A stretch of 39,302 nucleotides of DNA from Crocinitomicaceae bacterium (GTDB lineage: Bacteria; Bacteroidota; Bacteroidia; Flavobacteriales_D; Crocinitomicaceae): contig JAIOZF010000020.1 in NCBI GenBank assembly GCA_021740745.1, positions 1 through 39,302 on the forward strand. The letters are read 5' to 3'. The position numbers were made by a program, and so were the translations under genes. This document shows positions 1 through 39,302 of this stretch, in pieces. A model generated the notes under the pieces. The model had not been told where the DNA came from. It made no database searches and saw only the letters and a list, made by a program, of their open reading frames with translations. The stretch's first letter is position 1; the number at the start of each line of letters is the position of its first letter.

Positions 1-88
1 AAGGGCCGTGGAAGACTACCACGTTGATAGGTCACAGGTGTAAAGACAGTAATGTCAAAGCCGAGTGATACTAATTACCCGTAGACTT
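1..88 (+). rRNA. rrl: 23S ribosomal RNA, 3' end (partial)
   Basis: The first ~88 bases match the conserved 3' end of bacterial 23S rRNA: GGGCCGTGGAAGACTACCAC, then GTAAAGACAGTAATGTC, then CCGAGTGATACTAATTACCC. This wording is typical of Bacteroidota. The gene begins outside the window. The exact 3' end is approximate. It is followed by 5S rRNA on the same strand, so this is the distal part of a standard rRNA operon. Confidence 0.93.
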
Positions 89-292
89 ATAAACTCTACT
101 TCACCTGAAATTACTACTTCAATCATCCGATATATCAATTTAAGACATTATGACTTAAGGATATTAAGACATTAAGACTTGATTTATTGAATCAATCTAA
201 AGTTCGGAGTAAAAGACAATACGGTTAAAGGATCATCGTCCTATAATCTTAAAGTCCTAACATCCTAATAATATCTCCAAAAGTCAAAGATT
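89..292 (+). other. 23S-5S intergenic spacer
   Basis: AT-rich transcribed spacer of about 200 nt between 23S and 5S. I see no tRNA in it. It holds a 17-nt near-identical direct repeat at 140-156 and 164-180 (one mismatch, 24-nt period), followed by a small hairpin around 179-195 (TTGATT/AATCAA arms). These may be processing structures or simple slippage products; nothing in the sequence decides this. Confidence 0.6.
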
Positions 293-406
293 TCGGTGTC
301 TATAGCAGCAGGGTCCACCTCTTCCCTTTCCGAACAGAGAAGTTAAGCCTGCTAGCGCTGATGGTACTGCCCTTTTGAGGGTGGGAGAGTAAGTCGATGC
401 CACCTT
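293..406 (+). rRNA. rrf: 5S ribosomal RNA
   Basis: Recognised from conserved 5S segments in order: CCACCTCTTCCCTTTCCGAAC (helix II/loop B region), AGAGAAGTTAAGCC (helix III), GCGCTGATGGTACTGC (helix IV/V) and GGGAGAGTAAGTCG. The ends GGTG (295-298) and CACC (401-404) form the terminal helix I. The length of about 110-115 nt is normal. Ends are accurate to a few bases. A strong terminator follows directly. Confidence 0.92.
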
Positions 407-410
407 TAAG

Positions 411-441
411 AAGCCTCTTCAGTAATGAAGAGGCTTTTTTT
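411..441 (+). terminator. Intrinsic terminator of the rRNA operon
   Basis: Ten-bp perfect stem AAGCCTCTTC (411-420) / GAAGAGGCTT (427-436), six-base loop AGTAAT, followed by a T run to 441. It lies five bases after 5S rRNA and ends the operon. Confidence 0.9.
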
Positions 442-882
442 GTGCTCAAGAAATCCCCTCAAAAAGGTCCGTACAATAGTTGCTGCCCAGGGAAAGTTAA
501 ATTTCACTTAATTATACTTTATTTGACTAAGCAGTTTAAGTTTACCCATGCTTTCTATTTATTAATTACTATTCAAAATTATATGCCAATAGATTTTTAT
601 ATAGTGTAACTATTTTTATTTCCATTAAATCATTGATTAATAATAGATAAAATGTATTTATTTTCCGTTTTCTAATGCGAAGTAAGGGCTATTTTAGTGC
701 ATAATGGTTAAATGTTTTTAATAGTAAATTTATATGCAGTATATTTGAAACTCTAGGATTAACTGCATTCTAAGAATCAGTATTTAATTACGTCAAGATT
801 AAATTTTCTTATCTGACTAATTTTTAGAATTACTCAACCCACCTTTTCGATACCTGTTTTTTTGATAATTAATTAATAGATC
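442..882. other. Gene-free AT-rich region
   Basis: About 440 bases between the rRNA terminator and the next gene. No credible coding sequence or RNA gene is visible, and no clear TAnnTTTG promoter stands out close to the 883 start. It presumably holds the promoter of the large secreted protein gene. Confidence 0.5.
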
Positions 883-3800
883 ATGTCTAAAAATTACATT
901 TTAGGTGCTTTAGTTTTTTTTTCTTTTCAGTATGTTGCACAAGTAGAACTTAGTGAAGTATCCATTTCAAATATCAGTACAATAACAGATGAAGATAATT
1001 CATATGAAGATTGGTTTGAAATAAGAAACTTAGGACCAAATGATGTCAATTTAAATGGATATGGTTTAAGTGATGATATTAACAATCCTGGAAAATGGTT
1101 GTGCCCTAATTATATTCTGGCTAGTGGAGAGCACAAGTTGATTTTTGCAAGTAATAAAAACAGAGTCCCTACTATCGACCATTATGAATCAATTATTTTG
1201 GCAAATGACAGTTGGAATTACATCGTTCCAACATCAGAGCCTGCATCTGATTGGAAAATTCCAGGAACAATCTTATCTGGTTGGAGTTCAGGGATAGGAG
1301 GTATTGGATTTGGAGATGCTGATGATGGAACTGTTATTACAACAGCGACGAGTGTGTATCTGCGCAAAACTTTTACTCTTTCTGCTATAAATATTGCCGA
1401 AATTGAAAAGTTGATTTTGCACATGGATTATGATGATGGTTTTGTTGCCTATTTAAATGGTGTAGAAATAGCACGCGCCAATCTTGGTTTAGCTGGTTCA
1501 TCGACACCTTTTAATACATTAGCAACTAGTCACGAAGCCACTGGATATCAGGGATTGGCAATTGATGCATTTGAAATTCCATATTCTCTATATAGTTCTT
1601 TATTATTGGTTGGTGAAAACGTTCTTGCTATTCAAGTGCATAACACTACTACTACATCAACAGATTTAACTAGTAATGCGTATTTAAGTGCTGGATTTTC
1701 AGGTGTAACACAAACGTTTAGCAATACACTTTCTTGGATGAATTTGATTGCCTCAGATAATTGGCATACAAATTTCACCTTGAACTCAGGTGACAACCTT
1801 TTTATTTCTGATGAAAATGGTGCGTCAATAGGTAGTGTAGCTTTATTGACTTTACCAATCAATCATTCTATTATTTCCAATTCCTCGGGTTGGTGTATTT
1901 CTCCAAATCCAACCCCGTCAGCTTTGAATCAAGGAGCCTGTTTTACTTCTTTTTTAGAAAAACCTATTTTTTCAAAGCCAGCAGGTATTTATGCAAATGG
2001 TTTTAAGGTAGCATTGACTTCTAATCAAGCAAATGTTGAAATCAGATATACGCTTAATGGTTCAGTTCCGTCAATAGCTTCTCCTCTATACGTAGATTCA
2101 ATATTAATTTCTGAAACAAATGTTTTGGCAGCAAGATGTTTTGATCCATTAGGTTCTGTTTTACCTAGTATAGTTGAGAAAAATACGTTCTTGATTAATG
2201 AAACTTACATAGGTTTACCAGTTATTTCCCTTTCAACAGATAGCTTAAATTTATACGATACTCAAACTGGTATTTATGTATTGGGTCCTCCTGATTACAA
2301 TACAAATTATCCATATTTCGGGGCTAACTTTTGGGAAGATTGGGAGAGATATTCATATATAGAGTATTTAGCAACAGATAGTTTACAAAAATTTGAAGGA
2401 TGTATCGGGTTGAAAATTCACGGAGGATGGTCGCGCGCTCAGCCTCAAAAAAGTTTCAGAGTTAAGTGCAGAGACGATTATGGAATGAGTAAAGTTAATT
2501 TCCCTCTTATTCCAGATAAATCTCATGTTGTCCAATATAAAGATTTTAACCTTAGAAATGGTGGTAATGATTATAATGGAACGAGAATGCGGGATGCTTT
2601 TATGGAAAGGCTAACCAAAGAAACAAATTGTGATTATGGCGCATATACACCTGTAATTGTTTTCTTAAATGGTGATTATTTTGGAGAATATGAGTTACGA
2701 GAAGTCTTAAATAATGATTGGGTAGAAAGCAACTTTGGTTATGATGCTGACAGCGCAGATGTTCTGACTGAAAACTACTTAGAAGGATTAGTTGCGAATG
2801 ATGGAAATCTTGATGCTTTCAATGAAATGTATACTACCATGATGTCAGCAGACCCAACTAGTATTTCTTTTTATGGTATAGCAGATTCACTTATCGATTT
2901 GGAAAATTTTGCTGATTACATTATTGCTGAGACATACTATGGAAATGGTGATTGGAGTAATAATCAAGCAAATAATATTAAGTACTGGCATTATCCAGGA
3001 AAAAAGTGGAGAATGATGTTAATGGATCTTGATTTTGGATATGGGCTGTATGGCGCTACTCCAAATGACAATTTCTTGAATCACACAACCAATAACGCTA
3101 ACGTGTATTTAGATAATTTATGTATTAAATTGTTCGCTAACCAGCAATTCAAAAACTATTTTATTGATAGATATGCTGATTTAATTAATACTGTTTGGCA
3201 GCAACCAAATGTTGTTAATATGGGAAATGCAATGATTAATGAAGTTGCACCTTGGATACCACGTCATCATACCCGTTGGTCAGGGAATATTACAACTTTT
3301 CAAAACACTATGAACAACATGATAAATTGGAACTTAAACAGAATTACGGGAGCTAGAAACGTTGTACAATCCTTTTTCGGTTTAACAGGTCAGGTTACCT
3401 ATACATTAGATGTACAACCAGCTGGTGCTGGAAGAATTCACATTTCGACGATAGAACCTAGTACTGATGATTATCCTTGGTCAGGTGTTTATTTTCAAGG
3501 CGTTCCCGTGAAAATTACAGCTATCGCAAATCCTGGATATACTTTTGATCATTGGGCTCCAAATTCGTTGTTTTCGACAAACAACGATAACGAAATGTTG
3601 GACATTACTCCTACAATTAATTCAGCATTTACTGCCTGGTTTACAGGTCAAGCGATTAATGATGCGTTTGAGGTAAGTGAAATCATGACACATCCTGACA
3701 ATTCTATAGATGGAGGCGATTGGATTGAAATTTTGAATATTACGAATACTGAAATAAACCTTGGAAATTATGAAATAGCAGACTCTAACTACTTTCATAA

Positions 3801-4857
3801 CTTTGAGTTACCATTTAATACAAGGATTTTGCCAAATGAGAGAATTATCATATGCAGTGATACGGTCTTATTTAATAATGTTTATCCAAATGTTCAAAAT
3901 GTATATGGGCCTCTAGGTTATAATTTATCCAATTCAGTTGAGACTCTATTCTTTAAAGATCAAGGCGGTAATCCAATTAAGACGATTACTTACAGTGCAG
4001 AAATTCCATGGCCACTCGGAGTTGACGGAACAGGAAGTTCACTTGAGTTTATGGGAGGACCGCTTTCTCAAAATGATCCTGATGCATGGTTTGCTGGCTG
4101 TGTTGGTGGTTCACCTGGTGAAGCTTATTTTGTTTGTGATAGTTTTATTGTTGTAAATGAAATAAACTATTCTTCATCAACTGCTTCTAACGCTGGAGAT
4201 TGGTTTGAAATAAAATCGTTTTCTTCTGGCTCTGTTGATCTTTCAGATTGGGTAATAACGGATGAAAATGGACTTGTAACCTATACTATTCCCACAGGTA
4301 CTATTCTTCAGCCAGACTCCATAATTGTTTTTGTGAGGGACTTAACTTTATTTCAGACTGTTCATCCGGAAGTTCTAAATATTGTCGGTCCAACTGCAAT
4401 TGCACTTGGAGGTTCTGATGTTATTAGATTGTATGATAACAACGGAATTCTGCAAGTATCGGTGGCATATTCAAATGCAATAGCATGGCCACAAGAACCA
4501 AATGGAGGTGGAACAACACTTGAACTTATATCTGCATCAGAAATTATGAATAGTCCATCAAATTGGTTTTCTGGCTGTCCTAATGGGTCACCAGGTGTTA
4601 ACTATATTTTTGGATGTGGTGTGGGTGTTGATGAATTGGAAAATCAATTGTTTTCTATAGCTCCAAATCCAGGTACTGACGATATTAAACTAATATCAAT
4701 TATAGGCGGTGAAATACAATTCATGGATTTAAATGGACAAATTGTATTTACAATGGATAAGTTAAATGAGATTGCAACAATAAATGTTTCAAATCTTAAT
4801 CCGGGAATGTATTTTGTTCGCTTGAATAATATGGTAAAGCAATTTGTGAAGTTGTAG
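883..4857 (+). CDS. Large secreted CotH-domain/lamin-tail protein with T9SS type A sorting domain
   Basis: 1324 residues. Domains in order, approximate residues: signal peptide 1-20; lamin-tail-like domain 22-100 (EDWFEIRNLG, NLNGYGLSDD); a beta-sandwich insert 120-200 (MDYDDGFVAYLNGVEIA); chitobiase C-terminal/Fn3-like domain 361-415 (VEIRYTLNGSVPS); CotH domain about 505-790 with LKIHGGWSR, FNLRNGGNDYNGTRMRD and the putative metal-binding MDLDFGYG; an InlB/bacterial-repeat-like domain 840-925 (GYTFDHWAP); two more lamin-tail domains (930-1075 and 1090-1235; GDWIEI, GDWFEI); and a type A sorting domain 1250-1324 (SIAPNPG, LNPGMYFVRL). CotH proteins of Bacillus are atypical kinases; whether this copy is active is unknown. 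Export by Sec and then T9SS is inferred from the two ends. Its stop lies four bases from the stop of the converging gene. Confidence 0.88.
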   Translation: MSKNYILGALVFFSFQYVAQVELSEVSISNISTITDEDNSYEDWFEIRNLGPNDVNLNGYGLSDDINNPGKWLCPNYILASGEHKLIFASNKNRVPTIDHYESIILANDSWNYIVPTSEPASDWKIPGTILSGWSSGIGGIGFGDADDGTVITTATSVYLRKTFTLSAINIAEIEKLILHMDYDDGFVAYLNGVEIARANLGLAGSSTPFNTLATSHEATGYQGLAIDAFEIPYSLYSSLLLVGENVLAIQVHNTTTTSTDLTSNAYLSAGFSGVTQTFSNTLSWMNLIASDNWHTNFTLNSGDNLFISDENGASIGSVALLTLPINHSIISNSSGWCISPNPTPSALNQGACFTSFLEKPIFSKPAGIYANGFKVALTSNQANVEIRYTLNGSVPSIASPLYVDSILISETNVLAARCFDPLGSVLPSIVEKNTFLINETYIGLPVISLSTDSLNLYDTQTGIYVLGPPDYNTNYPYFGANFWEDWERYSYIEYLATDSLQKFEGCIGLKIHGGWSRAQPQKSFRVKCRDDYGMSKVNFPLIPDKSHVVQYKDFNLRNGGNDYNGTRMRDAFMERLTKETNCDYGAYTPVIVFLNGDYFGEYELREVLNNDWVESNFGYDADSADVLTENYLEGLVANDGNLDAFNEMYTTMMSADPTSISFYGIADSLIDLENFADYIIAETYYGNGDWSNNQANNIKYWHYPGKKWRMMLMDLDFGYGLYGATPNDNFLNHTTNNANVYLDNLCIKLFANQQFKNYFIDRYADLINTVWQQPNVVNMGNAMINEVAPWIPRHHTRWSGNITTFQNTMNNMINWNLNRITGARNVVQSFFGLTGQVTYTLDVQPAGAGRIHISTIEPSTDDYPWSGVYFQGVPVKITAIANPGYTFDHWAPNSLFSTNNDNEMLDITPTINSAFTAWFTGQAINDAFEVSEIMTHPDNSIDGGDWIEILNITNTEINLGNYEIADSNYFHNFELPFNTRILPNERIIICSDTVLFNNVYPNVQNVYGPLGYNLSNSVETLFFKDQGGNPIKTITYSAEIPWPLGVDGTGSSLEFMGGPLSQNDPDAWFAGCVGGSPGEAYFVCDSFIVVNEINYSSSTASNAGDWFEIKSFSSGSVDLSDWVITDENGLVTYTIPTGTILQPDSIIVFVRDLTLFQTVHPEVLNIVGPTAIALGGSDVIRLYDNNGILQVSVAYSNAIAWPQEPNGGGTTLELISASEIMNSPSNWFSGCPNGSPGVNYIFGCGVGVDELENQLFSIAPNPGTDDIKLISIIGGEIQFMDLNGQIVFTMDKLNEIATINVSNLNPGMYFVRLNNMVKQFVKL

Positions 4858-4861
4858 TTTT

Positions 4862-5410
4862 TTACCTCAACGACTTATAATTATTTATCCAAACTGGGTC
4901 AATTACATCGTTCATGAGTTTCCAAAAGTTGGTATCTATGAAGAAATCAGCGTCGATTTGCTTGATGTTGTAGTTGTTGTAAAGAAACACTTCTTGCCCA
5001 GGTGCTGGCTTGTGAAGCTTATTGCTCCAACCCATTTCACCTGAACTTCGGAATGGATAAACAGAAAAACGAATTTTCCAAAGTGAATCGAAGGATGAAC
5101 AATAGGAAGTCGTTTTATTGGAAATGGAATCTATGAATACCCCGCACGGTAAATTGCGTTCCTCAAAATAATTGATGCGTTTGGGGTTGTAGATACTTGG
5201 CCAATGTCCTGAGACAATTTTGGTGAATTCATCTTGAGAAACTATGCGCTTGTGGGTATATACGCGACCATTATCCAGAAAACATAGATAAGTTGTGTAA
5301 GCAGAATTAGCTTGAAAGGCAATTCTAACCCCAAAAACTGCACGGGCAATTTCGGCGTATTGAATGGAGCAAAAGCCTAACCAAATAAGTAATACAGCAA
5401 GTCTTAACAT
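4862..5410 (-). CDS. Hypothetical exported or membrane-anchored protein
   Basis: 182 residues from the ATG at 5410. An in-frame TTG at 5437 would add nine residues, but the ATG places a hydrophobic stretch (LRLAVLLIWLGFCSIQYA) right at the N terminus, as a signal peptide or anchor. The remainder looks like a soluble periplasmic domain with several aromatic residues and four Cys (NLPCGVF, TSYCSSF and others). I do not recognise the family. It follows a small membrane-protein gene closely and is probably co-transcribed with it and the folate gene. It converges on the CotH-domain gene with almost no spacer and no visible terminator. Confidence 0.6.
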   Translation of the reverse strand: MLRLAVLLIWLGFCSIQYAEIARAVFGVRIAFQANSAYTTYLCFLDNGRVYTHKRIVSQDEFTKIVSGHWPSIYNPKRINYFEERNLPCGVFIDSISNKTTSYCSSFDSLWKIRFSVYPFRSSGEMGWSNKLHKPAPGQEVFLYNNYNIKQIDADFFIDTNFWKLMNDVIDPVWINNYKSLR

Positions 5411-5437
5411 ATCAACACATGTAAATGCAATATACAA

Positions 5438-5599
5438 CTATTTTGATTTAAAAGTTATCCTTAATACGAGAATAGATATAGCAAGGTATAAGAGAACCCA
5501 AATCCAGTGATTGGATAAAAAGAGTGTGACAATAAATCCCGGAATCAGAAAAATGGCTAATAAATGATATTTACCTTGGTCTTGTTTGTTATTCTTCAA
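5438..5599 (-). CDS. Small membrane protein (TTG start), hypothetical
   Basis: The frame runs from upstream inside the folate gene, but the convincing part begins at a TTG at 5599, overlapping the end of the cyclo-ligase gene. This gives a 53-residue protein beginning MKNNKQDQGKYHL. It has two hydrophobic segments (LLAIFLIPGFIVTLFL and WVLLYLAISILVL) and a basic tail (TFKSK). The tight overlap with the upstream gene and immediate downstream neighbour suggest translational coupling in a three-gene operon. An ATG at 5644 or 5665 is possible but would mean long overlap with a conserved gene. No function can be assigned. Confidence 0.45.
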   Translation of the reverse strand: MKNNKQDQGKYHLLAIFLIPGFIVTLFLSNHWIWVLLYLAISILVLRITFKSK

Positions 5600-6158
5600 A
5601 ACGAATAACTTTTGAAGGTGTAACACAGTAATGTAGTTGTACATCGAAGGATTCAACATCATCAATTACTTCGTATTCATCAAATAAATGCAAGCCAATA
5701 AATAGGGTCGAGGCCGCACATTTTTTAAGAAATTTATCATAATAACCTTTGCCATAACCCACACGGTTTCCTTTTGAATCGATTCCAAGTAGAGGAACAA
5801 GCACAATTTCAACATCTTTAATATTGATGCTCTTACCAAATCGCGGTTCAGGTACACCAAATGAATTTGTTTCTAATTGCGATTGTGACTCATAAAGTAA
5901 GTGCTTTAAGGTCTGAGTTGCAACATTCATTTTGGGTAAAGCAATCTTAGAATCGAGTGTCATGCCTTTTTCTAAAATCAAATAGGTGTTAATTTCTTTG
6001 TGACGCTCTATAGGCAAGAATAAACTTATTGTTTTTTCAGCCAATTGAAAATGCTGAAATAAGAGGTTGCAGATGGCCTCAGAACGATCCTCCAATTCGT
6101 TTGGCGAAAGTTCAAAACGTTTTTTTTTGTACAATTCCCTAACCTCTGCTTTTTTCAT
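5589..6158 (-). CDS. 5-formyltetrahydrofolate cyclo-ligase
   Basis: 189 residues, the usual length. This enzyme converts 5-formyl-THF to 5,10-methenyl-THF using ATP, in the cytoplasm, recycling an otherwise unused folate. Diagnostic signs: the basic N terminus KAEVRELYKKKR, the central VEIVLVPLLGID and the hallmark glycine/tyrosine motif RVGYGKGYYDKFL near residue 135. Known E. coli counterpart: YgfA/Fau. ATG at 6158. It is divergent from the DUF5777 operon; the 121-bp spacer contains the 19-bp palindromic element at 6211-6229, which could influence both directions. Confidence 0.92.
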   Translation of the reverse strand: MKKAEVRELYKKKRFELSPNELEDRSEAICNLLFQHFQLAEKTISLFLPIERHKEINTYLILEKGMTLDSKIALPKMNVATQTLKHLLYESQSQLETNSFGVPEPRFGKSINIKDVEIVLVPLLGIDSKGNRVGYGKGYYDKFLKKCAASTLFIGLHLFDEYEVIDDVESFDVQLHYCVTPSKVIRFEE

Positions 6159-6210
6159 TCGTTAGATATTTATCTAGGCCTTGAAAATACACAAAACTTA
6201 TAAATAAGTG

Positions 6211-6229
6211 TATATTTACCATGGTATAT
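6211..6229. promoter_or_regulatory. 19-bp palindromic operator candidate (copy 1)
   Basis: TATATTTACCATGGTATAT, with core TACCATGGTA symmetric around 6220/6221. An identical 19-mer occurs on the minus strand at 26691-26709 upstream of the pirin gene, in the same orientation relative to its gene. Here it ends 49 bases before the ATG of the DUF5777 gene and 52 bases before the divergent cyclo-ligase start. Confidence 0.6.
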
Positions 6230-6266
6230 TGATTTAATATGTAATCATTCTTGCTAAGAAAATGTG

Positions 6267-6274
6267 TAATTTTG
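6267..6274 (+). promoter_or_regulatory. Bacteroidota -7 promoter element (TAATTTTG)
   Basis: Full match to TAnnTTTG. It ends four bases before the ATG at 6279, so transcription would begin at or next to the start codon (leaderless mRNA). No good -33 TTG is found at normal spacing, which fits a promoter needing an activator. Confidence 0.45.
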
Positions 6275-6278
6275 AATT

Positions 6279-7181
6279 ATGAAACAGTTTTGTACATTAT
6301 TAGCCTTGCTAAGTTTGGCTCAGGCGACATTTTCTCAAGAAGAGAATACTGCAGATTCTGCAGCGATTGTAGAAGAATTAAATGTGATTTCGGAAACATT
6401 CTCTTCAACACGAATTATAAACGGACACTCCATTGAAACCTTGAATAAAGGAGTTCTTGAATTTAGGGTTGAACACCGTTTTGGTGATATTGCAGGAACT
6501 GCCGGTGGAGTACAAACGTTGTTTGGACTAGACAATTCTGCCGATATCCGTATTGCTTTCGAATATGGAATCACCGACAAAATGATGATTGGATTGGGTA
6601 GAAGCAAGGGTACTGGGTCACCTTATAAATCGCTTATTGATGGATTTGCTAAATACCGAGTTTTAGAGCAAACAAAAGGTAAAATTCCTCTTTCATTGGC
6701 AATGATAGGTACAACTAGTTATAGTTATATGAAGGCTTCAGAAGACATTTCTCAGGTATCACACTTTCCGGAATGGAAACACCGATTTGCTTATTCATTA
6801 CAAGTAAATGTTGCACGTAAATTTGGTGAGCGATTGAGTTTAGCATTGATGCCAACGATGGTGCATAGAAACTATGTTGCTGCAGATGATGTGAACACAC
6901 TATTTGCTCTCGGTGGCGCTGCTAGATGCGGAATTACATCTACAACTTCTATATTAGTCGAATACTACCATGTGTTTAGTAATTCTAGTTTCCGTCCGAC
7001 AAATACACAAAGTTTAGGTGTGGCTTTTGAATGGATTACATTTGGTCATAATTTCACAGTTCACTTAACTAATTCAAAAGGATTCGGTGAAACACAGTTT
7101 ATCCCATATACTTATGAAGATTGGTTGAAAGGTCAATTTAGGTTAGGTTTTTGTATAGGAAGAAAATTCCAAGGAGAATAA
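6279..7181 (+). CDS. DUF5777-family outer membrane beta-barrel protein
   Basis: 300 residues. Signal peptide 1-19 (ends ATFSQ). The mature part is typical of DUF5777: SIETLNKGVLEFRVEHRFGD, then alternating beta strands (ADIRIAFEYGITDKMMIGLG, LALMPTMVHRNY) and a C-terminal strand ending in an aromatic-rich pattern (LGFCIGRKF), suggesting an outer membrane barrel. The biochemical role is unknown. Known context in Bacteroidota: members are often found beside YceI and cytochrome c genes, as here. It is the first gene of a five-gene operon (spacers 17, 4, 7 and 18 nt). The ATG at 6279 is preferred because it begins the signal peptide. Confidence 0.82.
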   Translation: MKQFCTLLALLSLAQATFSQEENTADSAAIVEELNVISETFSSTRIINGHSIETLNKGVLEFRVEHRFGDIAGTAGGVQTLFGLDNSADIRIAFEYGITDKMMIGLGRSKGTGSPYKSLIDGFAKYRVLEQTKGKIPLSLAMIGTTSYSYMKASEDISQVSHFPEWKHRFAYSLQVNVARKFGERLSLALMPTMVHRNYVAADDVNTLFALGGAARCGITSTTSILVEYYHVFSNSSFRPTNTQSLGVAFEWITFGHNFTVHLTNSKGFGETQFIPYTYEDWLKGQFRLGFCIGRKFQGE

Positions 7182-7198
7182 TTTAAAGAAGGAAAAAT

Positions 7199-7738
7199 AT
7201 GAAAAGTTTAATTAATCCATTTATTGCAGTTGTTTTAGTAATAACATCAGCATTCACCTACGTTGTGTCAGCACCAGGTTACAAGTTGAAAGAAGGTTAT
7301 TCAATTGAGTTCAAAAGTAAAGATCCTTCAGGTACGTTTACGAAAATGGGAGGTACGGTAAAATTTGATGAAGCCGATTTAGCAGATTCAAAGTTTGATT
7401 TAACATTTGAAGTATCGTCAATTTCTACCGGAAATGGTATGAAAAACAAAAAAGCGCAAACGGCTGAATGGTTCAATGCAGCTAAGTATCCTCAAATAAA
7501 ATATACGTCAACTAAAATTGATAAATCTGGAAATGATTACATCGTTTATGGAAACATTACAATGAAGGGAGTGACGAAGGAGAAAAAAGTAAATTTAAAA
7601 GTTTCAAAAAGCGGTAGCGATTTGACATTTACTGGTACACTTTCAGTTAATCGTTTGGATTTCAAAGTTGGAAAAGCGAGCGAAATTGTTCCCAATACGA
7701 TGAATATCACCTATTCTATTCCAGTTAGTAAAATCTAA
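7199..7738 (+). CDS. yceI: YceI-family periplasmic protein
   Basis: 179 residues with a signal peptide (1-24). The YceI fold is a lipocalin-like barrel that binds an isoprenoid chain in known structures. Visible family pattern: YSIEFKSKDPSGTFTKMGG, KFDLTFEVSSISTGNGMKNKK, TAEWFNAAKYPQIKYTSTKI and GNITMKGVTKEKKV. It is in an operon with the DUF5777 barrel and a haem c lipoprotein, so a role in envelope electron transfer or stress is plausible but inferred. YceI genes in Bacteroidota commonly sit near pirin and nitroreductase genes; here these are 20 kb away but share an upstream 19-bp motif. Confidence 0.93.
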   Translation: MKSLINPFIAVVLVITSAFTYVVSAPGYKLKEGYSIEFKSKDPSGTFTKMGGTVKFDEADLADSKFDLTFEVSSISTGNGMKNKKAQTAEWFNAAKYPQIKYTSTKIDKSGNDYIVYGNITMKGVTKEKKVNLKVSKSGSDLTFTGTLSVNRLDFKVGKASEIVPNTMNITYSIPVSKI

Positions 7739-7742
7739 TAGT

Positions 7743-8162
7743 ATGTTCAGAAAAGCCCTTCTTTTAGGAATCGTTACCGCCATTTTTTCGTCACTTGGCG
7801 CAATTTTATATGGGAATTTTTACAACACGAATCTATTCGATTTCTCAATGGTAATTGGACCAGTTGCTATCGTTGCAGTTTGTGTTATTATCTCTGTATT
7901 TGCGGCATTTGGATTTTGGCTTTCAGAAAAAGTTTTTAAATCATGGGGTGAATTTGTATTTAATCTCTTGTTTTGTTTAGGAACAATGGGAAGTATTTTA
8001 TCTCCTATCAATTTTCAGTTTCCACCTGCAATGTTGGAACAAGTGCACAGCATAAATGGTGTTGATACAGAAATGTTCTTCCCCATTTATTCCATTCCAA
8101 TGCACTTTTTTCCAGTATTAGTTTGGATGACTTTCAAACCTTTGTTCTATCGCAAACGTTAA
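7743..8162 (+). CDS. Four-helix inner membrane protein, hypothetical
   Basis: 139 residues, mostly hydrophobic. Predicted transmembrane helices: about 5-25 (ALLLGIVTAIFSSLGAILYG), 35-60 (MVIGPVAIVAVCVIISVFAAFGFWL), 70-88 (FVFNLLFCLGTMGSIL) and 113-130 (FFPVLVWMTF). It starts four bases after the YceI stop, so it is translated from the same message. I cannot name its family with confidence. A role as membrane partner of the YceI or haem protein is only a guess from position. Confidence 0.7.
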   Translation: MFRKALLLGIVTAIFSSLGAILYGNFYNTNLFDFSMVIGPVAIVAVCVIISVFAAFGFWLSEKVFKSWGEFVFNLLFCLGTMGSILSPINFQFPPAMLEQVHSINGVDTEMFFPIYSIPMHFFPVLVWMTFKPLFYRKR

Positions 8163-8169
8163 GCCTATT

Positions 8170-8517
8170 ATGATGAAATTATTTCCTTTATTCGCTCTTT
8201 CTTTTATAATTGGTTTAAGCACAGCTTGTTCAAAACAAAAAGTATCAACTTTAACTAATCCAAATTGCACTGATTCGGTTTATTATTCTACTCAAATCAA
8301 GCCAATGATGGATACATATTGCTTGAGCTGTCATGGTGTTGGTAATTCAACTGCTTACACAATTACTGATCACTCGAATACTTCTTCAAACGCAACGAAT
8401 ATTTTAAAAGCTATGCGTGGCGAACTTCAATTAATGCCACAGAATGGTCCTGCTTTAAACGACTCATTAATTCAACAATTTAATTGTTGGATCAATCAAG
8501 GTAAATTGAATAACTAA
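8170..8517 (+). CDS. Haem c lipoprotein (single CXXCH)
   Basis: 115 residues. A lipoprotein signal ends in LSTAC (Cys20). One haem c motif CLSCH is at residues 51-55, followed by a likely axial methionine in LMPQNGP (Met89). The length and the pattern YSTQIKPMMDTYC match small anchored cytochrome c domains common in Bacteroidota, usually annotated only as cytochrome c. It probably passes electrons in the periplasm. The start is MM (ATGATG at 8170/8173). It lies in the DUF5777-YceI operon, seven bases after the membrane protein. Confidence 0.83.
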   Translation: MMKLFPLFALSFIIGLSTACSKQKVSTLTNPNCTDSVYYSTQIKPMMDTYCLSCHGVGNSTAYTITDHSNTSSNATNILKAMRGELQLMPQNGPALNDSLIQQFNCWINQGKLNN

Positions 8518-8535
8518 AATTATAAAAAACAAACT

Positions 8536-9417
8536 ATGAAAAAAAACTACTTTATCTTCTCTGTTGCTGCTTTAGCACTTGGATTTATTTCTTTTCAACG
8601 AACGGGTAATGTTGAAGTTGAAAAATTCTTAGCGAAGAATCAACACAAAAATGCAAATGGTGCCCCATCTGCAAAAACGGGTGCACCCGGTGAAAATAAT
8701 TGTACACAATGTCACTCTGGAACTTCACAAAGTGGAACATCAGAAAATACTTTCGTCCTTTTGAGTGGTTTTACGCCGGTAACGTCTTACATTCCTGGAC
8801 AAACTTATAATGTGAGTGTATCCATGGCTTCCGCTCCAGCTAAAAAAGGTTTTCAAGCTACTGCATTAAGTTCTTCAAATACTATGGCAGGAACTTTTAC
8901 TGGTCAAGGTGTTGGTGGTACTTCTGTTTCAACTTCAGGTGGTCGACAATACGCGAACCATACTTCAACAAGTAATACATCTACGAATATGGCTTGGTTG
9001 TGGACATGGACTGCGCCTGCTACAAATGTTGGAGATGTAACATTCTACGTAGCAACGAATAAAACAAATAACAATTCCACTGCATCAGGGGATGCAATTT
9101 ACTTATCACAACATATCGTTGGAAGTACAGCTGGAATTGACGATAATGAAAGTGTAGAATCAAATTTTGTAGCTGGATACAATGCTGAAACGAATGCCGT
9201 TAAAATCGATTGTACAAGTTTAACTGCAGGCGAAATGTTCTTCAATTTGGTTGACATGAATGGTCGTTCAGTATTTACTTACGAAATGGGTAATGCTCAG
9301 ATTGGAAAGAATGCGACTTCAATTAAGTTACCAAATGACTTGAAAAATGGAATTTATTTTGTGAATGTTTTCATAAACAACACACCAATGAGCGCGAAAA
9401 TTCAGGTTCAGAAATAA
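8536..9417 (+). CDS. Choice-of-anchor V domain protein with CXXCH and T9SS type A sorting domain
   Basis: 293 residues. Signal-like N terminus 1-20. The mature protein begins with KTGAPGENNCTQCHSG, in which CTQCH (56-60) is a potential haem c or redox site. The pattern GAPGE-xxC-xxCH followed by a beta-sandwich is the choice-of-anchor V family. The C-terminal ~75 residues are a type A sorting domain (MFFNLVDMNGRSVFTYEMG, LKNGIYFVNVFINN), so the protein should be exported by T9SS and anchored or released at the surface. It is the last gene of the operon, with a terminator 22 bases after the stop. Two CXXCH proteins in a row suggest an envelope electron-transfer theme (inference). Confidence 0.83.
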   Translation: MKKNYFIFSVAALALGFISFQRTGNVEVEKFLAKNQHKNANGAPSAKTGAPGENNCTQCHSGTSQSGTSENTFVLLSGFTPVTSYIPGQTYNVSVSMASAPAKKGFQATALSSSNTMAGTFTGQGVGGTSVSTSGGRQYANHTSTSNTSTNMAWLWTWTAPATNVGDVTFYVATNKTNNNSTASGDAIYLSQHIVGSTAGIDDNESVESNFVAGYNAETNAVKIDCTSLTAGEMFFNLVDMNGRSVFTYEMGNAQIGKNATSIKLPNDLKNGIYFVNVFINNTPMSAKIQVQK

Positions 9418-9438
9418 GAATTATAGAAAGAGATTATC

Positions 9439-9474
9439 AAAAGCCTTATCAATCGTTGTTAAGGCTTTTTTTAT
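9439..9474 (+). terminator. Intrinsic terminator after the DUF5777/YceI operon
   Basis: Stem AAAAGCCTTA (9439-9448) / TAAGGCTTTT (9460-9469) with an 11-base loop, followed by a T run into the stop of the converging gene. On the minus strand the U-tract is much weaker, so it mainly serves the plus-strand operon. Confidence 0.85.
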
Positions 9475-10037
9475 CCCAAGCGTTTTGTTACCAAATCATC
9501 AATTTTCTTAAAAAACTGATCGGGTTGATACGTGCGCCATTCGATATCTTCTAGTTCTCCACCCATAACAAAATAATGATCGATATTAATTCGCTCAAAT
9601 TCACTGATAACATGATCGTGAAAATTAACCAGGGCAATCCAACCATCCTCAACATCATCAAACCACTCTTCATAATAACTATCATCTGAATAGTGAAAAT
9701 TTAAGACGTTTTCACCAATCAAAATAAACTTATTGATACCTTCTCCCATTATTGGCTCAATGATGTCTCTTTTGAATGTCATGATATCATTTTCAATGGC
9801 ATCGTTCCACTCACCAATCATTTCAATAATCACAAATCCTTCTTCGTAATCGGTATATAGAATTTTAATGAATAGCGTTGGGGAACCAATTTCATCCCAT
9901 TGCGGGTGAATATAGAAATTGTAAATCGCATGTGTATATTCTACCTCACTATACCCTCTTCCATAAAAGGGAGATTGGGCATCTTCGGCGGCAATATAGA
10001 GCAATCTCCAATCAAAAAATGGTTCAACAAAATGCAT
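9471..10037 (-). CDS. Acidic hypothetical protein
   Basis: 188 residues from the ATG at 10037. An in-frame TTG at 10043 would add two residues, but that TTG is the end of a TAnnTTTG promoter element, so the ATG is chosen. It is strongly acidic, with many aromatic residues (YSDDSYYEEWFDDVEDGW, HYFVMGGELEDIEW), no signal peptide and no membrane segment. It therefore looks cytoplasmic. I recall similar proteins as conserved hypotheticals in Bacteroidota but cannot name a domain. It is divergent from the DUF4836 lipoprotein and converges on the YceI operon. Confidence 0.68.
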   Translation of the reverse strand: MHFVEPFFDWRLLYIAAEDAQSPFYGRGYSEVEYTHAIYNFYIHPQWDEIGSPTLFIKILYTDYEEGFVIIEMIGEWNDAIENDIMTFKRDIIEPIMGEGINKFILIGENVLNFHYSDDSYYEEWFDDVEDGWIALVNFHDHVISEFERINIDHYFVMGGELEDIEWRTYQPDQFFKKIDDLVTKRLG

Positions 10038-10040
10038 AGA

Positions 10041-10048
10041 CAAAAATA
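10041..10048 (-). promoter_or_regulatory. -7 promoter element (TATTTTTG) of the acidic protein gene
   Basis: Read on the minus strand, TATTTTTG is followed by TCT and then ATG at 10037. Transcription would begin at or beside the start codon. The -33 box is poor. Confidence 0.4.
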
Positions 10049-10094
10049 ATTGTTAATGTGCGCATTTTACTATGTTAGGAAGTCTTTATTTGTA

Positions 10095-10102
10095 TATTTT
10101 TG
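10095..10102 (+). promoter_or_regulatory. -7 promoter element (TATTTTTG) of the DUF4836 gene
   Basis: Full TAnnTTTG match 19 bases before the ATG at 10122. It gives a short ordinary 5' leader of about 15 nt. No clear TTG at -33. Confidence 0.4.
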
Positions 10103-10121
10103 AAATAAATTATAGAACACT

Positions 10122-11570
10122 ATGAAAAAGATATTTGCCTTATCCGTATTGGTCATTGTATTAGCTGCTTGTGGCGGAAACAAAGATAATCGACCGATGA
10201 ATGAATACTTGTCGGCTTTTCTTAAAGACAACAAAACGGTCGTTGCTTTCGGAGCAATTGATGTTCAGACAATCCTAAAAAAATCAGATTATTCAACAAT
10301 CCCAAAATTTGGATTACTTGTTAAAAAGGAAATTGAAGGTTTGGAAGGTTCAATAAACGTAAATACACCAATTTATTTCGCCTTAGAAGGACCATTTGCT
10401 GAAGATGGAACTCCAGAAACAACCTATGCATTTATGGAAGTTAAAAGTGCGGACTCTTTAGAAGCTAATTTGGTAAAACGTGGATTTGATATTGAAAAAG
10501 ACGGGGATGAATTTTACCATGCAAGTGGCGATGTGGCTTTTGGATTTAGAAAAAACCTGTTGATTCTAATTACTAAGAAAGGTGAATTTGATGGTAAGAA
10601 ATTGGCTGCTGAGGCTTTTGATAAAGTTGGTGGTGATCTTTCGGGTGGTAAAGTTGACCAAATTTTAAGTGCTAAAGGAGATTTTGTTTTAGGTGCGAAC
10701 ATCGAAAATTTATACGGCACATCAAATACAGATCTGAAGGATTTGAGCGATGAAAAGCAAGCAGCGTTAAAGAAATTAGTTGCTGATTGCTATGTTCAAT
10801 CAACTTTGAAATTGGAAAGCGGACAAGCTGTATTGGAAACGAAGAATTTGTTCTCAGCAGAAATGAATAAGCGCATGTTCTTCAATTCGGACAGTAATGC
10901 GGGCGTTGTTTCATTCTTAGGAACAGGGAATCCACGTATTGGTTTCGCAACGAATTTTGATGTAAAAAAGATGCAAGCCTTTTTGGATGAATTCTCTCCA
11001 AATACAATGAATGAATTAGCTGAATCAATTGGTGGTCCAGCTCAATTGGCTTTAATGGCCGGTGGAGAAGAGGCGTTGGCAGGTTTGTTTAATGGTAAAA
11101 TTGGTGTTGTGATGGTTGGAGAGCCGATTGCAGGTGGATCTATGACGCCAGATTTGAATTTCTATGTTGGTGTGCACAAGAATGGTAAATCAATGGCTGA
11201 AAATTTCAAAGGGTTTTTAGATGCGGGAATGGCTAAAGTTGTTCTAGATGACAACGGATTGGCTGCTTACACCAGTGCGAAATATGTTCCGGTTGCTGGA
11301 CAGAAATTGAATATTCCAGCAGGTTGTGAAGGATTTGGCAAGAAAGGTTTGACAGCTTTTGTCAATTTTGATGGATTAGACATGAAGCAATTCTCGTTTG
11401 AAGGAGAACAAAAATTAATTTATTTGATTAAATACGCTACTTACGAAATGGATAATTCAGGAAGTACGTTGATCTTAAAAGCAAAAGACAATGATGCGAA
11501 TGTTATGAAGCAAGTTGTTGACGTGCTTGTGAAAGAATTAGCAGACAAGATTAAAGGAATGAATATCTAA
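10122..11570 (+). CDS. DUF4836-like lipoprotein
   Basis: 482 residues. A lipoprotein signal ends in VLAAC (Cys17) followed by GGNKDN, so it is anchored in the envelope. The body has the DUF4836-like pattern: an N-terminal NEYLSAFLKDNKTVVAFGAIDVQTILKKSD, long mixed alpha/beta repeats, SFLGTGNPRIGFATNFDVKKM and LALMAGGEEALAGLFNGKIGVVM. Function of the family is unknown. The assignment is by memory of the family pattern, so moderate. It is a single gene with its own promoter; a 13-bp inverted repeat lies just after its stop. Confidence 0.72.
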   Translation: MKKIFALSVLVIVLAACGGNKDNRPMNEYLSAFLKDNKTVVAFGAIDVQTILKKSDYSTIPKFGLLVKKEIEGLEGSINVNTPIYFALEGPFAEDGTPETTYAFMEVKSADSLEANLVKRGFDIEKDGDEFYHASGDVAFGFRKNLLILITKKGEFDGKKLAAEAFDKVGGDLSGGKVDQILSAKGDFVLGANIENLYGTSNTDLKDLSDEKQAALKKLVADCYVQSTLKLESGQAVLETKNLFSAEMNKRMFFNSDSNAGVVSFLGTGNPRIGFATNFDVKKMQAFLDEFSPNTMNELAESIGGPAQLALMAGGEEALAGLFNGKIGVVMVGEPIAGGSMTPDLNFYVGVHKNGKSMAENFKGFLDAGMAKVVLDDNGLAAYTSAKYVPVAGQKLNIPAGCEGFGKKGLTAFVNFDGLDMKQFSFEGEQKLIYLIKYATYEMDNSGSTLILKAKDNDANVMKQVVDVLVKELADKIKGMNI

Positions 11571-11583
11571 AAAAAGATGTGTA

Positions 11584-11620
11584 ATTCAGGGTTTGGGATT
11601 CGGAATTCCAAATCCTGAAT
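11584..11620. repeat. Inverted repeat between convergent genes
   Basis: Arms ATTCAGGGTTTGG (11584-11596) and CCAAATCCTGAAT (11608-11620), 13 bp with one G-T wobble, and an 11-base loop that is itself GAATTCC-rich. There is no T run on either side, so a classical terminator is unlikely. It may act as a bidirectional stop or mRNA 3'-end stabiliser, or be a dispersed repeat. Confidence 0.6.
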
Positions 11621-11629
11621 CACGAATTC

Positions 11630-12595
11630 TTAATCTACAGAGGCACAATCGTAGATTTCTTCACAATGGTTGTAAACCATTTCATGTAAAATCAATTGAG
11701 CAGCTAATGCTAATTGCGTGTAGTTTTGTGAATTATTTCCAAAACCTGCAGCTGAAGTTTGCCACATATCCATTATGAGCTCTCTACTCCCTTCTTGCGG
11801 GTTGATTTTGTCAACTACTGCTTTCACATTCAAAGATCCAGCATGGTATACGTGAAGTACAAATAAACGGAACCATAAATCACTTTCATTAAAAGCTATG
11901 TTGTGTGCATTTAAAATTCGTTTTGCCTCTGGCACACATACACGACTAATTAAACGTGCCGAACCGTAAGCACAACGATCAAAATTCTTACGTTCATCAA
12001 CTGAACTATTAACAGTTAATCCTTGAGCCCGGGCAACTGATGGCATAAGTTGAAATGCTCCGTATGCACCGGCACTTGATTTTTTCAATTGTCCTGGACT
12101 TTCAATCAATAAGATTGCTTGTGCATACCAAGGATCCACACCGTAGCGCTCAAAAGCTGCAACACCTCTCGATAAATCTGGATAAACTTCTTTGAATTTG
12201 TAAAAATCATTTTTACCTGTTGTCACATTGATTCGATCAGCCATGTCAACACCATAAGTGCGTTTTAAACTGTCTTTAAAAATGTCTTTTTCAGCCTCTG
12301 TTTGTTTTGACCAGTCGCGTATTGCCATTTTTAACAATACATGTCTAGTTGAGGCAACGTTAATTAAACAAGAATCAGGTGATAATTGCATAATTTGTTT
12401 CCAGAACTGTGGTTGCGGAAGAATATCCCAACGGTCAAAAAACAACTCGTCAGCTGCCATGATAACACTGATATCATCGCCTTTTTGAACTTCTATTTTT
12501 TCATCTTCCCAAGAAGAAAATGGTTGTGTAAGTCCTGAAAATGAGAATGCTATGCAAAAAATGCTTACTCCTAGGATGGTTTTTAGGTTTTTCAT
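11630..12595 (-). CDS. Lytic transglycosylase (SLT domain), secreted
   Basis: 321 residues with signal peptide 1-23 (FSFSGLTQ). It cleaves peptidoglycan glycan strands without water in the periplasm. The catalytic domain covers about 150-260: AFERYGVDPWYAQAILLIES, where the Glu of LLIES is the expected catalytic acid, then SAGAYGAFQLMPSVARAQGL, the conserved GxxQLMP segment, and LFVLHVYHAGSLNVKAVV, corresponding to the YN(A)G motif in altered form. The N-terminal 120 residues are unassigned. It is divergent from yidD. The ATG at 12595 starts the signal peptide. Confidence 0.87.
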   Translation of the reverse strand: MKNLKTILGVSIFCIAFSFSGLTQPFSSWEDEKIEVQKGDDISVIMAADELFFDRWDILPQPQFWKQIMQLSPDSCLINVASTRHVLLKMAIRDWSKQTEAEKDIFKDSLKRTYGVDMADRINVTTGKNDFYKFKEVYPDLSRGVAAFERYGVDPWYAQAILLIESPGQLKKSSAGAYGAFQLMPSVARAQGLTVNSSVDERKNFDRCAYGSARLISRVCVPEAKRILNAHNIAFNESDLWFRLFVLHVYHAGSLNVKAVVDKINPQEGSRELIMDMWQTSAAGFGNNSQNYTQLALAAQLILHEMVYNHCEEIYDCASVD

Positions 12596-12707
12596 GGAGA
12601 TGAAATATTGAGTACAACAGTTCTTAAATGTAGCAACAAAAACGATTTAATCAAAGCTTGTTACATTATTTCTTTTAACCGTAAGCAGCGAAGAACGGTC
12701 AAAAGTG

Positions 12708-12715
12708 TACTTTTG
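12708..12715 (+). promoter_or_regulatory. -7 promoter element (TACTTTTG) of yidD
   Basis: Full TAnnTTTG match, four bases (TTCC) before ATG at 12720. It points to a leaderless message and supports 12720 as the start codon. No clear -33 TTG. Confidence 0.42.
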
Positions 12716-12719
12716 TTCC

Positions 12720-12992
12720 ATGCAAATGTTGAGAACAATTCTGTCGTTTCCAATCATCTTTTTGGTAAAAATTTACCAATGGATTATTTCACCCATACTT
12801 CCGGCGTCTTGTCGTTACACTCCAACTTGTTCTTCATACATGATTGATGCTTTAAAAGAATGGGGGCCCATCAAAGGAACATATTTGGGCTTAAAGCGAA
12901 TTGGAAGTTGTCACCCTTGGGGTGGTTCGGGTTATGATCCCGTTCCGAAAAGGGAAAACCAATGCAATCACGATCATTCTACAAAACCTTAG
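12720..12992 (+). CDS. yidD: Membrane protein insertion efficiency factor YidD
   Basis: 90 residues from the ATG at 12720; a second ATG is at 12726, and the GTG at 12705 lies before the likely transcription start. Family signature is complete: [20 protein letters not shown] followed by [14 protein letters not shown] and a C-terminal [12 protein letters not shown]. YidD assists membrane protein insertion by YidC and sits peripherally on the inner membrane through the N-terminal amphipathic helix. Unlike many genomes, no rnpA or yidC neighbour is seen here. Confidence 0.94.
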
Positions 12993-12995
12993 CAT

Positions 12996-13025
12996 AAAAA
13001 AAGCGCTGACTTTCATCAACGCTTT
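12996..13025 (-). terminator. Intrinsic terminator of the GT2 gene
   Basis: On the minus strand: stem AAAGCGTTGA / TCAGCGCTTT (13025-13016 with 13009-13000, one G-U pair), loop TGAAAG, then a T run. It lies 26 bases after the glycosyltransferase stop. Confidence 0.85.
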
Positions 13026-13050
13026 AATTCAATTTGGGTAATAGAATATT

Positions 13051-14952
13051 TTATCTCGATTCGCGTACTTCTTTGATGGTATAGAAGAACACCAATCCGT
13101 AACCAATTGCTAACATTAAGTGAAAAGGGACCATTCCTAAATCACCATAAATTGCTCTGTTAACAGCAGTGAATCCAAAAACAACCATTAGAACGCCTTC
13201 TCCGATATTAATAATTGAGAGACTTTTCTTATCGTATTTATTTCCTGTAAATTCTCCTTTCTTAGCAACGTTGAACTTAGGTGTTCTAACGAATGAACTT
13301 TTAATTCCAAAGTATCCTTCCAACACAGCCACTGAATTGCTTAAAGACAATCCCATAGAAACGATTAGGAATTGGAAGAATCTACCAACAAATCGGAAGA
13401 ATGAGGTAAACGTATTGGCTGTTTTATCTCGGTAAGCATTCCAATAGTAGAACATCAAAAATACGGTGCTCACAATAAACAAGGCCATGTATTGAAGAAT
13501 GTAATTCAAATCAGAGAAACTGTCTTTGATATGAAGTATCGGTAAGCTCAACAGAGAAAGAATCAGGATGAAGATAAATACCGACGAATTAAATAAATGT
13601 GCTAACCCGTGAACGCGATCTGCAAAATGAACTCCTTTTGTTGTTAACAGGCGACGACGCATTTTAATAAAACATTCTGCTCCACCTTTCATCCAACGGT
13701 GCTGCTGACTTTTCAAGGCAGACATTGTAATTGGTAATTCAGCTGGTGCGATAACATCTTCTAAATATTGGAATTTCCATCCTTTCATTTGTGCTCGGTA
13801 GCTCAAATCTAAGTCTTCAGTTAATGTATCGTGTTCCCATCCACCAGCATCTTCAATGCATTTTTTTCTCCAAACACCACCGGTACCGTTAAAGTTAATG
13901 TAGTGTCCAGCTGCGTTTCTACCACCTTGTTCAATAGCGAAGTGACCATTTAATCCAAATGCTTGTAATTCTGTTAAGACTGAATAATCTTTGTTGATAT
14001 GTCCCCATCGTGTTTGAACAACGCCAATTTTATCATTTTGGAAATAAGGCATAACGCGTTGTAAGAAATCTGGTTCTGGAACGAAATCGGCATCAAAAAT
14101 ACAAATGAATTCTCCTTCTACACGATCCATTGCCGCATCTAACGCACCTGCTTTGTATCCTGTTCGATCAACACGGTGAATATGTTGAATGTTAATTCCA
14201 CGAGCAGCAACTTCAGCTACTTTCTTTGCAATTACATCCTTCGTTTCATCTGTTGAATCATCTAATACTTGAATTTGCAATTTATCCGCTGGATAATCGA
14301 AAGCAGCAATCGTTTCAATAATTCGATCCGCAACATATAATTCATTAAACATTGGTAGTTGAACGGTAACTTTAGGTGTTGTAGCAGCATCATAAACGGG
14401 ACCAGCTGGTTTGTTCTTTTTGCGCTTGTTCTTAACGTATGCTATAGCTAGTGACAACTGTAAAATACTGTAGAACAAAATCAATAATAAGCAAAGTCCG
14501 TACAATCCTAATAAGATTTTACCTGTAAAATGTGACCAGTAGTGTTCTTTTATGTACGTTTTTCCTTTGGCATTTGTAGCTTCTTTATCTCCCCAGTTAA
14601 ACATCCATGAGACTTTCAATGAAGCCGTGAATGCTTGTTCTATGTTAAACGTGAAATTATCCTTATGAATTTCAGTTAGCTCGAATGGAAAACTTTTTTT
14701 GTTATAATCTTTATCCGTGATAACTAACTCACATTTACCAAAAGGAATGTTTTTGAATTTGAAAACACCTTCTTCATCCGTTTCAACTGTAAATTTCTTT
14801 TTTGTTGCAAGGTTTACGATGCTTACTTCCAATTCATCTACTGGTCGATTTGTTTTTTCATCTTCAAATTTTCCTGTTACTAATTTACTTTGAGCCATTG
14901 ACGACAGCGTCAATAAAAGAAAGGTAGTAGCTATTAATAAGGAACGTAACAT
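13051..14952 (-). CDS. Membrane glycosyltransferase family 2 with N-terminal beta-sandwich domain
   Basis: 633 residues from the ATG at 14952; an in-frame TTG at 14985 lies beside the promoter element and is less likely. Signal peptide (LLIATTFLLLTLSSMAQ), then a carboxypeptidase-regulatory-like domain (about 22-115: VTGKFEDEKTNRPVDELEV, EGVFKFKNIPFG) facing the periplasm. One helix follows (GKILLGLYGLCLLLILFYS), then a GT2 domain with LDDSTDET, FDADF (DxD), LTEDLDLSYRA (TED) and QQHRW, the QxxRW motif of processive synthases. Four to five C-terminal helices end the protein. These signs match beta-glycan synthase-like enzymes (cellulose/mannan synthase group). The product polymer is unknown. 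The fusion of an exported sandwich domain to a GT2 is notable but occurs in Bacteroidota. Confidence 0.88.
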   Translation of the reverse strand: MLRSLLIATTFLLLTLSSMAQSKLVTGKFEDEKTNRPVDELEVSIVNLATKKKFTVETDEEGVFKFKNIPFGKCELVITDKDYNKKSFPFELTEIHKDNFTFNIEQAFTASLKVSWMFNWGDKEATNAKGKTYIKEHYWSHFTGKILLGLYGLCLLLILFYSILQLSLAIAYVKNKRKKNKPAGPVYDAATTPKVTVQLPMFNELYVADRIIETIAAFDYPADKLQIQVLDDSTDETKDVIAKKVAEVAARGINIQHIHRVDRTGYKAGALDAAMDRVEGEFICIFDADFVPEPDFLQRVMPYFQNDKIGVVQTRWGHINKDYSVLTELQAFGLNGHFAIEQGGRNAAGHYINFNGTGGVWRKKCIEDAGGWEHDTLTEDLDLSYRAQMKGWKFQYLEDVIAPAELPITMSALKSQQHRWMKGGAECFIKMRRRLLTTKGVHFADRVHGLAHLFNSSVFIFILILSLLSLPILHIKDSFSDLNYILQYMALFIVSTVFLMFYYWNAYRDKTANTFTSFFRFVGRFFQFLIVSMGLSLSNSVAVLEGYFGIKSSFVRTPKFNVAKKGEFTGNKYDKKSLSIINIGEGVLMVVFGFTAVNRAIYGDLGMVPFHLMLAIGYGLVFFYTIKEVRESR

Positions 14953-14990
14953 AGGCGTATTTATATTTAATTTTTGATTCCGCAAGGGTG

Positions 14991-14998
14991 CAAAATTA
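14991..14998 (-). promoter_or_regulatory. -7 promoter element (TAATTTTG) of the GT2 gene
   Basis: Full TAnnTTTG match on the minus strand, giving a leader of roughly 35 nt to the ATG at 14952. This position argues against the TTG start at 14985. No clear -33 TTG. Confidence 0.4.
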
Positions 14999-15114
14999 AC
15001 TAAAAACAGTATTGATTGACTGTATTTTGTAATTTTCTTGAATTGTTAGCTGTTGTTATTGAAAATCAGCAGCTTATAATGATATCCGAAATGGCAAAAT
15101 TTGATTTATTAATG

Positions 15115-15150
15115 AAAAAAAAGTCGCGAAACTTGTAAGGATCGCGACTT
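15115..15150 (-). terminator. Intrinsic terminator of accA
   Basis: Minus strand stem AAGTCGCGA (15150-15142) / TCGCGACTT (15129-15121), 12-base loop, then a T run (15120-15115). It lies 22 bases after the accA stop. Confidence 0.9.
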
Positions 15151-15172
15151 GAAATTTTAATGATGGATTATT

Positions 15173-16126
15173 TTATTCCCAAACACCCATTTTACAGAAT
15201 TTTTCAATTCGATCATCGATGCGTTTATTTGGGTCAATTGTTTCTAATTCTTTTACTGTTTTTTTGATGTACTTTTTAACTTCAGAGAACATTTCTTCAT
15301 GGTCGCGGTGTGCTCCATTGATAGGTTCTTTCAAAACTTCATCTACCAAGCCATTTTTTTTCATATCGGTAGAAGTCAATTTCAATGCATCCGCTGCTTT
15401 TTCTTTGAAATCCCATGATCTCCACAAAATAGAAGAACAAGATTCCGGAGAAATAACTGAATACCAAGTATTTTCTAACATCACAACTTTGTCACCAACT
15501 CCAATTCCTAATGCGCCACCTGAAGCTCCTTCACCGATAATGATACAAATCACTGGAACTTTCAAACGCATCATTTCGTAGATATTCCGAGCAATTGCTT
15601 CCCCTTGTCCACGCTCTTCAGCTTCTAATCCTGGAAATGCACCTGGGGTATCAATAAAGGTTACGATTGGTTTATTGAACTTTTCAGCCAATTTCATCAA
15701 ACGAAGTGCTTTTCTGTATCCTTCTGGATTCGGCATACCGAAGTTTCTGTACTGACGCATTTTGGTGTTAATACCTTTTTGCTGGCCGATAAACATAACG
15801 GTTTCACCATCAACCAAACCAAAACCACCAACCATCGCTTTATCGTCTTTAACGCTTCTATCACCGTGTAATTCTTGGAACGTTCCATTCGATACAGCGT
15901 TAATATATGCTAAAGTATAAGGGCGATCTGGGTGACGAGAAAGTTGTACACGTTGCCAAGGAGTCAAATTCGAGAAAACCTCTTTTGTTTTATCCTTTAA
16001 AACATGCTCCAATTCCTTAATTTTATCGGTCATGTCAATTTCCGTGCTTGCACCAATCTCCTTGGTTTGCTCGATTTGCTCTTCAAGTTCTTTTAACGGT
16101 TCTTCAAAATCCAAATAAATTGCCAT
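15173..16126 (-). CDS. accA: Acetyl-CoA carboxylase carboxyltransferase subunit alpha
   Basis: 317 residues, the standard length. It transfers the carboxyl group from carboxybiotin to acetyl-CoA to make malonyl-CoA, together with AccD, which is not in the window. Conserved signs: [72 protein letters not shown] and [17 protein letters not shown], which forms an oxyanion-hole region. The ATG at 16126 is the only reasonable start. It is a single gene with its own terminator, divergent from ispE. Confidence 0.97.
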
Positions 16127-16177
16127 ATGTTCGTGTTAATTTGAGGGGCGAAAGTTACGAAAATAGTTTACTTCTTC

Positions 16178-16185
16178 TACCTTTG
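16178..16185 (+). promoter_or_regulatory. -7 promoter element (TACCTTTG) of ispE
   Basis: Full TAnnTTTG match with four bases (TTGC) to the ATG at 16190; a TTA at 16155-16157 is a partial -33 match at 20-base spacing. This is consistent with a leaderless ispE message. Confidence 0.45.
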
Positions 16186-16189
16186 TTGC

Positions 16190-17002
16190 ATGATATTCTT
16201 TCCACCAGCTAAGATAAATTTAGGTTTACGTGTGCTTTTTAAGCGTTCGGATGGTTATCATGAAATAGATTCATGCATGTTGCCAATTCCCTTGGTGGAT
16301 GTTTTGGAAATTATTCCAAGTACTCATTTTTCCTTTCAGCAAACGGGTTTAACTATTCCCGGAATCAATAGTGATAACCTGTGCGTGAAAGCATACGAGT
16401 TAATGAGAGATGCGTATTCTTTGCCTCCTGTTTACATACATCTGCGGAAAGAAATTCCAATGGGCGCTGGTTTGGGAGGAGGTTCTGCAGATGCAGCTTA
16501 TGTTTTACGTGCTTTGAATAGTTTGTTCGATTTGAAGTGTACAAGTGCAGAATTAGAAGAAAAAGCTGCACAACTTGGAAGTGATTGTCCTTTTTTCATC
16601 AAAGATATTCCACAAATCGCTAAAGGTCGAGGAGAGGTCTTGTCACCATGTAACGTAAGTTTAAAGGGATATTATCTAAAAATTGTCAATCCAGGAATTC
16701 ATGTTGGGACGAAAGAAGCGTACGATGGAATTGTTCTTTGTCCAGATGCGCCAAGTGTCCAATCAATTGTTGAGGGTCCAATCGAAAATTGGAAAGATCA
16801 ATTGGTGAATGATTTTGAATTTAGTGTTTTTGCACAACATCCAATATTGGCTGACGTGAAATCAACCTTATACAATGAAGGAGCTGTTTACGCATCCATG
16901 TCAGGAAGTGGTTCAACGATGTTTGGAATTTATAAACATGAACCAAGCTTGACATTTCAAGACGATTCAACTTACTTAGAAAAAATCATTCACATTTCTT
17001 AA
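16190..17002 (+). CDS. ispE: 4-diphosphocytidyl-2-C-methyl-D-erythritol kinase
   Basis: 270 residues. GHMP-family kinase of the non-mevalonate isoprenoid pathway: phosphorylates CDP-methylerythritol with ATP. Three GHMP motifs are visible: PAKINLGLRVLFKRSDGYHE at the N terminus with the catalytic Lys and the DGYHE signature, the ATP-binding PMGAGLGGGSADAA near residue 92, and the C-terminal MSGSGSTMFGIY. The ATG at 16190 directly precedes IFFPPAKINLG, as in other IspE proteins. Its last four bases overlap the stop of the converging small gene. Confidence 0.96.
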   Translation: MIFFPPAKINLGLRVLFKRSDGYHEIDSCMLPIPLVDVLEIIPSTHFSFQQTGLTIPGINSDNLCVKAYELMRDAYSLPPVYIHLRKEIPMGAGLGGGSADAAYVLRALNSLFDLKCTSAELEEKAAQLGSDCPFFIKDIPQIAKGRGEVLSPCNVSLKGYYLKIVNPGIHVGTKEAYDGIVLCPDAPSVQSIVEGPIENWKDQLVNDFEFSVFAQHPILADVKSTLYNEGAVYASMSGSGSTMFGIYKHEPSLTFQDDSTYLEKIIHIS

Positions 17003-17385
17003 TTCATATGGATGTTTAATGGCAGTCGCATTCGTTGTCGACAAGCTTTGCCTTTTTCCATTGCAGGAGTGAATTTTGGTGCTTCGTTCAAGGGTTTACA
17101 CAAGTTGAGGCGACATTCTTGACCTTCGGTTGATTGAATTAATTCAGCTGCAGAAACAATCCCATTTTTCTCTATTGTAATCTGTAAAATGAATTTGGAA
17201 ATTGTTGGATCTCCACAAACAAGTGAATCAATATTGTTGATACAATTCTGTGTGAACCAATATCCGTTTTTTGCAGGATCAATCATGTCTGCATCTTTTT
17301 CAGGAGATACACAAAATGTTGAATCTTTTACCTGTGCAAAGGAATTTAAGTTTATCACCACAAAAATCAATAACAAATACTTCAT
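16999..17385 (-). CDS. Secreted TonB C-terminal-like protein
   Basis: 128 residues with signal peptide 1-17 (ends NSFAQ). The mature part carries ISKFILQITIEKNGIVSAAE and APKFTPAMEKGKACRQRMRL, which resembles the TonB C-terminal fold (VxKDG...F.PA..NGK.V). Several Cys (QNC, LVCGD, QECRLNLC) could form disulfides. Without a TonB transmembrane anchor or proline-rich spacer it is not an energy transducer itself. It lies six bases after the start of message from the FG-GAP gene's 3' side, i.e. directly upstream of that gene on the same strand, so the two are probably one operon. Confidence 0.65.
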   Translation of the reverse strand: MKYLLLIFVVINLNSFAQVKDSTFCVSPEKDADMIDPAKNGYWFTQNCINNIDSLVCGDPTISKFILQITIEKNGIVSAAELIQSTEGQECRLNLCKPLNEAPKFTPAMEKGKACRQRMRLPLNIHMN

Positions 17386-17391
17386 CCGTTC

Positions 17392-19653
17392 TTAGTTTTT
17401 GACGATTCGTTTGGTGACAGAATTTCCATTTTTATCATCAAATTGAAGAAAGTAAATACCGTGTGGTAAATCACTTAAATTGATTGAAGTTGCCCCGTTA
17501 AATGCAGTTGCTGAAATTATTTCTTGTCCTAACATATCATGCATGCTCATTTCTAATTCGCCCTCAAATTCTGTAACAATTTGAATCAAATCTTTGCTTG
17601 GATTTGGGTAAACTGAAACTAGGTAGGTTTTCGTATTCTCTTGAATGCTAGAAGAACCACTAGGGTTGTGTTCAAGATGAAATACGCCACCCAAGTCTTG
17701 ACCAACAAATAAATTCAAGTTACCATCATTGTCAATATCATCCACGTAAAAAGTGGAATAAGCACCCACTTGAATGCCCAAATAATTCCCAGAAACCAAA
17801 TTAAAACTAGATCCTGATGTGATGTTTGCATCGATATCATTGTAATACATGAGATTACCGTTAACGCCCCCAAGGAATAGATGAGTTGTTGTGTTTACCC
17901 GGAAAAAATGTGGCGTAGGATATCCCTCTGGAGAAGTTGTGGCGATGTCGATGTTGCCCAATAAATTATTCACCAATTGAAAACTCGGTGAACTTGCAGA
18001 TCCTACATTTTGATAATACAGCAATTCACCAGTTTTCTTGCCCACAATTAAATCCAATAATCCGTCATTGTTTAAATCAAACAATTGCGGTGCAGCATAC
18101 GAACCAGCGCTGATTATGGTTCCTTGATCATCTGTATAATTTATAACTGGTGAAGCGAAACTAATGGAAGGTAATGAACTCGTATTTTCCAAGTAAACCA
18201 AGCTTCCATTTTCTAAACCTAATATAAGGTCTTTTAAGCCATCACCATTCAAATCACCAAATGTTGGGTGCATTTTCAAGCCAAATCCACTTTGATTTAA
18301 ATTCAGAAAGTTGTAATCGATAAACGTAAAAACAGGATCATTGACTGTTCCTGTGTTTTTGTAAAATGCCACACTTCCTTCGCGCAATTGCAAAGGCAGA
18401 TGACGGAAGAAATTACTAACGAAAAGATCTTTTTTACCATCGTTATCAAGATCAACTAAAACGGGTGTTGCACCTGTCCCATGCTCGATCATTTGTTCTT
18501 GTAAAAATGCATTTGTTTGAAAAATGAAATTCGGTAATGTGTTCGTTCCTGTGTTTTTGTAAAACAAAATACTCGTTTCATTTTCAGAAACATTTTTTGC
18601 ATTTGCACCAACGATTAAGTCTTTCACACCATCAAAATCAACATCTACATAATACCCTGCTGGAAAAACTTCCAGATTAATTGGTGTAGAATTGGAAGGA
18701 AAAAGTGGATCTACACTAATCATTGCAGAATTTGTATTGACATTGGTGCCTCCATTAATTAGCAAATTTAAATTCCCAAATGAAACATCTCCTAGTATTA
18801 AATCCTTTACTCCATCATTGTCATAATCTAGCGCAAGTACAGTTGAGCCAGCATGTTTGGGTGTTTGTTCTGTTGGCTTTAGTTTTTCAATGTTCGGATT
18901 TTGTGTTGGACTTTCTGCATTCGGGACATTCCCTTCAGCACAAGGAGGTGTGTTGTCATTCAGAAAAAGCGAATTGGTATTTACGTCTTCTCTAAATTTT
19001 CCCCAACATTCATTCATTAAAACAAATTCTAAGGAATCAGGAACACCATAGTTTTCAATACTCATGTTTTTGTGGTATTGTAAATGTTGTCCACCGATAT
19101 GATAGGTCAGTACATCAATATCTGAATCACCGTCGACATCAACAATAGCAGGAATATCTGCAGAGCTGACATACAAATTTAAATCTGCGCCCCAATTGTC
19201 TGAATAGAGAAGATCTTTTGCCACCTCCCATTGAATTCCGTTAATTGCATTGCCAACATTTTTGTACACTTTTATCCCACCAATTCCGTAGCAAAAAAGA
19301 TCGTTTTTTCCATCTTGGTTATAATCGACCATTGTTGCTCGGTAGCGCACATCATTTGGGAAAGAGGCAGCGGCATTGTAATCTAAATCATAATATTTAA
19401 CTCCAGCTGTTTCTTTTTGGATATAGACGCGAATATTGTCACTACTTCTGTCAAAAACAAACAAATCCATGTCCCCATCAAAGTCAACGTCTACATCTGA
19501 AAACTGAGCATAGCTTAATCCTCCGGCCCACGGAAATTTTAGTGTATCGCCATTTTTCTTGACAACAATAGAATTGTTGTATTCAAAGTTAAATTGTGAA
19601 TTGGCCGTCTGACTTATCAGTATAATAGCAATAGAAAGAAATAATAGCTTCAT
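17392..19653 (-). CDS. Secreted FG-GAP/VCBS-repeat protein with T9SS type A sorting domain
   Basis: 753 residues. Signal peptide 1-19 (ends TANSQ). At least nine calcium-binding-like loops of the form DxDxDGxxDLxxG are seen through residues 55-665: DVDFDGDMDLFVF, DYNQDGKNDLFCYG, DVDGDSDIDVLTY, DYDNDGVKDLILGD, DVDFDGVKDLIVGA, DLDNDGKKDLFVSN, DLNGDGLKDLILGL, DLNNDGLLDLIVGK and DIDNDGNLNLFVGQ. These build one or two beta-propellers of the integrin-alpha type. The C terminus is a type A sorting domain (VSVYPNPSKDLIQI, DLPHGIYFLQFDD). It is therefore probably surface-exposed or released. The ligand is unknown. The ATG at 19653 starts the signal peptide. Confidence 0.9.
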   Translation of the reverse strand: MKLLFLSIAIILISQTANSQFNFEYNNSIVVKKNGDTLKFPWAGGLSYAQFSDVDVDFDGDMDLFVFDRSSDNIRVYIQKETAGVKYYDLDYNAAASFPNDVRYRATMVDYNQDGKNDLFCYGIGGIKVYKNVGNAINGIQWEVAKDLLYSDNWGADLNLYVSSADIPAIVDVDGDSDIDVLTYHIGGQHLQYHKNMSIENYGVPDSLEFVLMNECWGKFREDVNTNSLFLNDNTPPCAEGNVPNAESPTQNPNIEKLKPTEQTPKHAGSTVLALDYDNDGVKDLILGDVSFGNLNLLINGGTNVNTNSAMISVDPLFPSNSTPINLEVFPAGYYVDVDFDGVKDLIVGANAKNVSENETSILFYKNTGTNTLPNFIFQTNAFLQEQMIEHGTGATPVLVDLDNDGKKDLFVSNFFRHLPLQLREGSVAFYKNTGTVNDPVFTFIDYNFLNLNQSGFGLKMHPTFGDLNGDGLKDLILGLENGSLVYLENTSSLPSISFASPVINYTDDQGTIISAGSYAAPQLFDLNNDGLLDLIVGKKTGELLYYQNVGSASSPSFQLVNNLLGNIDIATTSPEGYPTPHFFRVNTTTHLFLGGVNGNLMYYNDIDANITSGSSFNLVSGNYLGIQVGAYSTFYVDDIDNDGNLNLFVGQDLGGVFHLEHNPSGSSSIQENTKTYLVSVYPNPSKDLIQIVTEFEGELEMSMHDMLGQEIISATAFNGATSINLSDLPHGIYFLQFDDKNGNSVTKRIVKN

Positions 19654-19776
19654 AAAAGTGCAATTGTCATACTAAAGTACGAATTTCTCTTGCATTTAGT
19701 TGGAAAAATTCGCCTTCATGTTTTTAGGATTCCACGAATAAGCTTGATTCGATTCTTATGTATGGCAACCATTGAA

Positions 19777-19784
19777 TAAGTTTG
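19777..19784 (+). promoter_or_regulatory. -7 promoter element (TAAGTTTG) of the SGNH gene
   Basis: Full TAnnTTTG match 24 bases before the ATG at 19809, predicting a leader of about 20 nt. No exact -33 TTG. Confidence 0.38.
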
Positions 19785-19808
19785 AAGTCTCATTAGCAAA
19801 CATACTTT

Positions 19809-21065
19809 ATGAATCGAAATCTTCTACTTTCTGTCATTTTATTTTCAGCAATTTTATCCAATGCGCAGGATAGTATTTCTGTTCTTTTTGTTGGGAATAG
19901 TTACACGTACGTCAATGATTTACCTGCGATGACCTCCAATTTAGCAATTTCGTTGGGTGATGAAATTACCTTCGATTCAAAAACAAATGGTGGTTTTACC
20001 TTTGCAAATCAATTGAATGATCCACTGACACACACCAAAATTCAGAGTAAACCATGGGATTATGTGGTGCTGCAAGGACAGAGCCAAGAACCGTCATTCC
20101 CAACTGCACAAGTCAATACGAATACACTCCCACAAGCTGTTCAATTGGCAGATAGCGTTTATGATAATCGCTATTGTTCGCAAGCAATGTTTTTTATGAC
20201 ATGGGGGAGAGAAGTAGGTGATCCTCAGTGGGACTCTATCAATACGTTTTACAAAATGAACGATCGTTTGCGCTTGGCTTACTTGCGATTTGTTGATTCA
20301 ACTGAATCTTCTGTCGCACCAGTTGGCGTGGCCTGGCGATACGTTCGTGATAATCATCCAACAATCCAATTATACTCGGGAGATGGTTCTCATCCAAGTG
20401 TCGCGGGTTCTTATCTGGCTGCATGTACATTTTATGCATCGTTATTCCGAAAAAGTCCAGTTGGAGCAAGCTACTTGTCAACCTTGGATGCAACGACGGC
20501 TGGAATACTTCAAAATGCAGCTTCTTTGTGTGTATTAGATAGTCTGGAAAGTTGGCATTTGCGTTCAAATGAAGAAGTAGCAATTGCAGGTTTTGAGTCA
20601 GTAGAGAATGATTTATCTGTTCAATTCACGAATACAAGTTGGCGATCAACCGATTATTATTGGACTTTTGGAGATGGCGCTACATCCAATGTTAGTAATC
20701 CGCAACATACATATGCCGTTGACGGTAATTACACTGTGACATTAATTGCATCAAATGAATGTGGTGATGATACGATTCAACAAATAATATCCGTTGAATT
20801 GGCTGGTTTGTCCTTGAATAACCTTCATCAGTTTAAAATAGCTCGTTTGGAAAAAGGTTTGTATCTGCTTTCGAGTCCTACTCATCTTTCAATGAATGAC
20901 ATTAAACTAGTTGATCTTCTAGGAAATGAGATAGGTTCTAAAACTATTACTATTGACTCCGAAAGTGGTGAAGTACAAATTGATTTGCGAAATTTTGCTG
21001 ATGGGATTTATATGATCCAATTTCCCTCAAATGGCCAACAATTTCAAGGTAAAATCTACAACTAG
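19809..21065 (+). CDS. Secreted SGNH-hydrolase-like (DUF4886-like) protein with PKD domain and T9SS type A sorting domain
   Basis: 418 residues. Signal peptide 1-19 (ends LSNAQ). Residues 22-245 resemble SGNH/DUF4886 hydrolases: block I VLFVGNSYTYVNDLP, with Ser of GNSYT as the nucleophile candidate, TNGGFTF, WDYVVLQGQSQEPS, and the C-terminal DGSHPSVAGSYLAA, which supplies the Asp and His of the triad. A PKD domain follows (about 265-335: YYWTFGDGATSNVSNPQHTY), then a type A sorting domain (345-418: GLYLLSSP, DLRNFADGIYMIQF). It likely acts on surface or environmental esters; the substrate is unknown. Monocistronic. Confidence 0.84.
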   Translation: MNRNLLLSVILFSAILSNAQDSISVLFVGNSYTYVNDLPAMTSNLAISLGDEITFDSKTNGGFTFANQLNDPLTHTKIQSKPWDYVVLQGQSQEPSFPTAQVNTNTLPQAVQLADSVYDNRYCSQAMFFMTWGREVGDPQWDSINTFYKMNDRLRLAYLRFVDSTESSVAPVGVAWRYVRDNHPTIQLYSGDGSHPSVAGSYLAACTFYASLFRKSPVGASYLSTLDATTAGILQNAASLCVLDSLESWHLRSNEEVAIAGFESVENDLSVQFTNTSWRSTDYYWTFGDGATSNVSNPQHTYAVDGNYTVTLIASNECGDDTIQQIISVELAGLSLNNLHQFKIARLEKGLYLLSSPTHLSMNDIKLVDLLGNEIGSKTITIDSESGEVQIDLRNFADGIYMIQFPSNGQQFQGKIYN

Positions 21066-21136
21066 TCTATCTAAATAATTAGAAGTTACAATTGACAAAA
21101 ATGAGAATGGTTAAAATGTAATTGCCTTTAAGGAGA

Positions 21137-21931
21137 CTATACTCCTCTTTCAACAATAAACCAATTATTTAACAAGTTTTCTCTGTTGTAAATCATCGAT
21201 TTTTTAGTATTCCAATCAATTACGTCAGCACCGGCATGTAGGCAAATTGCTTGACCAGCAGCGGTGTCCCATTCCATCGTTGGAGCATAGCGCGGATAAC
21301 AGTCAGCAGAGCCATCAGCAATCATACAAAGTTTCAGTGAACTTCCTTTTGAAATCAATTCAATTTCACCATGTTCAATTTCTTTTTGATCAATGAAATC
21401 TTGTGTTTCTTGTGACAGGTGTGACCGACTTGCGACTATGCGATAGGTTGTTCTTTCTTCTTTAATCGGTAGTTTTATCGCCGATGAAATGATGGTTTCA
21501 GCATCTTTTATTGTATCTGTCTGAAAACGAAAGGCACCTAATTCTTTACTTGAAAAATACATTTCGTTAATAGCGGGAGCATAAACAACTCCCATAATAG
21601 GAACTTGATTTTCGATAAGCGCAATATTCACTGTAAAGTCACCATTGCGTTTGATAAATTCCTTCGTTCCATCCAATGGATCAACTATCCATAGTTGTGA
21701 CCAATTTTTACGTTCTTCATAAGGAATACTTCTTCCTTCTTCAGAAAGAACTGGAATACCAGTTTTATCCAAGTAAGATTGAATAATGTGGTGTGCTTTA
21801 ATATCCGCTTTTGTCAAAGGAGAATTATCACTTTTCATATCCACACCAAAATCGTCTGTTTGGTAAACTTCCATTATTGCATCACCTGCTTCAAGCGCAG
21901 CTGTTATTATAAGTGATAAAAAATCCTTCAT
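21137..21931 (-). CDS. cysQ: 3'(2'),5'-bisphosphate nucleotidase CysQ
   Basis: 264 residues. It hydrolyses PAP (and PAPS) to AMP, keeping the by-product of PAPS use from building up. Inositol-monophosphatase-superfamily metal motifs are present: DNSPLTKADIKAH, LSEEGRSIP, WIVDPLDGTKEF (the DPLDGT signature) and MEWDTAAGQAI. It is the last gene of the sulfate activation operon, 21 bases after cysN. No obvious terminator is seen between its stop and the converging SGNH gene. Confidence 0.95.
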   Translation of the reverse strand: MKDFLSLIITAALEAGDAIMEVYQTDDFGVDMKSDNSPLTKADIKAHHIIQSYLDKTGIPVLSEEGRSIPYEERKNWSQLWIVDPLDGTKEFIKRNGDFTVNIALIENQVPIMGVVYAPAINEMYFSSKELGAFRFQTDTIKDAETIISSAIKLPIKEERTTYRIVASRSHLSQETQDFIDQKEIEHGEIELISKGSSLKLCMIADGSADCYPRYAPTMEWDTAAGQAICLHAGADVIDWNTKKSMIYNRENLLNNWFIVERGV

Positions 21932-21952
21932 TTGGAAGTTGTATTTTTTGGT

Positions 21953-23236
21953 TTAAAGAATCATTCCTGCAGCTACAGTTTCATTGGTTGATTCATCAAT
22001 TAAGATAAAACTTCCAGTATATCTGTTTTCGCGATAATCATCAATCATCAATGGTTTGGTCGAGCGAATGATAACGCGACAAATATCATTCATATTGATA
22101 TCCTTGTCTTCCATGTTGCGCTCAATGGAATTAATATCCATTTTGTACACCATTTCTTTGATCATTACTTTTTGTTCGTTGGTAGTATGACGAATGGTGT
22201 ATTTAGTGCGTGCTTGAGCAGAACTGTTATTTAACCAACAAATCATTGCTTCAAATTCCTGTTCACTTCTTGGACGATTGTTGGTTCTAACAATCATGTC
22301 TCCGCGGCTAATATCAATTTCGTCCTCTAACGAAATCGCAATTGACATTGGCGCAAAGGCAGTATTAATCTGTCCATCGAATGTGTCGATTGAGGAGATT
22401 TTAGAGGTAAAACCAGCCGGTAAAATACAAACTTCATCCCCAATTCGTAGAATTCCACTTTCCAAACGTCCAGCATAACCACGGTAATCTCTGAATTCTC
22501 CAACTTGTGGGCGAATGACTGTTTGAACTGGAAAACGAGCATCTATTTTATTGATGTCACTGCTAATGTGCATTGTTTCTAAGGTATGTAACAAAGGTGC
22601 TCCTTGGAACCACGGCATATTTTCAGAACGGTTCACCACATTGTCACCTTTCAAAGCGCTAATGGGAATAAACTGCACATCTTTGATCATCATTTTAGAA
22701 GCTATTCGCTCATACTCTTCGATGATTTCATTGAACCGTTGTTCGCTATAATCAACCAAATCCATTTTATTGATGCACACAATAATGTGGGGTATTTGCA
22801 GCAAAGAGGCGATGTATGAGTGACGTTTGGTTTGTTCTACAACTCCATTTCTCGCATCAATTAAAACAATGGAAGCATTCGCAGTTGAAGCACCTGTCAC
22901 CATGTTTCGCGTATATTGAATGTGACCTGGTGTATCGGCAATGATGAATTTTCGTTTAGGCGTAGTGAAATAGCGATAAGCAACATCGATTGTAATCCCT
23001 TGTTCTCGTTCGTCTTTTAATCCATCGGTAAAAAGGGCCAAATCGATTCCGTCAAAGCCCCGGCGTTGGGACGTTTTTTCGATCGAAGAAAGTTGGTCTT
23101 CAAAAATCGATTTTGAATCATACAACAAGCGGCCGATTAAAGTGCTTTTCCCATCATCAACACTTCCCGCTGTTGAGAAGCGCAATAATTGATTGTTTAG
23201 CAGCTGCTTTTCTTTAGTTGTTTTCTCGTTAATCAT
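21953..23236 (-). CDS. cysN: Sulfate adenylyltransferase subunit 1 (GTPase)
   Basis: 427 residues. The regulatory GTPase of the CysDN ATP sulfurylase, which couples GTP hydrolysis to formation of adenylyl sulfate. EF-Tu-like motifs are in order: GSVDDGKST (P loop, about 21-29), GITIDVAYRYF (G2), DTPGHIQYTRNM (G3), NKMDL (G4) and SALKGDNV (G5), then two beta-barrel domains. There is no CysC fusion; APS kinase is a separate gene here. It lies 18 bases after cysD. Confidence 0.97.
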   Translation of the reverse strand: MINEKTTKEKQLLNNQLLRFSTAGSVDDGKSTLIGRLLYDSKSIFEDQLSSIEKTSQRRGFDGIDLALFTDGLKDEREQGITIDVAYRYFTTPKRKFIIADTPGHIQYTRNMVTGASTANASIVLIDARNGVVEQTKRHSYIASLLQIPHIIVCINKMDLVDYSEQRFNEIIEEYERIASKMMIKDVQFIPISALKGDNVVNRSENMPWFQGAPLLHTLETMHISSDINKIDARFPVQTVIRPQVGEFRDYRGYAGRLESGILRIGDEVCILPAGFTSKISSIDTFDGQINTAFAPMSIAISLEDEIDISRGDMIVRTNNRPRSEQEFEAMICWLNNSSAQARTKYTIRHTTNEQKVMIKEMVYKMDINSIERNMEDKDINMNDICRVIIRSTKPLMIDDYRENRYTGSFILIDESTNETVAAGMIL

Positions 23237-23254
23237 TCAATCTCAATTTTACAC

Positions 23255-24160
23255 TTAAAAATAACCATCGCGTTTGCGATCTTCCATAGACGTTTCAGAT
23301 CGTTTGTCATCTGCACGATTTCCGCGTTCAGTTTGTCGCATGGAACTTACTTCTGCTACTATTAAATCTAATGTGTCGGCAGTTGATTCGATTCCTCCTG
23401 TAATAGTGATGTCACCTAATGTTCGAAAGCGAATTTTCTTTGTTTCAATCGCTTCATTTTCATCTAATTGAATGAATTCTGAATTCGGTATCCAAGAATT
23501 ATTTCTCCAGATAACCTCTCGATTATGAGCGAAATATAAAGATGGAATAGCGATATTTTCTTGTTTGATGTAATTCCAAATGTCCATTTCGGTCCAATTG
23601 GAAATCGGGAACACCCTAAAATGTTCACCTTCGAAATGTTTACCATTGAAAAGATTCCACAATTCTGGTCGTTGATTTTTTGGGTCCCATTGACCGAAAT
23701 CATCGCGGTGTGAAAAAAAGCGTTCTTTTGCGCGCGCCTTTTCTTCATCTCTTCGTCCACCGCCAATCGCACAATCAATTTTATGTTCTTCAATTGTATC
23801 GAGTAGGGTAGTTGTTTGAAGCACATTTCGAGATGCATTTTTCCCTTTTTCTTCACGAACGCGTCCTTTTTCTATCGAATTTTGAACCGATCCTACAATT
23901 AATTGGGCATCCAATTCTTTGACCAATTGATCTCTGAATTGCAACGTTTCTGGAAAATTATGTCCCGTATCGATGTGCATTAGCTCAAACGGTATTTTAG
24001 CTGGAAAAAATGCTTTTTTTGCTAAATGCGTAACAACGATAGAATCTTTTCCACCTGAAAAAAGAATGACAGGATGTTGAAACTGAGCTGCTACTTCTCT
24101 AAGTACAAAAATGGCTTCAGATTCTAATTCTTCCAGGTAATTTAGATAGTAGCGATTCAT
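23255..24160 (-). CDS. cysD: Sulfate adenylyltransferase subunit 2
   Basis: 301 residues from the ATG at 24160, the usual CysD length. An upstream in-frame start at 24196 would lie inside cysC and is rejected because the ATG forms an ATGA overlap with the cysC stop. It is the catalytic subunit that makes APS from ATP and sulfate. The PP-loop VILFSGGKDSIVVTHLAKKAF is at about residue 30. Further conserved segments: PFELMHIDTGHNFPET, GGRRDEEKARAKERFFS, DPKNQRPELWNL and FPISNWTEMDIW. The C-terminal MRQTERGNRADDKRSETSME is also typical. Confidence 0.97.
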   Translation of the reverse strand: MNRYYLNYLEELESEAIFVLREVAAQFQHPVILFSGGKDSIVVTHLAKKAFFPAKIPFELMHIDTGHNFPETLQFRDQLVKELDAQLIVGSVQNSIEKGRVREEKGKNASRNVLQTTTLLDTIEEHKIDCAIGGGRRDEEKARAKERFFSHRDDFGQWDPKNQRPELWNLFNGKHFEGEHFRVFPISNWTEMDIWNYIKQENIAIPSLYFAHNREVIWRNNSWIPNSEFIQLDENEAIETKKIRFRTLGDITITGGIESTADTLDLIVAEVSSMRQTERGNRADDKRSETSMEDRKRDGYF

Positions 24161-24753
24161 TTTTTGAATTGAATTTTTGAAAGAACTAAGGTACAAAGAA
24201 GTTGAACAGAATCTTCAATGCTTGTTTTTTCTGTGTCAATTATTAAATCAGGATTAATTGGATTTTCGTAGGGAGAATCGATTCCAGTAAAGTTTTTTAG
24301 TTCTCCTTTTCGCGCTTTGCTGTATAGTCCTTTTACATCTCTGCGTTCGCATTCTTCTATAGAAGTTTGAACGAAAATCTCAATAAAATTTTCTTCTCCA
24401 ACGGTTTTTTTAACCAGGTTTCTGTCTTTTGAAAAAGGAGAAACAAAAGCGGCAATCACTACAAGTCCATTGTTGGATAAAATCTTGCTGATTTCGGCGA
24501 TTCTTCGAATATTTTCGGAGCGATCTTCTTCAGAAAAACCAAGATCTTTGTTCAATCCTGTTCGAAGCAGATCTCCATCCAGATTTGCTGTGTGAATGCC
24601 TTTTTTGAAAAGATGTTGTTCTAGATGATCAGCTATTGTTGATTTTCCAGAGCCAGATAAGCCGGTCAACCAGACTACTAAAGAGGAATGACCAAATTGC
24701 TTTTCTTTTTCAATTTTCGTGATATGGTAATTATGTGGATGTAGATTACTCAT
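24157..24753 (-). CDS. cysC: Adenylylsulfate kinase
   Basis: 198 residues. It phosphorylates APS to PAPS. Walker A GLSGSGKST is at about residues 31-39; further motifs are LDGDLLRTGLNKDLGFSEEDR, RRIAEISKILSNNGLVVIAAF and KGLYSKARKGELKNFTGID, the APS-binding lid region. Start and stop are joined by ATGA overlaps with the DUF2061 gene before it and cysD after it, so the operon is translationally coupled. The first 20 residues (NLHPHNYHITK) are typical of stand-alone CysC. Confidence 0.97.
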   Translation of the reverse strand: MSNLHPHNYHITKIEKEKQFGHSSLVVWLTGLSGSGKSTIADHLEQHLFKKGIHTANLDGDLLRTGLNKDLGFSEEDRSENIRRIAEISKILSNNGLVVIAAFVSPFSKDRNLVKKTVGEENFIEIFVQTSIEECERRDVKGLYSKARKGELKNFTGIDSPYENPINPDLIIDTEKTSIEDSVQLLCTLVLSKIQFKK

Positions 24754-25181
24754 TTTTTTGTTTCCTCTTCAGTGTTTGAAATTAATCCAAAATCACTTCT
24801 ATACCAAATTCGTTCGTGGAAATAATACAAGAGCATTTTGGTAATTAATTCAAATCCACCGATTGTAAAGCCAATTTCAGCATGACCAGTAACAATCCAA
24901 CCGAGCAGTATTGTATCCATTGTGCCAACGACACGCCATGTGATTGTTTTTAATATGTGCCTAATTTGACTGTTGGTTTGGTTTAAGAAATTCCAGTTGT
25001 ACCATGCTCGTTCATGAAGATAATACAAAACCATTTTTGTCATTAACTCTAAAAATCCTATGGATACGCCATATTTCAATTCACCGGTCAATAACCAACC
25101 AAGTAAAATTGTATCAATAGTACCTATGATTCGCCAAGTGATGGTTTTTGCAAGATGTCTTTTTCGCGAGAATTTTTTCAT
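24750..25181 (-). CDS. Tandem DUF2061 membrane protein
   Basis: 143 residues from the ATG at 25181; a GTG at 25193 is less likely. The protein is an internal duplication: KTITWRIIGTIDTILLGWL recurs as KTITWRVVGTMDTILLGWI 66 residues later, and MTKMVLYYLHERAWY as ITKMLLYYFHERIWY. Each half is one DUF2061 unit with two short hydrophobic helices. DUF2061 proteins are known neighbours of sulfate activation genes in Bacteroidota, but their role is not established. A sulfate transport or membrane-docking role is a guess. It overlaps cysC by ATGA, and opens the operon; 62 bases separate it from the upstream nitroreductase stop. Confidence 0.88.
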   Translation of the reverse strand: MKKFSRKRHLAKTITWRIIGTIDTILLGWLLTGELKYGVSIGFLELMTKMVLYYLHERAWYNWNFLNQTNSQIRHILKTITWRVVGTMDTILLGWIVTGHAEIGFTIGGFELITKMLLYYFHERIWYRSDFGLISNTEEETKK

Positions 25182-25255
25182 GATCGAAGTCACAAAGATG
25201 ACAAAAAGGACACAATATTCGATTTTTTAAGAAGAATTTTCTTCTATTTCTCTTT

Positions 25256-25894
25256 TTAGATTATCTCAAAAACATCCTCAGTCGTTTTACGTACTTTCTT
25301 GTGAAATTGAGCTCCATCCTCAAGATGACGATAACCAATCGGGCAAACCAATGTGGCATGCAAGTTTTTGGCTTTCAGACCCAATATTTCATCGTATCCT
25401 GCTGGTTCGAAACCTTCCATTGGTGTTGCATCAATTTTCATTTCGGCGCAAGCAAGCATTAATTGTCCCAATGCAATATACAATTGCTTACTTGACCATG
25501 TGCTAATATCAGTTGGAGATAAGTTACTCAGTGTCTTTTTCACAAAGTTTCCGTACCCAGCTAAATTTTCGATATCTTGATTACGCGTGATTGATGTGTT
25601 GGCAATGTGCTCGTCAATGTGTTCCTCCTTTAAATCGAGGTATGAACAAAAAACGATGAGGTGAGAAGCATCAGTTACTTGTGATTGTCCCCATGATTTT
25701 TCTCTCAATTGTTGTCGAAGAGCTTGATTTTCAATAATGAGAAATTTCCAGGGTTGTAAGCCATACGAACTTGGTGTGAGTCGCAAAACTTCTTTGATTG
25801 TTTCTAGGTCTTTTGGACTTATTTTTTTTGAAGAATCGAATTTCTTTGTGGCATATCGCCAATTCAAGGCCTCTAAAATATGTTGGTGTTCCAT
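25256..25894 (-). CDS. NAD(P)H-dependent oxidoreductase, nitroreductase family
   Basis: 212 residues. FMN-dependent enzyme of the NfsB-like group. Recognised by ALNWRYATKKFDSSKKIS (the R-Y-A-T-K-x-F signature near the N terminus, which binds FMN phosphate), LRLTPSSYGLQPWKFLII, then QLYIALGQLMLACAEMKIDA, and TPMEGFEPAGYDEILGL. Substrates in vivo are unknown (nitroaromatics, quinones or flavin). It lies 39 bases after the pirin gene on the same strand, an arrangement common in Bacteroidota, and so is probably controlled by the same 19-bp element. Confidence 0.93.
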   Translation of the reverse strand: MEHQHILEALNWRYATKKFDSSKKISPKDLETIKEVLRLTPSSYGLQPWKFLIIENQALRQQLREKSWGQSQVTDASHLIVFCSYLDLKEEHIDEHIANTSITRNQDIENLAGYGNFVKKTLSNLSPTDISTWSSKQLYIALGQLMLACAEMKIDATPMEGFEPAGYDEILGLKAKNLHATLVCPIGYRHLEDGAQFHKKVRKTTEDVFEII

Positions 25895-25933
25895 GAGTTC
25901 GTTTGTAAGTTAACAAAGGAAATGAAAGGTTGT

Positions 25934-26647
25934 TTAAAAAATCATTGGTACTTCAATTACCATTATCCTTCCCTTTTGAAGTGTATTGATTTTGATGTTA
26001 TCGAAATCTTCTATACCGAGCGCATCTCTTTGATTTAATTGCTGGCCATTTATTTCAAACATACCATCAATATTCATGATATAAATGCCATTTCCCTCTT
26101 TTTTAATAGAATAATCCAGCGTATTTCCTTCTGTAGATGATGCTAAATGAATCCAAGCATCTTGATGAATCCATGTTCCATCGTCAGTTGGGTTTGGACT
26201 CAATACCTGCAGGAATTGATTTTCTACGCCAGATAAATCATAGCGAATTTGGTCATATCTCGGTTCAACACCTCTTTTATTCGGGAAAATCCAGATTTGG
26301 AAAAGATTTAATTCCACATTAGCACTTGGATTAAATTCACTATGCTCAACACCCGTTCCTGCTGACATTACTTGAACCTCTCCAGTTGTTACTTCAGAAG
26401 TATTTCCCATGCTATCTTTATGTTTTAAAGACCCTGCCAAAGGAATTGTAATAATTTCCATGTTGTCATGAGGATGGGTTCCAAATCCCATTTTTGCTGC
26501 TACTATGTCATCATTGAGAACACGTAAAGCACCAAAATTTATTCTATCTGGATTGTACCAACTTGCAAAACTGAATGAATGTTTAGCGTTTAACCAACCA
26601 TGGTTTGCGTGACCTCTTGAAGCTGCTGTGTGAAAAGTTGTTTTCAT
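25934..26647 (-). CDS. Pirin family protein (YhhW-like)
   Basis: 237 residues from the ATG at 26647; an ATG at 26668 would overlap the -7 promoter element. Bicupin protein; some family members have quercetin 2,3-dioxygenase activity. Conserved N terminus AASRGHANHGWLNAKHSFSF, ASWYNPDRINFGALRVLNDD, and the metal site GFGTHPHDNMEIITI plus GTGVEHSEFN, giving His, His, Glu and His ligands. It is the first gene of a pirin-nitroreductase operon. The upstream 19-bp palindrome matches the one before the YceI operon, which suggests regulation by an unlinked regulator of the MarR or HxlR kind (inference). Confidence 0.94.
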   Translation of the reverse strand: MKTTFHTAASRGHANHGWLNAKHSFSFASWYNPDRINFGALRVLNDDIVAAKMGFGTHPHDNMEIITIPLAGSLKHKDSMGNTSEVTTGEVQVMSAGTGVEHSEFNPSANVELNLFQIWIFPNKRGVEPRYDQIRYDLSGVENQFLQVLSPNPTDDGTWIHQDAWIHLASSTEGNTLDYSIKKEGNGIYIMNIDGMFEINGQQLNQRDALGIEDFDNIKINTLQKGRIMVIEVPMIF

Positions 26648-26665
26648 GATGAATGTAATTTTCAT

Positions 26666-26673
26666 CAAAGATA
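26666..26673 (-). promoter_or_regulatory. -7 promoter element (TATCTTTG) of the pirin operon
   Basis: Full TAnnTTTG match on the minus strand, 18 bases before the ATG at 26647. No TTG is found at -33; instead the 19-bp palindrome (26691-26709) covers that region, so a bound regulator would either block or replace -33 contacts. Confidence 0.5.
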
Positions 26674-26690
26674 GACATATATTTTAAAGT

Positions 26691-26709
26691 ATATACCATG
26701 GTAAATATA
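26691..26709. promoter_or_regulatory. 19-bp palindromic operator candidate (copy 2)
   Basis: Plus strand ATATACCATGGTAAATATA; its reverse complement is identical over 19 bases to the element at 6211-6229. It ends 43 bases before the pirin ATG (49 in copy 1), in the same orientation relative to the gene. Confidence 0.62.
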
Positions 26710-26730
26710 TTTTTTTGAAATAATTTTTTA

Positions 26731-26761
26731 AAAAAAAAGGATGAACTCTCGTCCATCCTTT
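26731..26761 (-). terminator. Intrinsic terminator of the adhesin-like gene
   Basis: Minus strand stem AAAGGATG (26761-26754) / CATCCTTT (26743-26736) with a 10-base loop, followed by a long T/A run. It stands between the type B T9SS gene and the pirin promoter. Confidence 0.82.
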
Positions 26762-26815
26762 CCTTCATTTATTTCTAATTATTTTGGCTGATTTTAAATA
26801 GTAAAAAATCAATTA

Positions 26816-28510
26816 TTATCTAACGAGATGAAAGTAGGTGTGTCCCTCAATGCTTTTATCATTGAAATCTGTTGCCTTGTATTTAATAAAATACACGCCA
26901 TCTTCTACCTCTTTTCCGTCATCTGTTTTTCCATCCCAACCTTGGTTTATTGTATTCAAGGTATTTATTTGATGTCCCCAACGATTCAAGATAATCGCTT
27001 CAAAGTATTCACCATATTGAACATCAACAAAATATAGGTCATTTGCATTGTCACCATTTGGTGTAAATACATTTGGAGGAGTAACAATCATTGGCGGAAG
27101 AACTTCAATTTGGATTGTCCAAGTGTCATAACAAATACCATTTGAAGCAACTAAAAGTACATTGTAAATACCAGGATTTATGTAGGTATTTGTTGCTGAA
27201 CCTAAGGTATTGGTATTTAATGTGTTTCCATCTGCGAAATCCCATGCATAAGAGTTTGCAAGGATACTTGAATTACCAAAAGTAACTTCTAAAGGGATAT
27301 TTCCATAAATAGGACTAGCAGAACCATTCGCTACAGGTAATGGGTATGCAGTAACAACTACTTGATCTGTATTTATACAGCCATTTGCATCGGTTCCAGA
27401 AACAGTGTAGGTATTAACTCCAGTTGGTGGTATAAATGCTGTACCATCAACAACACCGCCTGACCAAGAGTAGCTAATTGCTCCTGAACCATTTAATGTT
27501 ACTAAAGATGGTGATGTTGGATTAGGTTCACAAATTTGTTGGTCGTTTCCAGCATTAACATTGGGTAAACCGTTAACCGTTACAGTAATAGTCCCGTTTT
27601 GATTTTGAGAACACGCAATAGAAGAAGACTCAGTGATATCGACTAAGGTATAGGTATAAGTGCCTGGAATATTCGTTGGTGCAGGCAGAACAAAATCGTT
27701 TCCAGTTGTCGTGACCGGTGTTTGGGGTGTGCCATTTAAATTGTAATTTATTGTATACGGGGCGGTTCCAGATGCCCCAGATAAGGTGACATTTGGACTA
27801 GGATCGCCTTGGCAGACCGCGACCGAATTGGTAATTGTTGCTGTTGGTAAGGGATTCACTGTAATTGTTACTTGAGATGTTTGCTGAGCACCGCAAGAAC
27901 CAGGCTCTGATGCCGTTACAGTGTAAGTTGTTGTTGTCGCAGGTGTCGCAACTGGATTCGCAATATTTGCATTACTCAATCCCGCAGCTGGCGCCCAAGA
28001 ATAAGTATATGGACCATTACATCCGTTAGTTGCATTAGCCGATAAATTTGAAGATTCGCCTTCACATAATAAAACTTCAGAAGCAGAACTAGTAACTTGC
28101 ATTGGATTGCTTCCAGCAATTGTAAATTCATATTCTGCAGTGTAAATATAACAAGGGACTTCCCATGCGCGCCATTTGTAAGTTCCAGGACATAAATTTG
28201 AAAGGTCAAGAACAGTTAAGGCATATGGTTCAGGTATGCTCCAAGTTGAGGACGATGCATCACCACCATTTATGCATAGTAGAGGAGAAAGGTAATTTGC
28301 AACACCCGTAAAAGTAGCATCTACACAAATCAACTCAATATTTACATTGTAGCAACACTGCCATCCAGCATTACTCGTAAATGTCAATTCTAAGTTGTTA
28401 CCATTAACAGTTTGCGTAATTCCGGAAAGCCCAGCGCACGGACTACAAGCCAAGGAAACAGATGTAGTTAGTGAGAAAAGAGCAATAATTAGAACGCTTA
28501 AATTTTTCAT
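26816..28510 (-). CDS. Secreted PKD-containing protein with gliding-motility (T9SS type B) C-terminal domain
   Basis: 564 residues. Signal peptide 1-22 (SVSLACSPCAG begins the mature part). Immunoglobulin-like/SprB-like repeats about 140-390 (SYSWAPAAGLSNANIANPVA, TYTVTASEPGSC; ATITNSVAVCQGDPSPNVTL; NAGNDQQICEPNPT) are followed by a PKD domain (about 395-470: YAWDFADGNTLNTNTLG). The last ~90 residues are the CHU_C/gliding-motility-associated domain: VFTPNGDNANDLYFVDVQYG, ILNRWGHQI, GWDGKTDDGKEVEDGVYFIK. Such proteins are secreted by T9SS and attached to the surface. It follows the S74 tail-fibre gene by 73 bases on the same strand and may share its message. It has its own terminator downstream. 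Confidence 0.9.
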   Translation of the reverse strand: MKNLSVLIIALFSLTTSVSLACSPCAGLSGITQTVNGNNLELTFTSNAGWQCCYNVNIELICVDATFTGVANYLSPLLCINGGDASSSTWSIPEPYALTVLDLSNLCPGTYKWRAWEVPCYIYTAEYEFTIAGSNPMQVTSSASEVLLCEGESSNLSANATNGCNGPYTYSWAPAAGLSNANIANPVATPATTTTYTVTASEPGSCGAQQTSQVTITVNPLPTATITNSVAVCQGDPSPNVTLSGASGTAPYTINYNLNGTPQTPVTTTGNDFVLPAPTNIPGTYTYTLVDITESSSIACSQNQNGTITVTVNGLPNVNAGNDQQICEPNPTSPSLVTLNGSGAISYSWSGGVVDGTAFIPPTGVNTYTVSGTDANGCINTDQVVVTAYPLPVANGSASPIYGNIPLEVTFGNSSILANSYAWDFADGNTLNTNTLGSATNTYINPGIYNVLLVASNGICYDTWTIQIEVLPPMIVTPPNVFTPNGDNANDLYFVDVQYGEYFEAIILNRWGHQINTLNTINQGWDGKTDDGKEVEDGVYFIKYKATDFNDKSIEGHTYFHLVR

Positions 28511-28583
28511 TTAGTTTTTTTTTTGTAGTTGTTGTTCAGTTAATATGTTGAAAGACTTTTATTTATAACAAAAGGTTGCTTGA

Positions 28584-30149
28584 CTACTCTTTAGACCTTT
28601 CAATTTTTTTTATTCTTTCTTCTAGCTCATTTATTTTTTGAACTTCCAAAATTAGAATTTCATTTTGTTTTTTTAGCTTATCAATCTGAATTTGTTGTTC
28701 TTGAATTGCATTAATCAATGGAACTACAAATTCAGCATAGCGAATTGAATAAAAATCTGAATCATTTTTAGGTTTCACAAGTCCACTAAATTGATGATTC
28801 ATTTCTTTCAAAAGTAATTCAACATCCTGCGCAATCAAACCTGAATAAAAATTGTCTTCTTGACCTAAAGCGCTATATTGATATCTCATCGGGTTCAATT
28901 TTAAAATAAAATCTAAGCCTAATTTTTCTTCTTGAATGTTTGTTTTGAGTCTTCTATCTGAGAATGTACCCCAGCCAACTTGTCCTCCAATTGAAGTTAT
29001 AGACGTATTTCCTATAATTACTGAATTACTTGCAGTAACGATTGATCCCGCTCCAATCGCGATAGCATTGTTTAAATTGCTCGTTGCCGCATCGGCATTG
29101 AATCCCAGAAAAAGGTTATTACTTCCCGTAGTGCTATATTGTCCTGCAAAATTTCCAACATAGGTATTGTTATTTCCAGTGGAATTAAAGTAGCCTGCAT
29201 GTGCTCCCAAAAAAGTGTTTTCTCCACCGGTAGTGTTATTGTTTCCTGTTGTTACACCAAGAAATGAATTATGTAAACCTACTGTGTTATTTTGTCCGGC
29301 ATAACAACCAATAAATGTATTTTCTGTACCAGATGTATTCAGATAACCAGCTCTTCGACCGATAAAAGAATTCATCATCCCGTCTAAATTATTAACACCT
29401 GTTTCGGCACCAATAAAAGTATTTTGACTTCCAACCGTATTGTTTAAACCAGCGTCATGTCCTGCAAGCACATTATATTGACCAAATGTACTCAGCAATC
29501 CTGCGTTGTTTCCGATAATCAAATTAGCCAATCCTCGATTATGTAAAATTTTACGGTTGTTGATCATATAGGCACTATCCGTTGGGATATTTATTTGTCC
29601 GTAAACATCAAGTCGTTGAGCGGGGTTATTTAATCCGATTCCTACAAAACCGCCATTATTATGTATGTTTGAATTGTTGACAATCCATTGAGATCCGTTC
29701 CAATAAGCTGTGTTTCCAGCTGTTGTTCCATTTGGTAAAAGTGCTGTCCCTGCATACTTTGCGTAGAGGGCATAAGGAACACTCAGTAACTGTGATGTTC
29801 CCATTTCAATGAAGTTTGTTCCTCCTGAAAAATCGGCTTCTACTTTAAGAAATTTATCATTTATTCCCCAATCAATAGAAGCGAATAAACCAGATACGAC
29901 AGCTCCTGTTCCAATATTCAGAGAGAAAAGACCAAATTCATTGGTAGTTGGTGAATGTGTCTCTGAATATAAAACTGTACCTGTACTTATTTGATCGATA
30001 ATGCTGAATCGCACTGAAATTGAAGAATTATTAATCGTTTGACCAGCTAGATTTCTAGCAACCGATTGATATTTAATTGCTTCAGGAGTCTGAGCAAAAA
30101 GTAGATTAAGAAAAAAGCAGTAAACAATTAATGCGGCAATTTTATTCAT
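28584..30149 (-). CDS. Repeat protein with C-terminal peptidase S74/endosialidase chaperone domain
   Basis: 521 residues. Signal peptide 1-19. The N-terminal part (20-125) is a beta-sandwich common in Bacteroidota (KYQSVARNLAGQTINNSSIS, LLSVPYALYAKYAG). Residues about 205-365 hold seven or so 24-residue repeats of the type NTFIGxxAGxxNTTGxxN, like trimeric adhesin heads. The C terminus has SDRRLKTNIQEEKLGLDFIL and FYSGLIAQDVE, the intramolecular S74 chaperone in which the Ser and Lys of SDRRLK are the expected self-cleavage dyad, then a coiled coil (QIDKLKKQNEILILEVQKI). In phage tail fibres this domain trimerises the fibre and cuts itself off. There is no T9SS signal. It lies 13 bases after the small T9SS gene, likely one operon. 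Confidence 0.87.
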   Translation of the reverse strand: MNKIAALIVYCFFLNLLFAQTPEAIKYQSVARNLAGQTINNSSISVRFSIIDQISTGTVLYSETHSPTTNEFGLFSLNIGTGAVVSGLFASIDWGINDKFLKVEADFSGGTNFIEMGTSQLLSVPYALYAKYAGTALLPNGTTAGNTAYWNGSQWIVNNSNIHNNGGFVGIGLNNPAQRLDVYGQINIPTDSAYMINNRKILHNRGLANLIIGNNAGLLSTFGQYNVLAGHDAGLNNTVGSQNTFIGAETGVNNLDGMMNSFIGRRAGYLNTSGTENTFIGCYAGQNNTVGLHNSFLGVTTGNNNTTGGENTFLGAHAGYFNSTGNNNTYVGNFAGQYSTTGSNNLFLGFNADAATSNLNNAIAIGAGSIVTASNSVIIGNTSITSIGGQVGWGTFSDRRLKTNIQEEKLGLDFILKLNPMRYQYSALGQEDNFYSGLIAQDVELLLKEMNHQFSGLVKPKNDSDFYSIRYAEFVVPLINAIQEQQIQIDKLKKQNEILILEVQKINELEERIKKIERSKE

Positions 30150-30162
30150 CGAAACAATTGAA

Positions 30163-30642
30163 TTAATTGATTTTAGTTAATTTAAATATGGCTATTTCTC
30201 CAGTATGCAATTCTCGAAGTTGGAGGAAATAAATACCTGAAGACAACAGAGAGACGCTTATCTGATGGTTAAAGTTTGATGATGAGAAAAAATAATTACT
30301 GTTGTAAATTTCTTTTCCTGATGCATCCTTTAATTCAACTAAATATTCCCCTGCATTTTCTGGCTTATACTTAATAATTATTTCCGAAGAAAATGGGTTG
30401 GGATATACTTCAAAAAAATTATCGCTAGTCAAAAATTCAGTACTGAGTAGATTCTCATAATCCTGCTGAAATCCTTGCGTAAGAATGTTACCATTGGAAT
30501 ATGTCTCAACGACTGTTTCACCAATAGTATAAGAAAGAGAACCATTCGTTTGAGTGTAATAATCTCCCCCCGTTGCAAGAACTTCTTGGGCATGAATATT
30601 CACTGAAAAAAGCAAGAAAAAAACGATAATTAAATTCCTCAT
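30163..30642 (-). CDS. Small secreted protein with T9SS type A sorting domain
   Basis: 159 residues. Signal peptide 1-18 (ends NIHAQ). A short mature part follows (EVLATGGDYYTQTNGSLSYT, IGETVVETYSNGNILTQGFQ), a pattern often found alone before a sorting domain in Bacteroidota. The rest is the type A sorting domain (FFEVYPNPFSSEIIIKY, LLSSGIYFLQLRE). No enzymatic domain is visible. It begins the minus-strand group that continues into the S74 repeat protein 13 bases later, so the two may form a surface structure together (inference). The ATG at 30642 starts the signal peptide. Confidence 0.85.
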   Translation of the reverse strand: MRNLIIVFFLLFSVNIHAQEVLATGGDYYTQTNGSLSYTIGETVVETYSNGNILTQGFQQDYENLLSTEFLTSDNFFEVYPNPFSSEIIIKYKPENAGEYLVELKDASGKEIYNSNYFFSSSNFNHQISVSLLSSGIYFLQLRELHTGEIAIFKLTKIN

Positions 30643-31393
30643 ATATATATTAACTCACTGCAAAATACGGAATTTGTGTGAAACAAAAAAAGTCGCTTTT
30701 AAATGTTTACTAAAAGATTACAAAGAATTGACACGGCTGTTTCGCTATACACCAGTGAATTCATGGATTTTACATCTTATTTCTGAATGAGAGAATAGTT
30801 TAGACACTTTTATGAAATAGTACCTTGCATTTTTAATTAGTTGATTGTTGAATTATAGAAAAATGCAACACGAATTTTTCAAAATTAAACAAGTTTATAG
30901 ATACGGAAAAGGCCAATTTTTTGTGAAGTGAACAAGTGGCTAAAGAATAGTTGTATCTGAATTTTAAGTTTTTGGAAGTTTTAAAAATAACTTAAAAGAC
31001 AAAACCCCTTCGACATTGATACATCTAGGGGGTTTCTAATCCACACAGCCATATGTGGCTTGTCTTAAATATTTTTTCTAATTGCTTAGAGTGATGCAAA
31101 TATAGGGATTTATTCGAGAATACCCATTTATTATTTGTTGAACTATATGTTTTAGAATAATTGCCCACTTGGATCATACATTCTATTTTTATCTTGTTGC
31201 AGCGAAAGCAAGCATTAGCGATTAATGTGTAGAGCAAATAATTATATATCTAAACTTGGCATTTTACGGATAAATAAAATACGTAATTTAACGAATGAAA
31301 ACTACGTATTTTTACTTAATTATTAAAATTCATACTATGTTTTTAAAACAATCTGTTTAAGTTTACTTTTTTTTGAGATTGAATCATTTTTTA
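30643..31393. other. Long intergenic region between divergent operons
   Basis: About 750 bases with no convincing protein gene. It separates the minus-strand surface genes from the plus-strand signalling operon. It contains a possible small RNA on the minus strand (about 30990-31090). The rest is very AT-rich and should include promoters for both sides; I could not fix a full TAnnTTTG element near either start. Confidence 0.5.
30990..31090 (-). ncRNA. Candidate structured small RNA
   Basis: On the minus strand a perfect promoter element TATATTTG (31104-31097) is followed by about 100 bases ending in a GC-paired hairpin (AAACCCC/GGGGTTT arms at 31035-31029 and 31008-31002) and then TTTTGTCTTTT. 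A 7-bp pairing AAGACAA (31066-31060) with TTGTCTT (31002-30996) could close the whole element over two hairpins; the second one is CCACA/TGTGG or AGCCA/TGGCT around 31041-31060. No known RNA family was recognised. A 6S-like Bacteroidota RNA is one possibility but I cannot confirm it. Confidence 0.33.
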
Positions 31394-31903
31394 ATGAAAT
31401 TTTATAGAGATTTTTATTTTTCAATGCTACTTGTTTTTTCCTCTACATATTTGTTGGGACAAAATTTCAATTACAAAGAAAACGCTGTATATATCTACAA
31501 TTTTATTGCAGGAATGGAATTTCCAGTTAAGAAGGAAAAAATTACAATAGGTATTTTTGGAACAACAAAAACGGAGAACGAAATAAGGACATTAGTCAGC
31601 AAAAAATCGGATAAATTTATTGTAAAAAATATTACTATTGCTCAGTCAAAGGAAGTTGACATAATTATTATTGCGAAGTCTTCCTCTCGAAAGACAAAAG
31701 AAATATCAACTCTTACAGCCAAATTACCAATTTTAATTATTTCTGAATCCGCAGATCAAAATTATGCAGGTGCTTGTATTTGCTTATTTATTGATGAGGA
31801 AGATAATTTCAAAACAAAGTATCAGTTAAGTACATATAATTTAAGAATTCGAGGATTAACTGCTTCAAAATCAATAATCACTAACTCGATTTTAGTTCGT
31901 TAA
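31394..31903 (+). CDS. YfiR-like (DUF4154) periplasmic protein
   Basis: 169 residues from the ATG at 31394; a TTG at 31373 is less likely. Signal peptide with the cut after about YLLGQ. The mature protein starts NFNYKENAVYIYNFIAGMEF, then KKEKITIGIFGTT, the typical YfiR beginning (A-Y-I-x-N-F, then I-G-I/V-x-G). A later conserved block PILIISESADQNYAGACICL also fits. In Pseudomonas YfiR is a periplasmic inhibitor of the cyclase YfiN; here no cyclase is present, and the neighbours are a TonB-dependent receptor (3 bases downstream) and a hybrid histidine kinase. It therefore probably carries a signal in the periplasm from receptor to kinase (inference). Confidence 0.72.
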   Translation: MKFYRDFYFSMLLVFSSTYLLGQNFNYKENAVYIYNFIAGMEFPVKKEKITIGIFGTTKTENEIRTLVSKKSDKFIVKNITIAQSKEVDIIIIAKSSSRKTKEISTLTAKLPILIISESADQNYAGACICLFIDEEDNFKTKYQLSTYNLRIRGLTASKSIITNSILVR

Positions 31904-31906
31904 AAT

Positions 31907-33964
31907 ATGAAAAGAATACTACTTCAAATATTTATTTTTACAATTTTTAGCTTTTCATCAGTAGCCCAAGATACTTTGCGGTCAAACACTGCTGATACAA
32001 TTGATTTTTCTAATTATTCATTGGAAGAATTAATTAAAATGAAATCTACTTACAAATCAACTGAAATTGAAAAATTAATTAATGAATCCATAGAAATATC
32101 GGCTAGAAAACCGCTTTCTTTGAAAAAAAGTCCTTCAGTCGTTTCAGTGCTAACAACAGAAGAAATTGAAAGATCGGGTTCTAATAACTTGATGGATCTT
32201 TTAGAATTAATTCCTGGAATTCAATTTAACGCAGATGTGCAAGGCACTATTGGAATTTCTATTAGAGGACTATGGGCGCAAGAAGGAAAAGTTTTGTTGT
32301 TGCTGGATGGTCAAGAAATAAATGAAATAGCTTATGGATCAATTCAATTTAATCAACAATATCCTGTTTCACAAATAAAGCGAATTGAAGTCATCAGAGG
32401 ACCTGGTTCTGCTTCTTATGGAGGATATGCAGAATACGCTGTAATAAATGTGATAACGAAGGATGGCTCAGACTTAAATGGACTTCATGTGAGTTCTTTG
32501 GTTGGTCAAACAGCCCTTACATATGCGCAGCAAAATATATCGATTTCTTATGGGCAAAAAATCAAAGATTTTTCATATTCGTTGAGTGGGTATTATTCTC
32601 GAGGACAAAGAAGTGATCAGCAATATTCTGATATTTATGGGAATTCATATTCTATGAAAGGAAATTCTCAATTAAATTCCTTCAATCTGAATATCGGCGC
32701 GAATTATAAAGGCTTCAGTATGAGATTTATTAAGGACGATTCATACATGACACAGCGTGACAACTATGTTTCAAACTTATCGAAGCCTGATAAACAATAT
32801 TTCTTAAATTCATTGGCGGAATTAAAGTATCAAAATTACTTAAGTAAAAAATTTCAGTTACTCGTAAAGGTTAATTTTAAAAATGGTGAACCATGGAAAA
32901 ACACAGATGTTAAAGATTCTATGGATTATTCCTCATATTACAACATTATTACAAATCGTTATCGAGTAAATGTTTCCGGGATAATAGATATAAACCGAAT
33001 AATTAATTTGACCATTGGATTAGAAAGTTTTTATGACCAATCAATTACAAAATTAACTCCCGAGACACAAATAAAAGCTAACTATTTAAACAATTCAGCT
33101 TTTATTCAAGCATTGATAAAAACTAGATTTGCAAATGTAACCATTGGGGGTAGGTATGATAGAAATACTTCTTTTGGTTATGCGTTCAATCCGCGTATAG
33201 GCGTTACCAAGAAGATTTCTATTTTTAATTTTAAAGCATTATATGCATCCTCGTTTAGAGCACCTGCAATCGAAAATATATTGAATGCTATTAATAATAC
33301 TATTGTGCCCGAAAAATCTGCTACATTGGAATTTGAAGTTGCTACTCAGATAAACAGAAATTCCTATTTATCTTTAAACGTGTATGACATAAAGACCAAA
33401 AATGCCATTCGATATTTTATCTTTAATGATTCGATAAACAACATTGATATAGAAGGATATGAGAATCATTCGAGTCGTATAGGTACAAAAGGGCTGGAGA
33501 TAGAATATAAGTACATTTCTAAAAAATGGACACTATCTTCTTCGTATTCTTTCTACTCTGCTGATAGATTCGAAGATTTTGACTCAACCATTCAAGTCAA
33601 AGGAAGTGCTTATTCTAATTTAGGAATTGCAAATCATAAAATTACCCTAATGAGCTCAATCAATTTTGGTGAACATTTCTTTGTAACGCCTTCAGTGATT
33701 ATTTTGGGAAATCGTTACGGTTATAATTCATTAGATAGTTTAGGTGCTGGGATTCTAAATAAGTATGATCCGCAAATTTCATTAAATATATATTTCAGTT
33801 ACAAAAATATAATAAAAGGCTTATCATTAGGTTGTGGAGTTCAGAATATTTTGAATGAAGAAATTTTGTATATTCAACCCTACAATAGTCTTCACAACGC
33901 ATTGCCTGGTATGGGACGTCAATTTAATTTGAATTTAACCTATTTATTACCTTTGAAGAATTGA
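31907..33964 (+). CDS. TonB-dependent outer membrane receptor
   Basis: 685 residues. Signal peptide 1-20 (ends SSVAQ). An N-terminal linker (SLEELIKMKSTYKSTEIEKL) precedes the plug domain about 65-185: PLSLKKSPSVVSVLTTEEIE, RSGSNNLMDLLELIPGIQFN, RGLWAQEGKVLLLLDGQEIN, VIRGPGSASYGGYAEYAVIN. The barrel runs to the C terminus, with the usual segments GGRYDRNTSFGYAFNPRIG, SSFRAPAIENILN and NHKITLMSS. The SusC-type N-terminal carboxypeptidase-like domain is absent. The S-L-E-E-L-I-K-M opening is common in receptors paired with sensor kinases or DUF4154 proteins. Ligand unknown. The stop overlaps the TTG start of the kinase gene. Confidence 0.92.
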   Translation: MKRILLQIFIFTIFSFSSVAQDTLRSNTADTIDFSNYSLEELIKMKSTYKSTEIEKLINESIEISARKPLSLKKSPSVVSVLTTEEIERSGSNNLMDLLELIPGIQFNADVQGTIGISIRGLWAQEGKVLLLLDGQEINEIAYGSIQFNQQYPVSQIKRIEVIRGPGSASYGGYAEYAVINVITKDGSDLNGLHVSSLVGQTALTYAQQNISISYGQKIKDFSYSLSGYYSRGQRSDQQYSDIYGNSYSMKGNSQLNSFNLNIGANYKGFSMRFIKDDSYMTQRDNYVSNLSKPDKQYFLNSLAELKYQNYLSKKFQLLVKVNFKNGEPWKNTDVKDSMDYSSYYNIITNRYRVNVSGIIDINRIINLTIGLESFYDQSITKLTPETQIKANYLNNSAFIQALIKTRFANVTIGGRYDRNTSFGYAFNPRIGVTKKISIFNFKALYASSFRAPAIENILNAINNTIVPEKSATLEFEVATQINRNSYLSLNVYDIKTKNAIRYFIFNDSINNIDIEGYENHSSRIGTKGLEIEYKYISKKWTLSSSYSFYSADRFEDFDSTIQVKGSAYSNLGIANHKITLMSSINFGEHFFVTPSVIILGNRYGYNSLDSLGAGILNKYDPQISLNIYFSYKNIIKGLSLGCGVQNILNEEILYIQPYNSLHNALPGMGRQFNLNLTYLLPLKN

Positions 33965-36450
33965 GATTTAGTGTAACACGTAAGCTTGGTAGCACCTACC
34001 TATTAATAATTGTTGTTTCTTTAATTTTTTCATTACTGAGCGCTATTCAATTAAATCGTTATCGAAATCTTGATAATGAATATTCTCTTGTAATATTACC
34101 TTCAATTGTCAGTTTAAAAAAAGCTGTAAATCAAACAGCGGATTTGAATGGAAAGTATAAAAGTTGGATATTCCTATCTGATCTAAGCGAACGAGAAAAA
34201 ATAAATAGCTTATATGAAGGTGATTATAAAAAAAATATTGCTTCCATAACTAGAACTTTCGAATTATCAAAAAAAACGGAAGATATAAAGACCTTGCATT
34301 CGATTAATGAAATCAACGATAAAATTTTTCGGAACACAAAAATTATTAATACTAATTTGAATAATATAGAAGCATTTTTTGATGAGAATAAAGTGAATGA
34401 ATCGGTTATCAACTTTCAGGACTCAATCGAACCTTTTTTAGATAAAAACTTAGCTTCTTACAAACTTCTTTTAGAACAAAGTATTAAACGCCAATCACTA
34501 ATTAACCAGAAGAAAGAAAATTATTTTTCGAGTGTTTCTAGTATGTTTATTTTATCGATTATTGCTATTGCAATAATTAGTTTGTTCTCACTTTTTTATA
34601 CGCGTAGAAGAATACTAAATCCATTAATTACGCTTGAAGAGATCGTAAGAGATATCTCTATTGGAGAAATAAATAAAGTTCCTGTTAATCATAAAAGTGA
34701 TGAAATTGCGCAAATGCAAAATTCATTAGGAAACATGATTGATGGTCTTATTGAAAAAATAAATTTTTCGAATGAAATAGGAGAAGGTAATTATAACGCT
34801 TCATTGAATGTTTTAAATGAAAAAGACAAATTAGGAAATTCTTTGATTGAAATGTCAAGGAAACTTAGAAAAAATGATCAAGCAATTAATGAATTTCAAC
34901 TTTCTTTAAAAAATGCCCAGTCAATCGCAAAAATGGGGAATTGGGAATATAATTTAGAAAATGAAAATTTCTTTTGGTCGGATGAATTATATATGATTTT
35001 TGAATTCGAAGAGAAGAATTCATTCAAAGAAATTCGCGATGCTTTTAATGCAAAAATTCATCCTGATGAAAAATCATATTTTGATAACATCTTTAACTTT
35101 ATTGATAAACATTTTAGTTTTGAGCAACGCATAATTTGCAAGGATGGATCCATCAAATATCTCTATGCCAAAGGCTATGTGGAGAGAGAATATCAAAATA
35201 GTTCAAAAAACAGAATTATTAAAGGTGTTTTCCAAGATATTACAGAACGTAAAATCATTGAACAAGAGCTTGAATTGTCTAAATTGAATGCTGAAAAGTT
35301 GGCTAAATCTCGGGATGAATTCATGTCTGGAATGAGTCATGAAATTAGAACGCCACTGAATGGAATAATGGGTTTTACGAGCTTGTTGGTCGATAATGAC
35401 AATTTCACCTTAGAACAAAAGAAATATATTAATGCAATAAAATCATCTGGAGAAATTTTATTGGTGATCATTAACGATATTCTTGACATGGCAAAAATTG
35501 AAGCTGGTAAAATGAATATTGAACAGATTCCTGTATCGCTTCAAGTGGTCTTGTCAGCAGTTTTAGATGCCTTTAATATTAAAATACTGGAGAATAAAAT
35601 AAAATTAAAAGTAAATATTGATCCTGAAATACCAGATTTATTTTTGTCCGATCCAGTGCGAATTTCACAGATATTTTACAATTTAATTAGTAATGCTGTG
35701 AAATTCACTTCGCTTGAAGATGAAATTAAAATTGACATTACAATTGATCAAGATTCAATTGATAAATTGACATTGAAATTTATCATTACGGACTCAGGAA
35801 TTGGAATACCGAAAGAAAAGCATGAATCTATCTTTAGTCCTTTTATTCAAAGTAATGATGACACTTCCAGATTGTACGGCGGAACGGGATTGGGCTTGTC
35901 AATTGTTAAAAAAATAATTTTGTTGATGGGTGGGTCAATTACAGTTGAAAGTGAATTAGGGAAAGGAGCTAAATTTACTTTTTACATACCCGTAAATAAG
36001 GTGAAAGAGGATATATCTAAATTGATATCTGGTAAAGAAGATACTGATGGGGCAAACAGTGCTTTAGCCCAAAGTGATAAAATAAAGATTTTGGCTGCAG
36101 AGGATAATCCTATAAATCAACTTTTATTAACCGCAATTTTAAAGCAGATTAATGCTGAATTCATAATTGTGGAAAATGGCCAAATTTTATTGGACGTGTA
36201 TAAAGAGAAAAACTTCGATGTTATTTTAATGGATTTGATGATGCCAGTCAAAGATGGTTTTCAATCGACCATTGAAATAAGAAATTTGGAAGATAAAATG
36301 AAAAGCGAAATTCCAATTATCGCCGTTTCGGCAGATGTGACAGAGATGGTTACAATAAAATGTAAACAAATTGGAATGAGTGGATATCTTTCTAAGCCAT
36401 TTGTTAAGAACGATTTAGTGGAGATTATTGAACGTTTAATAAAGCAATAG
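33961..36450 (+). CDS. Hybrid sensor histidine kinase/response regulator
   Basis: 829 residues from a TTG that overlaps the receptor stop (TTGA), so translation is coupled; no alternative start precedes the first membrane helix. Order: TM1 about 13-31, periplasmic helical sensor 32-190, TM2 about 192-212, HAMP 214-265, PAS about 315-425 (GNWEYNLENENFFWSDELY, then GVFQDITERK), HisKA with MSHEIRTPLNGIMGF (His460), HATPase with NLISNAVKFTS (N box), DSGIGIPKE (G1) and YGGTGLGLSIVKKI (G2), and a receiver domain about 705-829 with ILAAEDNPINQ and VILMDLMMP (Asp758). No DNA-binding or cyclase output is fused and no response regulator follows in the window. The periplasmic helical bundle is a candidate contact for the YfiR-like protein. 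Confidence 0.94.
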   Translation: MRFSVTRKLGSTYLLIIVVSLIFSLLSAIQLNRYRNLDNEYSLVILPSIVSLKKAVNQTADLNGKYKSWIFLSDLSEREKINSLYEGDYKKNIASITRTFELSKKTEDIKTLHSINEINDKIFRNTKIINTNLNNIEAFFDENKVNESVINFQDSIEPFLDKNLASYKLLLEQSIKRQSLINQKKENYFSSVSSMFILSIIAIAIISLFSLFYTRRRILNPLITLEEIVRDISIGEINKVPVNHKSDEIAQMQNSLGNMIDGLIEKINFSNEIGEGNYNASLNVLNEKDKLGNSLIEMSRKLRKNDQAINEFQLSLKNAQSIAKMGNWEYNLENENFFWSDELYMIFEFEEKNSFKEIRDAFNAKIHPDEKSYFDNIFNFIDKHFSFEQRIICKDGSIKYLYAKGYVEREYQNSSKNRIIKGVFQDITERKIIEQELELSKLNAEKLAKSRDEFMSGMSHEIRTPLNGIMGFTSLLVDNDNFTLEQKKYINAIKSSGEILLVIINDILDMAKIEAGKMNIEQIPVSLQVVLSAVLDAFNIKILENKIKLKVNIDPEIPDLFLSDPVRISQIFYNLISNAVKFTSLEDEIKIDITIDQDSIDKLTLKFIITDSGIGIPKEKHESIFSPFIQSNDDTSRLYGGTGLGLSIVKKIILLMGGSITVESELGKGAKFTFYIPVNKVKEDISKLISGKEDTDGANSALAQSDKIKILAAEDNPINQLLLTAILKQINAEFIIVENGQILLDVYKEKNFDVILMDLMMPVKDGFQSTIEIRNLEDKMKSEIPIIAVSADVTEMVTIKCKQIGMSGYLSKPFVKNDLVEIIERLIKQ

Positions 36451-36561
36451 CTTTAGAGATAAGGATATACGATTTAGAATATCATAGAATAAATTTACCG
36501 GCAATAATAACTTCTTTATGAGCTGCGTATTAGGATGTTCATGAAACGCTCAAAACAGAAA

Positions 36562-36846
36562 CTACAGCAAACGCACAAAATCTCGTTGAAGGCTTTGGAC
36601 AATAGTTGAAGGTAGATTCAATTGATTTTGTTTGTCCATCAAAATTTTATTAAACCCAACCAACGCATCAAAGTGATTAAACAATGGTAAAGTTCTTACC
36701 TGATTCTAAATTCTGAATGGTTATTCTGGAAAGTTGTAGTTGTTCTGCCAACTCTTGTTGTGAAAGCTTTTGCTGTTCGCGATAAGATTTCCCAACTGTC
36801 CGATTTCCGATTTAACGTCTTTTATTTTGAGATTACCGGTAAACAT
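36562..36846 (-). pseudogene. Broken XRE-family (HTH) antitoxin-like gene
   Basis: Reading the minus strand from ATG 36846: MFTGNLKIKDVKSEIGQLGN is in frame 1, then a one-base loss near 36783 shifts to REQQKLSQQELAEQLQLSRI and TIQNLESGKNFTI, a clear XRE helix-turn-helix. Just after that a small deletion near 36690 shifts the frame again to FNHFDALVGFNKILMDKQNQ, ending at a stop 36562-36564. Joined, it gives about 94 codons, the normal size for such antitoxin-like regulators. It is too damaged to be made. It is divergent from the hipBST-like operon. Its own partner toxin is not visible, so it may be the relic of another module. Confidence 0.75.
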
Positions 36847-37086
36847 ATTGCACATTATAATATTCAAATGGACGACATTTTAATCGATTTGCATATTTAA
36901 TTATACTTTTTAGAATTACTAGTTGATTTTAGAAATGCGACCTATAATTCGCTATTTTAGATTTTCAGCAGTAAAATATAATTTTCGAACAACACTAAAA
37001 TATAGTTTTAATACAGAGAGAATGTTTATCAATTAGTTGAGGGGGAATTAAATACGACCTTAAATATTCAGAATATTTCTTAATTT

Positions 37087-37188
37087 TATATGTAAATGCA
37101 TATAATATAGATTATTTCGTTAAATATATATGCAAATACATATAATATTGTATATTTGATTAAAATTATATCTAAAAGCATATAATGA
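37087..37188 (+). repeat. Three 22-bp operator-like direct repeats, 40-bp period, at hipB
   Basis: Copies at 37087-37108 (TATATGTAAATGCATATAAT), 37127-37148 (TATATGCAAATACATATAAT) and 37167-37188 (TATATCTAAAAGCATATAAT). Starts are exactly 40 bases apart, about four helical turns, so all lie on one DNA face. The last copy includes the hipB ATG. Each is partly palindromic (TATATG...CATATA). They fit autoregulatory sites for the HipB protein. Confidence 0.72.
37151..37158 (+). promoter_or_regulatory. -7 promoter element (TATATTTG) of the hipBST-like operon
   Basis: Full TAnnTTTG match lying exactly between repeat copies 2 and 3. Copy 2 covers the -33 region and copy 3 covers the expected early transcript up to the start codon, so a protein bound to them would shut the promoter. 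Confidence 0.55.
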
Positions 37189-37403
37189 GAAATATAGCTG
37201 AATTTGTAAAAGAACGCCGAAAAGAAGTAGGATTGACACAAGAAGAGTTTGCCGAACGCACAGGTGTAGCACTTACCGTTATTCGAAAAATTGAACAAGG
37301 GAAATCCAATCTCAATATGGATAAGGTGAATCTAGTGCTCAAAATGTTCGGACACGAATTAGCTGCTGTTAGTAGCAAAGAACTAAAAGAATCTGAGTCA
37401 TGA
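37185..37403 (+). CDS. HipB-like XRE antitoxin/repressor
   Basis: 72 residues, one HTH domain: IAEFVKERRKEVGLTQEEFA, ERTGVALTVIRKIEQGKSNL, NMDKVNLVLKMFGHEL. Size and sequence are like the small HipB of hipBST-type modules. It should bind the three upstream repeats and repress its own operon (inference from layout). The stop overlaps the next start as ATGA (37400-37403), so the second gene is translationally coupled. Confidence 0.88.
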   Translation: MRNIAEFVKERRKEVGLTQEEFAERTGVALTVIRKIEQGKSNLNMDKVNLVLKMFGHELAAVSSKELKESES

Positions 37404-37735
37404 GACAGGCTAACATATACTACCAGGATAATCTTGCAGGTGTTCTCACCGAGACAGATGAAGGTGATTTTGTTTTTCGTTACGAAGACAACTATGTAAA
37501 AGAGCATCCAAATGATTTTATAACGTTTTCCATGCCCGTATCCGATGTGCCCTATCGAGAAAAAAGATTGTTTCCCTTTTTTGAAGGATTAATTCCTGAA
37601 GGTTGGTTATTGGATATCGCCTCAAAAAACTGGAAGATCAATAGAAACGACCGGATGGGACTTTTACTCGCGTGTTGTAAAAGTTGTGTCGGAGCGGTAA
37701 GTGTTGAACCAATAATTACAAGCGATGAAGCATAA
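37400..37735 (+). CDS. HipS-like protein (HipA N-terminal subdomain)
   Basis: 111 residues matching only the N-terminal subdomain 1 of HipA kinases: QANIYYQDNLAGVLTETDEG, FVFRYEDNYV, ITFSMPVSDVPYREKRLFPF, then FEGLIPEGWLLDIASKNWKI and GLLLACCKSCVGAVSV. In the E. coli O127 HipBST system the equivalent separate protein, HipS, is the actual antitoxin, and its Trp near residue 65 approaches the kinase active site. Trp69 in PEGWLL could be equivalent (inference). It overlaps hipB by four bases and the kinase gene by 11 bases, as one operon. The protein ends naturally, so this is a split gene by design and not a frameshift. Confidence 0.85.
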   Translation: MRQANIYYQDNLAGVLTETDEGDFVFRYEDNYVKEHPNDFITFSMPVSDVPYREKRLFPFFEGLIPEGWLLDIASKNWKINRNDRMGLLLACCKSCVGAVSVEPIITSDEA

Positions 37736-38669
37736 GTGTTTATACTGCTATCAACCATTAGAAACTTCAGGTGATTTTCATGAGAAATGCGCGAAGCAAT
37801 TTTTTGGTACAAGTGAAGTTCCTATTCTAACCTACTCGCTGAATGATATGTCAGAACTGGCAAAACAAGTTGTTGAACGAAGTGTTGCTGTGCCAGGAGT
37901 TCAACCGAAGTTATCTATGTCAATGATCAAAGAAAAAACAGATGGTCCCGAAAACCGACTAACTGTTGTTGGTGCATTGGGTGGGAATTACATTTTCAAA
38001 CCACCATCATCTGAACATTTTCCTGAAATGCCAGAGAATGAACATGTGACCATGCGCATTGCAGAAGCGTTCGGAATTAAAGTTGTTGAATCAAGTTTAA
38101 TACGATTACAATCTGGTGAACTTTCGTATATCACCAAGCGTATTGATCGGACAATCAAAGGAGAAAAGATTCATATGATAGATATGTTTCAAATCACAGA
38201 AGCATTCGACAAGTATAAAAGTTCAATGGAAAAAGTAGGAAAAGCACTCAGGGAAAATTCGGACAATACCTTTTTAGATCTTTTGTCTTTTTTTGAACTT
38301 AGCTTGTTCAGTTTTTTAACAGGGAATAATGATATGCACCTGAAGAATTTTTCCATGATCAAGACCCGTTCTGGTTGGACCTTGTCTCCTGCATATGATT
38401 TATTAAATGTTCGCATCGCTAATCCAGAAGATAAAGAAGAACTTGCACTAACGTTAGGTGGTAAGAAAAAGAAACTTAACCGTGTTTATTTTGAGCGATT
38501 CGGAGAAGGATTAGGATTGACTCCAAAACAAATTCAAGGAGTATTTAAACGCTTTGAGAAAAATAAAGAAAAGGCGATTACTTGGATTGATCAATCCTTT
38601 TTATCGAACATAATGAAAGAAGCCTATCTTGAGATTTTGAATGAACGCTATTCGAAAATAGCAAACTAA
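37725..38669 (+). CDS. HipT-like serine/threonine kinase toxin (split HipA C-terminal kinase)
   Basis: 314 residues. It has an N-terminal zinc-knuckle-like pattern C5-x2-C8-x10-H19-x2-C22. The kinase part follows: Gly-rich loop region VAVPGVQPKLSMS (54-66), PPSSEHFPEMPENEHVTMRI, TKRIDR, then GNNDMHLKNFSM (about 200-211), whose Asp203 is the expected catalytic base, and SPAYDLLNV (about 221-229), whose Asp225 would hold metal. GNNDMHLKNF is closer to HipT than to classic HipA. In HipA (Ser150) and HipT (SIS motif) an autophosphorylated Ser precedes GxQxK; here those positions read A-V-P (55-57). Known HipA and HipT target aminoacyl-tRNA synthetases (GltX and TrpS); the target here is unknown. 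Overlap of 11 bases with the HipS-like gene. Confidence 0.9.
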   Translation: MKHKCLYCYQPLETSGDFHEKCAKQFFGTSEVPILTYSLNDMSELAKQVVERSVAVPGVQPKLSMSMIKEKTDGPENRLTVVGALGGNYIFKPPSSEHFPEMPENEHVTMRIAEAFGIKVVESSLIRLQSGELSYITKRIDRTIKGEKIHMIDMFQITEAFDKYKSSMEKVGKALRENSDNTFLDLLSFFELSLFSFLTGNNDMHLKNFSMIKTRSGWTLSPAYDLLNVRIANPEDKEELALTLGGKKKKLNRVYFERFGEGLGLTPKQIQGVFKRFEKNKEKAITWIDQSFLSNIMKEAYLEILNERYSKIAN

Positions 38670-38689
38670 TAAAAACCATTCAGAAATTT

Positions 38690-38723
38690 TGGATTATCGC
38701 ATATCGCGATATGCGATAATCCA
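38690..38723. repeat. Perfect 34-bp palindrome downstream of the hipT-like gene
   Basis: Centre at 38706/38707 (ATATCGCGATAT core); left half TGGATTATCGCATATCG, right half its exact complement. It lies 20 bases after the kinase stop and is followed by ATTTTCTATTTTTCC. As RNA it would form a long hairpin before a T-rich stretch and could end the operon. A perfect loopless palindrome is unusual for a terminator, so a protein-binding or recombination site is also possible. Confidence 0.7.
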
Positions 38724-38824
38724 TTTTCTATTTTTCCATTTTCATACTCTATATAGGCTTAACCTATTCTCTAAATAGCCTCAAAATATATTTCTTCCTT
38801 GTCTTTTCAAATGGAGAACAGGCA

Positions 38825-39112
38825 ATAGCAAGACAATCAGGCCTTATCAAATTGAAGGGAACGTTGAATAATGTGAACTTCTATAAAACAAAGGACGGGA
38901 ACCTGGCGCGAATGAAAACATCTGTTGATGCAAAACGTATCGCGAATGGCCCAGCCTTTGAACGAACTCGTTAAAACGCAAAAGAGTTCGGGAGCTCTGC
39001 TGCTTCTGGTAAATTGTTGAGAGATGCTGTGAGACCAATGTCCATGAATGCTTCTGATGGCAGAGTTACGGCTTTCAAAACACTGATAAACCTTGAAAAA
39101 CGGAACTTTTAA
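38825..39112 (+). pseudogene. Decayed gene of a conserved Bacteroidota hypothetical family
   Basis: Frame from 38825 reads ARQSGLIKLKGTLNNVNFYK, TKDGNLARMKTSVDAKRIAN, GPAFERTR, then a stop (TAA 38972-38974), then NAKEFGSSAASGKLLRDAVR and NASDGRVT..., ending at 39112. I recall a family starting MARQ-x-G-I-I-K-L-K-G-T with FYK-x-x-DG and FQRTRENxxEFG, so the stop replaces the Glu of R-E-N (GAA to TAA) and the start ATG has become ATA (38825-38827). The C-terminal half normally present is missing. It should produce no protein. Its function, even in intact members, is unknown to me. Confidence 0.72.
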
Positions 39113-39116
39113 GCAT

Positions 39117-39141
39117 AAAAAAAGCCTCCGATTGGAGGCTT
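39117..39141 (-). terminator. Intrinsic terminator, minus strand
   Basis: Minus strand stem AAGCCTCC (39141-39134) / GGAGGCTT (39129-39122), loop AATC, followed by seven T. It serves transcription arriving from the right, and stands 13 bases after a tRNA 3'-end-like sequence, the usual arrangement behind a tRNA gene. Confidence 0.85.
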
Positions 39142-39154
39142 ACGCTTTAACTTT

Positions 39155-39169
39155 TGCGGTCTGGACGGG
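39155..39169 (-). other. tRNA 3'-end remnant / candidate att site
   Basis: The minus strand reads CCCGTCCAGACCGCA, which fits the T-stem 3' strand (CCCGT), acceptor 3' strand (CCAGACC), discriminator G and CA of a Bacteroidota tRNA-Asp-like molecule. The sequence before it does not form the rest of a tRNA. A terminator follows at once. This is what remains when an element integrates into the 3' end of a tRNA gene. The match to tRNA-Asp is from memory. Confidence 0.42.
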
Positions 39170-39302
39170 TGAACAGTCCTATATGTATACGCCTGTAAAT
39201 CAAACTCTTAAAGTCAGTGAAAATGCCCTTGTTCGCCTATGTGTTAACCGAATATTTTGGTCGGTTATGAACGGTTTGACATTAACCTTCTCGACAAAGG
39301 TA
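39170..39302. other. Right edge of the window, unassigned
   Basis: An open frame on the plus strand (about 39149 to the window end; TFAVWTGEQSYMYTPVNQTL) and a short one on the minus strand are both seen, but neither shows a family I know. If the tRNA-end reading is right, this is the first part of an inserted element continuing to the right. Confidence 0.3.

Follow-up and report, generated by a model that had tools for sequence, protein, structure and literature searches.

The closest described relatives of the locus reported here are two tripartite toxin-antitoxin systems, HipBST(Lp) of Legionella pneumophila (lpg2368-2370; PDB codes 7vkb, 7vkc, 7wcf and 8ezr) and HipBST(Ec) of Escherichia coli O127:H6 (PDB codes 7ab3-7ab5). 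HipS is reported to displace the P-loop of the kinase HipT so that ATP binding is blocked (PMC10653801, PMC9325769), and Trp65 of HipS(Ec), which is needed, is wedged beside this Gly-rich loop (PMC10627512). A serine beside the loop has been described for HipTs; HipG kinases, with no N-subdomain and no conserved Ser/Thr at this place, provide a published precedent for Hip kinases that lack the serine (Gerdes 2021, PMC8262856). Homologues of HipBST(Lp) are described as widespread in Bacteroidota and allied phyla (86 representatives), with 18-nt operator sites separated by 53-bp gaps in nearly all species, and the same authors state that their operator motifs are absent upstream of hipBST(Ec) (PMC10653801). 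Among HipT orthologues, a T[IV][TP] group has been distinguished in Fig. 5 of Baerentsen 2023, where the P-loop signatures (S/T)-x-P and x-x-T are listed and A-x-P is not (PMC10627512).

The window, that is, the whole stretch of 39,302 nucleotides that was analysed, carries, on the evidence of its sequence, an intact HipBST operon, a type II toxin-antitoxin module of three genes (Table 1). The hipB product matches TIGR03070 (couple_hipB) at 72.4 bits, barely over the cut-off of 71.65, and PF01381 at 2.4e-12; the hipS product matches PF13657 (9.3e-24) and TIGR03071 (1.7e-27), and the hipT product matches PF07804 (HipA_C, 1.6e-45). The reading frames overlap by 4 bp (hipB/hipS) and 11 bp (hipS/hipT). 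The open reading frames and the domain matches of all three genes thus bear out the HipBST gene order that had been proposed in a sequence-only reading of this DNA: an HTH gene is followed by a separate hipS and by a kinase gene without N-subdomain-1, whereas in HipBA this subdomain is fused to a full-length HipA. Gene order and overlaps are shared with HipBST(Lp), as is a HipB of 72 residues (PMC9325769), and the tripartite operon and the E-x-W motif of HipS are shared with HipBST(Ec) (PMC10627512). HipG, by contrast, is encoded with a Stl-like HipR repressor and not with HipB and HipS (PMC8262856). The hairpin that follows hipT folds at -23.5 kcal/mol (z -7.64), a stability equalled in none of 200 shuffles. 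HipT is probably toxic, HipS probably neutralises it, and HipB probably represses the operon.

Table 1. Position of the hipBST genes and of associated elements in the window.
Feature	Position	Strand	Basis or remark
Three tandem 40-nt direct repeats, one palindrome each	37080-37199	+	exact 40-nt period
Putative HipB operator 1, TATATG-N6-CATATA, perfect	37087-37104	+	pattern scan
Putative HipB operator 2, perfect	37127-37144	+	pattern scan, repeat finder
Putative HipB operator 3, one mismatch	37167-37184	+	abuts hipB start codon at 37185
hipB: HTH protein, 72 aa, probable DNA-binding repressor	37185-37403	+	TIGR03070, PF01381
hipS: HipA N-subdomain-1 protein, 111 aa, probable antitoxin	37400-37735	+	PF13657, TIGR03071
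Codon of HipS Trp69, counterpart of Trp65 in HipS(Ec)	37604-37606	+	P-E-G-W aligned to P-E-G-W
hipT: HipA_C kinase, 314 aa, probable toxin	37725-38669	+	PF07804
HipT C5-x2-C8-x10-H19-x2-C22, putative zinc knuckle	37737-37790	+	conserved pattern
HipT Gly-rich (P-)loop A55-V-P-G-V-Q-P-K62	37887-37910	+	alignments with solved HipT chains
HipT catalytic motif G200-NNDMHLKN208 (D203, H205, N208)	38322-38348	+	invariant among close relatives
HipT metal-binding D225 codon (AYDLL)	38397-38399	+	invariant among close relatives
Probable terminator hairpin: perfect 17+17-nt inverted repeat, then T-rich run	38690-38723	+	3' of hipT

A scan of genome contigs confirmed at least 562 relatives, of which the best 80 were retained. 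Of the 395 phylum genomes sampled, the window's own among them, 82 had a match at E <= 1e-20, all HipT groups counted together; the whole-genome samples come from the phylum of the window, and the census leans to its near relatives. For comparison, 170 HipTs were aligned and sorted by the presence of an N-terminal CCHC motif, by identity and by one catalytic-loop residue. Two groups carry the motif, G1 (n = 87, identity to the window HipT of 60% or more) and G2 (n = 47, 38-50%), and two are without it, G3 (n = 17) and G4 (n = 19). The 170 sequences cover part of the phylum-genome matches, some of which, such as fragments and weak ones, were left out, as were a copy of the window (L001) and two long HipA-like kinases from the same genome (L002 and L003); L116, a copy interrupted by an in-frame stop, was used only as far as this stop. 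Upstream of the aligned HipTs a hipS match was found in 169/170 cases and a hipB match in 152/170. Seventeen of the 18 hipB misses fall in the divergent G3 and G4, and in the remaining case the contig starts with hipT; a contig starting in this way is also the exception among the G1 members, 86/87 of which have a hipS gene.

When column 55 and the CCHC columns were omitted, the FastTree tree separated each of G1, G3 and G4 from all other sequences by a single branch (local support 100), and the four groups need three changes, the minimum. Of the 166 inner branches of this tree, 57 lie under 80% support, and there were warnings of long branches. The best solved sequence match of the window HipT is HipT(Lp) (4.9e-46), with HipT(Ec) at only 5.8e-19. 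HipT(Lp) itself scores best with the G3 profile (492 bits, against 272 for G1 and G2 together and 174 for G4), which indicates that the subtype of the window is a different one. HipT(Lp), the kinase in which the loop serine was shown to be dispensable, belongs to another group than the window HipT. With C-x2-C...H-x2-C in HipT and a tryptophan in HipS, the window locus is assigned by sequence to a large CCHC subtype of HipBST, distinct from the groups of HipT(Ec) and HipT(Lp). In the parts of the HipBST literature covered, we found no characterised member of this subtype and no experiment on one.

The patchy occurrence in the phylum, again with all HipT groups together, would also suit a three-gene unit of defence or of mobile-element maintenance, in which the kinase acts against phage and not on host translation generally. 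PADLOC returned weak matches to the candidate models PDC-M03A/PDC-M03B (HipT, 1.1e-11; HipS, 3.2e-4), but these are partial, covering HipT residues 88-225 and HipS residues 14-62. Six stretches in viral contigs matched a search pattern, and none of the six was confirmed as a relative. The neighbour genes in the window, judged by eye, resemble ordinary chromosomal genes. We regard a defence role as the least probable of the alternatives considered here.

The kinase motifs of the window HipT are intact, as had been claimed for its catalytic and metal-binding aspartates: D203, H205, N208, D225, K62 and K92 are all present, and they are invariant in 87/87 members of G1. The AlphaFold model of HipT has a mean pLDDT of 89.6, and its best fold match is HipT(Lp) (7wcf; Z 37.6, root mean square deviation 1.9 over 302 residues). 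Confidence is low in the P-loop, with a mean pLDDT of 61 for residues 51-60 and of 74 for residues 61-70. The protein is predicted to have Ser/Thr kinase activity and, when unrestrained, to halt growth.

The Gly-rich loop differs from those of both solved kinases. The segment S53-V-A-V-P-G-V-Q-P-K aligns over K-M-S-V-Q-G-V-Q-K-K of HipT(Lp), and the same loop overlies the chains of the HipT(Ec) Ser-to-Ala mutants, M-A-I-S-G and M-S-I-A-G. Ala55 is therefore equivalent to Ser54 of HipT(Lp) and Ser57 of HipT(Ec), and Pro57 to Ser59 of HipT(Ec). Ala55 is probably equivalent also to Ser150 of HipA, as judged from the end points of a phmmer match (window residue 54 with position 149 of the 3tpb chain). 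An alignment artefact at Ala55 was ruled out, as residues 53-62 align with HipT(Lp) without a gap; a one-residue gap occurs only just before Ser53, and in one alignment. The comparison at G-x-Q-x-K that the earlier reading called for thus places no serine at either known autophosphorylation position. Only these two positions are affected: the loop region does retain a serine in Ser53, two residues ahead of Ala55. The window HipT, with A-V-P and the CCHC motif, stands apart from HipT(Lp), which has Ser54 in S-V-Q and no CCHC motif, and from the subgroup that shares S-[VI]-Q before G-V-Q-x-K and groups with it. It likewise differs from HipT(Ec) and its S-x-S subgroup, in which serines at 57 and 59 (S57-I-S59) form a double site.

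Alanine at this position is by no means confined to the window locus. Ala55 is the commonest residue in the subtype, with 76 of the 134 CCHC HipTs (Ser 32, Thr 25, Cys 1) and 62 of the 87 in G1 (Ser 21, Thr 4); G2 has Thr 21, Ala 14, Ser 11 and Cys 1. All 36 HipTs without the motif have Ser55 (G3, 17/17; G4, 19/19). An enlarged set, from which a HipA outlier and a row without the loop (L002 and L194) were excluded, gave the same picture: Ala 75, Ser 35, Thr 26 and Cys 1 in 137 CCHC HipTs, and Ser in 57/57 non-CCHC HipTs with the loop. Within G1, parsimony assigns 15 changes to position 55, a rough count and perhaps an over-count given the many weak branches and the long-branch warnings, against 0 or 1 at positions 56-60 and 62-64; the neighbouring position 54 (Val/Ile) has 16 and position 61 has 9, and 200 of the 314 columns have fewer than position 55. 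These changes suggest that position 55 is a tolerant site, the only demand of which is a small side chain. As residue 55 alternates among close relatives and x-x-T HipTs are listed in Baerentsen 2023 (PMC10627512), the P-loop serine is not treated here as defining HipBST. The signatures TVP, TIP and TIT of the published T[IV][TP] group also occur in many CCHC HipTs, which implies that members of the subtype are probably present in the tree of Baerentsen 2023; the section of that paper on the group names neither the CCHC motif nor the operators (PMC10627512).

The sequence-only reading had assumed that known members inhibit themselves by phosphorylation at the loop serine, and that the window kinase would need another brake. 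The first assumption applies to HipA and fails for HipT(Lp), since its S54A and S54D variants remain toxic (PMC10653801); the kinase activity of HipT(Lp) is described as likely independent of Ser54 (PMC9325769), and the loop conformation in the HipBST(Ec) complex is independent of phosphorylation (PMC10627512). Given these reports, a replacement brake does not appear to be needed, and the regulatory gap posed by the missing serine would be largely answered by published work. The data on HipT(Ec) conflict. Toxicity was abolished by S57A and almost abolished by S59A in one study (PMC10627512), whereas S57A was toxic in another (PMC9325769). The first of these also reports that S57A still autophosphorylates, and its authors read the lack of toxicity as a probable loss of target binding (PMC10627512). 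By analogy with that variant, Ala55 could make the window kinase weak or leave it without toxicity; it would then be a domesticated protein that no longer stops growth and serves chiefly as a partner of HipB in repressing its own promoter. We consider this improbable, as the catalytic residues are invariant in 87/87 close relatives, Ala, Ser and Thr alternate at position 55 while hipS is kept (86/87), and HipT(Lp) S54A is toxic (PMC10653801).

Serines 64 and 66 had been put forward as substitute phosphosites, and Ser53 is a further candidate if autophosphorylation still regulates the kinase from a new place. G1 does keep all three residues (Ser53 in 83/87, Ser64 in 87/87 and Ser66, as Ser or Thr, in 87/87). 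Ser64 was nevertheless rejected: it is present in 164 of the 170 HipTs, including 34 of the 36 non-CCHC HipTs, every one of which retains Ser55, and this suggests a structural role throughout the family. Ser66 might be a phosphosite, but its presence is not coupled to the loss of Ser55, as Ser or Thr is found there in all G1 members whether residue 55 is Ala, Ser or Thr. Ser53 is absent from two HipTs with Ala55 (L046 and L047). In the sister group G2, itself Ala55 in 14/47, Ser53 and Ser66 are each found in 5/47. A shift of autophosphorylation to one of these sites thus seems quite improbable, and a substitute phosphosite is judged less likely than a steric restraint by HipS.

The closest solved chain for the window HipS is HipS(Lp) (5.6e-13), followed by HipS(Ec) (3e-10). 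Its residues E67-x-W69 correspond to Glu63-x-Trp65 of HipS(Ec), whereas HipS(Lp) has Ile/Met in place of the tryptophan (PMC10653801). Trp69 is conserved in 86/86 HipS proteins of G1 and in 45/47 of G2, but in only 2/17 of G3. This conservation, together with the solved Ec and Lp complexes, supports the suggestion that the HipS-like protein is the likely restraint; by analogy, HipS alone probably holds the window kinase in check sterically. As such a brake has no need of a serine, Ala, Ser or Thr could each be accommodated at position 55.

The N-terminal C-x2-C-x10-H-x2-C pattern, which the earlier reading had also pointed out, is exact in the window HipT and real as a family feature, being conserved in 81/81 sequences (the window and the best 80 of at least 562 relatives, chosen by similarity alone). 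G1 and G2 are set apart by this motif, and its presence in them is therefore not an independent count. The four positions read C-T-S-G in HipT(Lp); HipT(Ec) has Ser and Gly at the positions of H19 and C22, those of C5 and C8 lying outside the aligned part. In the HipT model the region is predicted with a mean pLDDT of 88 (residues 1-10), 91 (11-20) and 92 (21-30). The motif is a probable zinc site that would stiffen the N-lobe. A literature search limited to open-licence papers yielded, in the parts covered, no mention of zinc or of a CCHC motif in HipT: neither the main text of PMC10653801 nor that of PMC9325769 contains the word zinc, and in PMC10627512 it stands only in the title of a reference. 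On the HipT tree the CCHC motif changes once, and its link with the loss of Ser55 thus amounts to one event; a statistical association between the two was dropped for this reason.

Upstream of hipB, the three direct-repeat copies have identities of 100, 78 and 70% (repeat finder). The pattern TATATG-N6-CATATA with at most one mismatch gives just these three matches in the 39.3-kb window, against 0.16 expected, and three were reached in none of 100 shuffles. A candidate -7 promoter element of the Bacteroidota type may lie between palindromes 2 and 3. Arrays with group-specific spacing recur in the relatives. Regions with at least three sites make up 73/84 in G1 (29/840 in dinucleotide shuffles, which served as controls for all relatives) and 31/47 in G2 (shuffled 12/470), leaving 11/84 and 16/47, respectively, with fewer than three; the intervals between sites are 39-42 bp in 153/165 cases in G1 and in 72/76 in G2, where the arms are mostly TATACC-N6-GGTATA. 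In G3, three sites were found in 5/7 regions (shuffled 2/70), mostly with TTACTG-like arms and with intervals of 70-73 bp (10/10), and in G4 the intervals are 60-62 bp (5/6), yet three sites occur in 0/12 regions. When a larger set was scanned with another finder, arrays were detected in 81/85 regions of G1, 40/52 of G2, 22/31 of G3 and 13/25 of G4, with 12, 2, 1 and 2, respectively, in shuffles. Three of the 22 G3 arrays (periods 41, 51 and 24), two of the 81 in G1 and one of the 40 in G2 are off the group period, and half periods (35-36 in G3, 30 in G4) are read by us as harmonics of 71 and 61. The G4 arrays, seen in 0/12 regions by one scan and 13/25 by the other, are the weakest of the four groups.

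HipBST(Lp) also has three upstream 18-nt operators with 6-nt arms (PMC10653801). Its sites are 53 bp apart, with a period of 71 bp that is matched by G3, whereas the period in the window is 40. No description of a TATATG-type 40-bp operator triplet was found in the parts of the HipBST literature covered. Between the periods of 40 and 61 bp lie 21 bp, and between those of 61 and 71 bp lie 10 bp, close to two helical turns and one, and the relative facing of the sites is thus nearly preserved; from these three values we infer a helical phasing of the arrays.

Taken together, the locus is best explained, with a probability of roughly three in four, as an intact HipBST operon of the CCHC subtype, with a kinase toxin carrying a putative CCHC zinc knuckle, a steric HipS brake, and HipB acting on three palindromes. 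Free HipT would phosphorylate a translation factor, for instance an aminoacyl-tRNA synthetase, and growth would stop. HipS, a detached HipA N-subdomain, would sit on the N-lobe with Trp69 wedged beside the Gly-rich loop; to judge by the conserved Trp69 and by the Ec and Lp complexes that have been solved, the wedge would hold the loop out of the ATP site. The N-lobe would be stiffened by zinc bound to the CCHC motif. On the three 18-nt palindromes, 40 bp apart, HipB dimers would act as repressors of the operon together with HipT and HipS. A bolder proposal, that CCHC HipBST forms a third mechanistic class, is tentative, and we hold it to be doubtful rather than probable. In such a class P-loop autophosphorylation would have been abandoned and control left only to the HipS tryptophan wedge on a zinc-stiffened N-lobe and to a phased three-operator HipB array, the period of which (40, about 61 or 71 bp, approximately a whole number plus 0.8 helical turns) would fix the rotational geometry of the repressor-toxin assembly.

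The system as such is known, and its CCHC subtype is apparently uncharacterised; what is worth keeping is the CCHC-marked subtype, its Ala/Ser/Thr series, its tryptophan-bearing HipS and its regularly spaced three-operator promoter. By its CCHC motif, a HipBST subtype common in the sampled genomes can be recognised easily, and the operator arrays allow autoregulation to be approached directly. The role of P-loop autophosphorylation is disputed, being needed in HipA, contradictory in HipT(Ec) and dispensable in HipT(Lp) (PMC10653801, PMC9325769, PMC10627512). The natural series of Ala, Ser and Thr at position 55 among close relatives makes the disputed site testable on wild-type pairs instead of mutants.

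The hipBST genes are preceded at 31907-36450 by a putative outer-membrane receptor gene followed by a hybrid histidine kinase gene. A Pfam search with the small ORF returned no matches, and this ORF may be a gene remnant.

Features of the window around hipBST
Feature	Position	Basis or location
Putative outer-membrane receptor gene, ahead of the hybrid histidine kinase	31907-33964	by eye
Hybrid histidine kinase gene	33961-36450	matches to PAS, HisKA, HATPase and receiver domains
Palindrome array, putative HipB operators	37080-37199	5' of hipB
Small ORF, 40 aa	38852-38974	close to contig end

The genome of the window also encodes two longer HipA-like kinases, L002 (G000:C59) and L003 (G000:C31), with frames of 442 and 429 aa, respectively, and about 30% identity across the matched part. 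The loop of both reads G-x-S-A-G-G-A-R-P-K in the alignment. Among the hipT relatives, L116 (G137:C7) and L194 (G587:C160) are broken by in-frame stop codons; in L116, hipS and hipB are still present 5' of the interrupted gene. The open frame of L149 (G135:C30), a HipT of the HipT(Lp)-like group, encompasses 434 aa, a length that would leave room for a HipS fused to HipT.

A comparison of the palindromes located 5' of hipB in the window and in the loci of its relatives reveals that the period of the array varies with the HipT group. The palindromes recur every 39-41 bp in most CCHC-group loci, at about 71 bp in the HipT(Lp)-like group, and at about 61 bp in the group with the S-I-S loop motif. 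These three values suggest that the helical phase would be nearly equal across the array periods of the HipT groups.
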